Shown: positions 1 to 64,000 of the stretch, one piece after another
Layout of the letters: the number at the start of each line of letters is the position of its first letter
Numbering within the stretch: the first letter of the stretch is position 1
Assembly (NCBI RefSeq): GCF_017551775.1
Contig: NZ_JAFZKX010000079.1
Span: 1-64,000 of the forward strand
Direction of reading: 5' to 3'
DNA length: 64,000 bases
Source of the DNA: Fibrobacter sp.
GTDB taxonomy: Bacteria > Fibrobacterota > Fibrobacteria > Fibrobacterales > Fibrobacteraceae
Made by a program: the position numbers and the translations under genes
The notes under the pieces: generated by a model
Seen by the model: only the letters and a program-made list of their open reading frames with translations
What the model was told of the DNA's origin: nothing
Databases searched by the model: none

Positions 1-201
1 AGCGGCGGACTGAATCGTAATGCCGCGTTCGCGTTCAAGTTCCATGGAGTCCATCGTGGCACCGACGCCGTCTTTACCACGAACTTCGTGGATAGCGTGG
101 ATACGCTTTGTGAAGTAGAGGATACGTTCGGTAAGGGTAGTCTTACCGGAGTCGATGTGAGCAGAAATACCAATATTTCTGTGCTTTTCAATGTTTTTCA
201 T
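1..201 (-). CDS. fusA: Elongation factor G, N-terminal fragment
   Basis: The first 67 codons of a translation GTPase; the rest lies beyond the window edge. The start reads [20 protein letters not shown], with the G1/P-loop (AHIDSGKT) and a GITI segment (switch/G2 region) near residue 60, the layout of EF-G, which translocates tRNA and mRNA on the ribosome. HID rather than HVD and the RILYFT continuation fit EF-G better than LepA or TypA. The ATG is preceded by a roughly 45-nt leader and a TAnnTTTG-like promoter at 246-275. In most bacteria fusA sits near rpsL/rpsG/tuf, but that side is not visible here. Confidence 0.9.
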
Positions 202-245
202 ATTTTGTTCCACTAATGGAGTTGATGTTTTTTGAAGTTTGCGCC

Positions 246-275
246 CAAATGTAGAAAATTTCAGGGGGTATTCAA
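246..275 (-). promoter_or_regulatory. Promoter of fusA
   Basis: On the minus strand TTGAAT (275-270) is followed after 16 nt by TACATTTG (253-246). The -10 box matches the Bacteroidetes consensus TAnnTTTG exactly. It lies about 45 nt before the fusA ATG. Inferred from pattern and position only. Confidence 0.6.
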
Positions 276-279
276 GGGG

Positions 280-1776
280 CTATAGGCCGCTTTGGGGGCG
301 TTTTGCCCGTCTGAAAACCACGTTTGTGACAATTATGGCGACAAAGGCTATGGCAATCCAGTAAAAATAGCTGGTGCTGGTCATCCAGGGGCCGTAATTC
401 ATAAAGAATCGTTGGGCTACCGGAGTGAAAAACTCCCCTTGTTCGAGATTCTCGGCGAAGCCCTCCACGTTGACGGGCATGTAGAAATGCGAAAGGATGA
501 GCTGCGAGATTACGGTAAAGATTGCCGCCTTGGGGGCGAGGTTGGCCTTGTCGAGGGAAAAACCGAGCGGGACAAGCAGGAGCGGCAGGAAGGGGGCTAT
601 ATGCCTTCCCTCGCTGTCCAGCGCAAGAAATATGAAAAAGAGCAGCACCAGGGCGTGTCCTGGCGATCTTCCCATGAATTCCTTGACGAAATCCCTGGCG
701 AAAATGAGGATAAGTACGGGCAGGAGCCCCCAGTAGACGATATGGCCGGCGAGCGTGATGAGGGGGTACTTGAGGGGTCTTGCGATGACCTGGAACAGGA
801 AGAGCTTCCCATCGAAGAAGAATTCCTCGTTCGCGAGCGTTCGCAGTACCGCGGAAATGGCTACGATGCAGAGGGCGATGCCGATGGCCGGCCGCAGGCG
901 GAATGATTTAAAAAAGTCGGTTGGGGCGTAGGGGAATGGCGGCAATTTTTGTAGGGTGGCGACGGACCAGCCGCAGCCGACGATGGCGACTAGGCTGAAA
1001 ATAATAAGACTGAGCCTGGGACTGGTGAGCAGGAGCCCGTTTAGACTTGCCTCTTTGTGCAGAATGAACGAAAAAGCGACGAGTGCGAGGGCGGGTATGA
1101 CGTATGCGAAGGGGAGCAGCCCGAAAAATCTTGCCCTGAAAGGTCCGGGCGCACTTGCCACATTGCCTTTGTGCTGGAAGAGGATTAGCGGAACCATCAC
1201 GTAGGTGACGGTGGGCCAGGTTACAAGGCCGAGGAGGGAGATGGCGAAGGCCGTGGCGTTTTTCCCGGTTAGTAGGGCGTAATACGATACTAAGGCGATG
1301 GTGACGGCGAAGGCATCTGTCTGGAAAGCCTCGAAACTGTAGTCCTTGAGAACAGAAAAGTTGAAAAAGAACAGCGAAAAGAGGATGGCCTTCGTGACTG
1401 GATTCCATTCTTGCAACTTGGCCAACTTGAAGAAAAATAGAATCTGGATGGCGAGGTTCAAGAAATGGAGGATTATCATCCCGGCCATCATGTGGGCGTT
1501 GGTGAGCGGGACGCCAGCCAGCTTATATACCAGGTTCATGAGGCAGAACGGGAAGATGCGCTGAATGCGGAAGCTGTCGTAGCCGACGGTGAAGAACTCT
1601 GTAGAGAAGTTCCGGAATACCTCGCGGTAGAATACACCGTCGAAACCGGCCCCGTCGTTTACGGGAATCTGCTCCATGTAAAACGAGAAGGCGAATAATG
1701 CCAATAACAAAAGCACCAGAAACGTGGGAACGCGCTGGCGAAGAACTTGTTTTGACAGGGGAATTAGGAAGTTCAC
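280..1776 (-). CDS. Polytopic membrane protein, GT-C-like
   Basis: A 498-residue integral membrane protein with about ten hydrophobic segments spread over its length. A first transmembrane helix (about residues 17-35) is followed by an acidic extracytoplasmic loop (NDGAGFDGVFY), a pattern seen in GT-C lipid-linked glycosyltransferases, where early loop acids bind metal or the sugar donor. No specific family is recognised, so the function is an inference from topology. The start is GTG at 1776, directly abutting the stop codon of the upstream EcsC-like gene at 1777, so the two are almost certainly cotranscribed and translationally coupled. No clear terminator lies between it and the fusA promoter region. 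Confidence 0.7.
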   Translation of the reverse strand: MNFLIPLSKQVLRQRVPTFLVLLLLALFAFSFYMEQIPVNDGAGFDGVFYREVFRNFSTEFFTVGYDSFRIQRIFPFCLMNLVYKLAGVPLTNAHMMAGMIILHFLNLAIQILFFFKLAKLQEWNPVTKAILFSLFFFNFSVLKDYSFEAFQTDAFAVTIALVSYYALLTGKNATAFAISLLGLVTWPTVTYVMVPLILFQHKGNVASAPGPFRARFFGLLPFAYVIPALALVAFSFILHKEASLNGLLLTSPRLSLIIFSLVAIVGCGWSVATLQKLPPFPYAPTDFFKSFRLRPAIGIALCIVAISAVLRTLANEEFFFDGKLFLFQVIARPLKYPLITLAGHIVYWGLLPVLILIFARDFVKEFMGRSPGHALVLLFFIFLALDSEGRHIAPFLPLLLVPLGFSLDKANLAPKAAIFTVISQLILSHFYMPVNVEGFAENLEQGEFFTPVAQRFFMNYGPWMTSTSYFYWIAIAFVAIIVTNVVFRRAKRPQSGL

Positions 1777-2436
1777 TTAGTCGTTTGTGGATGTGGTATT
1801 GCTGCCGGCATCGACATTTTCGGCTTCGCTGGCTTCGGGGGTGGAGTCCTGGTCTACGAGCGCCTTGAAGTAGGTAATCGCGGTCTTGCCGACTTCGGTC
1901 GTGTCGTAGTAGGCGTAGGCCCCGTTCCCGATGGCCCCGATGGCGGGGATGGCCCGCAGGAGCGTCTTGCTCACGAAGGTGGACGAAATCTTGATGCCGA
2001 TTTTCTCGACAATCTTCCGGAGGGCGGTCGTCGACAGCTTCTGGACGGCGATTCGGCTCCCGGTGCGGACGGCGAGGTCCCTCAGGAGCGATGCCGCGCT
2101 GTGCCGGAACAGGCACCAGACCATGGCTTCACGACTAAGCAGCGCGAGCTTGCCGTAAGTGGCGGCGATGTCGGCGACGAGCTGCGCCTGGATGCGCCAG
2201 ATGGCTGCAATGTCGGGAATGGCGGTGAGGATGCCCGTGAAACCCGCCGGGATGGACAGCGTGGCGCTGACCGCGGCCGACTTGAGCGATGCCTGCTGGA
2301 CAAGCAACTTCACCCTGTCTTCGGGGGTGTTCGTCGGGTTGTGGAGCGAGTCCGGAATATCCGTGATGAGGTCGAAAATGATGTTTACGGCCTTATCCTT
2401 CAGTTTTTCCATGTTTTCGTTCTTGCAATCGGACAT
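1777..2436 (-). CDS. EcsC-like protein
   Basis: A 219-residue protein resembling the EcsC family: a glycine-rich amphipathic stretch (residues 60-75), then a PDIAAIWRIQAQLVADIAATYG segment containing the A-D-I and YGK elements typical of that family, then further hydrophobic helices. EcsC proteins are membrane-associated and their biochemical role is poorly defined. The last 25 residues are acidic, Ser/Thr-rich and probably disordered. An AAGGAG ribosome site precedes the ATG. It is the first gene of a two-gene unit with the downstream membrane protein, whose GTG start touches its stop. A possible -10 (TATATTCT) lies near 2477-2484. Confidence 0.65.
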   Translation of the reverse strand: MSDCKNENMEKLKDKAVNIIFDLITDIPDSLHNPTNTPEDRVKLLVQQASLKSAAVSATLSIPAGFTGILTAIPDIAAIWRIQAQLVADIAATYGKLALLSREAMVWCLFRHSAASLLRDLAVRTGSRIAVQKLSTTALRKIVEKIGIKISSTFVSKTLLRAIPAIGAIGNGAYAYYDTTEVGKTAITYFKALVDQDSTPEASEAENVDAGSNTTSTND

Positions 2437-2534
2437 ACGCGACTCCTTGTTTCGGTGGCCGTAGGGCTACCTTTTAGAATATAATAAATCGGATTAGCAA
2501 AAAAACAGTCCTATTGGAGTATGTTTTATATATT

Positions 2535-2593
2535 CCGAAAGTATTCGGTAGCCTACGTGGAATAATCCCCATTCCGATAATCCGGTTTGGAAT
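2535..2593. repeat. Cluster of short inverted repeats
   Basis: Three overlapping dyads built from ATTCC/GGAAT and CCGAA/TTCGG: 2535-2548 (CCGAA, 4-nt loop, TTCGG), 2559-2575 (GGAAT...ATTCC) and 2571-2593 (ATTCC...GGAAT). They lie in the 183-nt gap between the stop of the 119-residue gene and the EcsC-like gene. No T-tract follows, so a simple terminator is unlikely; an operator or structured 3' end is possible. Confidence 0.4.
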
Positions 2594-2619
2594 ACGTATT
2601 TTGACTACATGCGCAAGAA

Positions 2620-2979
2620 TTAGAACAAAATCTTGGCGAACTTGCCGGTGATGCCTGCGAAGGCTTCTCCGCTGTAATCGGCGATGGGGAAGTTGAGCCG
2701 ACGCCCGTCCATGAACATCTTGAGCGCTTCGTTTATCCAGGTTCTGTCGCAGGTGAGTTTGTCGAAAACGAGCTCGGTCCCCTTGTCGCCGTCCTCGAAA
2801 CTGTAGTAGGCCCTGAACAGGGTATCCTGCGATTCCCCGCGGAGGAGAATCTTCACGTTCGCGATCCGGGATTCGGAGTCGATGAATACGTCCTGAATGG
2901 AACCGAAACGCTGGACGGTCTCGTTCTTGCGAATGACGGATTCTACGACCCTGTCCCGGATGTTGCCTAGAAGCGACAT
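2620..2979 (-). CDS. Conserved hypothetical protein downstream of map
   Basis: A 119-residue soluble protein of unknown function. It has no signal peptide, no cysteine pair and no transmembrane segment. The order of short beta-like and charged segments (QRFGSIQDVFIDSESRIANVKILL, then a long helix) vaguely recalls PRC-barrel-like or lipid-binding small domains, but I do not recognise it. It starts 9 nt after the stop of map, so it is the last gene of the helicase-map operon. Confidence 0.6.
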   Translation of the reverse strand: MSLLGNIRDRVVESVIRKNETVQRFGSIQDVFIDSESRIANVKILLRGESQDTLFRAYYSFEDGDKGTELVFDKLTCDRTWINEALKMFMDGRRLNFPIADYSGEAFAGITGKFAKILF

Positions 2980-2988
2980 GAGCCTTCG

Positions 2989-3750
2989 TTACCTCGGAAG
3001 AGTCAGGATTTCGATGCCTTCCTTGGTCTTCACGACGGTGTGTTCCCACTGAGCGGAGAGGCTACCGTCGCGGGTCACGGCGGTCCATCCGTCGCTGAGC
3101 GTCTTGGTGCCCGGACGGCCCACGTTGATCATGGGTTCGACCGTAAAGACGTTGCCGACTTCGATGAACGGGCAGCGCTCGCTGTTGCGGAAGTGGAGAA
3201 CCGTAGGCTCCTCGTGGAACCCGCGCCCGATGCCGTGGCCGCAGTAGTCTTCCACGACGCTGAAACCGTGTTCGTCGGCGATATCCTGGATGGCGCAGCC
3301 GATGTCGCTCCAACGTGCACCGCGTTCACCGGCGGCGCGAATGCCTTCTTCCATGCAGAACTTGGCTGTGTCGACGAGCTCCTGCGCTATGTCAGAAACC
3401 TTGCCTACGCAGAACATGGCGGATGTGTCGCCGTGGTAGCCCGACAGGATGGTCGTGATGTCGATGTTCACGATATCGCCGTCCTTGAGGACCGTCTTAG
3501 CATTGGGGATGCCGTGGCACACGACTTCGTTGATGCTGATGCAGGCGTACCGCGGGTAGCCGTGGTAGCCCATGCAGGCGGAGATACCCTTGTGGTTGCG
3601 GGTGTAGTCGCCGATGAATTCGTCAATTTCGAGTGTCGAGACACCGGGCTTGCACATTTCGCCTGCACGGATGAGAGTTTCGGCGGCAAGTGCGCCGGCG
3701 TCGCGTATAAGTTCGATTTCCTTAGCGGATTTTACTTTGATCTTTGCCAT
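2989..3750 (-). CDS. map: Methionine aminopeptidase, type I
   Basis: A 253-residue cytoplasmic metallopeptidase that removes the initiator methionine from nascent proteins. All expected residues are visible at almost the Escherichia coli positions: His79 (VVCHGIP), metal ligands Asp97 (NIDIT), Asp108 (YHGD), His172 (GHGIG), Glu205 (TVEPM) and Glu236 (WEHTVV). There is no N-terminal zinc-finger extension, so it is the short type I form. It lies 1 nt after the helicase stop and 9 nt before the next gene, in one operon. Unlike many bacteria, it is not next to secY/adk here. Confidence 0.96.
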   Translation of the reverse strand: MAKIKVKSAKEIELIRDAGALAAETLIRAGEMCKPGVSTLEIDEFIGDYTRNHKGISACMGYHGYPRYACISINEVVCHGIPNAKTVLKDGDIVNIDITTILSGYHGDTSAMFCVGKVSDIAQELVDTAKFCMEEGIRAAGERGARWSDIGCAIQDIADEHGFSVVEDYCGHGIGRGFHEEPTVLHFRNSERCPFIEVGNVFTVEPMINVGRPGTKTLSDGWTAVTRDGSLSAQWEHTVVKTKEGIEILTLPR

Positions 3751-3751
3751 T

Positions 3752-5146
3752 TTATGCCTTCTTCCAAGCGTAGCGGTCGATGAGGTATGCGAGCAGCATC
3801 TGGTCTTCGACCGGGCCGTTCGCGAGTTCCTTCACGAGCGGGAGCATGCGGCTGATGCGTTCGGTGGCCTTCTGCCCGCCGAAGTGGTTCCTTTCCTGTT
3901 CGAGGCTCACGCGGGTGCGTTCGCTAACCTTCTTCGCAATTTCTTCGTTCGTGAGCGGATCCATCTTGATGAAGTTGATGCCGAAGTCCGCGGCTGTCTG
4001 GCGGATTTCGATTTCTTCGACCGGCGTGATGAGCGAAATGCAGAGGCCGCTCCTGCCCGCACGTGCGGTACGTCCGCTGCGGTGCACATAGACTTCGTGG
4101 TCGGCCGGGTGGTCGTAGACGATCACGTGGGTCACGTGGTCCACGTCGATACCGCGGGCTGCGACGTCGGTGCAGATGAGGATGCGGAGCTTCTTTTCGC
4201 GGAAGGCGTTGAGCGTCTTCTCGCGCATGGACTGCGCCACGTCTCCGGAGAGGGCGCCGACCTTGAAGCCGTAACCCGAAAGCACCTGCTCGAGGTAGCT
4301 CACGTCGCTTTTCTTGTTGCAGAAAATCATGCAGCTGTCGGGATTGTAGTACTCGAGTACCTTGATGGTCATGGAATCCTTGTCCATCACGTCGCAGGGG
4401 TACCAGCGGTGTTCCAGGTTGTTCGCGATGACCTTGTCGTAGCTCAGCGAGAGGAATTCTGCGCTCGGGCGCTGGAATTCGCGGGCGAGGCTCTTCACCG
4501 TCTGCGGAATGGTCGCGCTGAACATCGTGCACGAAATCATTTTCGGCAGGTACTTGCGGATTTTCTGCATGTCGGGATAGAAGCCCATCGAGAGCATTTC
4601 GTCTGCTTCGTCGAGCACGAGGTCGCGGATGTCGAGGAAGTCGACGTTGCCACGCTGTACGTGGTCCATGAGGCGACCCGGGGTAGCGACGATGATGTGG
4701 ACGCCGTTCTTGAGCGCCTTGAGCTGCGGTTCGTAACTCACGCCACCGAAGATGGCGACCGAGCGGATGCCAGTGCCCTTCGAAAGCTTTTCAATTTCGT
4801 CTTGCACCTGAATGCAGAGCTCGCGGGTGGGGACCAGAATGAGCGCCTGCGGGTAGATGTGGTCGCGCACGATGACCTGCAGGAGCGGGAGAACGTATGC
4901 GCCTGTCTTGCCCGAGCCCGTCTTGGACTGCACCAGCATATCGCGGGCGGCAAGCATGTAGGGGATGGTTTTCCTCTGGACCGGCATCAGCTGGGTCCAG
5001 CCGTGTTCCGCGAGAACCTTCTTCTGTTCTTCGGGGAGCATGTCGAATGTGTAGTCAGGAAGCTTGTGTTCCGGTTCTATAATATGGACCGGTGTGAGAA
5101 ACGGATTTACTTCTTCTTTCTTCTCTTCAATATTATTTTCACTCAT
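3752..5146 (-). CDS. DEAD-box ATP-dependent RNA helicase
   Basis: A 464-residue RNA helicase with the full motif set: Q-motif region near residue 40, motif I (SKTGSGKT), Ia (PTRELCIQ), TPGRL, motif II (DEADEML), motif III (FSAT) and motif VI (HRSGRTARAG). It unwinds short RNA duplexes, probably in ribosome assembly or RNA decay; the exact subfamily (RhlE, CsdA or similar) is not resolved. An in-frame upstream codon at 5191 exists, but the ATG at 5146 is preferred because the acidic MSENN start is typical and the promoter box TAAATTTG ends only 8 nt before it. There is no Shine-Dalgarno, so the mRNA may be nearly leaderless. It is the first gene of the operon with map. Confidence 0.92.
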   Translation of the reverse strand: MSENNIEEKKEEVNPFLTPVHIIEPEHKLPDYTFDMLPEEQKKVLAEHGWTQLMPVQRKTIPYMLAARDMLVQSKTGSGKTGAYVLPLLQVIVRDHIYPQALILVPTRELCIQVQDEIEKLSKGTGIRSVAIFGGVSYEPQLKALKNGVHIIVATPGRLMDHVQRGNVDFLDIRDLVLDEADEMLSMGFYPDMQKIRKYLPKMISCTMFSATIPQTVKSLAREFQRPSAEFLSLSYDKVIANNLEHRWYPCDVMDKDSMTIKVLEYYNPDSCMIFCNKKSDVSYLEQVLSGYGFKVGALSGDVAQSMREKTLNAFREKKLRILICTDVAARGIDVDHVTHVIVYDHPADHEVYVHRSGRTARAGRSGLCISLITPVEEIEIRQTAADFGINFIKMDPLTNEEIAKKVSERTRVSLEQERNHFGGQKATERISRMLPLVKELANGPVEDQMLLAYLIDRYAWKKA

Positions 5147-5154
5147 AGTGCGTG

Positions 5155-5162
5155 CAAATTTA
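5155..5162 (-). promoter_or_regulatory. -10 element of the helicase-map operon
   Basis: TAAATTTG on the minus strand, an exact TAnnTTTG match, 8 nt before the helicase ATG at 5146. If transcription starts 5-7 nt downstream, the leader is at most a few bases. No convincing -35 seen. Confidence 0.5.
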
Positions 5163-5328
5163 GAAAAATGGTGAGAGCCGCGATAAAACAATTTATTGTT
5201 TTAGCATGGCCGAGCCTAGCTAAATGCGTGCAAATTGAGTGCCGCAGGTAATGTTTACATTATCTATGGCCGAAATGCAGCCGCATGGCATCGTAGATGC
5301 CCAATGCACTCCAAAGGAGTGCCATTTA

Positions 5329-5354
5329 GAAAAAAAAACGGCCTTGACGGCCGT
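5329..5354 (-). terminator. Terminator after the purU-pyrE operon
   Basis: Minus-strand hairpin ACGGCC-TTGAC-GGCCGT (as read on plus; 5338-5354) followed on the minus strand by nine T residues. It lies just beyond the end of the outer-membrane protein gene at 5361. A second dyad, GCACTCC/GGAGTGC at 5306-5322, sits immediately beyond it. Confidence 0.75.
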
Positions 5355-5360
5355 GCGATG

Positions 5361-6626
5361 CTAGAGGGTCCAGTGGTATTCCAGGCCGACACTGGCGAAC
5401 CAGTCGATGGTGGAACCGCCGATAATTGATGGGGCTGCGGCCGCATCGGGGGTCGGGTCTACGTACATGTCGCGCCCGCGGCTCGATATGCCCGTGCGCA
5501 AGGCTATGCCGTAGTGCTTGAGGAATACGAACTGCGCGCCTCCGCCGATAAGCCCGCCCTTGTAGGCGCTTTCGAAACGGATGCGCACATTGTAGGCTTT
5601 CGATGGCTTTTCGACTTCATCCTTCAGCGCGATGTCTTCGACGTAGAAACTGTATTGGAATCCGAGGAATGCGAACAGGTCGATGTCGAGCCATTTCGTG
5701 ATGGTGTACGACCTTGCGAACATAGCGTTGAGTCCGACTTCATGCTGGTAGAAGTTCCAGTGGTCGAGTTCCTCGTACACGGTGTCGGTTTCGTCCGTCT
5801 TTACGCGGTGCTTGGCAAAGCGGTAGATGAGTTCGAGTCCGATGAACCCGTACCAGATTCCGCCCAGGTGGACGGAGAGAAGCGGGTCTTCGTCTTCGAT
5901 GAAGTTCCAGAGGCTCACAGAGTCCTTCGTAATCCTGTAGTTCCTCACCTTGCTTTTGGTGTGGCTCTCGGTCCAGTCGTCGGGCGTGAGCGGAATGTGC
6001 GCTTGCGAGTATCCGATTGAAACTCCAGCCCAAGCACGGAAATTCGGGACTTCCTGGTAGAACTCGTCGGGCTCGTCGAGCTGCTTCTTGCGTTCTTCCT
6101 TCGAAAGCCTGCGCTTTGTTTTTCCCGAGAAGAATGTCGATGCGATTTCGTCACCGAGGGCGATCTTGTCGTTCGTCTTGGTAACGCGTCCCGTGACTTT
6201 CGGATTGGTGGAGGTCTCGTCGAATATCGCTACGTTTACCGTGTTCCCGTTGTCGGCGAGGTAGAGCACGATGTTGTCTTCGAGCTGCTGCACTTTCGCC
6301 ATGAGCGCGGGGTGGCGGATGTGCAGGTGTTCTTCGTCCAGTTCCGGGTCGATGTTCCTCTGCAGCCATTTCGCATAGTGCATGGCGGTCGTATCGCGTT
6401 CCCATTCACCGAAAACGCGGCACCTTGGGGTTCCTATTCCCGAATTCGTCCTCTTGAGCGAAAGGCAGAGCTCTTTCGGGTCAATCGGATTCTCGCCGTC
6501 CGGTGTCCAGATGAGGATGTCTGGGTTTTCCCACAAAACAGGATGCTTGTTGAAATAGATGTCGCCAGCAAGGACGCTCACCGCAAGCGAAATAATCAGG
6601 AGTATCGCGAAGGAGGCTCGATTCAT
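5361..6626 (-). CDS. Predicted outer-membrane beta-barrel protein
   Basis: A 421-residue exported protein with a signal peptide (residues 1-20, cleavage after VLA). Residues 20-180 form a soluble domain containing a Lys/Arg-rich stretch. The C-terminal half alternates aromatic and small residues (for example LGGIWYGFIGLELIYRF and LFAFLGFQYSF) and ends in a short aromatic strand (EYHWTL), as in outer-membrane barrels. No specific family is recognised. Its ATG overlaps the stop codon of the upstream lipoprotein gene by one base (TGATG), so the two are translationally coupled and probably work together in the envelope. Confidence 0.7.
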   Translation of the reverse strand: MNRASFAILLIISLAVSVLAGDIYFNKHPVLWENPDILIWTPDGENPIDPKELCLSLKRTNSGIGTPRCRVFGEWERDTTAMHYAKWLQRNIDPELDEEHLHIRHPALMAKVQQLEDNIVLYLADNGNTVNVAIFDETSTNPKVTGRVTKTNDKIALGDEIASTFFSGKTKRRLSKEERKKQLDEPDEFYQEVPNFRAWAGVSIGYSQAHIPLTPDDWTESHTKSKVRNYRITKDSVSLWNFIEDEDPLLSVHLGGIWYGFIGLELIYRFAKHRVKTDETDTVYEELDHWNFYQHEVGLNAMFARSYTITKWLDIDLFAFLGFQYSFYVEDIALKDEVEKPSKAYNVRIRFESAYKGGLIGGGAQFVFLKHYGIALRTGISSRGRDMYVDPTPDAAAAPSIIGGSTIDWFASVGLEYHWTL

Positions 6627-7309
6627 CAGCGGACTCCTTCGTAGAGGTGAATGCGGATTTTCTTTGCCGCCTCGGTCACTGCGGCCTTCAAGTCATCCAT
6701 CGTGATTTTCGTAATCGGATGCTGGATTTCGTCTACGGCGCTGAACAGCGGTCGCTGGTTGACATTGTCCCAGAGCGTGTACGAAAGCACGATGCTCAGG
6801 TTGTTCGACGTCTTTTTCGCGGAACTTTCCTGGCGGATGAGTTCGTAGTCGTAGAACACCTCGCGGTTGATGTCGGTGCCGAGGATGAATTCGTGCAGGA
6901 TGAGTATGTGCGGGGGAACGTTTCCTCCGTCCGTGACGCTCACGCCCTGCTCGGGGAAGTGCCCCTTGATGAACACGCGGTCGTCTATTTTCTGGCTTTC
7001 TTCCGGAAAGCGCAGAATGGCGGCGTCGGGAATCTTTCGGAGTCCGGGATAGGCGCGTTTCATCTCGTCCAGGAATACCTGTTCGCAGAACTTAGTCGCT
7101 TCGTTCTGTACATTCAGCGAGTCGAAGCCGAGCTTCTTCGCGAACCATTTCGATCGGGTCAAAACGAATGCGTTTTCCGTGCCGGTAATGGACAACGAAC
7201 TGTAGGGGACCTGCTTGTAGAGCGGATGGCTTTTCGTCCAATGGTACGAAGGCCCGCATCCGGTAAGAATGCAGGCAATCGCGCAGACGATGCCAATCTT
7301 CCTGAACAA
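6626..7309 (-). CDS. Predicted lipoprotein, TTG start
   Basis: A 227-residue lipoprotein with a signal peptide ending in a lipobox (ACILTGC, lipidated Cys near residue 16). The only suitable start is TTG at 7309, behind an AAGGGG ribosome site. The frame stays open further upstream, but an ATG there would fall inside pyrE. The mature part has no recognised domain; a late strand (NNLSIVLSYTLWDNVNQRPL) is reminiscent of the lipoprotein at 52339-53061 (YVIYDVKTGKRLAYG), perhaps a distant relationship. It lies 22 nt after pyrE and overlaps the following outer-membrane gene by one base. Confidence 0.75.
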   Translation of the reverse strand: MFRKIGIVCAIACILTGCGPSYHWTKSHPLYKQVPYSSLSITGTENAFVLTRSKWFAKKLGFDSLNVQNEATKFCEQVFLDEMKRAYPGLRKIPDAAILRFPEESQKIDDRVFIKGHFPEQGVSVTDGGNVPPHILILHEFILGTDINREVFYDYELIRQESSAKKTSNNLSIVLSYTLWDNVNQRPLFSAVDEIQHPITKITMDDLKAAVTEAAKKIRIHLYEGVR

Positions 7310-7331
7310 TGTGTCCCCTTTTTGGCCTAGG

Positions 7332-8003
7332 TTACTGGGCGCCCCATTTTTCGCGGTAGGCGTACACCTTCTCGAGGATGCCTTCGGGCGCGTTGATTGC
7401 CTTGCGGTTTTCTTCGCTCTCGAGGAACGCGATGATGTCGTTGATATTAATGATGGAGTGGGCCTCGATGCCGTATTCGTCCTGCACGGTCTGGAGCGCG
7501 GACTTGCCGTTCTCGAGCTTTTCCTTGCGGTCGACCGAGATGAGCAACCCGATGACATTCGCGTTTTCGATCTGGGAAAGCGCCTGCATCGTTTCGTTCA
7601 CGCTGGTACCCGCGGTAATCACGTCCTCGATAATCACGACGTTAGTCTTTTCGGAATACTTGTAGCCGACAAGCGAGCCGCCTTCGCCGTGGTCCTTCAC
7701 TTCCTTGCGGTTGTAGGTGAACGTAAGGTTCTGGGCGTACACGTCGGAAAGCTTCATCGCGGTGGCGGCGCAGAGCGGAATGCCCTTGTAGGCCGGACCG
7801 TAGAGGTTCTGGGCCTTGCCGTCGAAATGTTCCATGAAGGCGCTCGCGTAATATTCGGCGAGCTTGGAAAGCGTGGCGCCCGTGCGGAACTCTCCGGTAT
7901 TGATGAAGTACGGGGTTTCGCGACCGCTCTTGGTCACGAAGTTGCCGAACTTGAGGGCGCCTGCCTCGACAAGAAAATGCACGAAAGATTCTTTTGCGTT
8001 CAT
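7332..8003 (-). CDS. pyrE: Orotate phosphoribosyltransferase
   Basis: A 223-residue cytoplasmic enzyme of de novo pyrimidine synthesis that joins orotate to PRPP to give OMP. The PRPP-binding motif of type I phosphoribosyltransferases is clear (VVIIEDVITAGTS, about residues 122-134), and the family signature YGPAYKGIPL is present near residue 70. Length is normal. It sits third in a minus-strand run after purU and a small membrane protein, with a 52-nt gap upstream and no obvious Shine-Dalgarno. Confidence 0.95.
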   Translation of the reverse strand: MNAKESFVHFLVEAGALKFGNFVTKSGRETPYFINTGEFRTGATLSKLAEYYASAFMEHFDGKAQNLYGPAYKGIPLCAATAMKLSDVYAQNLTFTYNRKEVKDHGEGGSLVGYKYSEKTNVVIIEDVITAGTSVNETMQALSQIENANVIGLLISVDRKEKLENGKSALQTVQDEYGIEAHSIININDIIAFLESEENRKAINAPEGILEKVYAYREKWGAQ

Positions 8004-8055
8004 ATTGATTAAAAACTTGAGGTTGTGGGTTGTTGCCTGGATGCTTTCGGGCTCG

Positions 8056-8583
8056 TTACGATGCTCCGAACAGCATGGCGAAGATGTTCGAGAACAGGTT
8101 GTAGTTCTCGGTCAGCACTTCGATGGCAAGGAGGATGGCGAAGACTGCGACACACAGTCCGATGTAGAAGAAGAACGACTTCTTGAAGCCCTTGATCTTG
8201 ATTTTGAAGATGACCCAGGCGATGACGCTCAGCAGTGCGCTGAAAGTCCATGCGGCAACAGCGCCGAGGGAAATACCCGGAATCAGGCTGATGGCGAACG
8301 TGAGGGCGATACCCGGCAGGAAGTAGAAGATGATGCACAGCACGCACAGGAGCGCGAACCCGACATAGTGGGCAAACCCGCGTTCCTTCTGGATGATGAT
8401 TTGCGGCTCCTCGCTTTCCTGCGTCGCATAATCCATTTGAACCCTAGCCGCTTCTTCTGCTGCAGCGTTTGCGGCGTTCTGGGCCTCTTCGGCTGCGGCA
8501 TCTGCTGCGGTCATGGGTTGCTCGATGGGTGTGTTATCCGGAGTGGGGATAAAGTCGTTGCCGTTCTGGAATTCGTCGTTCAT
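8056..8583 (-). CDS. Small polytopic membrane protein
   Basis: A 175-residue protein with a hydrophilic, Ala/Glu-rich N-terminal tail of about 70 residues and then three or four transmembrane helices (about residues 72-170). Function is unknown; no motif is recognised. The ribosome site TAGGAG overlaps the stop codon of purU 8 nt upstream, so it is cotranscribed and probably coupled to purU. The Ala-rich cytoplasmic tail could be a linker or coiled segment. Confidence 0.6.
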   Translation of the reverse strand: MNDEFQNGNDFIPTPDNTPIEQPMTAADAAAEEAQNAANAAAEEAARVQMDYATQESEEPQIIIQKERGFAHYVGFALLCVLCIIFYFLPGIALTFAISLIPGISLGAVAAWTFSALLSVIAWVIFKIKIKGFKKSFFFYIGLCVAVFAILLAIEVLTENYNLFSNIFAMLFGAS

Positions 8584-8591
8584 GGTTACTC

Positions 8592-9437
8592 CTACAAGAT
8601 AAATGTTCTACCGGCGTAAACGAATACGCGGTGTTCAAGCCACAGCTTGAGCGCCTGCGAAAGCGTCCTCTTCTCGATGTCCTTGCCGAGTTCTACGAGT
8701 TCGTCGATGCTCGCCGTTTCGGGCACGCGCTGGATATCCTGGCAGATGATGGGCCCCTGGTCCAGGTCCTCGGTGGCGAAATGCGCAGTTGCGCCGATAA
8801 TCTTCACACCCTTGTGCCATGCCTGGTGGTAGGGCTTTGCGCCCTTGAACGCGGGGAGGAACCCGTGGTGGATATTGATGATGCGGTACTTGAATTCCTC
8901 GGTGAAGGATTCGCTCAGAATCTGCATGTAGCGGGCGAGGACGACCGTGTCGGTGCGGGTTTCGGCGATGATTTCGCGGAAACGGTTCTCGGGAATGCTC
9001 TTGTCGGGGTTGCTCGGCACGTAGTAGAACGGCACGCCGAAGGTGCCGCCCACGGGGCCCAGGTCGGGGTGGTTGCCCACGATGCAGCTGAATTCGCAGG
9101 GGAGGTCTCCGTCACGGCGCTTCAGCAGCAGGTCGTACAGGCAGTGGTCCGTCTTCGATACGAAAATAGCCACGCGTTCAGTCTTGGAGGTGTCAAAAAG
9201 TTTCCAGTTCAACTGAAGGTGCGGTGCAAGCGTCTCGAGGTGCTTGTTGACCTCGCCGATGTCACTTGCTTCAAGTTCAAAAACAGCGCGGAGGAAAAAT
9301 GTCTCGATGTCCTTGGCCGTATGCTGCTGGAGGTCGACGATATTTGCGCCAGCCTTCGCGAGCACCTGGGTCGTACCGGCGATAAGCCCTTTCTGGTCGG
9401 GGCAGTGAATTTGCAGTATGTAACGTGTTGTTGCCAT
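8592..9437 (-). CDS. purU: Formyltetrahydrofolate deformylase
   Basis: A 281-residue enzyme that hydrolyses 10-formyl-THF to THF and formate, balancing the one-carbon pool and supplying formate for PurT-type purine synthesis. An N-terminal ACT domain (residues 5-80, beginning with IHCPDQKGLIAGTT) is followed by the formyltransferase fold carrying the catalytic Asn/His/Asp set (INIHHGFLPAFKGAKPY with Asn, then TAHFATEDLDQGPI with His and Asp). The ACT domain separates it from PurN. It is the first gene of a five-gene minus-strand operon. The promoter box at 9442-9449 ends 4 nt from the ATG, with no Shine-Dalgarno. Confidence 0.94.
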   Translation of the reverse strand: MATTRYILQIHCPDQKGLIAGTTQVLAKAGANIVDLQQHTAKDIETFFLRAVFELEASDIGEVNKHLETLAPHLQLNWKLFDTSKTERVAIFVSKTDHCLYDLLLKRRDGDLPCEFSCIVGNHPDLGPVGGTFGVPFYYVPSNPDKSIPENRFREIIAETRTDTVVLARYMQILSESFTEEFKYRIINIHHGFLPAFKGAKPYHQAWHKGVKIIGATAHFATEDLDQGPIICQDIQRVPETASIDELVELGKDIEKRTLSQALKLWLEHRVFVYAGRTFIL

Positions 9438-9441
9438 GCTT

Positions 9442-9449
9442 AAAATGTA
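9442..9449 (-). promoter_or_regulatory. -10 element of purU
   Basis: Minus-strand TACATTTT, one mismatch to TAnnTTTG, ending 4 nt before the purU ATG at 9437. This spacing implies a leaderless or nearly leaderless mRNA. Inference from pattern. Confidence 0.45.
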
Positions 9450-9470
9450 GATAATTGTGATGGACGGGCT

Positions 9471-9500
9471 TTGTCGTGTAATGAAAAAATGCTAACATTG
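9471..9500 (+). promoter_or_regulatory. Promoter of the FISUMP gene
   Basis: TTGTCG at 9471-9476, a 16-nt spacer, then TAACATTG at 9493-9500 (one mismatch to TAnnTTTG), about 30 nt before the ATG at 9530 and upstream of an AAAGGAAGG ribosome site. Confidence 0.45.
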
Positions 9501-9529
9501 TTCGTGATATCAACAAAGGAAGGCTGAGA

Positions 9530-10642
9530 ATGATCTGTTCCAAGAAGAAGGTTTTTGCGTTTGTCGCTCTTGTGGGAGTGGCCGCTTTTGCCGCCCCGCC
9601 CAAGACGTGGGATGCTATTTACAAGGCCGAGGGTGAAGGCGATTACACGTCGGTCAAGGTTGTCGGTAACATCCGCATGGGCAAGTACACCAACTATAAA
9701 GAAATACAGCCCGTATCGTTCAAGGTGGACGATGGCTTGTTCTCGTTCTCCGCATCGGGAAACATGGTGGTGCCCGCCGAAAAGATTGAGAAGGAACACT
9801 TCTATAGTCAGTGCAATACCACGAAGGAAGCTTGGGTTTCGTACTTCAACAAGCCCATGACATTCGGGAAGGAAGAAAAAATCGTGAACATCGCGGGTGT
9901 CGACCTTGCCTGCGGTGACGATGTCTATGCGCTTTCCGACCTGCGCATCAAGTTCACCAACCCGAAGGCGCAGGAGTACTGGGCCGCGAATCTCGAAGGG
10001 TACGAAAAGTACAAGCGCCAGCAGGTGGCGGAACTCCGCCGTGCCGAGCAGCAGCATCATGCCGAAATCCGCAGCATGTCGAGTTCGTTTACCGACCCGC
10101 GCGACGGCCAGGTGTACCGTACCATCAAGGTGGAGGGCCGCGAATGGTTTGCCCAGAACGTGAACTACAATGTGCCGGGTCATTCCTGGTGCTATGAAGA
10201 CAAGGAAAATTACTGCACTCGTAGCGGAAAGCTCTATGACCTCGAAGGCGCCCGCCAGGCTTGCCCCGAGGGTTGGCACCTTCCGCGTGACCGCGAATGG
10301 ATGGACATGCTTGTCGGGCTTACCAAGTGCTACGAGGGCGTGGACAAGTGCGGCAAGTTTGCCGAGAAAATGAAGGCCACGACTGGTTGGCATGGCGGAG
10401 GCGGTACCGATGAATACGGATTCTCCGTCTATTCTTCGGGCTATCGCAAGGTTATCGGAAAATCCACCGTTCGTTACGAGGACATGGGCGAGTACGCCGG
10501 TTTCTGGAGCGCGCAGAATGGCCGCAACGAAACCATCTGGCTCTGGTCCATGGGCCGCATGAGCGACCAGATGGTGCGCCAGCTCGTGCCGAACAATTCG
10601 AAGAACAACGCCTATTCCGTCCGTTGCATCAACGGAAACTAA
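9530..10642 (+). CDS. Secreted FISUMP-domain protein
   Basis: A 370-residue exported protein with a signal peptide (residues 1-22, AFAA cleavage). Residues 185-370 are a FISUMP domain (Fibrobacter succinogenes major paralogous domain): entry motif VYRTIKVEGREWFAQNVNY, then SWCYEDKENYC, ACPEGWHLPRDREW and the closing YSVRCIN. This C-type-lectin-like fold is abundant in Fibrobacter cell-surface proteins and its molecular role is not established. The first 160 residues are a separate, unrecognised domain with a cysteine pair. The ribosome site is AAAGGAAGG. It lies 12 nt upstream of hemB, so they may share a transcript. Confidence 0.88.
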   Translation: MICSKKKVFAFVALVGVAAFAAPPKTWDAIYKAEGEGDYTSVKVVGNIRMGKYTNYKEIQPVSFKVDDGLFSFSASGNMVVPAEKIEKEHFYSQCNTTKEAWVSYFNKPMTFGKEEKIVNIAGVDLACGDDVYALSDLRIKFTNPKAQEYWAANLEGYEKYKRQQVAELRRAEQQHHAEIRSMSSSFTDPRDGQVYRTIKVEGREWFAQNVNYNVPGHSWCYEDKENYCTRSGKLYDLEGARQACPEGWHLPRDREWMDMLVGLTKCYEGVDKCGKFAEKMKATTGWHGGGGTDEYGFSVYSSGYRKVIGKSTVRYEDMGEYAGFWSAQNGRNETIWLWSMGRMSDQMVRQLVPNNSKNNAYSVRCINGN

Positions 10643-10654
10643 TTTGTACTGATT

Positions 10655-11623
10655 ATGATTATCCGTCCCCGTCGCCTGCGCAAGAATGAAACCATCCGCG
10701 ACATGGTTGCCGAAACAGCAGTGAATCCCGATTCCCTCGTGTACCCGATGTTCGTGGTCGAGGGGGAGGGCATCAAGGAAGAAATTCCGTCGATGCCCGG
10801 GCAGTACCGTTTCAGCATAGACGAAATCCTTAAGGAACTCGAATCTTGCGTCACTTTGGGAATCAAGTCCATCCTCCTGTTCGGTATACCCGATTCCAAG
10901 GACGATATGGCGACATCCGCTTACGACGACGATGGCATCGTGCAGCGTGCGGTTCGTTCCATAAAGGCGAAATTCCCTGCGCTTTGCGTGATTACCGATG
11001 TCTGCCTCTGTGAATACATGAGCCACGGACATTGCGGCATCGTGAAGGATGGCGACGTGGATAACGACCCGACGCTCGAACTCCTCGCGCTGGCCGCACT
11101 TTCGCATGCGCGCGCGGGTGCCGACATGGTGGCGCCTTCCGACATGATGGATGGCCGCGTGGCTGCGATCCGTACCAAGCTGGATGCGAACGGGTTCTCG
11201 AATACGCCCATCATGGCGTACAGCGCGAAGTATGCAAGCGCCTATTACGGGCCGTTCCGCGATGCGGCCGATTCCGCACCGCATTTCGGAAACCGCAAAA
11301 CCTACCAGATGGACGTTCGAAACGCACGCGAGGCTCAGCGCGAGGTGGAACTCGACATCGAAGAAGGTGCCGATATCGTGATGGTGAAGCCTGGGCTTGC
11401 TTTCCTCGACATCTTGCGTCAGACCGCGGAAATCAGCAGTGTTCCTGTGGCTGTCTATAATGTCAGTGGGGAATATTCCATGGTGAAGGCCGCCGCAAAA
11501 ATGGGCTGGATTGACGAAAACGCCATTATTCGCGAAAATCTGCTGGCGATGAAACGTGCCGGAGCCGATATCATCATCACCTACCACGCGAAAGAAGTTC
11601 TGGAGAAAGGCCTGCTGAAATAA
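10655..11623 (+). CDS. hemB: Delta-aminolevulinic acid dehydratase (porphobilinogen synthase)
   Basis: A 322-residue enzyme condensing two 5-aminolevulinate molecules to porphobilinogen. Two active-site lysines are visible (YSAKYASAYYGPF and MVKPGLAFLD), and the zinc site is of the cysteine type (DVCLCEYMSHGHCG, three Cys). It starts 12 nt after the FISUMP gene without a clear Shine-Dalgarno. With hemL (15079) and the AhbD/NirJ-like enzyme (23997) it makes three tetrapyrrole genes in 14 kb, although they are not in one operon. A strong hairpin follows at 11662-11700. Confidence 0.96.
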   Translation: MIIRPRRLRKNETIRDMVAETAVNPDSLVYPMFVVEGEGIKEEIPSMPGQYRFSIDEILKELESCVTLGIKSILLFGIPDSKDDMATSAYDDDGIVQRAVRSIKAKFPALCVITDVCLCEYMSHGHCGIVKDGDVDNDPTLELLALAALSHARAGADMVAPSDMMDGRVAAIRTKLDANGFSNTPIMAYSAKYASAYYGPFRDAADSAPHFGNRKTYQMDVRNAREAQREVELDIEEGADIVMVKPGLAFLDILRQTAEISSVPVAVYNVSGEYSMVKAAAKMGWIDENAIIRENLLAMKRAGADIIITYHAKEVLEKGLLK

Positions 11624-11661
11624 ATCAGCATGTTTGTTTTATAATAATACAATACAAAAGC

Positions 11662-11700
11662 AAAACACTGTATTGCGAAACGCAATACAGTGTTTTTATA
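11662..11700. terminator. Perfect 16-bp hairpin after hemB
   Basis: AAAACACTGTATTGCG, loop AAA, then the exact complement, ending TTTTTATA. The A-tract and T-tract flanks make it a plausible bidirectional terminator for hemB. A shorter related string (acgcaatgtattg, 13399-13411) lies upstream of the second radical SAM gene, so a regulatory role is also possible. Confidence 0.7.
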
Positions 11701-11710
11701 TTGTGTGTTT

Positions 11711-11815
11711 GTTAATTTGTTTTTACGTATAAGTGAAGTCTTTTTGTAAGAATTAAAACTATTATAGACAAAGTTTATTGATAATGGTTTGAATTTATAC
11801 GATTTTCGCAATATA
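11711..11815 (+). promoter_or_regulatory. Conserved upstream region, radical SAM cassette 1
   Basis: Three blocks are shared with 13425-13525 upstream of cassette 2: gttaatttgtttttac (105 nt before the ATG here, 101 nt there), attata-a-aaagttt (55 and 51 nt before the ATG), and cgatttt just before the ATG. Conservation in an otherwise drifting AT-rich region points to a shared promoter or leader. Confidence 0.5.
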
Positions 11816-12937
11816 ATGAACATCCAACTAAGTATAACCGAACAATGCAACCTCCGCTGTAGTTATTGCTATTACAAAGAATCGCATGCGAAACGCAATG
11901 CCGTAATGAGCGATGATGTCATGGAGGCGACCGTTTCGTTGGCGGTACAAAGGTGCGTTGAACAGAAACAGACGACTTTTAATATCACTTTTTTTGGTGG
12001 CGAACCGCTTTTGCGGGTGGATTTCATCAAGAAGACGGTAAAATTTGCAAAGGACCTGATTAAGAGCCGTAGGGCGGAACTGCCGCGAGATTTTGCACTA
12101 ACCTTTGCCGTCAACACGAATGGAACCCTCTTTACCGATGAAATCGTGAGGTTCCTGAAAAGGGAGAAGTTCACCATCTATCTTTCTGTTGATGGCCCGG
12201 AAAAGAAACACAATATATCACGGAAAACTGTGGACGGGAAGGGGAGTTTCAAGGCGATAAAGCCCTTCATCCCTGCTATGGCGGATTTGAACGCTGTCGT
12301 GTTGATGGTCGTTACGCGCTTGCACGTTCGCGGATTGGCGAATTCCGTAAAGTGGATGTTCGGGCAGGGCTTCAAGCGTGTTTCGACATGCGTGGATTTC
12401 GACGGCTCCTGGAGCAGCGAAGATTTCGATGCGCTTGTAGTTGAATACGAAAAGCTGGCGAGATTCTGGTACAATGCCAAAAGGAAGGGCTCGGATATTT
12501 ATTTGGGCACCATTCAGGACAAGGTCACGATGTGTTTTATGGGTATACGCCAAAAGCTTTATACGTGTTATATGAACCCAGATTCGCTTGCTGTTGCTGC
12601 TAATGGGAATACCTTCCCTTGTACTCGGTTTATCTCCAGCCAGAACGGCGCTCCGTATATTACGGGAAACGTGTTCGATATGCGTAGCGGAATCTACAAG
12701 GGCGTTTTGCCGAGAGATGTTCGCCGTTTCATGGAAAAAGACAGGAAAGAATGTGACGGGTGCGCGATTCGTCAACGTTGCCTTGCGCATGAATGCGGGT
12801 GCACCTCCTTTTATACGACAGGAACGTTGGACAAGGTTTCTCCGGAAGTCTGTACCCACGAACGGATCTTGTGCGCAATTTGCGATGAATATGCGGCAAG
12901 GCTGCAACGGATTTATGGTCCGGAAAGTGTTCTTTAA
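11816..12937 (+). CDS. Radical SAM/SPASM peptide maturase, copy 1
   Basis: A 373-residue enzyme with the radical SAM cluster CX3CX2C at Cys11, Cys15 and Cys18, the FFGGEPLL SAM-binding motif, and a C-terminal SPASM region rich in Cys (PCTRF, then ECDGCAIRQRCLAHECGC and CTHERILCAICDEY) that should hold two auxiliary Fe-S clusters. Such enzymes install thioether, C-C or epimer modifications on ribosomal peptides. The start at ATG 11816 is chosen because it aligns with paralogues at 13526 and 33207. No Shine-Dalgarno is visible. It is followed after 30 nt by a small basic protein that is its likely partner. Substrate and reaction are inferred, not seen. Confidence 0.88.
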   Translation: MNIQLSITEQCNLRCSYCYYKESHAKRNAVMSDDVMEATVSLAVQRCVEQKQTTFNITFFGGEPLLRVDFIKKTVKFAKDLIKSRRAELPRDFALTFAVNTNGTLFTDEIVRFLKREKFTIYLSVDGPEKKHNISRKTVDGKGSFKAIKPFIPAMADLNAVVLMVVTRLHVRGLANSVKWMFGQGFKRVSTCVDFDGSWSSEDFDALVVEYEKLARFWYNAKRKGSDIYLGTIQDKVTMCFMGIRQKLYTCYMNPDSLAVAANGNTFPCTRFISSQNGAPYITGNVFDMRSGIYKGVLPRDVRRFMEKDRKECDGCAIRQRCLAHECGCTSFYTTGTLDKVSPEVCTHERILCAICDEYAARLQRIYGPESVL

Positions 12938-12967
12938 TTAACCGTAAACCTAAACAAAGAGGAAAGA

Positions 12968-13267
12968 ATGGCAAAAATACATGAAAAAACACTGTTGAAA
13001 AAGAGCCGTGTGGCTAAGAGAATCGTTACCGATCCGGCAAAGATGATTACAGCTGCTGAAGCCGAAAAGGTTCGTCATATAATCATAATCATCGATGATT
13101 TTTATGAATTGCTGAAAAAGAAGAAAGGCTGGCCTGGTGATCCGGTGCAGCCGGGTACGGTCATGAACAAGGCCAGAAGGCAGATGGTTACGTCGATGAA
13201 GCAGCTCAGGAAGGCTTCTGTGAGGATGGAGGCTGTAATCAATAGGGATATCAATAGAAGAAAGTAG
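12968..13267 (+). CDS. Small basic partner protein, cassette 1
   Basis: A 99-residue Lys/Arg-rich protein with no cysteine and no signal peptide. The ribosome site lies in a CTAAACAAAGAGGA string that also precedes the partner gene at 14683. The middle (DDFYELLKKKKGWPGDPVQPG) resembles the equivalent region of the 14683 protein (RDFGEILPPWFIRGIPAPE), followed in both by a basic helical tail. It could be the precursor peptide of the preceding maturase or an accessory/leader-binding protein. The lack of Cys argues against sactipeptide or thioether chemistry on it. No known family recognised. Confidence 0.7.
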   Translation: MAKIHEKTLLKKSRVAKRIVTDPAKMITAAEAEKVRHIIIIIDDFYELLKKKKGWPGDPVQPGTVMNKARRQMVTSMKQLRKASVRMEAVINRDINRRK

Positions 13268-13299
13268 AAGATACTTTCTCTTCTGAAAACCTGATAAAG

Positions 13300-13326
13300 A
13301 TCCTTCCTTCGGGAAGGATTTATTTT
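13300..13326 (+). terminator. Terminator of cassette 1
   Basis: Hairpin ATCCTTCC...GGAAGGAT followed by TTATTTTG, 33 nt after the stop of the small basic protein gene. Confidence 0.65.
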
Positions 13327-13424
13327 GCATGAAAGAATTCTTGTGTAAAATTTTGATTGTAAAGTGGACGGAAAAGTATTGAAAAGAATACATATACAAC
13401 GCAATGTATTGTTATCTCTTACTT

Positions 13425-13525
13425 GTTAATTTGTTTTTACAGATAAAATAAAATGTTTTATAATAATTAAATGTATTATAAATAAAGTTTCCAACAATAT
13501 CTAAAGTTATTCGATTTTTTGCATA
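13425..13525 (+). promoter_or_regulatory. Conserved upstream region, radical SAM cassette 2
   Basis: Carries the same 16-nt block (13425-13440), attata block (13475-13490) and cgatttt block next to the ATG as the region before cassette 1, with spacing preserved to within 4 nt. Probable common promoter or leader control. Confidence 0.5.
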
Positions 13526-14647
13526 ATGAATGTTGAATTGAGTATTACCGAACAATGCAACCTCCGTTGCAGCTATTGCTATTATAGAGAAACCCATGCG
13601 AAGCGCTGTGCCGTAATGAGCGATGAAGTTATGGAAGCGACTGTTCGGCTTGCTGTGAAAAGGTCTATAGAACAACAAGATTCATTCCTCAACATTACTT
13701 TTTTTGGTGGCGAACCCCTTCTGCGAATGGATTTCATCAAGAAATCCGTAAAATTTGCAAAAGAGTTGGTCAAGCAGAATGCGGGAAAACTGAAAAAAAA
13801 GTTCATGCTTCATTTTACTGTCAATACGAATGGCACCTTGTTGACGGATGAAATTATAAAATACTTGAAAAAAGAACGATTTGGGGTGTCTTTATCCTTG
13901 GATGGTCCCGAAAAGAAGCATAATATTTCGAGAGTGACCAAAGACGGCAAGGGAAGCTTTGGGGCTATCAAGCCTTTTATTCCGACGTTGGTGGAAATGG
14001 GGGCTCAGGTTATAAGTGTTGTGACTCAACAACACATTAAAGGTCTGGCTAATTCTATTAAGTGGCTTTTTAAGCAGGGGTTTAAGGATGTGGGCGTAGC
14101 CCAAGATTTTAACGGCAAATGGACTGGTGAAAATTTTGACGATTTGATTGTGGAATACGAAAAATTGGCACGTTTTTGGTATCGTTCTAAGAAAGAGGGA
14201 TCTAGCATTCATTTAAGCTTGATTCAGGACAAAGTGTTGATGAATGTCATGGGAATGCGTCAAAAGGAATTCGGATGCTTTATAAATTCTCGTACTCTCG
14301 TTGTGGCTGCTGATGGAAATGTATTCCCCTGTACGCGCTTTATTTCTACCCAGAAGAACGCTCCCTATGTTATTGGAAACATTTTTGATGAAGAGAGCGA
14401 TGTTTATAAGGGCGTATTTCCACCGAAAATCAATCGTTTTGTAAAGAACGATAGGAAGGAATGTGATGGCTGCGCAATTCAATACCGCTGTCTTGCGCAT
14501 GAATGCGGGTGTACTGCGTTCTATTCAACAGGATCGCTTGATAAAATTTCCCCAGAAGTTTGTACGCATGAAAGGATTCTTTGTGCAATTTGTGACGAGT
14601 ATGCCTCAAAGCTTCTTCGTGAGACTTCTCTAGAGTATTTGCTTTAA
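13526..14647 (+). CDS. Radical SAM/SPASM peptide maturase, copy 2
   Basis: A 373-residue paralogue of the enzyme at 11816, the same length and collinear throughout: Cys11/15/18 cluster, FFGGEPLL, and the Cys-rich SPASM tail (PCTRF, ECDGCAIQYRCLAHECGC, CTHERILCAICDEY). The gene is visibly more AT-rich than copy 1 and shares its upstream blocks and downstream partner arrangement, so the pair arose by duplication of a two-gene cassette, followed by drift or separate acquisition. Function is inferred as peptide maturation acting on the small protein encoded 35 nt downstream or on an unlinked substrate. Confidence 0.88.
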   Translation: MNVELSITEQCNLRCSYCYYRETHAKRCAVMSDEVMEATVRLAVKRSIEQQDSFLNITFFGGEPLLRMDFIKKSVKFAKELVKQNAGKLKKKFMLHFTVNTNGTLLTDEIIKYLKKERFGVSLSLDGPEKKHNISRVTKDGKGSFGAIKPFIPTLVEMGAQVISVVTQQHIKGLANSIKWLFKQGFKDVGVAQDFNGKWTGENFDDLIVEYEKLARFWYRSKKEGSSIHLSLIQDKVLMNVMGMRQKEFGCFINSRTLVVAADGNVFPCTRFISTQKNAPYVIGNIFDEESDVYKGVFPPKINRFVKNDRKECDGCAIQYRCLAHECGCTAFYSTGSLDKISPEVCTHERILCAICDEYASKLLRETSLEYLL

Positions 14648-14682
14648 TCAACCCCAAATAAACCCTAAACAAAGAGGATAAA

Positions 14683-15015
14683 ATGGCTAAAACAACCCCC
14701 AAAAAAAGTGAAACAAAGATTGCTGTAGAACGTCAGAAAGCAGCGTCAGCAATCTTTACTAAAAAAGAATATCTCTGGATTAGAGACTTCGGCGAAATTT
14801 TGCCCCCTTGGTTTATTCGTGGTATTCCTGCTCCTGAAATTATTACGAATTTCCAAATGACCGCAGTTCAAAGGAAGCAGTTTAAGACCATGAGTGCCAA
14901 TATCAAGAAACAAGCCAAGGCACTCACCCAAAACATTCAGAGGGTTGCCACTCTTGCAGCGAAAGTTGAAAAAAATGCGGCAAAAGTTTCTAATGCAAAA
15001 GTTGCTAAGAAGTAA
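14683..15015 (+). CDS. Small basic partner protein, cassette 2
   Basis: A 110-residue Lys/Ala-rich, Cys-free protein, counterpart of the 12968 gene. It has a MAK start, a central aromatic/Pro-rich segment (WIRDFGEILPPWFIRGIP), and a long basic, probably helical C-terminal tail (AKVEKNAAKVSNAKVAKK). The basic tail could bind nucleic acid or membrane. The ribosome site GAGGA is embedded in the same CTAAACAAAGAGGA context as its paralogue. Candidate substrate or accessory protein of the maturase; no family recognised. Confidence 0.7.
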   Translation: MAKTTPKKSETKIAVERQKAASAIFTKKEYLWIRDFGEILPPWFIRGIPAPEIITNFQMTAVQRKQFKTMSANIKKQAKALTQNIQRVATLAAKVEKNAAKVSNAKVAKK

Positions 15016-15035
15016 TTTTTTCCTTGAAACAACAA

Positions 15036-15068
15036 AAGGTCTTTCCTTAGGGGAGGGCCTTTTTTTTA
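15036..15068 (+). terminator. Terminator of cassette 2
   Basis: Imperfect hairpin AAGGTCTTTCC...GGGGAGGGCCTT followed by an eight-T tract. The tract ends only about 10 nt before the hemL ATG. Confidence 0.75.
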
Positions 15069-15078
15069 TTTTTTAGTC

Positions 15079-16365
15079 ATGAATCATTCTGTTAGCGAAA
15101 AACTTTTTGCAGAAGCCAAGAACTTGATGCCGGGTGGCGTGAATAGCCCGGTGCGCGCCTACGGCAATGTCGGTGCGACTCCTCCGTTTATAGCCCGCGC
15201 GAAGGGCTGCCACATATATGATGTGGATGGCAACGATTATATCGATTACGTGGGCAGCTGGGGCCCGATGCTCCTGGGTCATGCCCACGATGCGGTTATC
15301 AACGCCGTTGCCGAAACGGCGAAGAACGGCCTTAGCTTTGGCGCTCCGTGCGGACTTGAATCGGAACTTGCAAAACTCGTGATGAGCCTTGTGCCGAGCG
15401 TGGAGATGATTCGCATGGTGAACAGCGGCACCGAGGCGACGATGAGCGCCATCCGTGCGGCCCGCGGGTTTACCGGTCGCGACAAGATTGTGAAATTCGA
15501 GGGTTGCTATCACGGCCATAGCGATAGCCTGCTCATCAAGGCGGGCTCGGGAATGCTCACTACGGGCAAGCCGAGCAGCAAGGGCGTTCCGGCGGACCTT
15601 GCGAAGTACACGCTCACGCTCCAGTACAACGACGTGGCGGGCGTGAAGGAGCTCTTCGACAAGATTGGCGACGAGATTGCCGGTGTCATCGTGGAACCGG
15701 TGGCGGGGAATATGGGCGTCGTGCCCGCGAAACCCGAATTCCTGCAAACGCTTTCTGCGGAAACCAAGAAGCACGGTGCGCTCCTGATCGTGGACGAGGT
15801 CATGACGGGCTTCCGCGTGGGTATCCACTGCGCGCAGGGCCTGTACGGCATCAAGCCCGACCTCACGACCTTCGGGAAGATTATCGGCGGCGGCATGCCC
15901 GTCGGTGCGTACGGCGGTCGTCTTGACGTTATGCAACAGATTGCGCCGCTCGGCGGTATTTACCAGGCGGGGACGCTTTCCGGTAACCCGGTCGCTATGG
16001 CGGCGGGGTTAACGACGATGCGTGAACTGGGCGCGCATCCCGAATACTACGTGCATGCGGAAGCGATGACCACGCGCCTGCTCGATGGCCTCAAGGATGC
16101 GGCCGCCTCCGCGGGTATCGCGATTTCTACGAACCAGGTGGGCTCCATGGGCTGCATCTTCTTTACCGAAGGCCCTGTGGAATGCTTCGCCGATGTGCAG
16201 AAGTCCGACCTGGAACTGTTCCGCAGGTATTTACTCGGGATGCTCGACGAGGGCATCTATCTGGCACCGAGCCAGTTCGAGGCAATCTTCGTGAGTGCCG
16301 CACATACGGAAAGCGACATCGACCGTACCGTCGATGCCGCCAGGAAAGTTTTCAAGACGCTTTAA
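15079..16365 (+). CDS. hemL: Glutamate-1-semialdehyde 2,1-aminomutase
   Basis: A 428-residue PLP enzyme of the C5 pathway, converting glutamate-1-semialdehyde to 5-aminolevulinate. The PLP lysine is Lys267 in [18 protein letters not shown], and the gating region [16 protein letters not shown] is typical of HemL rather than ordinary class III aminotransferases. Length is normal. It begins just after the terminator of radical SAM cassette 2 with no Shine-Dalgarno, so its own promoter must lie in or beside that T-rich stretch. It supplies the substrate of HemB, encoded 4.4 kb upstream. Confidence 0.96.
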
Positions 16366-16398
16366 TTACCAACGTCACCCTGAACTTGTTACCGGGAT

Positions 16399-16422
16399 GT
16401 CACCCTGACGCAGGTCAGGGTC
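16399..16422 (+). repeat. REP-like palindromic element, copy A
   Basis: GTCACCCTGACGCAGGTCAGGG, containing the palindrome CCCTGAC-GCAG-GTCAGGG. A 29-nt stretch (16398-16426) recurs identically at 47850-47878. It lies between convergent hemL and the acyl-CoA synthetase gene and may act as a terminator or REP. Confidence 0.75.
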
Positions 16423-16438
16423 AGCAGTTCTCTTCTGG

Positions 16439-18187
16439 CTAAGAATGCCGATCTTGACTTTCGTCAGGATGACTCTGGGCAGGGGCAGTCGAAGTTTCTG
16501 CATTCTCGGCATTCTCCGCTTTCTGCGCTTCGGCATCCTTGTCGCGGATGGTGGCGCGGCGAATCTTTCCGCTGATGGTCTTGGGCAGTTCCGAAACGAA
16601 GTCGATGATGCGCGGGCTCTTGTAAGAGGCCGCGACCTTCTTCGTGAACAGCTGGATTTCCTTCGCCAATTCCTTGGACGCTTCGTAGCCCTTCTGCAAC
16701 ACGATGGTCGCCTTCACGGCCTGCCCGCGGTCCTTGTCCTCGACGCCCGTAACCGCCACTTCAAGGACGGCGGGGTGCTTGTGGAGCACTTCTTCCACTT
16801 CGAAGGGGCTGATGCGGTAACCCGAACTCTTGATGAGGTCGTCGGTGCGGCCTACGAACCAGTAGTAACCGTCCTTGTCGCGAGTGGCCGTATCGCCCGT
16901 ATGGTAGACTCCGCCCTCGAAAACCTTCTCGGTGCGTTCTTCGTCGCGGTAGTATCCGCCGAACATTCCGAAGGGCTTGCCTTGGTCAATCTTGATGATG
17001 AGTTCACCGACCTCGTCGACTCCGCACGGTTCTCCGTCGGCGTTCACGATTTCCATGCTGTATCCCGGGGAGGGCTTTCCCATGGAACCCGGTCGCGGCT
17101 CGGTGTACCCGAAGTTGCCCGTAGTGAGCGTAAGTTCTGTCTGGCCGTAACCTTCCTGCATGCGCAGGCCCGTCTGTTCGTAGAACCTATTGTAGATGTC
17201 CAGGTTCAGGGCTTCGCCTGCCGTGGTGCAGTGCTTGAGGTTCGAAAGGTCGTACTTGCTGATTCCGTGCTGCAGAATGTAGCGGTACACGGTGGGCGGG
17301 GCGCAGAATGTGGTCACCTTGTATTCGGCCATCTTCTCCAGGAGCTTGCCCGGGATGAACACCTTCATGTCGTAGGTGAACACGGCAGAACCGGCAATCC
17401 ACTGCCCGTAAATCTTTCCCCACAGGGCCTTGGCCCATCCGGTCTCGGCGACGGTGAGGTGCCTGCCGCCGTCCACCACGTGCTGCCAGTACTTGGCGGT
17501 GACGATGTGACCGAGCGGGTAGGTGAATGTGTGGGCCACCATCTTCGGGTTCGAACTCGTGCCGCTCGTGAAGTAGACGACCATGATGTCGTCGTTCGAG
17601 ATGGCGTCTTCGCCGGAGGGGCGTTCGAACTTGGCGGGGTAGATTTCGTAGTCGTCGTAGAAGCTAATCCAATTCTGGCGTGCGGTCAGGCCGACGGTCA
17701 CGAGCTTTTCGACGGAGGGGCTCTTCGTCTTGGCCTTGTCCACTTCCTTCTGGAGGGCGGGCTCGTCGTAGGTCACGACCATTTTCACGTCGGCGGCCTT
17801 GAATCGGTATTCCAGGTCTTCGGCGGCGAGCATGTTCGTTGCCGGGATGGCGATAGCGCCTATGCGGTGGAGTGCCAGCAAGAAGAACCAGAATTCGTAG
17901 CGGCGGCGCAAAATGAGCATCACGCGGTCGCCCTTCTTGATTCCCTGGTCCTTGAGGAAGTTCGCCGTGCGCTGGGAAGCGAGCGAGAGGTCCTTAAAGG
18001 TGAAGATATGGCTTTCGTCGTTGTCGTCGCACCAGACCAGAGCTTCGCGCTTGGGTTCGTTCTTGGCGTATTCGTCAACGACGTCGTAAGCGAAGTTGAA
18101 GTTGTCCGGGATAGAAATCTTGAAGTTCTGGTAGAGATCTTCGTAAGATTCGTAATCGGTGCGGGCTAGAAACTTGTTCAGCAGCAT
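16439..18187 (-). CDS. AMP-forming acyl-CoA synthetase
   Basis: A 582-residue adenylate-forming enzyme activating a carboxylic acid (acetate or a short/medium-chain acid) to its CoA thioester. Motifs: phosphate loop YFTSGTSSNPK (about residue 208), GYGQTELT, YHTGD, and the catalytic lysine in PKTISGKIRRA near the C-terminus. The set resembles medium-chain or acetyl-CoA synthetase-like proteins; substrate is not resolved. The last 30 or so residues after TIRDKD are low-complexity and end in SHPDESQDRHS, which is a translated REP-like repeat (16450-16473), so the native stop was probably lost or extended. A 24-nt gap separates it from the deacetylase-fold gene upstream. Confidence 0.9.
   Translation of the reverse strand: MLLNKFLARTDYESYEDLYQNFKISIPDNFNFAYDVVDEYAKNEPKREALVWCDDNDESHIFTFKDLSLASQRTANFLKDQGIKKGDRVMLILRRRYEFWFFLLALHRIGAIAIPATNMLAAEDLEYRFKAADVKMVVTYDEPALQKEVDKAKTKSPSVEKLVTVGLTARQNWISFYDDYEIYPAKFERPSGEDAISNDDIMVVYFTSGTSSNPKMVAHTFTYPLGHIVTAKYWQHVVDGGRHLTVAETGWAKALWGKIYGQWIAGSAVFTYDMKVFIPGKLLEKMAEYKVTTFCAPPTVYRYILQHGISKYDLSNLKHCTTAGEALNLDIYNRFYEQTGLRMQEGYGQTELTLTTGNFGYTEPRPGSMGKPSPGYSMEIVNADGEPCGVDEVGELIIKIDQGKPFGMFGGYYRDEERTEKVFEGGVYHTGDTATRDKDGYYWFVGRTDDLIKSSGYRISPFEVEEVLHKHPAVLEVAVTGVEDKDRGQAVKATIVLQKGYEASKELAKEIQLFTKKVAASYKSPRIIDFVSELPKTISGKIRRATIRDKDAEAQKAENAENAETSTAPAQSHPDESQDRHS
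16450..16473 (-). repeat. REP-like element, copy B, inside a coding end
   Basis: On the minus strand GTCATCCTGACGAAAGTCAAG, a diverged copy of the element at 16399 in opposite orientation. It encodes the SHPDESQD part of the acyl-CoA synthetase C-terminus. Confidence 0.65.
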
Positions 18188-18211
18188 GTGTCAATCCGGT
18201 TGTTTCGGGGC

Positions 18212-18982
18212 TTACAGATCCCGGTACATGATTTTTTCGCGCATGGTAGATGTGTAGCGTACCATGTTCAAAATGCGCTTTTCTCCGATGGTCCTGAAGT
18301 CCTTGTCGTGGAATACCAGACGATGGACTCCGCCCGGGAGGAGCATCCTGAGGCAAGCGTAGGTCTGCGCGATTCCGAGCAACGCTGCCGGGATGATGGA
18401 AAAACTGTGCGTGCCGGAATTCGTCTTCTTGATTTTCCCGTTGACCTTCTGATAAATGCCGTGGTAGTCTTCGTAGTAATCGAAGATTTCGAGCGCCTGC
18501 TTTTTCAGGTGCTTGTTTCCGAACCAAATCGGGGGGATGAATCCGGAGGGCTCTCCGGTCCCGTGCGCCTTCCAGAGGGCGAGGCTCCTCTTGAGGAGAG
18601 CCTGCGTGAAGCGCTCGTTGAGGCCGGCGAATTCAGCCTCGTTGTTAGAAATCCACAGGGCGATTTTGCCGAAGATGTTGCGCTTGATGGTAAGGTCCGC
18701 GCGGTGGCGTGCGCCGTGGAGCATGATTTCGTAGCCGTCCTGCACAAACTTTTCGAGTTCTTCGCGGAACTGTTCCGCCTCGGATTCCGGTGCGGCACCG
18801 AACGAGGGGATCACGGCGATACTGATGGGGGAGCCGGCGGCTTCCGCAATCTTGCGGATTTGCACGCTGGCGCGCTTGTAGTTCAGAACGCTAAAGCTGT
18901 GGTAGCAGATGATGAATTTTTTCTTTTTCTGGAAAGAAGCCTCGGCTGCCTGGATGTCTGCAATGTCCTTGTTGTGTTCCAT
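18212..18982 (-). CDS. DUF2334-like deacetylase-fold protein
   Basis: A 256-residue protein resembling DUF2334 members of the polysaccharide deacetylase superfamily (NodB-like fold). Visible elements are a first strand with FIICYHSFS, SIAVIPSFG near residue 60, and the conserved HGARHR motif near residue 92. The canonical metal-binding HXXXH is not fully evident, so activity is uncertain. There is no signal peptide. It lies between a 43-residue membrane protein gene (6 nt upstream) and the acyl-CoA synthetase, all minus strand, probably one transcript. Confidence 0.7.
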   Translation of the reverse strand: MEHNKDIADIQAAEASFQKKKKFIICYHSFSVLNYKRASVQIRKIAEAAGSPISIAVIPSFGAAPESEAEQFREELEKFVQDGYEIMLHGARHRADLTIKRNIFGKIALWISNNEAEFAGLNERFTQALLKRSLALWKAHGTGEPSGFIPPIWFGNKHLKKQALEIFDYYEDYHGIYQKVNGKIKKTNSGTHSFSIIPAALLGIAQTYACLRMLLPGGVHRLVFHDKDFRTIGEKRILNMVRYTSTMREKIMYRDL

Positions 18983-18988
18983 AAGGGC

Positions 18989-19120
18989 CTACTTGTTGTC
19001 GCGGTTAGAGATGTAGCACTCTTCCTCGAGTTTCTGTGAGATGAAAAGATGATAGAAGAAAAAGAGGATTACCGTGAGGACGGAAATCCTTATCCACGAT
19101 TTGAACAGCCAGTCGGACAT
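18989..19120 (-). CDS. 43-residue single-pass membrane protein
   Basis: A short reading frame, MSDWLFKSWIRISVLTVI..., with one strong hydrophobic segment (about residues 12-27) and a charged C-terminus ending ISNRDNK. A canonical AAGGAG site lies 6 nt before the ATG, and the stop is 6 nt before the next gene, which supports it as a true small gene rather than chance. Function is unknown; small one-pass proteins often modulate a membrane partner. Confidence 0.7.
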   Translation of the reverse strand: MSDWLFKSWIRISVLTVILFFFYHLFISQKLEEECYISNRDNK

Positions 19121-19207
19121 ATGGAACTCCTTGGTTCGGTGCGGTACAACGCCCGCACTCTACCCGAAAAATACAATAATTGCCCCGAAAAGGGCAAAAG
19201 AATTACG

Positions 19208-20458
19208 CTAAACCCCGTATTTCTTTATGACGACCACGCCGTTGTGCCCGCCAAAACCGAGGGAGGCAGAGACGGCCACGTCGATATTGCCTTCGATACC
19301 CTTGTTCGGCACGTAGTCGAGGTCGCATTCCTCGTCTGGGTTGTCGAGGTTGATGGTGGCGGGGTAGAACGAGTTCTTTACGGCGAGAGTGCTGATGATG
19401 GCCTCAATGACGCCCGCGGCGCCGACGCAGTGGCCGGTCATGCTCTTGGTGCTCGATACCTTGATCTTGTAGGCGTGTTCGCCGAGCGCAATCTTGAGCA
19501 TCTGGGTCTCGGTAAGGTCGTTCAGGTGCGTGGAGGTGCCATGCGCATTGTAATAGTCCACGTCGGTGGGGGCGATGCCGGCATCCTTCATGGCGCGGAC
19601 CATGGCCTTTGCGCAGGTCTCTCCACCCGGGCGCGGGCTCGTGATGTGGTAGGCGTCGGCGGATGCGCCGTAACCGGCCAGTTCCGCATAGATCTTGGCG
19701 CCGCGGGCCTTCGCGTGCTCGAGTTCCTCGAGGACGAGTACGGCACCGCCTTCGCCCATGACAAAGCCGCTACGGTCTTTGTCGAACGGGCGCGACGCCT
19801 TCTCGGGGGCGTCGTTGAACTTGTCGGTGAGGGCGTGCATGCCCGCAAAGCTCTTGATGGAGTATTCGGTAATCCCGCTTTCGGAACCGCCGGCGAGGCA
19901 CACGTCGATTCTGCCCGAGCGGATGGCGTCCAGGGCGACCCCGATGGCGTCGGTGCCGGAGGCACAGGCGGTGCAGATGGTGTGGGCGAGTCCCGTAATC
20001 CCGAGGGCGATGGAGACGTTCGCGCAGGCCTCGTTCGGGATGAGTTCCGGCATGGCGAGCGGGGAAACCCTGCGCTTGCCGCCTTCTATATATTTATTGT
20101 AGGTCTCGTCGAGGATATCCATGCCTGCAAGGCCGTTTCCGGCGACGATGCCGGTGGTGTCTTCGGCGAGCTGTTCGCGGGTGAGGTTCGCATCCTTGAC
20201 GGCTTCGTTTGCTGCGGCCACCAGGAATTGCGTGAAACGGGCCATGCGGCGGGCTTCCTTCGGGTCGATTCCGTGCTCTTCGGGCTTGAAGTCCTTGACT
20301 TCGGCCGCAATCTTTACCGGGCAGTTGCTCGCGTCGAACTGCGTGATGGGGCCGATGCCGCATTTGCCCTGCTGGATGGCTGCCCACAGTTCGGGGACGG
20401 ACTTGCCTACGGGGCTTACGGCGCCCATGCCGGTGATGACGACTCTTCTTGCATTCAT
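19208..20458 (-). CDS. fabF: 3-oxoacyl-ACP synthase II (KAS II)
   Basis: A 416-residue condensing enzyme that elongates acyl-ACP with malonyl-ACP. The catalytic triad is intact: Cys165 (TACASGTDA), His306 (NAHGTST) and His343 (TGHCVGAAG). Length and spacing are those of FabF. It is transcribed alone on the minus strand, with a TATCTTTG box at 20482-20489. A second, fused KAS protein is encoded at 60804, where the ACP gene is found, so this copy is probably the housekeeping or dedicated unsaturated-chain enzyme. Confidence 0.95.
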   Translation of the reverse strand: MNARRVVITGMGAVSPVGKSVPELWAAIQQGKCGIGPITQFDASNCPVKIAAEVKDFKPEEHGIDPKEARRMARFTQFLVAAANEAVKDANLTREQLAEDTTGIVAGNGLAGMDILDETYNKYIEGGKRRVSPLAMPELIPNEACANVSIALGITGLAHTICTACASGTDAIGVALDAIRSGRIDVCLAGGSESGITEYSIKSFAGMHALTDKFNDAPEKASRPFDKDRSGFVMGEGGAVLVLEELEHAKARGAKIYAELAGYGASADAYHITSPRPGGETCAKAMVRAMKDAGIAPTDVDYYNAHGTSTHLNDLTETQMLKIALGEHAYKIKVSSTKSMTGHCVGAAGVIEAIISTLAVKNSFYPATINLDNPDEECDLDYVPNKGIEGNIDVAVSASLGFGGHNGVVVIKKYGV

Positions 20459-20481
20459 GTTGGCCTCAGTGTTTTTGGTGC

Positions 20482-20489
20482 CAAAGATA
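20482..20489 (-). promoter_or_regulatory. -10 element of fabF
   Basis: Minus-strand TATCTTTG, an exact TAnnTTTG match, 23 nt before the fabF ATG. No clear -35. Confidence 0.45.
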
Positions 20490-20596
20490 GATTTTTTATC
20501 TGCTTTTATCTACAGAATCGTAAAGTTGACAAAGATAATTGTAATGTAAGAAATAAAAAAACATTTGTGAAATACTATAATTTAGTATAGTCCCGT

Positions 20597-20627
20597 TTGT
20601 ATTTTTCGAATTATTTTATTATATTTC
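20597..20627 (+). promoter_or_regulatory. Promoter of the lipoprotein pair
   Basis: TTGTAT at 20597-20602, a 17-nt spacer and TATATTTC at 20620-20627, about 53 nt before the ATG at 20681. Divergent from fabF. Confidence 0.45.
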
Positions 20628-20680
20628 GTTCTATACGAAACACAAATTAATCACTCTTATACTTCATAAAGGAGAAAACA

Positions 20681-21094
20681 ATGAAAAAGATTCTGCTTGC
20701 CTCTATGGTTGGTGCTGTGGCACTTCTCGCGGGCTGCGAAATTGAAGTTCTTGATCCGTCTTGCGAAATCAAGGCTTTGGGCTCGACCGCTATGTGCGTT
20801 ACCTCCGAGAACAAGAGCTATATCCACGAAGCATGTGAAGATGCCCAGAAGGGCTATCCTCTGAGCGATGGTTATGAAGACTATGGCTGTGCTGGTGGTG
20901 CAAAGCAGGTTTGCTCCGGCTACGATAATGGCACTTACTTCACAGTGAACTTCTACTATGAAACCAGGCTTTCTTGTGACGAAGTTCTCCAAGATTTTTT
21001 GGATGGTGAAGATGAGTACGGTTTTGATGAGGATGATCCGTACTACATGAAGGCTTTGAAGTTTACTCAGAAGAAGCTCGAAGCCAAGAAGTAA
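20681..21094 (+). CDS. Small Cys-rich lipoprotein
   Basis: A 137-residue lipoprotein (lipobox LLAGC, Cys19). The mature part has further cysteines (about six) and is acidic, with a run of Glu/Asp near the C-terminus, suggesting a disulfide-stabilised periplasmic or surface domain. No family is recognised. It shares its general plan (short lipoprotein, several Cys, final CDE/CDD-like segment) with the 21117 and 23592 genes, which may be a diverged local family. The ribosome site AAAGGAG lies 7 nt before the ATG. Confidence 0.72.
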   Translation: MKKILLASMVGAVALLAGCEIEVLDPSCEIKALGSTAMCVTSENKSYIHEACEDAQKGYPLSDGYEDYGCAGGAKQVCSGYDNGTYFTVNFYYETRLSCDEVLQDFLDGEDEYGFDEDDPYYMKALKFTQKKLEAKK

Positions 21095-21116
21095 TCGAAT
21101 CTGAATGGTAGTTGGT

Positions 21117-21485
21117 ATGAAAAAAATCGTTCTCGCATCCGTATTTGTCGCCGCGGCGCTTTTTACAGCCTGCGGTGAGGATTCTTCTAGTACGGCTCCG
21201 GCCGTAAAGAAATACTCCTGCGACATCAACATCGATGCGGGTATTATTGCCGTGCGCACATGCGTCGAAGCGGAAGACCAAGCCAAGATCAACACTGTTT
21301 GCGACGGAGTGAACGCTTTGTTCGCCGATGCAGGCAAGGCTGGCTCGGAATGCTCAGGCAAATCGGTCAAGAAATGTGATGCTGAAAAGGATGGCGTATC
21401 CTTTACCGCATATTTCTATGATGATACCTTTGCAGAAGAGTCTTGCGACGACCTCGTCGACCAGGCTACGGCTTTCGGTTTCTAA
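21117..21485 (+). CDS. Small Cys-rich lipoprotein
   Basis: A 122-residue lipoprotein: signal MKKIVLASVFVAAALFTAC (Cys19), Ser-rich linker, then about 100 residues with several Cys (YSCDIN, VRTCVE, NTVCDG, SECSG, KKCDAE, ESCDD). The MKK start at 21117 is preferred over an in-frame ATG four codons earlier because it gives a normal signal peptide. The pattern resembles the preceding gene, 22 nt upstream, so the two look like diverged tandem duplicates. Unknown function. A strong terminator follows. Confidence 0.72.
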   Translation: MKKIVLASVFVAAALFTACGEDSSSTAPAVKKYSCDINIDAGIIAVRTCVEAEDQAKINTVCDGVNALFADAGKAGSECSGKSVKKCDAEKDGVSFTAYFYDDTFAEESCDDLVDQATAFGF

Positions 21486-21510
21486 TCAATACCTTGAAAG
21501 CGAAAAATTT

Positions 21511-21540
21511 GACCCGGCTCTGCCGGGTCTTTTTCTTTTT
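21511..21540 (+). terminator. Terminator after lipoprotein pair
   Basis: GACCCGGC-TCT-GCCGGGTC hairpin followed by TTTTTCTTTTT. Confidence 0.85.
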
Positions 21541-21550
21541 GTATGAACCG

Positions 21551-21584
21551 AAAAACCACCAGCTAGGTGGTGGTTCTTTTTTTT
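21551..21584. terminator. Bidirectional terminator between convergent genes
   Basis: ACCACC...GGTGGT hairpin with A residues on one flank and eight T residues on the other, between the lipoprotein pair (plus) and the duplicated-domain protein (minus). Confidence 0.7.
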
Positions 21585-21596
21585 ACGCTTTTCGAA

Positions 21597-23372
21597 TTAC
21601 TTCAAAATCACGTTCTTTGCACTGAATTTGCCGTTTTGCTTTACGGCCACGACATACCGGCCGTTGGGCACAGCGCCAGAATTCCAATTCACCATATGGA
21701 TTCCCGGCTGCATGTTGTCCTGGGAAACGGTCGCGACCACATCACCGCGGATGTTCATGATAGAAATGACAACCTTCCCGGCAGACTTGAGTTCAACGGT
21801 AACAGCGGAGTGATCAAATCCCTTGATTTCCGGAGTAAGGATCGATCCGGCTGCAACAGGAGCGATTTCGCCAACTGCCGGAGCGGCAACAATGGCTTCA
21901 GCACTCTTGGAGAGGGCCTTGCCATTCCAGTGGATATAGCTGAAGTAGGTATCTTCCTTCTTTTCATACATGATGTTAAAATAACGAGAGCGACCTAAAG
22001 CGGGAACTTTCCAAGCATTTTTATTATGCTCTTCTATACAATCGTAATGACTCATATTTACTGTTTTGTCTTCAAATACTAGAAATCCATCATTATCTGT
22101 AACAGGAGTTCCATTATCATCATATTTCGGGTTGGACTCTATCTGAAATTCGACAACCCATTCTTCTTTATAACACTTTTTGTCATCCTCATCATCTACA
22201 CGGAATTCGGTATAAACAATATTGTTTATTTTCGGATTGTCGGCAAAGATTCCATAGCTTGCCGAGAACGGATACGCCACGCCACCAGCTCCCCCCTGCA
22301 CCAAGCAATATTCCAATTTTGCGTCATCATCTATGACACTCGGCCATACCGCTGACGATCCTTTAGGAGCATTTTTATTATTCTTATTTTCCGTATCATG
22401 ATAACGGGTAAACGGCTTTGATCCCAACGGACAATATCGGCTTGTCCTCAACACAACGTAATCGTAGCGGGCCCTCGGTAGTCGTCCATTGCTAGGAGTC
22501 TCAATAACGCAGTATTTAAAATCGACAAAATTGTTAGAGCGAAAGTCTATTCCCGGATGATTATCCTCGCCGCGTGTGACTCCTGAATTATTGTTATGGT
22601 CCTCCACATCGAGGGTTATGGTAAACTCTTTTTGACAGCTAGCCTTGTTATCCACCTTTATAACGCCGACAGTAGTCCTCCATAACGAACTCATTGGCGG
22701 CAATCCATTTTCAGCTCCCTTCCATTTAATCGTATGGTAAACCACGTCTTTTCCATCTTCGACGATTTTCATAATTCGGTTCTTGATTGATTGATCCTTG
22801 ATATCATGCCAGTCCCAACCATTTTCATTATTGCTGTCTTCATCGTCTATTTTGACCTGGTTTCGCACAATAGAGCTAGAGGACGAGGGATTGGCGAAAA
22901 CACCGAATTGTTTCTTGAACGGATACTGGTATTTCGCATTTTTATCCGCAGGCACAAAACAGTATTCTAACTTGGCGTCCTTATTAATAACACTTGGCCA
23001 AACATCGAAAGAATTCTTTGGCCTATTTATGTTATTCTTATCCTCCGTATCGTGATAACGGGCAAAAGCCATAGCTCCATTTGGGCATTTGTCGTCCAAT
23101 CTCAGCACCACGTAATCATAGGGCACCTTGACGAGTTCATCGTAATCAAAGACGCAATAGAAGAAATCTACCTCTTTTTCACCTTTTATCCCTATGGGTT
23201 TCTTGTCGTCTCCGGAATATTTCGTAGCGTTGTTGTGGTCTTCCGCATCAAGAGTGAATCTTGCTAGCGGATGCTGATTAGGACATGCTTCAATATCATC
23301 GAGCAGAACACCAATTTTTGCAGCAAAACTCATTGATGCCGCCAAAGCGATTAGTAGATATGTTTTTTTCAT
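21597..23372 (-). CDS. Secreted protein with internal duplication and sorting tail
   Basis: A 591-residue exported protein (signal residues 1-18, SFAA). It contains two homologous blocks of about 180 residues (roughly 35-190 and 240-410), each with an EDHNN motif, YDYVVLR, RYHDTE-KNN, VWPSVI-DAKLEYC and a DDED segment. The repeated Asp/Asn clusters suggest calcium-stabilised beta domains. The last 70 residues (from about 520) form a beta-rich tail with SIMNIRGDVVAT and PNGRYVVAVK, closely resembling type IX secretion (Por) C-terminal sorting domains. Block function is unknown. The gene is isolated between a convergent terminator and an AT-rich upstream region. Confidence 0.75.
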   Translation of the reverse strand: MKKTYLLIALAASMSFAAKIGVLLDDIEACPNQHPLARFTLDAEDHNNATKYSGDDKKPIGIKGEKEVDFFYCVFDYDELVKVPYDYVVLRLDDKCPNGAMAFARYHDTEDKNNINRPKNSFDVWPSVINKDAKLEYCFVPADKNAKYQYPFKKQFGVFANPSSSSSIVRNQVKIDDEDSNNENGWDWHDIKDQSIKNRIMKIVEDGKDVVYHTIKWKGAENGLPPMSSLWRTTVGVIKVDNKASCQKEFTITLDVEDHNNNSGVTRGEDNHPGIDFRSNNFVDFKYCVIETPSNGRLPRARYDYVVLRTSRYCPLGSKPFTRYHDTENKNNKNAPKGSSAVWPSVIDDDAKLEYCLVQGGAGGVAYPFSASYGIFADNPKINNIVYTEFRVDDEDDKKCYKEEWVVEFQIESNPKYDDNGTPVTDNDGFLVFEDKTVNMSHYDCIEEHNKNAWKVPALGRSRYFNIMYEKKEDTYFSYIHWNGKALSKSAEAIVAAPAVGEIAPVAAGSILTPEIKGFDHSAVTVELKSAGKVVISIMNIRGDVVATVSQDNMQPGIHMVNWNSGAVPNGRYVVAVKQNGKFSAKNVILK

Positions 23373-23441
23373 TTTTTTCCCGTTAAAAAAGAGACATATA
23401 ATGTAAAAATAAAAATTTAACTATTCATACAATAAGAACAA

Positions 23442-23449
23442 TATATTTG
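23442..23449 (+). promoter_or_regulatory. Orphan -10 element
   Basis: TATATTTG, an exact match to the recurrent -10 pattern, in a 219-nt gap with no reading frame before the terminator at 23531. See the small-RNA candidate at 23455. Confidence 0.35.
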
Positions 23450-23454
23450 TACTA

Positions 23455-23560
23455 TAAATTTACCGTAAATTAACATTACTTTAAATAAGTTTGCGCAAGA
23501 AAACACGTTTTATCTCACGAAACGAAAAAAGTGCCCCGCTGGCAACGTGGGGTCTTTTTT
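23455..23560 (+). ncRNA. Candidate small RNA
   Basis: About 105 nt lying between a TATATTTG box (23442) and a hairpin plus T-tract (23531-23560), with no plausible coding frame and no gene upstream that would need the terminator on this strand. Prediction rests only on promoter-like and terminator-like signals. Confidence 0.3.
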
Positions 23561-23567
23561 ATATTTT
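23531..23567 (+). terminator. Hairpin and T-tract merging into a promoter box
   Basis: CCCCGC...GTGGGG stem followed by TTTTTTATATTTT. The tail contains TATATTTT (23560-23567), a likely -10 for the lipoprotein gene at 23592. Confidence 0.55.
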
Positions 23568-23591
23568 AATTGAAACAAAAAGGATTTGTAT

Positions 23592-23918
23592 ATGAAAAAA
23601 TTATTTGGTGTTGTTGCCGTTGCGATGATTCTTTCGGCGTGCAGTGATGGCGATAGCGGTCTCTATTCCTGCGAGACCCGTGCCGAAGGTCATGACGAGC
23701 ATTTGTGTTATGAATCGACTGAAGAAGACTTTATGGATTGTCGTGAAGATGAAAACATGCATACTTCCTATAAGTACATCTACACGCCTGGTCGGGGATG
23801 TCCCAATGGCGCTTTGCGTGTTTGCGATGCTGAATTGGTTCCGGGACATCCTTATACGGTTTATGTTTACAGCAAGGATATTGCCGATATGGGTTGCAGA
23901 CGGGTTGTTCCGTTTTAA
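23592..23918 (+). CDS. Small Cys-rich lipoprotein
   Basis: A 108-residue lipoprotein with signal MKKLFGVVAVAMILSAC (Cys17) and a mature part with paired Cys (YSCETR, HLCYES, DCREDE, GCPNGALRVCDAE, GCRR). No family is recognised. The ATG at 23592 follows an AAAAGGA site; an in-frame TTG six bases earlier is less likely. It follows the size and Cys spacing style of the lipoproteins at 20681 and 21117. Confidence 0.68.
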   Translation: MKKLFGVVAVAMILSACSDGDSGLYSCETRAEGHDEHLCYESTEEDFMDCREDENMHTSYKYIYTPGRGCPNGALRVCDAELVPGHPYTVYVYSKDIADMGCRRVVPF

Positions 23919-23939
23919 TCTGGATTGAGCCTTTAGTGT

Positions 23940-23966
23940 AGCCCGGCCTTAGTGTTGGGCTTTTTC
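23940..23966 (+). terminator. Terminator abutting the next promoter
   Basis: AGCCC...GGGCT hairpin and TTTTTC, immediately followed by TATATTTG (23967-23974). Confidence 0.6.
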
Positions 23967-23974
23967 TATATTTG
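23967..23974 (+). promoter_or_regulatory. -10 element of the AhbD-like gene
   Basis: TATATTTG, exact TAnnTTTG match, 22 nt before the ATG at 23997. A GAGG ribosome site lies between. Confidence 0.5.
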
Positions 23975-23996
23975 GGAAAAAAATGAGGTCTATGGC

Positions 23997-24989
23997 ATGA
24001 TTGTCTCTTGGATGACGACGAATAAGTGTAACTTGACGTGCAAGCACTGCTACCAGGATGCGGGTGAGAACAAGGCGGCTGAACTCACGACCGCCGAGGC
24101 GCTCAAGCTCATTGACGAGATTGCCAAGGCCGGATTCAAGATCATGATTTTCAGCGGCGGCGAGCCCATGACCCGCCCCGATATCGTGGAACTGGTGGCG
24201 CATGCCTCTAGCAAGGGGCTCCGTCCGGTGTTCGGCACCAACGGCACGCTCATCACGCACGATTTGGCCTTTGAACTCAAGAAGGCGGGCGCCATGGCGA
24301 TGGGCATCAGCATCGACAGTATCGATCACGACCGCCACAACGATTTCCGCGGTCTCCCGAACGCTTTCGAACTCACGATGATGGGCATCGAGAACTGCAA
24401 GGCGGCGGGCCTCCCGTTCCAGATTCATACGACCATCATGGATTGGAACCAGAACGAAATTTTCGACATCATGGACTGGGTCAAGGAAATCGGCGCGGTG
24501 AACCACCAGATTTTCTTCCTGATTCCCGTGGGCCGCGGCAAGGAAATTGAAGGTCACGCATTGCGCGTCGCCGAATACGAGGGCCTGCTCCGCAAGATCA
24601 TGGAAAAGAGCCGCACGCTCGGCATCCCCGTGAAGCCCACCTGCGCCCCGCAGTTCCTCCGCATCGCGGACCAGCTGGATATCAAGACGCGTTACAGCCG
24701 CGGTTGCCTCGCCGGTCTCGACTACTGCATCGTGAGCCCCATCGGGAAGGTGCGCCCCTGCGCCTACATGATGGAAGAGGCGGGCGACGTGCACGACACT
24801 CCGTTCGACGAAATCTGGGCGAACGCCGAAGTGTTCAAGAAGCTCCGCACCAAGGCCTACGCCGGTGCCTGCGGCAAGTGCAAGTTCAACGACCGCTGCG
24901 GCGGTTGCCGCGCCCGTGCCGCCTACTACCACGACGGCGACTTTATGCAAGAAGACTCCTACTGCGCTTACGGACGCGGGCTTAAGTAA
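23997..24989 (+). CDS. ahbD: Radical SAM/SPASM enzyme of the AhbD/NirJ type
   Basis: A 330-residue enzyme with the radical SAM cluster at Cys11/15/18 (CNLTCKHC), SGGEPMTRPDI, and a C-terminal pattern typical of heme-forming family members: CAPQFLRIADQ, YSRGCLAGLDYCIVSP, PCAYM and CGKCKFNDRCGGCRARA. AhbD converts iron-coproporphyrin III to heme b in the siroheme-dependent pathway of anaerobes; NirJ makes heme d1. The motif run favours AhbD, but NirJ, or an unlinked peptide-modifying relative, cannot be excluded. The ATG at 23997 is chosen over an upstream in-frame start because it places CX3CX2C at the usual distance and follows GAGG. hemB and hemL are nearby, but ahbA-C are not seen. Confidence 0.75.
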   Translation: MIVSWMTTNKCNLTCKHCYQDAGENKAAELTTAEALKLIDEIAKAGFKIMIFSGGEPMTRPDIVELVAHASSKGLRPVFGTNGTLITHDLAFELKKAGAMAMGISIDSIDHDRHNDFRGLPNAFELTMMGIENCKAAGLPFQIHTTIMDWNQNEIFDIMDWVKEIGAVNHQIFFLIPVGRGKEIEGHALRVAEYEGLLRKIMEKSRTLGIPVKPTCAPQFLRIADQLDIKTRYSRGCLAGLDYCIVSPIGKVRPCAYMMEEAGDVHDTPFDEIWANAEVFKKLRTKAYAGACGKCKFNDRCGGCRARAAYYHDGDFMQEDSYCAYGRGLK

Positions 24990-24991
24990 TT

Positions 24992-25591
24992 ATGTTGTCT
25001 TGTCTATTGATTTTTTTGATTTATGTTCTAGTTCCTTATCTGCTTAAATCAAAGAAATTTGTTGAACGGGACAATCTTAAGTGGATTGTTTGGTTAGGAT
25101 CTTTCCCTGTTTTTGGTGTTATAATTTTTTTTGATTTTTTTGTTGGTGAGAAAGCCTATTGTTATATCAATTTGCCTAATATCTTTGGCTGGCTTGGAAT
25201 TACGCTAATGTTTTGGCTTATAATGATTCCAATCGTTTTTCTAGGACGGTCTTTTGGAAAACATGTTCCACCTTGGGAAGTTTCGCCAAGTGAAGCTAGT
25301 GATAATGCGGGTGACCTTTTCGAGATGGCTTTGAAAATTGGCAAGGAAAAACGTGAAGGGAAGGATACTTCGGAATTGCTGGCCGAATACGAACAAAAGG
25401 TGAAAAATTTCGAAGAAACTGGCAGTTTGGTTTCATCGGATGACGCTCAATTTTATGCGGACGATCTTTTCGACATGGCAATGAAAATAGGCAAGGAAAA
25501 ACGCGAAGGAAAAGATACCTCGAAACAGGAAGCTGAGTATAATCGAAAAGTTGAATCTCTTGAGAAAAATGGCTATCTAGACGAGCATTAG
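24992..25591 (+). CDS. Membrane protein with tandem helical repeat
   Basis: A 199-residue protein with three hydrophobic segments (about residues 1-18, 29-50 and 62-86) and a cytoplasmic C-terminal region carrying two near-identical 40-residue repeats, each containing KIGKEKREGKDTS and preceded by DLF-MA. The repeats look like charged helical hairpins. Function is unknown. The gene is much more AT-rich than the neighbours on both sides and starts 2 nt after the AhbD-like stop, so it may be a recent insertion that uses its neighbour's transcript. Confidence 0.7.
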   Translation: MLSCLLIFLIYVLVPYLLKSKKFVERDNLKWIVWLGSFPVFGVIIFFDFFVGEKAYCYINLPNIFGWLGITLMFWLIMIPIVFLGRSFGKHVPPWEVSPSEASDNAGDLFEMALKIGKEKREGKDTSELLAEYEQKVKNFEETGSLVSSDDAQFYADDLFDMAMKIGKEKREGKDTSKQEAEYNRKVESLEKNGYLDEH

Positions 25592-25603
25592 GATTTTTGA
25601 TTT

Positions 25604-26092
25604 ATGGATAACACGAACGAAGACGAAAAATTCATGCGCATGGCGCTCCGCGAGGCGGAAAAGGCCTTCGATGAGAAGGAAATCCCCATTGGCTGCGTCA
25701 TCGTGAAGGATGGCGTGGTGCTCGGGAAGGGCCACAATCAAATCGAGATGCTCAAGGACGCCACCGCCCATGCCGAGATTCTGGCTATCGGGACGGCTGC
25801 CGGCAAACTTGAAAACTGGCGCCTGGACGGTTGTACTTTGTATGTAACGCTCGAACCATGCCCCATGTGCGCAGGAGCCATCCTCAACAGCCGTGTCTCC
25901 CGTGTTGTCTACGGTTCGCCGGATACCCGCTTCGGTGGCTGCGGCACGACTATCGACGTGATTACGAATAACGCCCTCAAGCGCGATGTCGAGGTAGTGG
26001 GTGGATTGCTCGCCGACGAGTGCCTGGGCATCTTGAAGGCGTTCTTCCAGCGTATGCGTCTCGAAAAAGGTGACTCGGGTGCAAAAGCCTAG
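25604..26092 (+). CDS. tadA: tRNA adenosine(34) deaminase
   Basis: A 162-residue zinc deaminase converting adenosine-34 to inosine in tRNA-Arg. Catalytic elements are the HAE motif (TAHAEILAI, zinc ligand His and proton-shuttle Glu) and PCPMCAGAI with the two zinc cysteines, spaced as in TadA. Normal length. It starts 12 nt after the preceding membrane gene without a Shine-Dalgarno and precedes the motor-gene run; functional linkage with that run is not implied. Confidence 0.94.
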   Translation: MDNTNEDEKFMRMALREAEKAFDEKEIPIGCVIVKDGVVLGKGHNQIEMLKDATAHAEILAIGTAAGKLENWRLDGCTLYVTLEPCPMCAGAILNSRVSRVVYGSPDTRFGGCGTTIDVITNNALKRDVEVVGGLLADECLGILKAFFQRMRLEKGDSGAKA

Positions 26093-26143
26093 TTTTTTGC
26101 CTTAAAAAGCCATTTTTGCCTGCTCAAATCCTTTCTTTTTACT

Positions 26144-26151
26144 TAAATTTC
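26144..26151 (+). promoter_or_regulatory. -10 element of the motor operon
   Basis: TAAATTTC, one mismatch to TAnnTTTG, ending 4 nt before the ATG at 26156, again implying a leaderless transcript. Confidence 0.4.
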
Positions 26152-26155
26152 CAGT

Positions 26156-26986
26156 ATGAGTTTTACCAAGTTTTGCGCCGCCTCTGCCGCGCTGATTTTC
26201 CTGTGTTCTTGCGAAAGCAATGACGTTTCCTTGGCATTCAACACCCAGTCTGCCCCCGTTCAAAAATATTTCCTGGAATCGTCCATCGACGCCATGCTCC
26301 CGAGCGATTCCGGCGTCACCGTCCCCGAGGCGATGGAGACCCACCTCAAGGTGCAGGCCACGCTTTCTGAACTGGTGGCCTACGACAACGGTTCCGGCCG
26401 TTTCGAGATGAAGATTGACTCGGTCGACTACAAGAGCGACAAGCGTACGGTCGAAGATTACCTCTATATTGAGAAGTACCTGCTGACGCAGCACTTCCAG
26501 TACAAGATGGCCCCCGATGGCTCCGTGAGCGAACCTGCTGTGGAAGATGTCGCCTTGCAGCCGGGTTCCGAGGAACTCAACCTGCTCAAGCTGTTCATGA
26601 AGGTCCAGCCGATTCTCCCCGGCAATCCGGTGAAGGTGGGTGAAACCTGGGAACGCTCGGTCGAAATTCCCGAGACCAACAAGACGACTACGGTCTACAA
26701 GTCGTTTACGCTGGAAGAGGTCTATCTGCATGACGGTGTCCAGATGGCGAAGATTGGGATGAACGTCAAGTACCGCGAGGTGGCCGATTCTACCGCCAAC
26801 GTGCAGATGGAAAGCAAGGGCTTTGTTGTCGGTACGGGTTCCATCCTGTTCGATATGACCCATGGCGTGGTTTCGTCGGTGACGCTCGATCTTTCGGGCC
26901 ATGTCGATGTGAATGATCTTGTCGCGAACAACGTGATTCCCGATATGCATGTGCTCCAGAAAATCAAGTTACGGAGTGAGTTCTAA
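26156..26986 (+). CDS. Predicted lipoprotein, first gene of motor run
   Basis: A 276-residue protein with signal MSFTKFCAASAALIFLCSC (lipobox LCSC, lipidation near Cys19-20). The mature part is beta-rich without recognised domain: repeated strands, a conserved-looking PGNPVKVGETWERSVEIP turn, and a C-terminal LSGHVDVND. It resembles DUF6263-type lipoproteins in layout, but this is only an impression. No Shine-Dalgarno; the -10 box ends 4 nt upstream. Its stop overlaps the next start (TAATG), so translation is coupled. Confidence 0.72.
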   Translation: MSFTKFCAASAALIFLCSCESNDVSLAFNTQSAPVQKYFLESSIDAMLPSDSGVTVPEAMETHLKVQATLSELVAYDNGSGRFEMKIDSVDYKSDKRTVEDYLYIEKYLLTQHFQYKMAPDGSVSEPAVEDVALQPGSEELNLLKLFMKVQPILPGNPVKVGETWERSVEIPETNKTTTVYKSFTLEEVYLHDGVQMAKIGMNVKYREVADSTANVQMESKGFVVGTGSILFDMTHGVVSSVTLDLSGHVDVNDLVANNVIPDMHVLQKIKLRSEF

Positions 26987-27705
26987 TGTTCACGCGCGGT
27001 TTGAAATTTGCACTTTGCACGACGCTGCTGTTTGCTGCTGCGGCGTTTGCAAGCGAGATGCCGTTCCCGCATCCAGAAAACGGCAGCATCCGCCTTACGG
27101 AAAAGGATAGTCCGTATATCCTTGAACAGGGGGTCGTGGTTTCCTCTTCCGATACGCTCTATGTTGAACCCGGCGTTACCGTGCTCATGGGGGAATACGC
27201 GAAACTCACGCTTCGCGGCTCCATCCATATCTTGGGTACGGAAGCGAAGCCGGTCGTATTCCGCAGCGCCGATTCAAGCGGCAGCTGGAACGGTCTCCAT
27301 CTGGTGTCCACGAACCGTCCCTTCGAAATAAAGAACTTTGTCGTGCAGAATGCGTTCCGCAATACGGTGTTCCGCTCGCGCGGAATCTTCGAGAACGTGA
27401 ATTTCGTGAACAACTACTACGGCCTCTGGGTCGATGATGTCCCCGAGGTTTTCCTTGCGCGTTGCGACTTCGTGCGCAACCGTTTTGCGCTTTCCATCCG
27501 CGCGGGCAAGGTCATTTCTGCCGATACCAAGATTTCCGAGAACGTCTACGGGCTCTATCTTGAAGCGGGCGGCGATTACAACGGCGATATTTCTGCTATC
27601 AAGGGAAACCTGGAATCGGATGTCCGCAAGGAAGCCGACGAAATGGCGGGTGCAGGCAAGCGCGTGAGCCGGAGTATCTGGCAGCGTATTGAGACTGGTT
27701 TCTAA
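26986..27705 (+). CDS. Secreted right-handed beta-helix protein
   Basis: A 239-residue exported protein (signal residues 1-21, AFA). After a linker the sequence runs in short parallel beta-helix rungs: YVEPGVTVLMGEYAKLTLRG, HILGTEAKPVVF, WNGLHL, IKNFVVQNAF, FENVNFVNNYYGLWV, FLARCDFVRNRFALSI. This pattern is like NosD/pectate-lyase-type helices without visible catalytic residues, so a scaffold or carbohydrate-binding role is more likely. Its start overlaps the stop of the previous gene by one base. It ends 9 nt before the next gene. Confidence 0.75.
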   Translation: MFTRGLKFALCTTLLFAAAAFASEMPFPHPENGSIRLTEKDSPYILEQGVVVSSSDTLYVEPGVTVLMGEYAKLTLRGSIHILGTEAKPVVFRSADSSGSWNGLHLVSTNRPFEIKNFVVQNAFRNTVFRSRGIFENVNFVNNYYGLWVDDVPEVFLARCDFVRNRFALSIRAGKVISADTKISENVYGLYLEAGGDYNGDISAIKGNLESDVRKEADEMAGAGKRVSRSIWQRIETGF

Positions 27706-27714
27706 GAGGTTGAT

Positions 27715-28629
27715 GTGGAAGAATCATTCCGTCGATCCATAAGAAAGATGACTGGTGCAAGCATTCGCCTGAATGCCTGCCCGAACAGGTCGTCCATGGT
27801 GGCGGATCTTTCCCAGTCCATGATGGTCACCTGGTCTATCGCCTTGTACGAACATCTCGACGCTTTGCTCAACAATCTCGATCCGTCGGTAAGCAATTCG
27901 GAACAGATTTCTTATAGCGAGACCGCCTGGAAACTTGCCGATGCGAGTTTCCCGCAGATTATTGCCGACGCGAACAAACTGTATGACGAGTTCCGCGCCA
28001 AGTGGATGCAGCGTTTCTCGACGGAAGAGGTCTTGCGGCTTTTGTTGGAAGGCGGTGACTTCTTGGTCCATGACGAAGAGAAGGGCTGGATGCTTGCCGT
28101 GAAGAACAACAAGCAGGATGTGAACGCGTTCTATTCCGCGACAATCCACCTGCTGGTTAGCGATGCCGAGCCGCTGTTTGTGCGCATGCATGGCCGCGTA
28201 ATGCAGTTGCAGGAAAAACTCTGCAAGTACTGGCATGGCGAAAGTGCCGTCGATGCGGTTTCGAAACTGTTGCCCTGCCTGGAATCGTCGCTGCGCGAAA
28301 AGGAAAACGCGATGGTCGTTTCCCTGCGCAGTTCCCTGAACGTTCTTGCGAAGAAGCGCTTTGCGGCGGCATTCAATACCAAGGCGCCTGCCCGCTATTA
28401 CCGCTCTGCGGCTTCCTGCGCAAGGAACGTGGGCCGCTTCTGGAACCCGCACTATGCTTACGAGAACGGGTTCCTTGCCTTCACGGACGATTTCTGCGAT
28501 TATGCCCGCGACTTGACGCTCCACGTGATTGAATGGTACCACAGCAAGTGGTCGGTTTTTCTCCGCGGGTTCTCCCGTGGTCAGTTGAATTTGTTTGAAA
28601 CAACGGCCTCTGCCGAGGCTAAAAATTAA
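27715..28629 (+). CDS. Unknown helical protein of the motor run
   Basis: A 304-residue, mostly alpha-helical soluble protein without recognised domain, signal peptide or transmembrane segment. The start is GTG at 27715 behind AAGAGG; the overlapping ATG two bases earlier hits a stop after nine codons. Two long heptad-like stretches (residues 95-130 and 195-235) could form coiled coils. It sits 8 nt before the MotA/ZorA-like gene, and its conservation within this tight run suggests a cytoplasmic partner of that motor. Confidence 0.65.
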   Translation: MEESFRRSIRKMTGASIRLNACPNRSSMVADLSQSMMVTWSIALYEHLDALLNNLDPSVSNSEQISYSETAWKLADASFPQIIADANKLYDEFRAKWMQRFSTEEVLRLLLEGGDFLVHDEEKGWMLAVKNNKQDVNAFYSATIHLLVSDAEPLFVRMHGRVMQLQEKLCKYWHGESAVDAVSKLLPCLESSLREKENAMVVSLRSSLNVLAKKRFAAAFNTKAPARYYRSAASCARNVGRFWNPHYAYENGFLAFTDDFCDYARDLTLHVIEWYHSKWSVFLRGFSRGQLNLFETTASAEAKN

Positions 28630-28637
28630 GGATAAAA

Positions 28638-30311
28638 ATGAAGAACGCATTTAACTCGATTCTGGTTCTCTCCGTTGTCGGATTGCTCGTATTGATTGCG
28701 GGCGCCATCTACTTCGGGGCTCCGCTCTTCGGCTGGATCATCATGGCGGCGATTTTCGCCGTGTTCATCGTTGAACAGTTCAAGCTCCTCGCGAGCCTCA
28801 AGCGCATCGCCGAAGAGGACAGCGTTATCGAATCGTGCGAAAGCAGCCGTAAGTTCTCGGTCTCCGGTGACGGCATTGTGGCAAAGCGCCTGAAGCAGGC
28901 GCACGAGATGCTCTCGAAGGGAGTGAGGCTCGATTCCCCGATTGCGTTCGAGGTCCTTTCCAACAGTTCCACGGTGGCGGTTCCCCGCAGCTCGGGCGGA
29001 ACGGTGATTCTGCTCGGCCTTATGGGTACGTTCTTCGGCCTCATGTATTCTGTCGCGACGGCCGGTGTCGCTATCGACAATTCTACGACGCAGGGTACGC
29101 TCGATACCATCCAGGTGCTTTTTGGCAACATGAAGGGTATCTTCGGTACTAGCCTCTGTGGCCTTTTCGCGGCTCTCGTGCTCAATGCTTCCCGCGGCAT
29201 GTTCCTTTCTCGCCGTGACGCCTTTGTCGTCCGTCTCGACGCCCTCACTCTGAGCATGCAGGGTGAATCTGCCGGCGAAAACGAGAAGAGCAGGGATGAA
29301 CTCGGACGCCTCTTCGATTCCGTCGAAGAAAATCTTCGCAAGGTCGCTGAATCTGTGCAGGCCTCCCTCAACGGTATTGTATCCGAGGTGGGTGAAAAGC
29401 TTTCCGGCACTCTTGACAATATGAACGGCTCTGTCGACAAGCTGGGTGATTCCATCGGCGGCAGCATCTCGGATGCATTCAATCCGATGAAGAAGGAAAT
29501 TGCGTCGCTCGCCGGTTCCGTGGAATCTATTCCGGGCAAGCTCGACGAACGCCTGAATGCTATTTCTGCGGGCTTGAATTCCGGCCTGGAGGGAATCTCT
29601 TCCGGCGTGAAGGAAGGCCTTTCGGGTGTTGCCTCGGCTACCGAGAAGGCGATGGAAAGCGCTACGAAAAATGTCGCCGCCGCGGTTTCCGATCAGGTCA
29701 GGCAGTCCGACGAACAGTGGAAAAACTTTATGGACAAGCTTGCCGCCGAGACGAGCTCGAACGTGGATGCCCAGAGGGAAGGTCTCGAGACCCTCAAGAA
29801 TGTGGCGCTCCAGGTGGCGGAGAAGGCGCAGGCGGGTTCCGCGGAGCTTTCGCAGTCCGTTGCCGAAAAACTCAATACGCTTTCTTCCGATATCCTTGCC
29901 GCTTTCCAGAAGCTTTCCGATACCTCGGCGGTACTGCTCGAAGCGCAGAAGGCGCTTACCGAAAGCATCGACAACCGTGTGGTGAAGGAGAAGGAAGCGA
30001 CCGACGCCCTGGGCGGAAACATCGTGCAGACGGCCGAACTCATGCGCGTGAACCAGAGCGAACTCAGTGCGAACCTCGAAATGCTTCGCAGTGCGCTCGA
30101 GACCATTCTCGAGAAACTCAGCGGCGATACTTCGGAACACGACGACGAAGAGAATTTTGTCGAGCGCCTCAACCAGTCGCTCGAAGCGTTCCACGAGCGT
30201 GCGAGCGAAGTGCTCCTCGAAAATGCGGTCAAGACCCAGGAAATCCTCCTCGAAGTGCTGGAGCAGACGCAGCGTGCCGCCCAGCTCTCCAATCCCAAGG
30301 CAGAGGGCTAG
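28638..30311 (+). CDS. MotA/TolQ/ExbB-family channel with long tail (ZorA-like)
   Basis: A 557-residue membrane protein. Two N-terminal helices (about residues 8-28 and 32-48), then the conserved core GTVILLGLMGTFFGLMYSVA (121-140) and FGNMKGIFGTSLCGLFAALV, as in the proton-channel family shared by MotA, ExbB, TolQ and ZorA. A long cytoplasmic tail (215-557) is rich in Ser/Glu/Ala and in heptad and hendecad-like repeats, as in ZorA, where the tail is a long rod. ExbB and TolQ lack such a tail. With the 30315 gene it should form a proton-driven motor. No zorC/D/E follows, so a Zorya defence role is not supported. Confidence 0.8.
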   Translation: MKNAFNSILVLSVVGLLVLIAGAIYFGAPLFGWIIMAAIFAVFIVEQFKLLASLKRIAEEDSVIESCESSRKFSVSGDGIVAKRLKQAHEMLSKGVRLDSPIAFEVLSNSSTVAVPRSSGGTVILLGLMGTFFGLMYSVATAGVAIDNSTTQGTLDTIQVLFGNMKGIFGTSLCGLFAALVLNASRGMFLSRRDAFVVRLDALTLSMQGESAGENEKSRDELGRLFDSVEENLRKVAESVQASLNGIVSEVGEKLSGTLDNMNGSVDKLGDSIGGSISDAFNPMKKEIASLAGSVESIPGKLDERLNAISAGLNSGLEGISSGVKEGLSGVASATEKAMESATKNVAAAVSDQVRQSDEQWKNFMDKLAAETSSNVDAQREGLETLKNVALQVAEKAQAGSAELSQSVAEKLNTLSSDILAAFQKLSDTSAVLLEAQKALTESIDNRVVKEKEATDALGGNIVQTAELMRVNQSELSANLEMLRSALETILEKLSGDTSEHDDEENFVERLNQSLEAFHERASEVLLENAVKTQEILLEVLEQTQRAAQLSNPKAEG

Positions 30312-30314
30312 TCT

Positions 30315-30953
30315 ATGCGTTTGCGTCGCGAAGAAGGCAGCAATCCGTGGATGGCCTATACCGACCTCGGTATAGCCCTCGTATCGCTGTTCATATTGGC
30401 GTTCGTTGCAATGGCGACCTTGAAGGAGCAGAAGGCGGAAGACCTTACCCGAACCGAGGAAGAGGTGCTGAACTGCCAAGAAGAAATGCGCAAGATTGCT
30501 ACGGAACGCAATGCCCTTTTGGCGAAGAGCCTGCAGACCTCCATCGAAGCGGGCCTTATCGCTCTTGAAGACGGCAAAATCCAGATCCAGGCTTCGTTCC
30601 TTTTCCCGACGAACGGCGCAAACCTCACTAAGGAAGGTGTCGGCGTTATCAAGGGAATCAGCAAGGGCTTGCTGGATGCGCTCGATACCGGTGACGTCGT
30701 CATGGTGAGCGGCTTTACCGACGATATTCCTTTCAGCTCTTCAACGAATTATACGAACTGGAATCTTTCTACCGAACGCGCCGTGAACGTGGTGAAGACC
30801 CTCATCAACCAGGGCTTCCCATCCGACCGCATCTTTGCGGCTGGTTTCGGTGAATTCAGGCCCAAGTATCCCAATGACACCGAGGAACACCGCCGTCTCA
30901 ACCGCCGCGTGGAAATTGGTGTGACTCCGCTTCGCCTGGGGAGTACCCGCTGA
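30315..30953 (+). CDS. MotB/OmpA-family motor partner (ZorB-like)
   Basis: A 212-residue protein with one N-terminal helix (about 13-35) preceded by NPWMAYTD; Asp17 matches the proton-carrying Asp of MotB. A short coiled segment (38-65) leads to a C-terminal OmpA/MotB peptidoglycan-binding domain (VSGFTDDIPF, NWNLSTERAVNVV, AAGFGEFRP, NRRVEIGV). It starts 3 nt after the MotA-like stop and overlaps the next gene by one base (TGATG), a tight coupling expected of a motor pair. The domain order is that of ZorB and MotB rather than ExbD. Confidence 0.85.
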   Translation: MRLRREEGSNPWMAYTDLGIALVSLFILAFVAMATLKEQKAEDLTRTEEEVLNCQEEMRKIATERNALLAKSLQTSIEAGLIALEDGKIQIQASFLFPTNGANLTKEGVGVIKGISKGLLDALDTGDVVMVSGFTDDIPFSSSTNYTNWNLSTERAVNVVKTLINQGFPSDRIFAAGFGEFRPKYPNDTEEHRRLNRRVEIGVTPLRLGSTR

Positions 30954-31609
30954 TGCAGGAACGCATAGAATCAGTTCACCGTTCGATAGATTCCATACGC
31001 AAGTCGGGAACGCTCCCGCATTGGCGCATGGTCTATGCCGAGACGCTCCTGGAGCGTGCGGAGGACTATATCGCGATTGACCGCGAGCCCGAGGCGAACA
31101 TGGTTCTCGACAAGCTATCCCGCTGGATTGCGACGCATGAACCGCCCGCATCGTCGGGTGCTGTTTCTGACGCCGCGCCCATGGTGTTTTGGAATGCCGA
31201 AATGCTCCGGAATGTCGTGGAGCAGGTGCGCGCGACTCTTTCGAAGAAGAAGATGCTTGTCCCCTCGACGGAACGCGAGGCCATCTCGCGCCGTATCGAC
31301 GAGGTGGAAAAATGGCTGGACGAATCCAAGTTCCAGGAGGCGCACGAGGAACTTCTTTCGCTTCGCAGCGCCCTGATTGCGCGACTCCGCCGTTCTTACA
31401 GGGCTCGCATCGCCTCGACCGATTACCGTCACGGCTCGTTTGTACAGCCTGCGGGTACGCTTGTGGGCCCGTACAATTCCCGTCACACGCTCGAAGAGAC
31501 GTTCCAGGTGATTGGCGAACGCGACCCGATTTGGATTGAAGACTTCCTGGATATTTACAACGACTTGTTCCGTATAGTCGAGCGCCTTGTCCCGCAAGAC
31601 AAGAAGTGA
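30953..31609 (+). CDS. Unknown helical protein at end of motor run
   Basis: A 218-residue protein, probably helical, with repeated amphipathic segments (VHRSIDSIRKSG, LLERAEDYIAI, EMLRNVVEQV, RIDEVEKWL) and an ordered C-terminal region (VQPAGTLVGPYNS, DPIWIEDFLDIYNDLF). No signal or membrane segment. Its ATG overlaps the stop of the ZorB-like gene, so expression is coupled and a role in regulating or being driven by the motor is an inference from position. Confidence 0.65.
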   Translation: MQERIESVHRSIDSIRKSGTLPHWRMVYAETLLERAEDYIAIDREPEANMVLDKLSRWIATHEPPASSGAVSDAAPMVFWNAEMLRNVVEQVRATLSKKKMLVPSTEREAISRRIDEVEKWLDESKFQEAHEELLSLRSALIARLRRSYRARIASTDYRHGSFVQPAGTLVGPYNSRHTLEETFQVIGERDPIWIEDFLDIYNDLFRIVERLVPQDKK

Positions 31610-31633
31610 TAACCGAAGTAGATTGGGGTACGT

Positions 31634-32047
31634 ATGGCTTACCGGATGCTGATGCGTTTTATCGGGGAATACGATGATCTCGCTTCCCTGTGGGATGATT
31701 TTGTATGCAAGTTCCCGGATGCGGAACTGCCCGATGCCGATTCTGGCGAGTGGTATAGCGTTACCGACGTCATGACCGACGAGTACGAGTGCCGTTTTGA
31801 GGAACTCCCTGAGACGGAGCTGCTTGCCATGGATGGCAGCATCTATATCGAAGAGGATTTCCCTGAAGAATACATGGAAGAACTCATGGAAAGGTTCGAA
31901 CGCGTCTACGGCGTGTTCAAGTGGTCTTCTATGGATGTCGGGGTAGGGTGCGGTGAAAGCGAGGCCTGGGGCGAATTTACCGCGGACTTTGCCGACGATT
32001 ACTCTGACGAGGCGAACGAAATCTCTGAAGCTGTTCTCGGGTTTTAG
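31634..32047 (+). CDS. Acidic hypothetical protein
   Basis: A 137-residue strongly acidic protein (many Asp/Glu, low Lys) with the layout MAYRMLMRFIGEYDD... No signal peptide and no motif known to me. The regular pattern of hydrophobic and acidic stretches suggests a compact alpha/beta domain, perhaps calcium- or DNA-mimic-like, but this is speculation. It starts 24 nt after the preceding gene; the following 77-nt gap before the convergent radical SAM gene shows no clear terminator. Confidence 0.6.
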   Translation: MAYRMLMRFIGEYDDLASLWDDFVCKFPDAELPDADSGEWYSVTDVMTDEYECRFEELPETELLAMDGSIYIEEDFPEEYMEELMERFERVYGVFKWSSMDVGVGCGESEAWGEFTADFADDYSDEANEISEAVLGF

Positions 32048-32124
32048 TATCGCCCGTCGTCATCTTTGACCGTGCTTGCTCATCTTGCAATGTCATCTCG
32101 AACTGCAGTAGTCAAGCAATTTAG

Positions 32125-33207
32125 CTATTCACATATCGCGGAATCGCAAATCTCCGTGAGCATGCGTTCGTGCGTGCAGACTTCTGCGGATACGCCTTCA
32201 AGGCGCCCTGTGGTATAGAACGACGTGCAGGCGCATTCGTGCATGCTGCAGCGGTAACGGATGTCACAGCCTTCGCATTCTGCCTTGTCGCGGGTGAAAA
32301 ATTCGCGCACCTCGTTACAGGCAATCTCGTCAAATCCGGTAAAAACGTTCCCCTGCAGGTAGGGCGCATTCTCCTTACTGGTTATAAACCGCGAGCAGGG
32401 GAAAATGTTCCCGTTGGTCGCCACCCCGATGTTCCCGTCGTACACGTGACAGGAATATTGCCGGAGCCTCTTGCCCGAAAGCAATAGCTTCACCTTGTCT
32501 TGGATTGTCCCGAGGAAGAACTTTTCGCCCGCCTTGCGGCATTCAAGCCAGTACTGCGCCATCTCGCGGTATTGTTCGGCAAGCCTTTCGAAATCATCTC
32601 CGGTCCATTTGCCGTCGAAGTCTACGGCGGTCGCAATGCTTTTGAAACCTTGTGCGTGCAGCCACTTGATGCTTTCGGCAATCGTGCCGACATGTGCCCG
32701 CGTGATGGTGCTGAGGGCGGTGGCTCCGAGTTTCACGAGTCTTGGAATATTCTTTTCGATATCCTTGAAGCTGCCGGTGCCGTTTACAGTACGGCGCGCA
32801 ATATCCTGGTGGTGTGCGGGGCCGTCGAGCGAAAGGAAAATGGTGAATTTTTCCCTTTCGCAAAAGTCTAGGAATTCTTTGTCGAAAAGCGTGCCGTTTG
32901 TGTTGACTACGAAGTCAAGCCGGAAGTCGCGACTGGCGCGCCCCTGCTCAATCGCATCGGCAACCAGCGCCTTCGCGAAGCCGACGGCGTTGTAGATGGC
33001 GTCTTTGCGCAACAGCGGTTCTCCGCCGAAAAACGAAACGATGAGGTGCTTTTGCCCGAAGGCAAGCGTGCGCTCGAGTCCCGTACGGATTGCCTGCTCA
33101 AGTGTCGCGTCGTCCATGACCGCATGGCGGCTGCCCTGCGTTTTTTTATAATAGCAATAGGAACAGCGCAGGTTGCACTGTTCCGTAAGGCAAAGGATCA
33201 GGTTCAT
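32125..33207 (-). CDS. Radical SAM/SPASM peptide maturase, copy 3
   Basis: A 360-residue paralogue of the enzymes at 11816 and 13526. Cys11/15/18 cluster (CNLRCSYC), FFGGEPLL, PCSRF, a SPASM block ECEGCDIRYRCSMHECAC and VCTHERMLTEICD near the C-terminus. The start at 33207 aligns with the paralogues and overlaps the stop of the upstream lipoprotein gene by four bases (ATGA), so maturase and lipoprotein are translationally coupled. I recall a curated FibroRumin family of radical SAM maturases; membership is not tested here. Reaction unknown. Confidence 0.88.
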   Translation of the reverse strand: MNLILCLTEQCNLRCSYCYYKKTQGSRHAVMDDATLEQAIRTGLERTLAFGQKHLIVSFFGGEPLLRKDAIYNAVGFAKALVADAIEQGRASRDFRLDFVVNTNGTLFDKEFLDFCEREKFTIFLSLDGPAHHQDIARRTVNGTGSFKDIEKNIPRLVKLGATALSTITRAHVGTIAESIKWLHAQGFKSIATAVDFDGKWTGDDFERLAEQYREMAQYWLECRKAGEKFFLGTIQDKVKLLLSGKRLRQYSCHVYDGNIGVATNGNIFPCSRFITSKENAPYLQGNVFTGFDEIACNEVREFFTRDKAECEGCDIRYRCSMHECACTSFYTTGRLEGVSAEVCTHERMLTEICDSAICE

Positions 33208-33836
33208 GCTTCGATGTCGTCGCGCTCGAAGGTGGTGACCATGCTTGCGCCGTAGCAACCGTTCGGGTTGTCGCACATGTGTATATGGAAGCACCGCGCA
33301 TCGTTAGGCGGACAGACTTCTTCGAGGTTTTCCGATGAACTGGAGGGATCCCCCCAATCGGTCCATCCGTTGCGCGATGAACTTGACGGCGGAACGATAT
33401 TGCTGGAGGATTCCGGCGCAATAGCGGAACTCGTCGGGGCTGTCTCCGAACTGCTCGATTCCATAAGGGAAGATATGGCTTCGGCGACGGAGCTGCTGAC
33501 GGGTTCATGGCTTAGCGGGATATCCACGATCTTGCTGGAACTGCTCGGCGTAACCGTCTCGCTGGACGTTTCGGGGCCGGCAGTTTCGCTTGATGTCGCA
33601 GGGGAGGCCGCTTCGCTGGAACTGGTTCCCGTATCCGGCGAGTCGGAGGAAGCGGGAGGAATTACATCTTCGGGGGGCATGTCGCCGCCCAGAGGTTCTT
33701 CGCGGCCTGCCGAAGCGGTGTCGTCACAGGCGTTTAGCGAAAATAAAGCCGCCATGCCGAGAGTTGCCGCTATGGCGCTCTTGGTTGCGACGGAAAACTT
33801 CTGTTCTCCGGTGATTTTCCTTTTTTCGATTTTCAT
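33204..33836 (-). CDS. Ser-rich lipoprotein, candidate maturase substrate
   Basis: A 210-residue lipoprotein (lipobox FSLNAC, Cys37) with a long Ser/Thr/Glu/Pro linker containing IDIPLSHEPVSSS-like repeats, then a short tail with four Cys (EEVCPPNDARCFHIHMCDN, GCYG) ending SMVTTFERDDIEA. The tail motif SM(V/I)(T/S)TFER is shared with the next gene. ATG at 33836 has AAAGGAG seven bases upstream; an in-frame GTG two codons earlier is too close to it. The overlap with the maturase start and the Cys-containing tail make it a plausible modified surface-displayed peptide, an inference. Confidence 0.75.
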   Translation of the reverse strand: MKIEKRKITGEQKFSVATKSAIAATLGMAALFSLNACDDTASAGREEPLGGDMPPEDVIPPASSDSPDTGTSSSEAASPATSSETAGPETSSETVTPSSSSKIVDIPLSHEPVSSSVAEAISSLMESSSSETAPTSSAIAPESSSNIVPPSSSSRNGWTDWGDPSSSSENLEEVCPPNDARCFHIHMCDNPNGCYGASMVTTFERDDIEA

Positions 33837-33848
33837 TGCCACGCTCCT

Positions 33849-34463
33849 TTAAACTTCCACGTCCGTCCTTTCAAAGGTGGATATCATGCTGAACATCATT
33901 CCGCCGCCCGTATCGGGGCAGAGATACATTTGGCCGCCAATGTCCACGGAAGTGCCTCCCGGAGCTCCATGGCATGCATCTTTGAGTTCTTGCTCGGTGG
34001 GCTGGCTGGCCGAACTTGCGGGAACGGATTCTGAACTTGTCGGTGCAATTGCAGAACTTTCGGGCGCAATTGTTGAACTTGTCGGTTCTGCGGCGGAGCT
34101 GCTTGACTCTAGCGCAGATGAAATGGCTTCCATAAGGGAACTGCTTACGGGTTCGTGGCTCAGCGGAATATCGATGGTCTGGCTGGAACTTGCTGGCCCT
34201 TCCGTGAGGCTCGAACTGCTCGGTGCAGTTTCTGCCTGGCTTGAACTGCTAGCTGCTTCAGATGAATTGTTTAAATCGGGAGGGATGTAATCGGGCACGA
34301 CAATTCCCCCGAGAGGTTCGGGTGAGTCATCTTTTGCCGATGTGCTGTCGTCGCAGGCGTTTAATGTGAATGCTGCCGTTATGCCGAGCGTAGCGGCGAT
34401 GGCTCTCTTAGCGGCCGTAGAAAGCGGCTTGTTGCCGAAAACCCCTTTTTTTTCGATTTTCAT
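33849..34463 (-). CDS. Ser-rich lipoprotein, paralogue with same tail
   Basis: A 204-residue paralogue of the 33204 protein: signal and lipobox at the same position (TLNAC, Cys37), the same IDIPLSHEPVSSS block, a Ser/Pro-rich linker and a tail with two Cys (DACHGAPG, YLCPDT) ending SMISTFERTDVEV. The start is MKIEK at 34463, with CAAAGGAG eight bases before it. It is first in a three-gene minus-strand run and stops 12 nt before the next gene. The shared C-terminal motif with variable Cys region fits conserved recognition plus variable core, which I infer rather than see. Confidence 0.75.
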   Translation of the reverse strand: MKIEKKGVFGNKPLSTAAKRAIAATLGITAAFTLNACDDSTSAKDDSPEPLGGIVVPDYIPPDLNNSSEAASSSSQAETAPSSSSLTEGPASSSQTIDIPLSHEPVSSSLMEAISSALESSSSAAEPTSSTIAPESSAIAPTSSESVPASSASQPTEQELKDACHGAPGGTSVDIGGQMYLCPDTGGGMMFSMISTFERTDVEV

Positions 34464-34481
34464 TTTATTTCTCCTTTGCAA

Positions 34482-34489
34482 TAAATATA
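34482..34489 (-). promoter_or_regulatory. -10 element of the lipoprotein-maturase unit
   Basis: Minus-strand TATATTTA, one mismatch to TAnnTTTG, 18 nt before the ATG at 34463. Confidence 0.35.
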
Positions 34490-34859
34490 GGTGTTTTTTT
34501 CTTGTAGAGGATAACAAAAAAATGGGCGGCTCCGGTGCGCAAGGCTTTTTTGTTAAATAACCGCTAATGGTTGTGATTTTTTTACAAAGAGCGAGTTTGT
34601 TTTATGGGTGTTCTATATGTAAGAGGCAAAAAAGCCTCTTTTTTTGGCCTGATTTGTACCACATCTAAAATGACAAATTATGACTAATAAAAATACAAAT
34701 GTGTTTGATTGCTTGATTGTTGTAATACATTCGAGACGTGTTTCTTATGCGTTTTTTCAAAATACGAATAACATAATAAAAACATTTATGTAAGCTTGAG
34801 GGGTGGTAGGGCGATATAAATTTGAAACAAACTTTATTTGTAAGATATAAGGAGTAAAA
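34490..34859. other. Non-coding gap with an orphan hairpin
   Basis: About 370 nt of AT-rich DNA between divergent genes. The only clear structure is AGAGGC-AAAAAA-GCCTCT at 34622-34639, followed by TTTTTTT on the plus strand, where no upstream gene needs a terminator. Near 34829-34858, acaaactttattt and aaggag form the leader of the first subtilase-like gene. Confidence 0.5.
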
Positions 34860-36740
34860 ATGAATAAGAAAACAACGTTGTGCGTGGCGCTTGGATGTGC
34901 GACTGCCTTTGCTGCGACAAATTATGACCTTCTTGGCCGTAGCGGTAGCAAGATGAATTCGCCGATGGTTTACAAGGATGCGAACTATCACAAGGTGAAA
35001 AAGAATGGACAGGAAGAGGTCGCTTCGCAGCAGGAAAAGAAGGCTCTGATGAAACTTCCTTCGGGCGTGGTTAACGTTGCTGCTATTGAGGGCGCTTTTA
35101 ATACAAGGGGTTTTGAGTTTGAGAATGGGTATCCCTTGTGTTATTATTTTAGCACGCATACTTCAAGCGGAATTACCAATTATGGTAATTATAAAACGTT
35201 AAACGGTAATGATGGTGGGTCGTATCTCTATGCTTCGAATCCATTCTTTATTCCTATCAATGTAGTGCAAAATTATACACCGAGTGGCTTGCATACTGAT
35301 GGCAATGCTTCTAACGTATATGGTTGGGACCTTACGGAGCAATATACCAACCCGTCTAATGCGGTGCATTTTTCGAATGTAGAAAGCAATGCCAAGAGAT
35401 GGGGGATATCGTGGTTTGACGCCTCGGGCTACAGCCAGTGCCAGGAATGTGGCGATGTCGGCATTTATATGGACGTTGATGCTTTCCCTGTCCGAATGGA
35501 TCCTACAAAGACAGTGAAATATTACGTATATGACGCTAATGATCACATTTTCCCCAACCATGGAACGGAAGTACTCTCGTCAAAGGCGTACAGCATTTTG
35601 CAGGCGACTACTAAAAATGCTTCGATTTACATTACGAACACTTTGCCTGCCAATCCGGCTTCCAGGACCCCGCAGGTGTATGTGGGTCTCCATAACCGGA
35701 AAAATTCCGCTAATGTAGATCATAATGCGGCGGAATTTTATGGAGCCGAAGCGAGAGACTTGGATAACTACATCTACAATAATCGAACAGTAGAAGTTGT
35801 GGCCGCCGGTGATTACTGGATTCGAAACAACAATGGTCAGCTTAATGCGCAGGCTCATGCTGCCAATGCCATTACCGTTGGCGCAATCGATGCCACCAAC
35901 GGAACCATTGCTAGCTATACGTCGAATAAATCCAAATATTGTATGGCTGGCTTGGGCAATTGCGCTAATGGCTATAATGTAGCGACGGCCTCCGATAAAC
36001 CGGAAATTTTCAATTACTCTCATTTCTATATGGGAAATGACCGTAAGAGGACTTATACCAATTGGTTTACGCAGGAGCAGGTCCCGTATGAGCGTACTTA
36101 TGAAGGGACTGAAACTGCTGCTGCCTATACGGCGAACATGGTCGCGGATCTTCTTCGTGCGAATCCGTTCTATCGTTGGCATCCCGAAGTTGTCAAGGCT
36201 ATGATGATCGCTTCTGGCGATGTCAATATAAACCAGCCGTATCCAAGCCATCTGTCTCCGGTAACGACAAAGATCCCGACTTACAAAAGCGTCGTCTTCA
36301 ACCGGTTCTCTTACCAGGCGAATCCCTACGACCAGTTCTTCCATGAGTCGCACTATTGGGTTGGCAAAGTAAGTAAGCTGTCGACTCATCGCATAAATAA
36401 ACGATACGAATTACGATTCTCAGTCCAACGTCCTACGAACAAGAGCAATTTCTCTGCTGCGATTGCGTGGTTGAGCAGTGGAAATGATATTGCCAATTTG
36501 GGCAAGATTCCTCAGGATTTTGACCTCTATGTTTATGAAAATACCTCTGCAGATGTGGATGCTATCAATGTGGACGCGCCCGTGGCGAGATCTACTACCG
36601 GTTACAGAGCCTTCGAGAAAGTTTCCTTCACGTCAAGCGCTCCGTATTTGACTTTCCGCATTGTGCTGTTCGGTGATGATGACAGATCTGAGAATAATGG
36701 ACAGATGGTCCTCGGCTTTGATTTGGCTGCGGCTAACTAA
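34860..36740 (+). CDS. Secreted subtilase-fold protein, copy 1 (Ser to Glu)
   Basis: A 626-residue exported protein (signal residues 1-18). Its middle matches peptidase family S8: NHGTEV (His234, where active enzymes have HGTHV), VVAAGD (Asp318 where the oxyanion Asn is expected), AITVGAID, KPEIFNYSHF, and YEGTETAAAYTANMVA with Glu418 where GTSMAAP has the nucleophile Ser. A C-terminal beta domain (about 490-626, FDLYVYENTS, FEKVSFTSSAPYL) resembles those of other subtilases. QCQECGDVGIYMD may contain the Asp-region. It is first of three tandem paralogues. A catalytically dead, binding role is the simplest inference. Confidence 0.78.
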   Translation: MNKKTTLCVALGCATAFAATNYDLLGRSGSKMNSPMVYKDANYHKVKKNGQEEVASQQEKKALMKLPSGVVNVAAIEGAFNTRGFEFENGYPLCYYFSTHTSSGITNYGNYKTLNGNDGGSYLYASNPFFIPINVVQNYTPSGLHTDGNASNVYGWDLTEQYTNPSNAVHFSNVESNAKRWGISWFDASGYSQCQECGDVGIYMDVDAFPVRMDPTKTVKYYVYDANDHIFPNHGTEVLSSKAYSILQATTKNASIYITNTLPANPASRTPQVYVGLHNRKNSANVDHNAAEFYGAEARDLDNYIYNNRTVEVVAAGDYWIRNNNGQLNAQAHAANAITVGAIDATNGTIASYTSNKSKYCMAGLGNCANGYNVATASDKPEIFNYSHFYMGNDRKRTYTNWFTQEQVPYERTYEGTETAAAYTANMVADLLRANPFYRWHPEVVKAMMIASGDVNINQPYPSHLSPVTTKIPTYKSVVFNRFSYQANPYDQFFHESHYWVGKVSKLSTHRINKRYELRFSVQRPTNKSNFSAAIAWLSSGNDIANLGKIPQDFDLYVYENTSADVDAINVDAPVARSTTGYRAFEKVSFTSSAPYLTFRIVLFGDDDRSENNGQMVLGFDLAAAN

Positions 36741-36751
36741 TTTTTCTGATG

Positions 36752-36813
36752 TTCCCCTGCTTGCGTAGCGTATTCATCCTTGTGATGATTACCCTTGAGT
36801 GGGGGATTTTTTT
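36752..36813 (+). terminator. Terminator of subtilase-like copy 1
   Basis: Long hairpin with TCCCC at 36753-36757 and GGGGGA at 36801-36806, then seven T residues. Its sequence is closely repeated after copy 2. Confidence 0.6.
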
Positions 36814-36899
36814 ATTCATACATCATAAAAGATAAAAGTGTTTTTTTGTTGGGTGGGAACAAAAAACAAACTTTGTTTGTATAATACAAGGAGTAATAA

Positions 36900-38780
36900 A
36901 TGAAAAAGAAAATAACAGTGTGCGTGGCGCTCGGATGCGCAGCAGCCTTTGCCGCGACAAACTATGACCTTCTTGGCCGTAACGGTAGCAAGATGAATTC
37001 ACCGATGGTTTACAAGAATGTAGACTATCACAAGGTGAAAAAGAATGAGCAGCAGGAACTTGCGTCTCCGCAAGGGAAAAAAGCGCTGATGAGAAGCCCG
37101 ACGGGCTTAAACGGGCCCATCGCCATATCGGGCGTTTTCGATACAGAAGGGCTGGCTTATGGCAGGGACGGATCGCCGTATTGTTTTTCTCTGAAAAGAT
37201 ATTATTCCGATCAGTCCCTTGAGTCTATAGATGCATCGGTTAATGCCTATTTGGATATGGCCAACAGCGTCTTTATCCCTGTTAATATGGCAAAAAATGT
37301 AACGCCGGCTAATTTGTTTAGTGGTTCCACCCCAATTTCTTACGTAACGCACTATGACGTTTCGGAACAATATGATGGCAGCGCATTCGCTCCCACATCT
37401 TATTGGGATGTAGAGTTTGATAATCTACCTAATTCTGCTGGACTTAAGAGAGGGGATATTAGCTGGTGGTTCGACGCCAATTATAACCAGTGTCAGGAAT
37501 GTGGTGATGTCGGCCTCTATATGGATATCGGTGCGAAGCCTGTCCGGTTGGATCCCTCGAAGACGTTGCAGTATGCCCTATATGAAAGTAATCCTTCTTT
37601 TGTCCCCAATCCTGAAAGGGAAGTGATTTCTTCAAAGGCGTATAGCATATTACGTGAGACGACTAAGAATACGGCAATCTATATTACGGGTCAGTTGCCC
37701 GAAGGCCCGAAATATAAGAATCCGCAGGTGTATGTTGGCCTTCATAACCGAAAAGATGATTCCGGCATGTCCCAAGAGGCCGCGACCTACTATACTGCCG
37801 AGGCTCGGGATCTTGACAACTATATCTATGCGAATCGAACTGTAGATGTGGTGGCTGCCGGTAATCGCAGGATTCGGAACAATCTCGGCCAGCTCACTCC
37901 GCAGGGTCATGCGGCCAATGCCATTACGGTCGGGGCTGTTGATGCTGCTAATGGGCAGATTGCAAGCTATACCTCGAATAAATCGAATTATTGCGCCATG
38001 GGTATTGGCCATTGCTCCAATGGCCAGTATACAATTGAAGGATCCAGCAAGCCTGAAATTTTCAATTATTCCGAATTCAAGATGCCGGGTGATATGAAGA
38101 GAACGTATAACCACTGGTATTCGAATAATTCGCATAATCCGTCCCCGAATTATGACGGAACTGAAGCGGCGGCGACCTATACTGCAAATATGGTGGCGGG
38201 ACTCCTGAGAGTTAATCCGTTCTACCGTTGGCACCCTGAGGTGGTCAAGGCGTTGTTGCTTAATGCTGGCGAAATCAATATAAATAATCCATATTATTTG
38301 TACGATTTCACTCCGGTGACGACGAAAATCCCCTCTTATAAGAGCACCGTCTTTAACCGTTTCCATCATGGAGAATATTTCCACGATTCGCGTTATTGGA
38401 TTGGCGATTGGCCGAGACTGAGCACGCATATTGTCGCGATGAAATCTGAACTCAGGTTTAGCGTCAAGCGTCCTTCGAATAAGCACAATTTCTCTGCCGC
38501 AATCGCATGGTTGAGCAGCGGTAATGATATCGCCTCCATTGGAATGCTTCCGCAGAATTTTGACCTGTACGTCTATGACAATAATTCAAGCGATGTGAAT
38601 AACATCGATATCAATAACTACAGGGCAATCTCCAACAGCGAAAGAAACGCCTTCGAAAAGGTGACCTTCTGGTCGAACGCACAGTATCTTACGTTCCGTA
38701 TCGTACTCAAGAGCGAACATACGCGCACCGAGAATCCCAGACAGGCTGTTCTCGGTTTCGACCTGGCTGCGGCCAACTAA
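36900..38780 (+). CDS. Secreted subtilase-fold protein, copy 2 (Ser to Glu)
   Basis: A 626-residue paralogue of 34860, the same length. Signal residues 1-18; the 60 residues after it are nearly identical to copy 3. The His position is lost (PNPEREV where copy 1 has NHGTEV), the oxyanion Asn is kept (VVAAGN, Asn322), KPEIFNYSEF is present and the nucleophile is Glu422 (YDGTEAAATYTANM). The conserved CGDVGLYMDIGAKPV region and C-terminal beta domain are retained. A leader with TATAAT and AAGGAG precedes it. Loss of both His and Ser argues against protease activity. Confidence 0.78.
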   Translation: MKKKITVCVALGCAAAFAATNYDLLGRNGSKMNSPMVYKNVDYHKVKKNEQQELASPQGKKALMRSPTGLNGPIAISGVFDTEGLAYGRDGSPYCFSLKRYYSDQSLESIDASVNAYLDMANSVFIPVNMAKNVTPANLFSGSTPISYVTHYDVSEQYDGSAFAPTSYWDVEFDNLPNSAGLKRGDISWWFDANYNQCQECGDVGLYMDIGAKPVRLDPSKTLQYALYESNPSFVPNPEREVISSKAYSILRETTKNTAIYITGQLPEGPKYKNPQVYVGLHNRKDDSGMSQEAATYYTAEARDLDNYIYANRTVDVVAAGNRRIRNNLGQLTPQGHAANAITVGAVDAANGQIASYTSNKSNYCAMGIGHCSNGQYTIEGSSKPEIFNYSEFKMPGDMKRTYNHWYSNNSHNPSPNYDGTEAAATYTANMVAGLLRVNPFYRWHPEVVKALLLNAGEININNPYYLYDFTPVTTKIPSYKSTVFNRFHHGEYFHDSRYWIGDWPRLSTHIVAMKSELRFSVKRPSNKHNFSAAIAWLSSGNDIASIGMLPQNFDLYVYDNNSSDVNNIDINNYRAISNSERNAFEKVTFWSNAQYLTFRIVLKSEHTRTENPRQAVLGFDLAAAN

Positions 38781-38791
38781 TATTTTTGATA

Positions 38792-38854
38792 TTCCCCTGC
38801 TTATACTGTGTATTCTTCCTTGTGGTGAATGCCCTTGAGTGGGGGATTTTTTTT
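38792..38854 (+). terminator. Terminator of subtilase-like copy 2
   Basis: TCCCC...GGGGGA long hairpin plus an eight-T tract, nearly the same as the one at 36752. Confidence 0.6.
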
Positions 38855-38891
38855 CAAAAAACTTTACTTGTTATAATATAAGGAGTGACAA

Positions 38892-40802
38892 ATGAAAAAG
38901 AAAATAACAGTGTGCGTGGCGCTTGGATGTGTAGCAGCCTTTGCCGCGACAAATTATGACCTTCTTGGCCGTAACGGTAGCAAGATGAATTCACCGATGG
39001 TTTACAAGAATGTAGACTATCACAAGGTGAAAAAGAATGAGCAGCAGGAGCTTGCTTCTCCGCAAGAGAAAAAGGCACTGATGAAAAAAAGCCCGACGAG
39101 GTTGAATGGGCCCGCCGCTATCGAGGGGGCGTTCAATACAAGTGGACTCCAATATGGTAACGGATCAACTCAATATCCGTTTTATTTAAAAAGGTATTAT
39201 TCAAATGGAATCACCAACTATGGCTACTATAAACAGCTTGAAGGTTCTAGTAGTGCGTATTTGCCGGTTTCCAACAACGTTTTTATTCCAACAAATATCG
39301 TGCGGAATTATACGCCGAGTGGCATGAATAATGATAATCCTGCTATGATTGCGTATGGTTACGACCTTGATGAACAATATTTTGGCAATTTCCAGAATTC
39401 CACCTCCTTCCCGGGATTGGAATACAATCTTGCCAAGAAGGGGGACGTTGAGTGGTGGCTTTATAGTTATAATTATAACCAGTGCCAGGAATGTGGAGAT
39501 GTCGGTATCTATATGGACGTTGATGCATTCCCTGTTCGTCTGAACCCGTCTAAAGTTGTTCGCTATCTCAAAAACGAAAGTGACCATATTTTCGCGAATC
39601 AAGAAACAGAAGTGCGTTCGTCAAGGACTTATAGCATACTTCAGGCGACGACTACGACGAGTACTTCGAATAATGCCCCGATTCTTGTCACTAATACCTT
39701 GCCACAAAATCCGGCTTCCAGAAGTCCGCAGGTGTATTTGGGCGTCCATAATCGTCCGAACAGTCCCGATCTCTCCAGTGATGCGGCGAAGTATTATGGG
39801 GCCGAGGCGAGGGACTTGGATAATTACATCTACGAGAACCGTACTGTAGAAATCGTGGCTGCTGGCGATAACTGGCATTCGTCGACCAATGCTCCGCTTA
39901 ATGCGCAGGCGCATGCGGTCAATGCCATTACGGTGGGAGCTGTGGATTCGAAGAGCAAGAGGATAACAGACAACACGTCGTATATTACCAAATATTGTAA
40001 CAAAGGAATGGGAAATTGCCTCGGTTCTGAAAACTACTATGCCGTAGAAGGTGCCGAAAAACCTGAAATTTACAATTACACCAATTTCTATATGGATAAT
40101 GATAGGAAGAGGACGTATTCTACCTGGTTCATGCACGTGCCCTATGTCTATGAACCCTATTATAGAGGGACGGAATCGGCGGCGACCTATACGGCGGGCA
40201 TGGTTGCAGGACTCTTGAAGGCGAATCCTTTCTACCGCTGGCATCCCGAAGTTGTCAAGGCGGTGATGCTTAATGCTGGTGAAAACAATATCGCTACTCC
40301 GTATCCGCATAATCACACCCCGTTGACGACAAAGGTGCCGACATACAAAAGCGTCGTGTTCAACCGTTTCCACAATAATCAATGGAATGAGAATGGCCCG
40401 TTCCATGAATCGCGCTATTGGATAGGCGATTGGGATTGGATGTATACGCACGATAACGACTACCAGGGAGAAATCCGCTTTAGCATCAAGCGCCCGGACA
40501 ACAAGTACAATTTTTCTGCGGCCCTTGCTTGGTTGGTTAGCGGTGATGACATTGCCCGTTTCGGGATTATCACGCAAGATTTTGATATGTTTGTGTATGA
40601 AAATACTTCTTCCGATGTGGATGCAATCAATGTCGATAACTATAAAGCAAACGCATATCCTATCGGAGAGCCTTATGGTAAGGTAGCGTTTACGTCTAGT
40701 GCGCCGTACTTTACGATTCGCATCGTGTTCAATTTTGATTACCAGTGGTCTGATAATTACAAACAGGTTGTTTTGGGCTTCGACTTGGCTTCGGTAAATT
40801 GA
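38892..40802 (+). CDS. Secreted subtilase-fold protein, copy 3 (Ser to Glu)
   Basis: A 636-residue paralogue. The first 60 or so codons are almost base-for-base the same as copy 2 (36900), while the rest has diverged, indicating recent gene conversion or partial duplication. The His position reads NQETEV, the oxyanion position Asp (IVAAGD), KPEIYNYTNF is kept, and the nucleophile is Glu428 (YRGTESAATYTAGM, with Ser only at the next residue). QCQECGDVGIYMDVDAF and the C-terminal beta domain match the other copies. The leader has TATAAT and AAGGAG. A strong terminator follows at 40825. Confidence 0.78.
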   Translation: MKKKITVCVALGCVAAFAATNYDLLGRNGSKMNSPMVYKNVDYHKVKKNEQQELASPQEKKALMKKSPTRLNGPAAIEGAFNTSGLQYGNGSTQYPFYLKRYYSNGITNYGYYKQLEGSSSAYLPVSNNVFIPTNIVRNYTPSGMNNDNPAMIAYGYDLDEQYFGNFQNSTSFPGLEYNLAKKGDVEWWLYSYNYNQCQECGDVGIYMDVDAFPVRLNPSKVVRYLKNESDHIFANQETEVRSSRTYSILQATTTTSTSNNAPILVTNTLPQNPASRSPQVYLGVHNRPNSPDLSSDAAKYYGAEARDLDNYIYENRTVEIVAAGDNWHSSTNAPLNAQAHAVNAITVGAVDSKSKRITDNTSYITKYCNKGMGNCLGSENYYAVEGAEKPEIYNYTNFYMDNDRKRTYSTWFMHVPYVYEPYYRGTESAATYTAGMVAGLLKANPFYRWHPEVVKAVMLNAGENNIATPYPHNHTPLTTKVPTYKSVVFNRFHNNQWNENGPFHESRYWIGDWDWMYTHDNDYQGEIRFSIKRPDNKYNFSAALAWLVSGDDIARFGIITQDFDMFVYENTSSDVDAINVDNYKANAYPIGEPYGKVAFTSSAPYFTIRIVFNFDYQWSDNYKQVVLGFDLASVN

Positions 40803-40824
40803 TTGCCTTGACAACATGATAAAG

Positions 40825-40862
40825 AAAACCCCGGAAGCCCATCGGCTTTCGGGGTTTTAATT
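40825..40862 (+). terminator. Terminator after subtilase-like copy 3
   Basis: AAAACCCCGGAAGCC-CATC-GGCTTTCGGGGTTTT, a 15-bp stem with one mismatch, followed by TTTTG. Confidence 0.9.
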
Positions 40863-40890
40863 TTGTTGTGCGAACGGTCGCCCGTGAACG

Positions 40891-40927
40891 AAAAAAGGCC
40901 TCAAGAAACATCTTGAGACCTTTTTTT
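40891..40927. terminator. Bidirectional terminator between copy 3 and ilvN
   Basis: AAAAAAGG-CTCAAGA-AACA-TCTTGAG-CCTTTTTTT; A-tract and T-tract on both sides suit the convergent gene pair. Confidence 0.8.
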
Positions 40928-40930
40928 GGA

Positions 40931-40954
40931 ACTAGTAACTCTGAACTAGTAACT
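40931..40954 (+). repeat. ACTAGTAACT repeat pair
   Basis: ACTAGTAACT twice, separated by four bases, directly after the terminator and before ilvN. The same 10-mer occurs at 50684-50713 and 55842-55851. Confidence 0.7.
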
Positions 40955-40967
40955 GCGCCTTCGGCGC

Positions 40968-41465
40968 CTACGTCTTGTCTTCGCCGCGGAGCATGATGAC
41001 CTTGCCCGTGCGGATGTATTCGACGATTTCGAACTTCTGCAGGAGGCTCTTGAGCGTGTCGACCTTCATGCTGTTTCCGGTAATCTGGATGATCATCGAA
41101 GTAGCGGTCATGTCCACGGTATTCGCGTGGAAGTGGTCGCACAGCTGCAGGATTTCGGTACGCTGGTCGGGAGTGCAACGCACCTTGATGAGGGCGAGTT
41201 CCTTCTCGACGGCGTCCGTTCCGGTATGGTCCTTCGCCTGCACCACGTCCACGAGCTTTTCGAGCTGCTTGATGATCTGCATCAAGATTTCGGGATTGCC
41301 GTGGGCGATGATGTTCATGCGGCTGAAGTTCGGGTCGAGCGTGGGGGAGACCACGAGCGAATCGATGTTGTAGCCACGGCGGGAGAACACGAGGGCGATA
41401 CGCACGAGCACGCCCGGGCGGTTAGCCACCAACAGACTGATAGAATGAGCTATATCTTTAATCAT
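40968..41465 (-). CDS. ilvN: Acetolactate synthase, small regulatory subunit
   Basis: A 165-residue subunit with an N-terminal ACT domain (SISLLVANRPGVLVRIALVFSRRGYNIDS) that confers valine feedback inhibition on the catalytic subunit, and a C-terminal domain beginning near residue 80. Typical length for IlvH/IlvN-type subunits. It lies 15 nt after the ilvB stop with an AGGAGG site 8 nt before the ATG, so the two are one operon. Confidence 0.95.
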   Translation of the reverse strand: MIKDIAHSISLLVANRPGVLVRIALVFSRRGYNIDSLVVSPTLDPNFSRMNIIAHGNPEILMQIIKQLEKLVDVVQAKDHTGTDAVEKELALIKVRCTPDQRTEILQLCDHFHANTVDMTATSMIIQITGNSMKVDTLKSLLQKFEIVEYIRTGKVIMLRGEDKT

Positions 41466-41480
41466 GGTTATGTCCTCCTA

Positions 41481-43199
41481 TTACGTCGATCCCGTGGGTT
41501 TTTCGAGCTGCGCCTTGGGCGGTTCGGTAATCATGGCGGTGAGCGGGGCACCGGCCGGGATCATCGGGAACACGTTGTCTTCCTTTTCGCATTCGCAGTG
41601 GATGAGAATCGGGCCTTCGTTGTATTCGAGAGCCTTCTGGATGACGCGTTCGGCATCGGCGGCGCGCTTAATGCGCAGGCCCGGAATGCCGTAGGCTTCG
41701 GCGAGCTTCACGAAGTCAGGGTTACCCACCATGTCGACGCTACTGTAGCGGTGGTCATAGAAGAGTTCCTGCCACTGGCGCACCATGCCGAGGTACTTGT
41801 TGTCCATCACGAAGATCTTGATGGGGAGCTTGTGGATGGCTGCGGTAGCGAGTTCCGCTTCCGTCATCTGGAAACCACCGTCACCGCTGAAGCTGAGCAC
41901 CGGCCAGCCGGATTCGTTACCGAAGGCGGCACCGATAGCGGCGGGGAAGCCAAAGCCCATCGTGCCTGCGCCGCCACTGGAGTGGAGCTGGCGCGGGTAA
42001 TTGATATGGAAGAACTGGGCAACCCACATCTGATGCTGGCCCACGTCGGTCGTGACGATGGCCTTGCCGTCGGTGAGCTTGCTGGCAGTCGCAATCACGT
42101 GCTGCATGCGGAGCCCGCCCTGCTTGGGGTAGGTGAGCGGGAAACGCTTCTTCCAGGTCTGGCAAGTCTTGACCCATTCGGCGGTGTCGAGCTTGTGGAC
42201 CATCGGGAGGAGCTGTTCGAGCACGAGCTTCGCGTCGCCGCACATGAACACATCCGGCTGCAACACCTTGCCTTCTTCGGCGGGGTCGATGTCGATGTGC
42301 ATCTTGATGGCGTCCTTGCAGAACACTTCGAGCTTACCGGTAATGCGGTCGTCCCAGCGGCTACCGATAGAAAGGATCAAATCGCAGTCGAGCACAGCCT
42401 TGTTGGCGTACACGGTGCCGTGCATGCCGAGCATGCCGAGAGAAAGTTCGTGGTCATCGGGGAAGGTGCCGAGGCCGAGCATGGTGCAGCACACCGGGGC
42501 GTTCAGCTTTTCAGCGAGTTCGCGCACCTGGCGGCTAGCGCCGCTAATCATGGCGCCGTGGCCCACGAGCAAAAGCGGCTTCTTGGAATTCTTGAGGTAT
42601 TCGGCGGCCTTCTCGACGCTTTCGGTAGAGGCGTAGGTCGGAATCTTGTAGCCTGGCAAATCCATCTGGTCGGTGAACGGGGCGGTGCAGGGGCCTGCAG
42701 TCACGTCCTTCGGCAAGTCGATAAGCACCGGGCCCGGGCGGCCGCTGCGGGCGATGTGGAAGGCTTCCTTCATCACGCGCGGGAGGTCGTTGGAGTTCTT
42801 CACCAGGTAAGAGTGCTTGACGGCAGCGAAGGTCATGCCGCTTGTGTCGCATTCCTGGAAGGCATCCTTGCCGAGGTTCGGGGTGGTCGTCTGGGCGGCG
42901 AGCACCACGATCGGGCTCGAATCCATGAGGGCTGTATAAATACCGGTGAAAGTGTTGGTGGCGCCCGGACCGCTCGTCACGAGGGCGACGCCGACCTTGC
43001 CCGTCTGGCGGGCGTAGCCGTCGGCCATGTGGGTTGCACCCTGTTCGTGGCGGGAGAGGACTACTTTAATATTGGAATCGAGAATTGCGTCGAACATCGG
43101 GATGGCGGAACCACCCGGATAGCCGAAAATCGTGTCGATGCCTTCACGCTTGAGGCATTCGATAATCACTTCGGCACCGCTCAGAGTCTTGTTTGCCAT
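41481..43199 (-). CDS. ilvB: Acetolactate synthase, large catalytic subunit
   Basis: A 572-residue TPP- and FAD-dependent enzyme catalysing the first common step of branched-chain amino-acid synthesis. Visible are the N-terminal GYPGGSAIPMFDAIL with ILSRHEQGATHMADGYAR (catalytic Glu), the central FAD-type domain, and the TPP motif GDGGFQMTEAELATAAIHKLP...MDN near residue 440. Length is normal. An AGGAAAACTT site precedes the ATG, and a TATATTTT -10 sits at 43244. No leader peptide or attenuator hairpin is evident in the upstream region. Confidence 0.96.
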   Translation of the reverse strand: MANKTLSGAEVIIECLKREGIDTIFGYPGGSAIPMFDAILDSNIKVVLSRHEQGATHMADGYARQTGKVGVALVTSGPGATNTFTGIYTALMDSSPIVVLAAQTTTPNLGKDAFQECDTSGMTFAAVKHSYLVKNSNDLPRVMKEAFHIARSGRPGPVLIDLPKDVTAGPCTAPFTDQMDLPGYKIPTYASTESVEKAAEYLKNSKKPLLLVGHGAMISGASRQVRELAEKLNAPVCCTMLGLGTFPDDHELSLGMLGMHGTVYANKAVLDCDLILSIGSRWDDRITGKLEVFCKDAIKMHIDIDPAEEGKVLQPDVFMCGDAKLVLEQLLPMVHKLDTAEWVKTCQTWKKRFPLTYPKQGGLRMQHVIATASKLTDGKAIVTTDVGQHQMWVAQFFHINYPRQLHSSGGAGTMGFGFPAAIGAAFGNESGWPVLSFSGDGGFQMTEAELATAAIHKLPIKIFVMDNKYLGMVRQWQELFYDHRYSSVDMVGNPDFVKLAEAYGIPGLRIKRAADAERVIQKALEYNEGPILIHCECEKEDNVFPMIPAGAPLTAMITEPPKAQLEKPTGST

Positions 43200-43243
43200 A
43201 AGTTTTCCTGTTTGCTAATAGGTTGCTTTTTATTGTTTTGGTG

Positions 43244-43251
43244 AAAATATA
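43244..43251 (-). promoter_or_regulatory. -10 element of ilvBN
   Basis: Minus-strand TATATTTT, one mismatch to TAnnTTTG, 44 nt before the ilvB ATG. The remaining 43252-43560 stretch is plain AT-rich sequence in which I see no other structure. Confidence 0.4.
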
Positions 43252-43590
43252 GGTGCTTTTTGAAAAAGTGGCAAGATATTTTGTGGTAAAAAATGAAAAA
43301 TCTTTTGAAAAATTGGATAAAATGTGATTGCAAATAAATTTTCTGCTTAAAAATGTATGACTTTTTGTGGTGTTCTTGATGTTTTTGATTGAAATTAGTT
43401 TAAAAAATTGCGATTTTTGACTTGAAGTTTGTGTGTTTTTGATTTCTTGCTTTAGAAAAATGATGGTTTTTAAGGCGGCGAACCCCTTTCGTACGCTTGT
43501 CTTGTGCGACTTTTACCTAAAAAGGTATAGTTTTGGCTGATTTTGACCGCTAAATCCGTATTATAGGTAGAAACATAAAAAGGATTGCCT

Positions 43591-44253
43591 ATGCAGGAAC
43601 ATCTTCTTCCACGTGAAAAGCTACAGACCAAGGGCGCAAATGCGCTTTCCAACGAGGAACTCATCGCCCTGATTCTCGGGAGCGGAACCCGCGATTGCGG
43701 CGTGTTCGAACTTTCCCGCCACATATCTGATTACCTTTCCTCGGTAACGACGCTCCCTTCTATGGATTCCCTGCGCAAGATCCATGGCCTCGGAATCGTC
43801 AAGGCGACGCAGATTCTCGCCTGTCTCGAGCTTTCGAACCGCTATATCTTGAGCGCGAAGGCGGTTTCGGTCGTATCGCCGGAAGACCTGCTTTCACGCC
43901 TCGCGAGTCTCAAGTTCGAAGAACGCGAACGCTTTGTCGTGGTGACGCTCAATTCGGCGAATTACGTCATCGATGTTCATGAGGTGACGTCCGGGCTGGT
44001 GAACCAGGCCCCCATCCACCCGCGGGAGGCCTTCGTGCCGGCGATTAAGGACAATGCCGTTTCCGTAATCTTCGCGCACAACCATCCTTCGGGATCGACG
44101 GAGCCTAGCGAGCAGGACTATGCCATTACGCGTGTACTTTGCGCTGCGGGAAAGGTGCTCCAAATTCCGGTCATTGACCATATTATAGTGGGGAAGGGCG
44201 GCTATACCAGCCTGTGTCGCGAAAGTCCCGAGATTTTTGAGAGAAGTTTTTGA
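43591..44253 (+). CDS. radC: RadC family JAMM-domain protein
   Basis: A 220-residue protein. N-terminal helix-hairpin-helix-like region (LREKLQTKGANALSNEELIALILGSGTR) and a C-terminal JAMM/MPN+ metalloprotease-like domain with HNHPSGSTEPSEQD, the HXH...D zinc motif. RadC proteins are common in genomes and their physiological role is unsettled. ATG 43591 is chosen because AAAAGGA lies 7 nt before it; an in-frame TTG two codons upstream has worse spacing. No terminator of any strength follows. Confidence 0.93.
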   Translation: MQEHLLPREKLQTKGANALSNEELIALILGSGTRDCGVFELSRHISDYLSSVTTLPSMDSLRKIHGLGIVKATQILACLELSNRYILSAKAVSVVSPEDLLSRLASLKFEERERFVVVTLNSANYVIDVHEVTSGLVNQAPIHPREAFVPAIKDNAVSVIFAHNHPSGSTEPSEQDYAITRVLCAAGKVLQIPVIDHIIVGKGGYTSLCRESPEIFERSF

Positions 44254-44433
44254 CATTCTGTGGACTTTTTTAAGCCCGATGTAATGTAAAAAGATGGAAA
44301 CATAACAAAAAAAAGGCGTTTTTTTGTGTTTTTCGTCGCTTTTTGAAATAATTTGCGAATATAAGCGTCAATATAACTTATATTATGCATAGTTTAGTTT
44401 AGGGAAAAACCCCTATTAATTAAGGAGTTCTCT

Positions 44434-47400
44434 ATGAAGAGAGTAGTAACAGGGCTTGCGCTTGCTTTGGCCGTCCAGGCTTTTGCAGACCACCCACAGA
44501 CCATCAACAAGACTGGTTTTGTTGGTGTTAATAAGACTCAGTCCGCCCAGTCTCTGGGACATTCTAAATTGTCTTTCTATGGATTGTTGGATGGGACGAC
44601 GGATGTCGAAAATATCGCTCCGGAAGGTGTCACCGAAAGGTATAGAGGGTCTAACGACCAAATTGTGCCCGGAGCTATCCTCCGCAGGGGCATGGTTGAA
44701 GATTACATTGCCTTGGGTGCACAGGTCGGTTTTGGCATCGGTCTCTGGCACTACTTTGATTTGGGCGTGGGCATTCCTATCTACTACGACAAGTTCAAGG
44801 TGAAAAGCACCGCTTGTCCGCTTGTTATGGATGGGGACGGCAAGCCTATTCAGACAACCGATCCTGAAACTAACGAAACATATCTGTGCCAGAACAATCC
44901 TATTAACATTCCGGCCACGGATATCGGTTACATCGGTAATATCAAGGCTGACTTGAAGATTAGGCTTCCGCTTCCCGATGAACAGCCGGTGGACATCGCC
45001 GTGTTCGCCGAAGGTAACTTCGGTACGGTGAATACAGAGAAGGATGGTCTCTGGATTCGCGAACCTGAATTCATCAACAAGAATGCCGAAGATCCGGGCA
45101 AGCAGGCGGCTCAGGCCTACGGAACCCGTAATACGGTTGTCAAGGCCGGCGGTGCTTTGACCCTCGACTTCGACAAGATTGACGCTCTCCCGGTTCTTAT
45201 CCATGGTAACGGTGGTTACGTCTACTCCACCAATAAGAACTACCTCTCTTATCCGTATGCATCGGGTGCCCTTGAAATTTACTTCATGGACTTCCTCTCG
45301 TTGTTTGCGGAATACTACATGATTTTCCAGTTGCAGGAATACGCCGACCAGGTCAAGCTTGACGTGAAGGATTTGACTGGCGCTATCGTGTTCCACCTGC
45401 CGATTGGTCTCGATATCCATCTCGGTGGTTCTTACTCTCTGGGTAGCACGGATCTCGCGAAGTTCACGACCGTGTACTCGATGGAAAACGAATCCCGCCT
45501 GTTGGAATACAAGACGACCGTTACTCCTAAGTACAAGGTTTACGGCGGTATCACTTGGAGCGGCTTCCTCCTGGCTCAGGACCGCGACGGTGACGGCGTG
45601 ACCGACAAGGAAGACAACTGCCCGGACGATTTCGGCCACCGTTTGAACCAGGGCTGCCCGCTCGGCAATCCTGACGTCGACGAAGACGGTGTTTGCGACG
45701 CTTGGGTTTCCGAGAAGGGATTCGAAGCTGACTTCAGGGATGTCTGCGAAGGCGTCGATGCTTGCCCGAACGAACAGGGTGAAGGCGATGACGGCTGCCC
45801 GCTCGAAGATCCGGACCCGGATGGCGACCATGTGTGCGATCCGTGGGTTGCTAAGAAGAAACTCCAGAAGAAGTTCAAGGACGTGTGTGAAGGCATCGAC
45901 AGCTGCCCGGCCGAAAAGGGGACTGTTGGCAACAAGGGCTGCCCCGAAGACAATCCGGACCCGGATGCTGACGGCATGTGCTCTCCGTGGGTGACCGACA
46001 AGAACAAGCTCGGTGACTACGCGAACGTCTGTAAGGGTTATGACATGTGTCCGGGTGAAGCGGGTCCGAAGGCCAATAAGGGCTGCCCGTGGGATGATCC
46101 GGATAGCGATGGCGACGGCCTCTGCGACGAATGGGTGACCCAGAAGAAGATGGGCTTCTACTTCGAAAAGGCTGCCGAAGACGTCAAGATCAAGAACGAA
46201 TGGTTCATTGAAAAGACCTGTAAGGGTATCGACAAGTGCCCGACCGAATTCGGCCCGGCCAACAACGAAGGTTGCCCGCTCGGCGAACCCGATACCGACA
46301 AGGACGGCATCTGTGATGAATGGGTGACGCAGAAGAACATGCTCGACCAGTACGAAGGTATCTGCTCCGGCATCGACAAGTGCCCGACCGAACCTGGTGA
46401 AGCCTTCGCTCAGGGCTGCCCGATGGACAACCCGGATATCGACGGCGATAGCCTCTGCGCTCCGTGGGTCACCGAAAAGAAGATGCAGGATCAGTTCAAG
46501 GATGTCTGCCACGGCATCGACAAGTGCGCTTCCGAAGCAGGTCCTGAATGGAATAAGGGTTGCCCGGCTGAAAATCCGGACTCCGATGCTGACGGCATGT
46601 GCGACGCTTGGGTTGGCAAGCAGAAGATGTTCGACCAGTTCAAGGATGTCTGCACCGGTACTGATCGCTGCCCGGATGAACCCGGTCCGGATTGGAACAA
46701 GGGTTGCCCGGCTGAAAACCCGGATGGTGACGGCGACGGCATTTGCGACGCCTGGGTTGGCAAGCAGAAGATGTTCGACCAGTTCAAGGATGTCTGCACC
46801 GGTACTGACCGCTGCCCGGATGAACCCGGTCCGGATTGGAACAAGGGCTGCCCGGCCGAAAACCCGGATGGTGACGGCGACGGACTCTGCGACGCCTGGG
46901 TTGGCAAGCAGAAGATGTTCGACCAGTTCAAGGATGTATGTAAGGGCACTGACCGTTGCCCGGACGAAGCCGGTCCTGAATGGAACAAGGGCTGCCCGAT
47001 GGACGACGATCCGGATGCCGATAAGGATGGCGTCTGCTCTGAATGGGTATCCACCAAGAAGCTCCTCGACCAGTTCAAGGATGTCTGCACCGGCCTCGAC
47101 CGCTGCCCGGATGTTGCGGGTGACGATGGCCACGGCTGTCCGAAGAAGGCCGTCGAAAAGCTCACCGGCGTGACCTTCAAGCCGGGCAAGGCGACCCTCG
47201 AATCCAACGCGAAGAACATCCTCAAGGCTGTTGCCAAGAAGCTCAACGAAGACGACAGCTACAAGGAACTGAACATCGTTATCCAGGGCCACACCGACAA
47301 CAAGGGTAAGGACAAGACGAACCAGAAGCTCTCTGAAAAGCGTGCTCAGGAAGTCATGAAGACCCTCGTGAAGTTCGGCGTGAAGAAGAGCCGTGTCAAG

Positions 47401-47538
47401 GCCGTTGGTCTCGGCGCTAGCTGCCCGGTCGACGACAACAGCACCGAAGATGGCCGCGAAATGAACCGCCGTATCGAAATGCACTTCGCTACGCCGGAGA
47501 ACGATGGTACCAAGTGCGAATCTGAATTCGTGCCGTAG
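44434..47538 (+). CDS. OmpA-family protein with ten thrombospondin type 3-like repeats
   Basis: A 1034-residue exported protein (signal about residues 1-19). Residues 20-390 are a beta-barrel-like membrane region. Residues 390-900 are a Cys-rich TSP3-like rod: an entry calcium motif (DRDGDGVTDKEDNC), then ten units each with D-D-DG-C-WV and CP---GCP. The C-terminal domain (from about 910) is OmpA/MotB-like (VTFKPGKATL, IQGHTDNKG, NRRIEMHF), binding peptidoglycan. Units 7-9 are near-identical DNA (144-bp period). It likely links the outer membrane to the cell wall or surface. ATG 44434 has AAGGAG 8 nt upstream. Large OmpA/TSP3 proteins are known from Fibrobacter surfaces. Confidence 0.88.
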   Translation: MKRVVTGLALALAVQAFADHPQTINKTGFVGVNKTQSAQSLGHSKLSFYGLLDGTTDVENIAPEGVTERYRGSNDQIVPGAILRRGMVEDYIALGAQVGFGIGLWHYFDLGVGIPIYYDKFKVKSTACPLVMDGDGKPIQTTDPETNETYLCQNNPINIPATDIGYIGNIKADLKIRLPLPDEQPVDIAVFAEGNFGTVNTEKDGLWIREPEFINKNAEDPGKQAAQAYGTRNTVVKAGGALTLDFDKIDALPVLIHGNGGYVYSTNKNYLSYPYASGALEIYFMDFLSLFAEYYMIFQLQEYADQVKLDVKDLTGAIVFHLPIGLDIHLGGSYSLGSTDLAKFTTVYSMENESRLLEYKTTVTPKYKVYGGITWSGFLLAQDRDGDGVTDKEDNCPDDFGHRLNQGCPLGNPDVDEDGVCDAWVSEKGFEADFRDVCEGVDACPNEQGEGDDGCPLEDPDPDGDHVCDPWVAKKKLQKKFKDVCEGIDSCPAEKGTVGNKGCPEDNPDPDADGMCSPWVTDKNKLGDYANVCKGYDMCPGEAGPKANKGCPWDDPDSDGDGLCDEWVTQKKMGFYFEKAAEDVKIKNEWFIEKTCKGIDKCPTEFGPANNEGCPLGEPDTDKDGICDEWVTQKNMLDQYEGICSGIDKCPTEPGEAFAQGCPMDNPDIDGDSLCAPWVTEKKMQDQFKDVCHGIDKCASEAGPEWNKGCPAENPDSDADGMCDAWVGKQKMFDQFKDVCTGTDRCPDEPGPDWNKGCPAENPDGDGDGICDAWVGKQKMFDQFKDVCTGTDRCPDEPGPDWNKGCPAENPDGDGDGLCDAWVGKQKMFDQFKDVCKGTDRCPDEAGPEWNKGCPMDDDPDADKDGVCSEWVSTKKLLDQFKDVCTGLDRCPDVAGDDGHGCPKKAVEKLTGVTFKPGKATLESNAKNILKAVAKKLNEDDSYKELNIVIQGHTDNKGKDKTNQKLSEKRAQEVMKTLVKFGVKKSRVKAVGLGASCPVDDNSTEDGREMNRRIEMHFATPENDGTKCESEFVP
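46612..47043 (+). repeat. 144-bp tandem repeats within the TSP3 rod
   Basis: The string gttggcaagcagaagatg begins at 46612, 46756 and 46900 with 144-nt period (48 codons). The units are nearly identical, so they are recent tandem duplications prone to length variation. Confidence 0.85.
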
Positions 47539-47560
47539 TCCTGAGTTAAACTAAAAATTG

Positions 47561-47590
47561 AATCCCTGCCCTTTGGGTGGGGATTTTTTA
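47561..47590 (+). terminator. Terminator of the OmpA/TSP3 gene
   Basis: AATCCCTGCCC-TTT-GGGTGGGGATT hairpin followed by TTTTTA, where the T-tract runs into the promoter box TATATTTG at 47589. Confidence 0.8.
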
Positions 47591-47596
47591 TATTTG
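47589..47596 (+). promoter_or_regulatory. -10 element of the 79-residue gene
   Basis: TATATTTG, exact TAnnTTTG, five bases before the ATG at 47602. A leaderless transcript is implied. Confidence 0.55.
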
Positions 47597-47601
47597 CTTC
47601 C

Positions 47602-47841
47602 ATGACAAAACTTGACGAAATTTTGCAGTCCCTCGGGGCGTCGAACCACGACCTGGTCGAGAAACTTCCCGCAAACTTGAACCACAAGATGGTGCAGAAG
47701 GCTCGCCTTGGCAAGAAGCCCGTCCCCAAGCACACGCAGGACCTGATTTTGCAGGCGGTGAACATGCTTATGCGCGAAAAGGCTGTCGCCGAAGACAAGG
47801 CGGTTAAACAATACAAGCGGGTGGAACTGTTTGCTGATTAA
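47602..47841 (+). CDS. Conserved-type small protein
   Basis: A 79-residue soluble, Lys-rich helical protein (MTKLDEILQSLGASN..., PKHTQDLILQAVNML). No signal or membrane segment. It might be a DNA-binding helix-turn-helix-like protein, but no family is recognised. There is no Shine-Dalgarno, and a perfect promoter box ends five bases before the ATG, the strongest leaderless example in the window. Confidence 0.7.
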   Translation: MTKLDEILQSLGASNHDLVEKLPANLNHKMVQKARLGKKPVPKHTQDLILQAVNMLMREKAVAEDKAVKQYKRVELFAD

Positions 47842-47850
47842 ACCCGCTTT

Positions 47851-47874
47851 GTCACCCTGACGCAGGTCAGGGTC
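47851..47874 (+). repeat. REP-like element, copy C
   Basis: GTCACCCTGACGCAGGTCAGGG, part of a 29-nt stretch (47850-47878) identical to 16398-16426. It lies between the 79-residue gene and thyA. A shorter relative (GTCATCCTGACGA, 48732-48744) follows thyA. Confidence 0.75.
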
Positions 47875-47911
47875 AGCATCATTCTTTAGGCTATTTTATT
47901 AAATTACTCAT

Positions 47912-48724
47912 ATGCAGCAATACCTAGACTTACTTCGCGATATTCTTGAAAATGGCGTGGACCGTTCCGACCGCACGGGTACGGGAACGCGCTCCGTATT
48001 TGGCCGCCAGTGCCGTTACGACCTGTCGCAGGGGTTCCCTTGCCTCACCACAAAGAAACTGCATTTGCGCTCGATTATCCATGAGCTGCTGTGGTTCTTG
48101 AAGGGTGACACGAACATCAAGTATTTGCACGACAACAAGGTCACCATCTGGGATGAATGGGCCGACGAGAATGGCGACTTGGGCCCGGTTTATGGTCACC
48201 AGTGGCGCAGCTGGCCGACTCCCGACGGTGGCCACATCGACCAGATCCAGAATTTGATCAACAGCCTCAAGAACAATCCCGATTCCCGCAGGCACCTCGT
48301 GTGCGCTTGGAACGTTTCTGAAGTCGACAAGATGGCACTGCCGCCTTGTCACTGCCTGTTCCAGTTCTACGTGGGCGGGGTGGGGAAGTCCGGCAAACGC
48401 AAACTCAGCTGCCAGCTGTACCAGCGCAGTGCCGACACCTTCCTCGGGGTGCCGTTCAATATCGCGTCTTATGCGCTTTTGACGCTCATGCTCGCACAGG
48501 TCTGCGACTACGAACCGGGTGAATTCATCCATACGTTGGGCGATACGCACCTGTATTCAAACCACTTTGAGCAGGCGAAGGAACAGCTCACGCGCAAACC
48601 GCGCAAGCTCCCGACCATGAAGCTCAATCCCGAAATCAAGGACCTGTTCGAGTTCAAGTTCGAGGACTTCGAACTCGTGGATTACGACCCGTGGCCGACC
48701 ATCAAGGCTCCGATCGCTGTTTGA
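47912..48724 (+). CDS. thyA: Thymidylate synthase
   Basis: A 270-residue enzyme making dTMP from dUMP with methylene-THF. The nucleophile Cys146 lies in ALPPCHC, at the same number as in Escherichia coli ThyA. RTGTGT near the N-terminus and GDTHLYSNH near the C-terminus are typical. A possible -10 (TAAATTAC) ends about four bases before the ATG with no Shine-Dalgarno, again leaderless-like. It is followed by folA with a 37-nt gap, coupling dTMP synthesis and folate recycling. Confidence 0.96.
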
Positions 48725-48761
48725 TGAACTTGTCATCCTGACGACCAAAGGAGGGATTCAT

Positions 48762-49274
48762 ATGACAAACTCAATAAAGGTCAATAAAAAACTAATCTCT
48801 GCTATCGTAGCAATTTCTAAGAACAATGTCATCGGGCGTGACGGGCATCTGCCGTGGCACCTGTCTGCGGACCTCAAGCGTTTCAAGGCCATCACGACGG
48901 GGCATTCCATAATCCTCGGACGCAAGAACTACGACGATATCGGACGTCCGCTCCCGAACCGCAAGAACTACGTGCTTACGCGCAATGTCGCTTTCAAGGC
49001 TCCGGGATGCGTTGTGTGCAACTCGCTCCAGCAGGCAATTAAAGGTGCGCAGGATGACGGCGAGACGGAATGCTTTATTGTTGGCGGTGCTGCCGTTTAT
49101 CGCGAAGCCATGCCTCTCGTGAAAAAAATGTATGTGACACGCGTTCTTGCCGATGTGGATGGCGATGTGCATTTTCCAGAATGGGGCGAGGGCTGGCGCA
49201 AGGTGAGCGAAGAACGCTTTGAAGCCGACGAGAAAAACGACTTCCCGACGGTGTTCGAAGTCTGGGAACGCTAG
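48762..49274 (+). CDS. folA: Dihydrofolate reductase
   Basis: A 170-residue enzyme regenerating tetrahydrofolate after the thymidylate synthase reaction. Visible elements are VAISKNNVIGRDGHLPWHL (substrate loop), the helix with GHSIILGRKNYDDIG, and FIVGGAAVYREAMPL (NADPH region). An AAAGGAGG site precedes the ATG. Ten residues precede the first core strand, a slightly longer N-terminus than usual; a later start at a conserved Met is not available. Gene order thyA-folA is common. Confidence 0.95.
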   Translation: MTNSIKVNKKLISAIVAISKNNVIGRDGHLPWHLSADLKRFKAITTGHSIILGRKNYDDIGRPLPNRKNYVLTRNVAFKAPGCVVCNSLQQAIKGAQDDGETECFIVGGAAVYREAMPLVKKMYVTRVLADVDGDVHFPEWGEGWRKVSEERFEADEKNDFPTVFEVWER

Positions 49275-49321
49275 CGGCGCGCCGCTGCTACAACTTGGAA
49301 TAACTTTTCCGCAATTTGTAA

Positions 49322-49350
49322 CCCCCGGTTTGCTCGGGGGCGTTTTTTTT
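49322..49350 (+). terminator. Terminator after folA
   Basis: CCCCCG-GTTTGCT-CGGGGG hairpin followed by CGTTTTTTTT. Confidence 0.88.
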
Positions 49351-49365
49351 GTATAGATTAAACAC

Positions 49366-50658
49366 ATGTTGGATTTTAATGTTTTTTACCGTTTGGCTGC
49401 TGCGATAGGCATTGGTCTTATCATAGGTATGCAGCGCGAGCACACGTATTCCGACCAGAAGGATAGGCATCCGGCCGGTGTTCGCTCGTTTACGCTTGTG
49501 GGCCTTGCCGGCGCCATGACGGCTATGCTTTCGGACCAGATGGGCGGAGTCGCTCCTTTCGTGACGGGTTTCATTGTAATCGGTCTGTTGCTGGTTGCGT
49601 CGCACATTTCTTTTGCCATCGCGCACAAGCCGCAGGAAGGCCGCCCCGCTGTCGGGAGTGACGGCGTTACGACGAGTGTCGCGGTGATAGTGGTGTACCT
49701 GCTGGGTGCGCTTTCGATGTATGGCCGGCTTCTGGAATCGTGCGTCGTGGTGGTGGTGATGCTCTGGGTGCTTTCGGCTAAGGAACAACTGCATGCCTTT
49801 GCGCAGAAACTTTCGAAAGAAGACATTCTTGCGACGGTGAAGTTCGCGGTGATTTCCGCGTTGATATTGCCCTTCTTGCCGAACCAGGCTTATGGCCCGC
49901 CCGGGCTGGAAGTCCTGAATCCGCATACGATATGGCTTTTCGTGGTGTTTATTTCGGGCATCGGCTTTGTGGGCTACGTGCTGATAAAACTTGTGGGGCC
50001 GGGCAAGGGAATTTGGCTTACCGGCCTTTTGGGCGGGCTTGCCAGCAGTACCGCCCTCACGCTCAACCTGGCGGGCCGCAGTCGCGAGAACGAGGACTAC
50101 GCCTCGGACTTTACGCTCGGGATTGTGCTCAGTTGGGCGGTGATGTATGTGCGCCTTTATCTTATCTGCATTTTCCTGAGTGGAGCTCTTGCTAAACCTC
50201 TATTGCTGCCGCTCTTGCTTCCGGTCGTGCCGGCGCTCGGTTACGCGCTGTTCCTGAAGTTGAGAGAGTTTGGCGACCATCGGCAGAAATCCGCGGACTT
50301 CACGAACCCATTCAAGCTTTTGCCCGCCATCAAGTTCGGCGCGGTGTTCACTGGCGTAATGTTTGTCGCGAATGCGGCGCGCGTTTACCTGGGTTCGGGG
50401 GCGCTTCTTGCGTGCAGCTTCTTGGGCGGTGCCGCCGAGATGGATGCGGTCGCGTTCTCCGTCATCGACATGAACCTGAAATCGGGCCTCGGCGTGCGTG
50501 AACTTGTGCTTGCGCTCCTGTTTGCAAGCCTTGCGAATACGCTTACCAAGGGGGCCCTGGTGTGCTTCCTCGGTGCAAAGTCTATGCGCCGCCCGATAAT
50601 TCCGGCGGTCGTGCTGATTTGCGCTGTGACTGGTGCCCTTATCGGGTATTACATTTAG
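49366..50658 (+). CDS. MgtC/SapB-family membrane protein with DUF4010
   Basis: A 430-residue integral membrane protein. The N-terminal 140 residues have the MgtC/SapB pattern (RLAAAIGIGLIIGMQREH, HPAGVRSFTLVGLAGAM), followed by a DUF4010-like C-terminal membrane domain, together about ten helices. MgtC homologues are linked to magnesium and membrane ATPase control; transport activity here is unknown. There is no Shine-Dalgarno, and the ATG sits 16 nt after the folA terminator T-tract, so a promoter must lie in that stretch (TATAGATT, 49352). Confidence 0.85.
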   Translation: MLDFNVFYRLAAAIGIGLIIGMQREHTYSDQKDRHPAGVRSFTLVGLAGAMTAMLSDQMGGVAPFVTGFIVIGLLLVASHISFAIAHKPQEGRPAVGSDGVTTSVAVIVVYLLGALSMYGRLLESCVVVVVMLWVLSAKEQLHAFAQKLSKEDILATVKFAVISALILPFLPNQAYGPPGLEVLNPHTIWLFVVFISGIGFVGYVLIKLVGPGKGIWLTGLLGGLASSTALTLNLAGRSRENEDYASDFTLGIVLSWAVMYVRLYLICIFLSGALAKPLLLPLLLPVVPALGYALFLKLREFGDHRQKSADFTNPFKLLPAIKFGAVFTGVMFVANAARVYLGSGALLACSFLGGAAEMDAVAFSVIDMNLKSGLGVRELVLALLFASLANTLTKGALVCFLGAKSMRRPIIPAVVLICAVTGALIGYYI

Positions 50659-50683
50659 GAAAAAACATTTTTTTTCTGCTTTT

Positions 50684-52207
<1,524 letters not shown>

Positions 52208-52208
52208 G

Positions 52209-52233
52209 GTCCCTGAGCTTGCCGAAGGGCCGC
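52209..52233 (+). repeat. Intergenic CCCTGAGCTTG...CGAAGGG element
   Basis: Palindromic CCCTGAGCTTGCCGAAGGG, a word found in intergenic DNA of many bacteria, between guaB and its terminator. Confidence 0.5.
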
Positions 52234-52254
52234 AAGTAGAATCCTTGTAAAGAA

Positions 52255-52283
52255 AAGCCCGCGATTCAAGTCGCGGGTTTTCT
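52255..52283 (+). terminator. Terminator of guaB
   Basis: CCCGCGA-TTCAAG-TCGCGGG hairpin with AAAAG before and TTTTCTTG after. Confidence 0.88.
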
Positions 52284-52338
52284 TGTGGGGTGTTTTTACA
52301 GGGAACGTTTGGAACGTGAAATATTAAAAGGAGATTAT

Positions 52339-53061
52339 ATGAAGATTGTTAATTTATTTGCAATATCCGTTGTTACATTTTTCTTGATGAATTTTGCCGG
52401 TTGTTCTGCCAACCGCCAGTTCCTTGATTCGACGTGGACGCAGAAACCGGCGAAGATGAAGATTCTTTTTACGAAGCCTACCGTTTTGGTTGGAGATGAA
52501 AAGATCAATACACCGGAACCGGCTTTGGATTATTTTTGGAGGAATAACGGAGATCCCGAGATACCCGCATCGATGGAAGCAATTTCGGACTGGTTCAAGG
52601 TTAAGGTCGACAATGTAATGCAGTTCAATTCGAATGTCCCGAGCGTGGTGGAGAAGGTTTCGAAAAAGAAAATCTCACGTGATACCGAGAATATGGATGG
52701 GGTCGAGGTCAATATTCCCAAGGTGGAATCGATGTCAGATAGCTTTGATGTTTATTTGATTCTAGACGAGATTCAGATGAAGGTTTCGAAGGTTGTAAAC
52801 ACGATGACTGTGGGGCCTACCGTAAATCCGGCTACCGGCATGCCTGGGGCTGGAAGCTATCTGACGTTCAAGGGCGAATCTACTAGAATTGATGCGAATT
52901 ATGTCATTTATGATGTGAAGACAGGAAAACGCCTAGCATACGGGCACCTAGAAGACGATATGTACCATGAAGATGTTGCCGCTGAAACGGGTTGGTACGA
53001 TAACGTTCGTGATTTGATGCTGAAAATACTGGTCCAGACTCCGGTAACCCGGTTCAAGTAA
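52339..53061 (+). CDS. Predicted lipoprotein
   Basis: A 240-residue lipoprotein (lipobox NFAGC, Cys about 20). The mature domain is alpha/beta without recognised motif; a late segment YVIYDVKTGKRLAYGHLED resembles strands of the 6626 lipoprotein. ATG 52339 is preferred because AAAAGGAG lies 5 nt before it; the frame is open further upstream but that would destroy the signal peptide. It is monocistronic, ending in a strong terminator. Confidence 0.72.
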   Translation: MKIVNLFAISVVTFFLMNFAGCSANRQFLDSTWTQKPAKMKILFTKPTVLVGDEKINTPEPALDYFWRNNGDPEIPASMEAISDWFKVKVDNVMQFNSNVPSVVEKVSKKKISRDTENMDGVEVNIPKVESMSDSFDVYLILDEIQMKVSKVVNTMTVGPTVNPATGMPGAGSYLTFKGESTRIDANYVIYDVKTGKRLAYGHLEDDMYHEDVAAETGWYDNVRDLMLKILVQTPVTRFK

Positions 53062-53065
53062 ATTG

Positions 53066-53097
53066 AAAAGGCCTGTCCATGTGGACGGGCCTTTTGC
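53066..53097 (+). terminator. Bidirectional terminator
   Basis: AAAAGGCC-TGTCC...GGACG-GGCCTTTT hairpin between the lipoprotein gene (plus) and the 77-residue gene (minus). Confidence 0.8.
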
Positions 53098-53114
53098 GTA
53101 AGTTTTATGTGCGT

Positions 53115-53348
53115 TTAGAAGTCCCAGCAATCTTCGTACAGGGGCGTACTGAGGATGCCGAGGGAATCGGCTTCTTTGGCTTTTTCTTCGGCGACGGCCT
53201 TGTCCAGGTCGCATTTCCTTTGATTGGGAGCATCTGTTGTCTTGTAGCAATATGCGGGCTTTACGCAGGCTTTCTGCGAGCCGCCTCCGTCACAGCCTAT
53301 TAGGCAGAAAGCTGCGGCTAAAAAAACGATAGAAAGAATCTTGTCCAT
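53115..53348 (-). CDS. Small Cys-rich lipoprotein
   Basis: A 77-residue lipoprotein with signal MDKILSIVFLAAAFCLIGC (Cys19) and about five further Cys (KACVKPAYCYKTT, RKCDLD, EDCWDF). It starts at ATG 53348 with AAGGAGG six bases before it; an in-frame ATG two codons earlier touches the ribosome site. The Cys-rich tail likens it to the small lipoproteins at 20681-23918. Unknown function. Confidence 0.7.
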   Translation of the reverse strand: MDKILSIVFLAAAFCLIGCDGGGSQKACVKPAYCYKTTDAPNQRKCDLDKAVAEEKAKEADSLGILSTPLYEDCWDF

Positions 53349-53421
53349 GAACATCCTCCTTTTTTCCTATAATCTATAATTATTAAGGGATAAAGCAATA
53401 CTTTGGACAAAAAAAATTTTC

Positions 53422-53429
53422 TACATTGT
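53422..53429 (+). promoter_or_regulatory. -10 element of the 788-residue lipoprotein gene
   Basis: TACATTGT, two mismatches to TAnnTTTG, ending two to five bases before the two candidate ATGs (53432, 53435). Confidence 0.3.
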
Positions 53430-53431
53430 GT

Positions 53432-55795
53432 ATGATGTTTAAGTTTTTGACAAAATGGCTTTTTCTTCCGGCGCTGATAGCCTTGTTTGCGTCTTGCGCC
53501 GATGACGAAGAAGGTACTGAGTTCCTGTTCAACCGCGAGGTCATGGAATTGAGCGTCATTCGCGGTTGTGCCGACCAAAATGATACTTCTGCTTGTTATC
53601 GCGTGCGTTTCAGCCTGCCTATCAAGAAGGATGACTTGGCCTGTATCCGTGTATGGCTCGATACCACAGTGGTGGACGATACCTCGAAGGCAGTTTCTTC
53701 GAAGCAGATAGACAATTCGACGATGTGTCTCGAGTACGATGAGGAGTCGAACAAGCAGGCAGACACGTTAGACCTTACCAAGGAAGTCAAGGAGTTCCTC
53801 GACAAGGATTATGACAGTCTCCAGGTTGCGTTCTTCTGTGAATATTCCGATGACGGAGATCCGGGTGCAGTTCAGCGCGTATTCCTGCATTTTAAGGACG
53901 ACCTGCCGCCTTCGAGCGTGAACATTCCCGATCCCATCACGTGGACTGACGGGGCCGAATTCGAATGGCACCGTTCAACTGACCAGACTGATTTTTACAA
54001 ACCCGCTGAACTTTCCGGAATTATTTTCGGCTACAACGTCGTCATCTATGCGGAAGACAGCGAGGAAGACTTGAGCAATATCAAGGTTATCCTGACTACG
54101 CCGGAAGGTGTCGATTCTACGGGTAAAAAGCTTTACCATCGCCACGCTCGTATAAGGTCTGACAAGGATTCCGTGTGGCTTGATTCTGTACCGCGGAGCG
54201 AAAAGAAGAAGAACGTATTGCGCATCGCCGTACTCGACGGCAAGGGGTTCGATTTTGATAACGATTCCTTGAACCGTTACAGCATGGTTATACGTGGACT
54301 TCACCCGATGTCGGTGTACACGATTGGCATTGCCGCTTGGGATGCCGTCGGAAACAAGTCGTGCACTGAGTGCCTTTCGGAACCGAAGAACAACAAGCGC
54401 TTCGATACGACTGATTCTGTCGCACCTGTCATGGCCACAAAGCTTTACTTTGTCGAGGACACGCTGTTCCCGGGAATGGCCCGCCTCGACAGCAACAACA
54501 GGCTCCGCATCTTTTGGAACATAAGCGTGGATCCGTTCGTGGTCGACCATCCGATTAAGTCCGATACGGTGCTCCTCGTCCCGGATACGTGCAAATTCTC
54601 CCTGTGCTACGATACGGTCGCCACCTACGTGATTGAGCATTACGATGAGAATGCGAAGGAATGGAAAAAGTTCGATTATGTTATTGGGGATTCTGCGCGT
54701 TACGGGAAAAAGTACGAACTCCAGAAAGGAGTCATGACGGAGACGACGAGAGCCGTGACTAGGGATGGCTCGGCTACGGGACTTTTCGTTACGGATACAG
54801 TCCGTTGGGTTTCTCCGGGCGATACGATTATTTTCCGCATCCGTTCTAGGGACAAGTCCGGCTATTACTCGACCGCGTTGATCGATACGGTTCGCGTGTC
54901 GCCCGGTTCTGCTGCCGCCGATTTGGAATGCCCCGAAGGCTTTGTTCCCGTGTCGCTGAACGATACCACGAAGTTCTGCATGGAACGTTACGAGCACAGG
55001 AACGATTCCGGAGAATTTGTCTATAACGTGCTCCATTCCGAAGCTGTAGCCGCTTGTGAGGCTGTATCTGCTTCTGGATTCAAGGTGAGCCTTTGCAAGG
55101 AACGCGACTGGGAACTCGTCTGCCTTTCGGGCGGAACGCTTTCGAACGGCGTGCTTGTCGAAGAGTCCGTGAATTCAGCCAAGTCGCTGTTCAGCTACTG
55201 CAACGTCGGGACGAACGATTCCGCTTCTGCTGCGGATATTTCCAAGCGCGATTACCGTTGCACGAATACGATGGGTGTGAAGGACCTGCCTGGCCAGTAT
55301 CAGGAATGGGTTATCGGCAAGTCCGAAGATACGGTGGCCGTGGTGAAGGGGTCTAGCTACAAGGTGTTCAGCGGGCTCGACCGCGAATCGCTCATGCTTT
55401 GTACGAACCGCTCGTATCCGTACTTTACGCGTCCTGGTTACACGACGGATTCCGTCTTTATTTACCGCGAAGGAGCGAAGGTCGATACCGCCTTTAAAGC
55501 CGATACCTCGCGTACGCTCTACAAGGTCTTGACCAAGAAGGATTTCAAGGACAGCTTGCAGTTCTTCGAAGTTCAGGATGCTTCGGGCAATACCATCGGC
55601 GAGGATTATGCGCTCTATTCCGAATATAAGAAGGGTGGAGACGAATGGCTCGATACGCTTTCGAACGGGCTTGTCTACGTGCCGAGTGAAGTCAAGGTCG
55701 TGTTCCTCACGGGAAGCAAGGTGGCATACCGCGGCGCTACGGCGTTCTACAAGTCGCCGGCAATATCGTTCCGCTGCTGCGCTTACCCTGAGTAA
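53432..55795 (+). CDS. Large lipoprotein with FGE-like (C-lectin fold) domain
   Basis: A 787-residue lipoprotein (lipobox LFASC, Cys near 20). N-terminal and middle parts (30-500) are beta-rich, Ig or fibronectin-like, with several DTV/RDKSG strands. The C-terminal part (from about 505) resembles the formylglycine-generating-enzyme/SUMF1 fold: FCMERYEHRN, KVSLCKERDWELVC, GVKDLPGQYQEWV and a final SFRCC. The FGE catalytic residues cannot be verified, and many such domains in this phylum are probably binding rather than enzymatic. ATG 53432 or 53435 is the start; no Shine-Dalgarno is visible. Surface-exposed adhesion or binding is an inference. Confidence 0.68.
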   Translation: MMFKFLTKWLFLPALIALFASCADDEEGTEFLFNREVMELSVIRGCADQNDTSACYRVRFSLPIKKDDLACIRVWLDTTVVDDTSKAVSSKQIDNSTMCLEYDEESNKQADTLDLTKEVKEFLDKDYDSLQVAFFCEYSDDGDPGAVQRVFLHFKDDLPPSSVNIPDPITWTDGAEFEWHRSTDQTDFYKPAELSGIIFGYNVVIYAEDSEEDLSNIKVILTTPEGVDSTGKKLYHRHARIRSDKDSVWLDSVPRSEKKKNVLRIAVLDGKGFDFDNDSLNRYSMVIRGLHPMSVYTIGIAAWDAVGNKSCTECLSEPKNNKRFDTTDSVAPVMATKLYFVEDTLFPGMARLDSNNRLRIFWNISVDPFVVDHPIKSDTVLLVPDTCKFSLCYDTVATYVIEHYDENAKEWKKFDYVIGDSARYGKKYELQKGVMTETTRAVTRDGSATGLFVTDTVRWVSPGDTIIFRIRSRDKSGYYSTALIDTVRVSPGSAAADLECPEGFVPVSLNDTTKFCMERYEHRNDSGEFVYNVLHSEAVAACEAVSASGFKVSLCKERDWELVCLSGGTLSNGVLVEESVNSAKSLFSYCNVGTNDSASAADISKRDYRCTNTMGVKDLPGQYQEWVIGKSEDTVAVVKGSSYKVFSGLDRESLMLCTNRSYPYFTRPGYTTDSVFIYREGAKVDTAFKADTSRTLYKVLTKKDFKDSLQFFEVQDASGNTIGEDYALYSEYKKGGDEWLDTLSNGLVYVPSEVKVVFLTGSKVAYRGATAFYKSPAISFRCCAYPE

Positions 55796-55841
55796 AGCGC
55801 TTACGGCGCAGTTCAAACCGTTTAAACCGGAGTTGCTAGGT

Positions 55842-55851
55842 ACTAGTAACT
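55842..55851 (+). repeat. ACTAGTAACT copy
   Basis: A single ACTAGTAACT immediately before the inositol monophosphatase gene, the third location of this word in the window. Confidence 0.55.
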
Positions 55852-55860
55852 AAAACCAAA

Positions 55861-56652
55861 ATGCTTGATACCAGAAATTTTTTGTCTGTCGCCGAAACGC
55901 TTGCCAAGCAAGCGGGCGACCTCTGTCTTGAAATCCAGAACGATCTGGGCGAGGTGCATTACAAGTCCAAGAAGGATGTGGTGACCCGCGCCGACATTGC
56001 GAGCGAAAAACTCATTGTGGAAGGCATCCGCAAGGCTTTTCCGGAACATTCCATCCGTACCGAGGAAGCGGGAATTATCGAGGGTTCCGACCCGCGGTTC
56101 CGCTGGATAATCGACCCGGTGGACGGGACCGTGAACTTCAGCCGCGGGATTCCGCTGTGGGGCATCTCCATCGCGCTCCATTTCGAGGGAAAGCCCCTGG
56201 TGGCGGCGATCAACCTGCCGAAGCTCGGGGAACTCTATACGGCGGCCCGCGGGCTTGGCGCCTTCATGAACGGGAAGGCGATACATGTGAGTTCCGAATC
56301 GGAGTCCGTGCACGCCATCGTCTCGAACGGAGACTTCAATGTGGGCGATGCCGAGAAAATCAATGCGCAGAATTCGCGCAATTTTGCCCGTGAGGCGGTC
56401 GCCTTCGAGCGGGTCAAGTGCCTGGGTTCGGCCGTAATCGAGGGCTGTTTTACCGCCTGCGGGCGCATAGACTGCTTTGTGATGACGATGAGCTACCCGT
56501 GGGATATCGCCGCCATAGCCCTGATGGTGGAGGAGGCGGGCGGGAAGGCTACCCGCATAGACGGCGCCCCCCTGCAGTTCGTGGATGCGGAACAGGCCGT
56601 TTTCAGCAACGGCACGCTTCATGACACCTTGATTGGAACGCTTTCCATGTAA
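55861..56652 (+). CDS. suhB: Inositol monophosphatase family protein
   Basis: A 263-residue phosphatase of the IMPase family. The metal-binding set is present: RTEEAG (Glu), WIIDPVDGTVNFSRG and YPWDIAAIALMVEEAGG. In bacteria the member SuhB also acts as an rRNA transcription factor; whether this protein does is unknown. No Shine-Dalgarno; it starts 9 nt after an ACTAGTAACT repeat. No terminator is apparent before the GH9 gene. Confidence 0.9.
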   Translation: MLDTRNFLSVAETLAKQAGDLCLEIQNDLGEVHYKSKKDVVTRADIASEKLIVEGIRKAFPEHSIRTEEAGIIEGSDPRFRWIIDPVDGTVNFSRGIPLWGISIALHFEGKPLVAAINLPKLGELYTAARGLGAFMNGKAIHVSSESESVHAIVSNGDFNVGDAEKINAQNSRNFAREAVAFERVKCLGSAVIEGCFTACGRIDCFVMTMSYPWDIAAIALMVEEAGGKATRIDGAPLQFVDAEQAVFSNGTLHDTLIGTLSM

Positions 56653-56733
56653 ATATTCTTTTCGTGTGCAAACGCGATAAAAGATTTTATATTGTTCCGC
56701 GGTGGGATTGTGTGCAAACACACGGAGGTGTTC

Positions 56734-58503
56734 ATGAATTTTAAAAAGAGTTTGATTGCCGCGGTTTCGCTGCTGAGTGTCGTCCCTATGGCCTCTTTTG
56801 CGGCCCTTAGCGAGGACGACTTTGTCGAAGCGGCATGGATGACGACCCGTTTTTTTGGTGCACAGCGTTCCGGCCAGGGCCCCAACTGGGTTCTGGATGG
56901 CACCAAGCACACGACTAGCTTTACGAAGGACAGCTACAACGGCAAGGATGTTTCCGGTGGCTGGTTCGACTGCGGCGACCACGTGATGTACGGGCAGTCC
57001 CAGGGGTACGCCTCTTACATTTTGGCGCTGGGCTATGCCGAATTCCGACAGGGCTTTTACGACCTCTATACCGGTGACTACACCGACTACAAGGAAAGCA
57101 ATGACTACACCCGAAAGGGCGGCAAGCCCAACGGTGTGCGTGACTTGCTCGAAGAACTCCGCTACGAGGCTGATTTCTGGGCGAAGGCAGCCATCAGCAG
57201 TTCCGCGTTTGTCACGGTGAAGGGTGACGGCAATTCCGACCACAAGAAGTGGGTTACGGCGGGCATGATGAGCACGCTCGGTTCGGGCGATGGCGGCGAG
57301 CCTCGTTCTATTACCGGCAATGCGAACGACGCTTTTACTCCGGGCATGGCTTCGGCAATGCTTGCCGTGATGGCTCGTGTCGATCCTGATTCTGCGAACA
57401 GGAAGAAGTACCTGGAAGCGGCCAAGACGGCCTATGCTTACGCCAAGTCGCACAAGGGCGTGACGACCTCCGGCGGCTTCTACGAATCCACCTGGTGGGA
57501 CGGCCGCTGGAAGGATGGTCCGTTCCTTGCCGCTCTCGAACTTTACCGTACGACGAAGGACAATACCTACAAGACCGAAGCGGATGAATGGTATTTCGAC
57601 CTTCAGTTTGTTTCGGGCAGCTATACGCGTCTCAACTATTCCAACGCGGTCCCGCTCTCCGTGGTGATGGCGGAAGGCGTTTTCCAGTGGGCACCTTCGT
57701 CGGGTTCTTTCTACGATGCGGAACAGTTCCTGGACAACATCTACAAGAAAAAGGTCAAGGACGATGTCTTCATGGGAGAAACCGGTGGCAGCGCATCTTT
57801 CTCCGTGCGTTCTCCGGCGGGTGGCGCTTTCCTCTATGCGCTTCTCTCGAAGTTCTACGATGATTCCAAGTTCGACAAAATTATCGAGAAGAACGTCGCT
57901 TACCTGCTCGGCGACAACAGCAACAAGAAGTCCTATGTGGTGGGCTTTACCCGCAATGGCGCAAGCGCCCCGAAGTCTCCGCACCACCGCGGTTACTATG
58001 CCAACGAAGATCCGGGCCGCGAAGTCGATTCCGGATTGCAGCCGCCCGAGAAGAACAAGCTGCTCGGTGGCCTGATTGCCGGTGATTTCAACAGCGGCAG
58101 CCACAGCGGGACGGTCTCGAACTGGCAGGTGAACGAAGTCTGCGTCGACATGAATGCTCCGCTCGTAGGTGCGCTCGGCTACATCTTGAGCAAGAAGGCT
58201 CCGGTGACGATGGAAGGCGAGGAAGAGGAAGAAGAAGAGGAACCGGAGGATTCGCTTGATGTCGTCCGTCCTGTGCTGGCGGCTACGGGCCTCAAGCTTT
58301 TCCAGAATGGCTCGACGGTCACGCTTTCCGACATGAACGGCGGCAACTTCGACGTGCGCGTCTTCGACCTCAGCGGCAAGACGGTCCAGAGCTTTGCGGG
58401 TGCCCGCGGCTCGCTCTCCTTTACGCTTCCCTCCAGGGGCGTATTCCAGATCCGCGTGTCCACCCAGAAGAACAGCCGCATGTTCCTGGTGAAATCCCTG
58501 TAA
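56734..58503 (+). CDS. Secreted family 9 glycoside hydrolase (endoglucanase)
   Basis: A 589-residue exported enzyme (signal residues 1-23). The catalytic domain begins right after the signal with no N-terminal Ig-like module: Asp79 and Asp82 in GGWFDCGDHVMYG, the conserved NYSNAVPLSV, SPHHRGYY and NEVCVDMNAPLVGALGY (catalytic Glu), all GH9 hallmarks. An acidic Glu-run linker (about 510-520) leads to a C-terminal beta domain (FDLSGKTVQSFAG, FQIRVSTQKNSRMFLVKSL) similar to type IX sorting tails. It should cleave internal beta-1,4 bonds of cellulose and be surface-anchored or released by that system. ATG 56734 has GGAGGTGTTC before it. Confidence 0.9.
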   Translation: MNFKKSLIAAVSLLSVVPMASFAALSEDDFVEAAWMTTRFFGAQRSGQGPNWVLDGTKHTTSFTKDSYNGKDVSGGWFDCGDHVMYGQSQGYASYILALGYAEFRQGFYDLYTGDYTDYKESNDYTRKGGKPNGVRDLLEELRYEADFWAKAAISSSAFVTVKGDGNSDHKKWVTAGMMSTLGSGDGGEPRSITGNANDAFTPGMASAMLAVMARVDPDSANRKKYLEAAKTAYAYAKSHKGVTTSGGFYESTWWDGRWKDGPFLAALELYRTTKDNTYKTEADEWYFDLQFVSGSYTRLNYSNAVPLSVVMAEGVFQWAPSSGSFYDAEQFLDNIYKKKVKDDVFMGETGGSASFSVRSPAGGAFLYALLSKFYDDSKFDKIIEKNVAYLLGDNSNKKSYVVGFTRNGASAPKSPHHRGYYANEDPGREVDSGLQPPEKNKLLGGLIAGDFNSGSHSGTVSNWQVNEVCVDMNAPLVGALGYILSKKAPVTMEGEEEEEEEEPEDSLDVVRPVLAATGLKLFQNGSTVTLSDMNGGNFDVRVFDLSGKTVQSFAGARGSLSFTLPSRGVFQIRVSTQKNSRMFLVKSL

Positions 58504-58568
58504 TTGACCGGCATTGGCATGCTGAACTGGCATGCCGCCCCTGCCGTCATGCTGACTTTAAAAAAGAA

Positions 58569-58594
58569 AGCCCTGACTTGCGTCAGGGCATTTC
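58569..58594. terminator. Bidirectional terminator GH9/acyl-CoA carboxylase
   Basis: GCCCTGAC-TTGC-GTCAGGGC stem with AAAG before and ATTTCTCG after, between convergent genes. Its arms resemble the REP-like element. Confidence 0.7.
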
Positions 58595-58615
58595 TCGTTA
58601 GTCGCTAACCACAGA

Positions 58616-60160
<1,545 letters not shown>

Positions 60161-60231
60161 GGTAGTCATCCTTTGTTGTTTACGTCCTTGTTCATTTTTT
60201 GTAAAAAAAGATGAACGTTTTAAATACCGTG

Positions 60232-60260
60232 CAAATGTAGAAAAATTCTAGGATTGTCAA
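60232..60260 (-). promoter_or_regulatory. Promoter of the acyl-CoA carboxylase gene
   Basis: Minus-strand TTGACA (60260-60255), a 15-nt spacer and TACATTTG (60239-60232), combining a classic -35 with an exact TAnnTTTG. About 72 nt before the ATG. Confidence 0.65.
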
Positions 60261-60366
60261 AACTTATTTGCATGTTTCAAAAAAAATATATAGGTGCCCT
60301 TCTGGATACGTATGTGCACTTAGTCTTTAAAATGTGCTTTTTATCCGAATTTCCCATTTTCGCCAG

Positions 60367-60395
60367 TTGTAAAACGTATTTTTTTACTATCTTTC
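60367..60395 (+). promoter_or_regulatory. Promoter of acpP
   Basis: TTGTAA (60367-60372), a 15-nt spacer and TATCTTTC (60388-60395), one mismatch to TAnnTTTG, 31 nt before the ACP ATG with AAAGAGG between. Confidence 0.5.
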
Positions 60396-60425
60396 AGCCG
60401 AAAATTTATTCAAAAAGAGGAAACT

Positions 60426-60671
60426 ATGACTAACGAAGAAGTTAAATCCAAGCTCAAGTCTTTCTTTATGTCCGACCTCGGCGTTGATGGCGACGTGCTC
60501 CAGTACGACACTGCCCTTTTCGGTGATGAAATCGGTCTCGATTCTGTGGACTCCCTCGAAATCATCTCCTTCGTGGACTCCACCTTCGGTGTCTCCATGA
60601 CGGGTGTTGCCAAGGAAAACTTCCAGTCCATCGATACTATCGCCGCTTACATCGAAGCTCACAAGGCTTAA
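60426..60671 (+). CDS. acpP: Acyl carrier protein
   Basis: An 81-residue acidic carrier with the phosphopantetheine serine Ser40 in GLDSVDSLEI, the standard DSL-like motif, here DSV. Length and helical layout are normal. It starts a run with a fused ketosynthase, fabG and a dehydratase, so it may be a dedicated carrier for that pathway rather than the only housekeeping ACP. A terminator follows, so the ketosynthase may have its own transcript or partial read-through. Confidence 0.93.
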   Translation: MTNEEVKSKLKSFFMSDLGVDGDVLQYDTALFGDEIGLDSVDSLEIISFVDSTFGVSMTGVAKENFQSIDTIAAYIEAHKA

Positions 60672-60681
60672 TTATTGACGG

Positions 60682-60713
60682 ACGATGCCATTTTGGGCAT
60701 CGTTCCTTTTTTT
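60682..60713 (+). terminator. Terminator after acpP
   Basis: ACGATGCC-ATTTT-GGCATCGT hairpin followed by TCCTTTTTTT. A second, weaker dyad (CCCGG...CCGGG, about 60714-60777) lies before the next ATG. Confidence 0.8.
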
Positions 60714-60803
60714 CCCGGTTCCCATGGCGGGCTTCAGCCGGAGGTTCGCCTGCCGGACATAAGCCATGACCGGGAATCTCTTTTTTTGTTTTACGGAGTG
60801 TTT

Positions 60804-63200
60804 ATGACGCTTGAAGAAAACCGTTGCGTAGTTACCGGATTGGGCGTAATTTGTGCCGTCGGTAACAATGTCGAAGAAACCTGGAACAATGCGCTCAAGT
60901 CCGTCTCGGGCATCTACAAGACTACATCTGTCGATACCAAGAACTGCTATGCCGATTTGGCTGCCGAAGTCAAGTGCGATACGCTTGACGATATCGATGC
61001 CCCTGAAGAAAAGGACCGTGTATCCAAGCTGTGCATAAAGGCCGCGAACGAGGCTCTCGCCGACGCCGGCCTTTCCAATTTTAACGACGACCAGCGGGTG
61101 AGCGTCATTATCGGAAGCTGCGTCGGCGGCGTCATTTCCATTGAACATTATCATCAGGGCGCGAAAGAGGCCTCCGACATTCCCAAGATGCCGATTGCCT
61201 GCATCGCAAGCCAGGTTGCTGAAACCTGCGGTGCCGGTGGCATCGTCACGAACGTCGCGAACGCCTGTGCCGCTGGCACGATTTCGATTGCGCTCGCTTG
61301 CGACTTGATCCGTGCGGGCAAGGCCGACGTGGTGGTGGCCGGTGGTGCCGACTCCTTTGCCGCTGTCCCGTATTCCGGATTCCTTTCTCTCCATGCCCTC
61401 GACGAGAACGGCTGCTCCCCGTTCAACCACTGCAACGGCATTACGCTCGGTGAAGGTGCCGGTGTCGTTATCGTGGAATCCTATGAACATGCCAAGAAGC
61501 GCGGTGCCAAGACGTACTGCGAAGTTCTCGGTTCCGGCGTGACGAGCGACGCTAACCACATTACCGCCCCGCGCGAAGACGCCCTCTGCTTGATGGAGGC
61601 CATGAACCGCGCCGTCAATAATTCCGGCATCGCGAAGTCCGAAATTGGTTACGTGAATGCCCACGGTACGGGTACGGGCAAGAACGACTTCGCCGAAATG
61701 ACGGCCTTCAAGACCTTCTTCGGTGAAGAGAACCCGACGGTGAGCGTGAGCTCCACCAAGGTGATGACGGGTCACTGCCTGGGCGCCGCCGGTGCTATCG
61801 AGGCCGTGTTCAGCATCAAGGCTCTCACGACCGATACCGTGCTCCCGACCCTCCATTATTCCGAAGAAGACTCTGCCGCCCTCAAGGAAAAGGCCGGTTC
61901 GCTTGACTTTGTCCAGAACGAACCGCGCAAGAAGGCCCTCCAGAGCGTCATGAGCAACAACGTTGCGTTCGGCGGTACGAACGCGAGCATCATTTTCTCC
62001 AAGCAGCCGGGCAATGTTTCGGCGCAGTCGGCCAAGGTCAAGAAGATTGCGGTCACGGGTCTCGGTATCGTGAGCCCGCTCGGCAACAGCAAGGCTGCCT
62101 ACATCGAGGCGCTCAAGGCCGGCAAGAAGCTCGAAAGCGCTTCCGTGAAGTCGGTCATTTCGCTCGACGACTACAAGGAACTCGGCATCAAGATGGCCTT
62201 CTACCGCAAGCTCGACAACCTGGGCCAGCTCCAGACGGTCTCGGGCATGCGTGCGCTCCAGGATGCGAACTTCAAGGTGACCGAAGACAACGCGAAGGAT
62301 ATCGGCATTATCGTCGGTACCAGCGAAGGCGGTCTCGGCTCCACGTACGATTTCGAGGAACTCATTGCCCGCGAAGGCAACGCGAACGGTTCTGCGTTCA
62401 AGTTCCCGCACACTGTTTACAACGCCGCCGGCGGTTACCTCTCGATTTGCTCCGGCATCAAGGGCTACGGCGTGACGATTACTACGGGTCCGCTCTCCGG
62501 TCTCGACAGCATCGGCTATTCCATGAACGTCATTCATGACGGTCAGGAACAGGCGATGATGGCTACGGGTACCGACGAAAACCTGCCGATCATTACTGAA
62601 TTCGCCGAGAAGCTTGGTGTGGCCGCAAATGACGTGGTCGCTCCCTTCGCGAATGCCGATGGCTGCGTGGTGGGCGATGGCTCCGTGTCTATCCTCCTCG
62701 AAGAAGAAGATTACGCGAAGGCCCGCGGCGCCAAGGTCTACTGCTATGCGCTCGGGTTCGGCCATGGCCGCAAGAACGTGAAGTTCGGTAAGCTCGAAGG
62801 TTCCGACGAAGCTCTCGACAAGGCCATCAACGACGCCCTCGCCGATGCCGGCCTCAAGGCTTCCGACATCGATGCCGTCTGCGGTTTCGCGAACGGCTTC
62901 AAGAAGATTGACGATATCGAGAAGGGCGCGCTCCAGCGCGTGTTCGGCGAAAAGCTTGCCGCGATGCCGCTGTTCGAAGTCAAGGAACGTACCGGCGAAG
63001 GCCGTGCGGGGTCTGCGACGCTTGCCGCCTCCGAAGCAGCCATGCTTCTGAGTGGCGAACTCGAAAGCGACAACGCTTACTTTGTTGCAAACGACGGCTC
63101 TGTTTCGAGCAAGCCGGCCGCTGCGGCAAATCTCAAGAATGTTTTGATTATCTCTTTTGCGGCTGGCGGTTCTTACAGCGCAGTCGTGTTCGGAAAATAA
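60804..63200 (+). CDS. Fused ketoacyl synthase with degenerate second KAS domain
   Basis: A 798-residue protein made of two KAS domains. The N-terminal domain (1-405) is catalytic: Cys155 (NACAAGT), His287 (NAHGTGT) and His324 (TGHCLGAAG). The C-terminal domain (415-798) keeps the fold but has TGPLSGLDS where Cys is expected (Pro563), CGFANGF and ERTGEGRAG where the histidines should be. This is the arrangement of a ketosynthase plus chain-length-factor-like partner, normally two separate proteins in type II polyketide or aryl-polyene systems. ATG 60804 follows ACGGAG. With acpP, fabG and a dehydratase it forms a chain-building cluster. Confidence 0.85.
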   Translation: MTLEENRCVVTGLGVICAVGNNVEETWNNALKSVSGIYKTTSVDTKNCYADLAAEVKCDTLDDIDAPEEKDRVSKLCIKAANEALADAGLSNFNDDQRVSVIIGSCVGGVISIEHYHQGAKEASDIPKMPIACIASQVAETCGAGGIVTNVANACAAGTISIALACDLIRAGKADVVVAGGADSFAAVPYSGFLSLHALDENGCSPFNHCNGITLGEGAGVVIVESYEHAKKRGAKTYCEVLGSGVTSDANHITAPREDALCLMEAMNRAVNNSGIAKSEIGYVNAHGTGTGKNDFAEMTAFKTFFGEENPTVSVSSTKVMTGHCLGAAGAIEAVFSIKALTTDTVLPTLHYSEEDSAALKEKAGSLDFVQNEPRKKALQSVMSNNVAFGGTNASIIFSKQPGNVSAQSAKVKKIAVTGLGIVSPLGNSKAAYIEALKAGKKLESASVKSVISLDDYKELGIKMAFYRKLDNLGQLQTVSGMRALQDANFKVTEDNAKDIGIIVGTSEGGLGSTYDFEELIAREGNANGSAFKFPHTVYNAAGGYLSICSGIKGYGVTITTGPLSGLDSIGYSMNVIHDGQEQAMMATGTDENLPIITEFAEKLGVAANDVVAPFANADGCVVGDGSVSILLEEEDYAKARGAKVYCYALGFGHGRKNVKFGKLEGSDEALDKAINDALADAGLKASDIDAVCGFANGFKKIDDIEKGALQRVFGEKLAAMPLFEVKERTGEGRAGSATLAASEAAMLLSGELESDNAYFVANDGSVSSKPAAAANLKNVLIISFAAGGSYSAVVFGK

Positions 63201-63209
63201 GGAGGCTAT

Positions 63210-63941
63210 ATGAAGGTTGCTCTCGTAACAGGCGCATCCAAGGGAATCGGCAAGGCTTGTGCCCTGCGACTCGCCCGCGACGGTTACACGGTGGTGGTGA
63301 ACTACTCCAGTTCCGATGAGGCTGCCCAGCAGACTCTCGACCAGATCAAGAACGAAGGCGGCGACGGCATGCTCTACAAGGCGAACGTGGCCGACCTCTC
63401 TCAGGTGAAGGTGATGGTTCGCGAAGTCTTCAAGGCTTATGGCCGTATCGACGTGCTCGTGAACAATGCGGGCATCGTGCGTGACGAATACCTCCTGATG
63501 ATGAATCCGGAAACGCTCGACAAGTGCTTCGACCTGAACGTGAAGGGCTACTTCTATTGCGCCCAGCAGGTCGCCGTGAAGATGTACAAGCAGAAGTCCG
63601 GCGTGATTATCAACATGAGCTCCGTCAGCTCCAAGTTCGCGCTCGCGGGCCAGGCGGTTTACAGCGCCACGAAGGGCGCGGTGAACTCCCTCACGCAGAC
63701 TCTCGCCAAGGAACTCGGCGGTTTCGGCATCCGCGTGAATGCGGTGGCTCCCGGCTTTATCGCGACCGAGATGATCGAGGCCATTCCCGAAGAAACCCGC
63801 AAGGGCTACCTCGAGAAGATTCCTCTCAAGCGTTTCGGTTCCGCCGACGAAGTGGCGAACATCGTTTCCGCCCTCGCTTCTGACCAGTTCTCCTACATTA
63901 CGGGCCAGGTATTCGTGCTCGACGGAGGTCTCTCCCTATGA
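63210..63941 (+). CDS. fabG: 3-oxoacyl-ACP reductase
   Basis: A 243-residue NADPH-dependent reductase of the SDR family. The nucleotide motif TGASKGIG, NNAG and the catalytic Ser-Tyr-Lys set (SSVSSKFALAG...YSATKG) are present. It starts 9 nt after the fused KAS with AAGGAGG before the ATG, and its stop overlaps the next start (ATGA), so it reduces the product of the preceding condensing enzyme in the same operon. The window does not show whether a second fabG exists elsewhere. Confidence 0.94.
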   Translation: MKVALVTGASKGIGKACALRLARDGYTVVVNYSSSDEAAQQTLDQIKNEGGDGMLYKANVADLSQVKVMVREVFKAYGRIDVLVNNAGIVRDEYLLMMNPETLDKCFDLNVKGYFYCAQQVAVKMYKQKSGVIINMSSVSSKFALAGQAVYSATKGAVNSLTQTLAKELGGFGIRVNAVAPGFIATEMIEAIPEETRKGYLEKIPLKRFGSADEVANIVSALASDQFSYITGQVFVLDGGLSL

Positions 63942-64000
63942 TGAACATTTTCGAAATCAGCGAAAAGATTGCCCAGCGTCCGCCGTTCCAGATGATCGAG
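63938..64000 (+). CDS. Start of a FabA/FabZ-like dehydratase (cut by window end)
   Basis: Only the first 21 codons are visible. MMNIFEISEKIAQRPPFQMIE resembles the beginning of FabZ/FabA-type 3-hydroxyacyl-ACP dehydratases, where an R-P-P-F/M segment precedes the first strand. The ATG overlaps the fabG stop by four bases (ATGA). Position after ACP, KAS and reductase supports this reading; identification from 21 residues is tentative. Confidence 0.5.
   Translation, partial: MMNIFEISEKIAQRPPFQMIE

Follow-up and report, generated by a model that had tools for sequence, protein, structure and literature searches.

The genes considered here lie on the minus strand of a 64-kb window of Fibrobacter sp. 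DNA, the whole stretch that was analysed; Fibrobacter is a rumen bacterium. They form one operon in the order lipoprotein B (33849-34463, 204 aa), its paralogue lipoprotein A (33204-33836, 210 aa) and a radical SAM/SPASM enzyme of what we call type 1 (32125-33207, 360 aa), which has a CNLRCSYC core motif and the SPASM cysteines and lacks an RRE domain. The ATG of the enzyme shares bases with the TGA stop of lipoprotein A (ATGA). Shine-Dalgarno sites are present for both lipoproteins and none is visible for the enzyme, which is probably translationally coupled because its start overlaps the preceding stop and has no such site of its own. No protease or exporter was seen within the operon, and promoter and terminator scans gave no signal greater than in shuffles. 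A preliminary description of this DNA had placed a third paralogous maturase across an ATGA from a Ser-rich lipoprotein and behind a paralogue of the latter, and its coordinates agree with those given above. The genome carries four paralogous enzymes, three of them inside the window. Divergent from the operon, three tandem paralogous subtilase-like proteins (Pfam Peptidase_S8) occupy 34860-40802 on the plus strand. A further radical SAM/SPASM protein, at 23952-24989 (+), lies above the NirJ2 cut-off (521 bits, TIGR04055) and is unrelated to the operon.

Both lipoproteins conform to the bacterial lipoprotein pattern, with an LNAC lipobox whose Cys37 follows a hydrophobic stretch (33726-33737 in A, 34353-34364 in B, both minus strand), as had been noted before. 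Four elements are conserved: an MKIEK start within an extended signal-peptide n-region, a candidate leader (33822-33836 in A, 34449-34463 in B, minus strand); the lipobox; a DIPxS block in a Ser-rich linker; and a Cys segment plus C-terminal tail. An alignment of 54 lipoproteins shows no variation, in B numbering, at M1, I3, E4, K5, G27, C37, I99, S102, C182, S192, M193 and T196. Paralogues of one genome are 70% identical in the tail and 71% in the middle block, compared with 32% in the Cys segment. The block common to A and B had been quoted as IDIPLSHEPVSSS, which is exact for B only; what both carry is DIPLSHEPVSSS (33489-33524 in A, 34137-34172 in B, minus strand), preceded by V in A and by I in B. 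The lipobox Cys stands at position 36-37 in partner lipoproteins and at 15-29 in genuine control lipoproteins from a 400-kb region of another genome of the genus, so the long n-region is a property of the partner lipoproteins. None of the 54 matches any family in Pfam or NCBIfam. Comparison of the lipoprotein with the PDB, by sequence and by fold, gave no match.

The tail itself reads SMVTTFERDDIEA in A (33207-33245, minus strand) and SMISTFERTDVEV in B (33852-33890, minus strand), which bears out the common ending reported earlier. Its consensus is SM(V/I)(T/S)T(F/Y)ExxD over 12-13 residues; positions S0, M1 and T4 show no variation, and S, T, F/Y, E and D are invariant or nearly so. SMVTTFERDD alone is encoded by 12 different DNA versions, with T4 taking all four Thr codons, and such a number of synonymous versions points to selection at the protein level. 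For the invariant tail Ser (window 33222-33245 and homologues), 84 of 86 genes use AGC and two use AGT. TCN Ser codons are common in the genus, yet the tail Ser is AGY only, and the Ser of DIPxS is likewise restricted to AGY. A DNA-level explanation of this usage was dropped, as AGY alone is expected for a strictly kept Ser; a codon lock at such a residue likely accounts for the AGC usage in the tail.

Linkage of enzyme and tail across the genus

We searched 80 Fibrobacter species genomes with the enzyme and, in a second search, with a profile built from the C-terminal 50 residues of 37 lipoproteins; enzymes at least 63% identical are counted as type 1. The type-1 enzyme occurs in 46 of the 80 genomes. 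These coincide exactly with the genomes that have the tail, which is absent from the remaining 34. Each of the 94 strong tail matches (E up to 5.5e-10) stands beside a type-1 enzyme; two weak extra matches (E about 8e-4) are large lipoproteins aligned over the Cys segment only. The preliminary description had proposed to follow this linkage, which would fail if the tail turned up equally where no maturase was near; the tail profile found no tail without the enzyme in the 80 genomes of the genus. Directly upstream of every one of the 49 type-1 enzymes lies a tail lipoprotein, in one to five tandem copies, the nearest usually at -4 nt from the enzyme (an ATGA overlap in most of the 49). Forty-four of these enzymes were detected automatically, and five more go with the tail SMVTTFEST-D(V/I)DV.

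That the maturase and the lipoproteins form one functional unit is supported. Judged from the sequences, there is good support for the lipoproteins being partners of the type-1 enzyme and, in all likelihood, its substrates, and the constant position of the enzyme directly behind one to five tail lipoproteins suggests that it acts on envelope-anchored proteins rather than on a released peptide. In our opinion it is very improbable that the tail acts as a signal for sorting or secretion, with the radical SAM enzyme merely a co-operonic neighbour. The tail is short, conserved and C-terminal, and its context is that of a lipoprotein, but it contains no hydrophobic segment, is found on no other protein in the 80 genomes and never occurs apart from the enzyme.

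The enzyme and its nearest known relatives

Pfam Radical_SAM and SPASM both score above gathering in the enzyme, and C11, C15, C18, C253, C271, C311, C314, C320, C325, C327 and C344 are invariant among 69 sequences. The structural model (mean pLDDT 94.5) aligns best with CteB (5wgg; Z 36.3, rmsd 2.6 over 335 residues, 25% identity), covering CteB residues 94-448 only, and further fold matches are anSMEcpe (Z 32) and ChlB (Z 31). CteB, a SCIFF thioether maturase (PDB 5WGG/5WHY), shares the radical SAM plus SPASM fold; its substrate, however, is a short released peptide, whereas the Fibrobacter partner is a lipoprotein. The Fibrobacter enzyme begins directly at the radical SAM core and has no N-terminal RRE of the kind found in CteB. 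The CteB residues before 94, which we take to be that RRE domain, have no counterpart in it.

Among curated families the best match is the ranthipeptide maturase PapB (NF047865), which aligns over nearly the whole enzyme with 200.3 bits; membership was rejected, the cut-off being 340 bits. The PapB substrate PapA has CX3D repeats (PMC9413430), whereas the Fibrobacter tail has no Cys. FibroRumin, named after Fibrobacter and Ruminococcus and also a radical SAM/SPASM peptide maturase, had been put forward for comparison, and this comparison does not hold: the enzyme reaches 38.2 bits against a cut-off of 400 for TIGR04136, matches the core alone of the 458-position model, and no protein of the genome passes. 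In TIGR04133/TIGR04134 a radical SAM/SPASM family is likewise paired with a lipoprotein family. The TIGR04133 enzyme (cut-off 425 bits) is absent among the best 25 family matches, a list that ends at 47.6 bits, and the TIGR04134 lipoprotein (cut-off 39.8 bits) has no match at the locus. The pairing of radical SAM enzymes with lipoproteins is thus already in NCBIfam, in models that miss these proteins. To our knowledge, work on radical SAM maturases has dealt almost entirely with released peptides. A literature search with incomplete coverage of journals returned no paper describing these lipoproteins or their pairing, and a survey of anaerobe genomes reported no known RiPP class in the sole Fibrobacteres genome that it examined (PMC4289311).

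The fold match with anSMEcpe and the invariant, AGY-encoded tail Ser could be read as signs that the enzyme oxidises this Ser to formylglycine, in the manner of the anaerobic sulfatase maturases. We consider this the most improbable of the readings weighed here. The enzyme scores 97 bits against the 349-bit cut-off of that family (TIGR03942), which was rejected as an assignment, and the sulfatase motif C/S-x-P/A-x-R is absent from the tail. In anSMEcpe an Asp, presumably the catalytic base, follows a SPASM Cys (YPCD), whereas the aligned residue of the Fibrobacter enzyme is Ser/Thr, which argues against formylglycine formation.

Cys segment, tail and candidate modification

Immediately before the tail lies the variable Cys segment, with four cysteines in A (C175, C182, C188 and C194; 33255-33314, minus strand), where it is a probable disulfide knob, and two in B (C164 and C182; 33918-33974, minus strand), where a helix plus beta hairpin is predicted; the count of four versus two is the one given before. 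The AlphaFold2 model of lipoprotein B has a disordered linker, an ordered region at about 151-190 (block pLDDT 77-91) formed by the helix and the hairpin bearing C164 and C182, and a low-confidence tail except for a short predicted helix at 199-202. Across the genus, 86 distinct C-terminal regions were grouped into 26 families. Only even numbers (2, 4 or 6) occur in 24 of these, and three Cys in two closely similar families; within families the number changes from 2 to 4 to 6. Under equal odds so many even families would have a probability near 5e-6, a value that serves as a guide only because the families are related. A similar C...VYLC segment is found in large Fibrobacter lipoproteins not encoded near the enzyme, for example CGESNEGELVYVKEKSSVYLC, and the basal substrate L105 has no Cys in the corresponding segment. 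A regular expression for a knob ending in C.[DN]G.W had no match in control DNA.

These features bear on a ranthipeptide-like reading, in which the tail would be for recognition and the Cys segment would be a variable core whose cysteines are joined to nearby residues by thioethers. Both the nearest curated family, PapB, and the nearest fold, CteB, are thioether makers, one Cys is invariant, and 75 of the 86 sequences have a D/E within the CX0-6 spacing of the acidic partner that PapB accepts (PMC9413430), counted from the conserved Cys; some Cys with a D/E within seven residues can be found in every one of the 86. The exact CX3D/E arrangement, however, is present in 23 of the 86 only, and 11 have no D/E in reach of the conserved Cys. 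The PapB-like CXnD rules are no decisive guide here. With the even Cys numbers, the predicted ordered knob, the comparable Cys-pair segment in lipoproteins remote from any such enzyme and the Cys-free L105 against it, we hold thioether formation in this segment to be unlikely. A disulfide knob appears more likely than a thioether core, given the even numbers, the segment that the model predicts as folded and the similar segment found away from the enzyme; disulfide pairing is the most economical reading. The logic of conserved recognition plus variable core seen in the preliminary description is supported only in part. What is invariant is the MKIEK n-region, the DIPxS block and the tail. The assignment of the Cys segment as the modified core is not supported, in view of the even Cys numbers, the predicted knob, the enzyme-free occurrences and L105.

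We favour, with a probability of roughly one half, a substrate-enzyme operon in which the enzyme modifies the tail of the nascent lipoprotein and the product stays anchored in the envelope. Both the substrate and the site of modification are inferred from sequence. The cytoplasmic enzyme would bind the nascent lipoprotein via the extended n-region, the DIPxS block or both, a mode that we propose because the enzyme has no RRE. It would then alter non-Cys residues of the C-terminal tail, most likely by a cross-link or an oxidation begun by hydrogen abstraction. The lipoprotein would be exported by Sec and lipidated at Cys37, so that knob and modified tail could be carried on the flexible linker in the envelope, the knob cysteines pairing as disulfides. 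One enzyme may in this way serve several paralogous lipoproteins that differ in the knob. That the tail bears the modification rather than merely binding the enzyme is a guess that could go either way; its conservation is just as well compatible with recognition as with modification. A membrane-anchored envelope lipoprotein instead of a released peptide, which had also been suggested earlier, is plausible in view of the lipobox Cys37 in A and B, the long Ser-rich linker and an operon in which neither a protease nor an exporter was seen.

Enzyme types and distant relatives

In a tree of 89 enzymes, types 1, 2 and 3 each fall on one side of a branch with support from 100/99 to 100/100, and the enzyme clades correspond one to one with substrate architecture. 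Type-2 enzymes (L002 and others) lie behind Ser-rich lipoproteins that have no tail and contain repeated units such as AGDPIE and SGEVIPP. Type-3 enzymes have no lipoprotein, and a small Lys-rich protein is usually next. Both remaining paralogues in the window, at 11816-12937 (+) and 13526-14647 (+), are of this type, neither with a lipoprotein partner. The absence of the tail from type-2 and type-3 partners counts against the tail-modification model. Four basal enzymes are found behind lipoproteins ending in SMxxxVGHIQIPL-like sequences, which have the SM in common with type 1. In other Fibrobacteraceae genera (L214-L218) the lipoproteins carry beads like PLSGDPAMPESSSS and LGGEIQMPESSSS, in which the unit alternates with a Ser linker.

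Beyond this family we collected 69 distant relatives of the enzyme at 25-35% identity from Clostridia, Bacteroidota, Verrucomicrobiota, Myxococcota, Spirochaetes and others. By a strict test about 31 of the 69 have a lipoprotein directly upstream; 43 have one anywhere in the search range, some of them by chance. Since distant relatives also lie directly behind lipoproteins, this looks like an uncatalogued enzyme-lipoprotein family. In the clostridial partners 43 of 67 Gly fit the unit L[AED]G[ED]xx[VI], compared with 0.8 in shuffles, these being the sequences on which the motif matrix was trained. Applied to types 1 and 3, that matrix found no site, so that no single target unit common to all types emerged. 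A looser Gly-unit pattern, picked after the data had been seen, is about fourfold enriched in the type-1 linker; Gly units are also enriched in other Fibrobacteraceae and in type 2, and not in control lipoproteins.

By analogy with these relatives, the modified site could lie in the Gly units of the type-1 linker instead, which is conceivable because the distant relatives have a different repeated unit, LxG[DE]xxV, and the type-1 linker is enriched in weaker Gly units. The tail would then be a docking element only, and the modification would be placed in the linker, be it in the DIPxS block, which is conserved much as the tail is, or in Gly units such as EPLGGDMPP and EPLGGIVVP. The clostridial fit and the spread of enriched Gly units speak for this. 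Yet the clostridial matrix yields no type-1 site, the patterns were chosen with the data in view, and the Gly unit, present in 63 of 93 type-1 lipoproteins, is missing in about a third, so that we regard a purely docking tail, too, as rather unlikely.

Returning to enzyme action on the lipoprotein itself, a broader proposal can be made tentatively, and we lean slightly towards doubting it. A widespread and uncatalogued family of radical SAM/SPASM enzymes, akin to CteB and PapB and present in Fibrobacterota, Clostridia, Verrucomicrobiota, Bacteroidota, Myxococcota and others, may act on whole lipoproteins. It would recognise the extended signal-peptide n-region and place modifications that do not involve Cys either in short repeated units or in a tail at the C-terminus. 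The products would be post-translationally modified displays anchored in the membrane, not released peptides. If real, a conserved unit of enzyme and lipoprotein, in which one enzyme has several substrates and which has relatives in many phyla, would imply that radical SAM chemistry also decorates the envelope. The Fibrobacter locus offers a compact and tractable system for its study, with three genes, a conserved tail of 13 residues and natural variants of enzyme and substrate in dozens of species.

Several smaller observations concern the partners of these enzymes. Units of the form LxG[DE]xxV (LAGDVTV, LEGGAPV, LMGDVPV) are repeated in lipoproteins upstream of the distantly related enzymes at L147, L148, L150, L161, L171, L173, L184, L185, L189, L198 and L202; the clostridial ones have a common n-region like MKIxPxKxYKKPLYA. 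Related enzymes in Clostridia, Bacteroidota and Myxococcota adjoin partner lipoproteins of a second class, whose motif resembles HGxGRGxxGCxSVxxPxxLSEEEA (L144, L145, L152, L156, L165, L172 and L195). The small Lys-rich proteins next to the type-3 enzymes of the window contain GWPGDPVQPG (12968-13267) and WFIRGIPAPE (14683-15015), and in other species, too, most type-3 enzymes are followed by similar proteins. Near some type-3 loci there are also long radical SAM-like ORFs of about 700 aa (L113, L115 and L114) with weak similarity to the enzyme of the operon.
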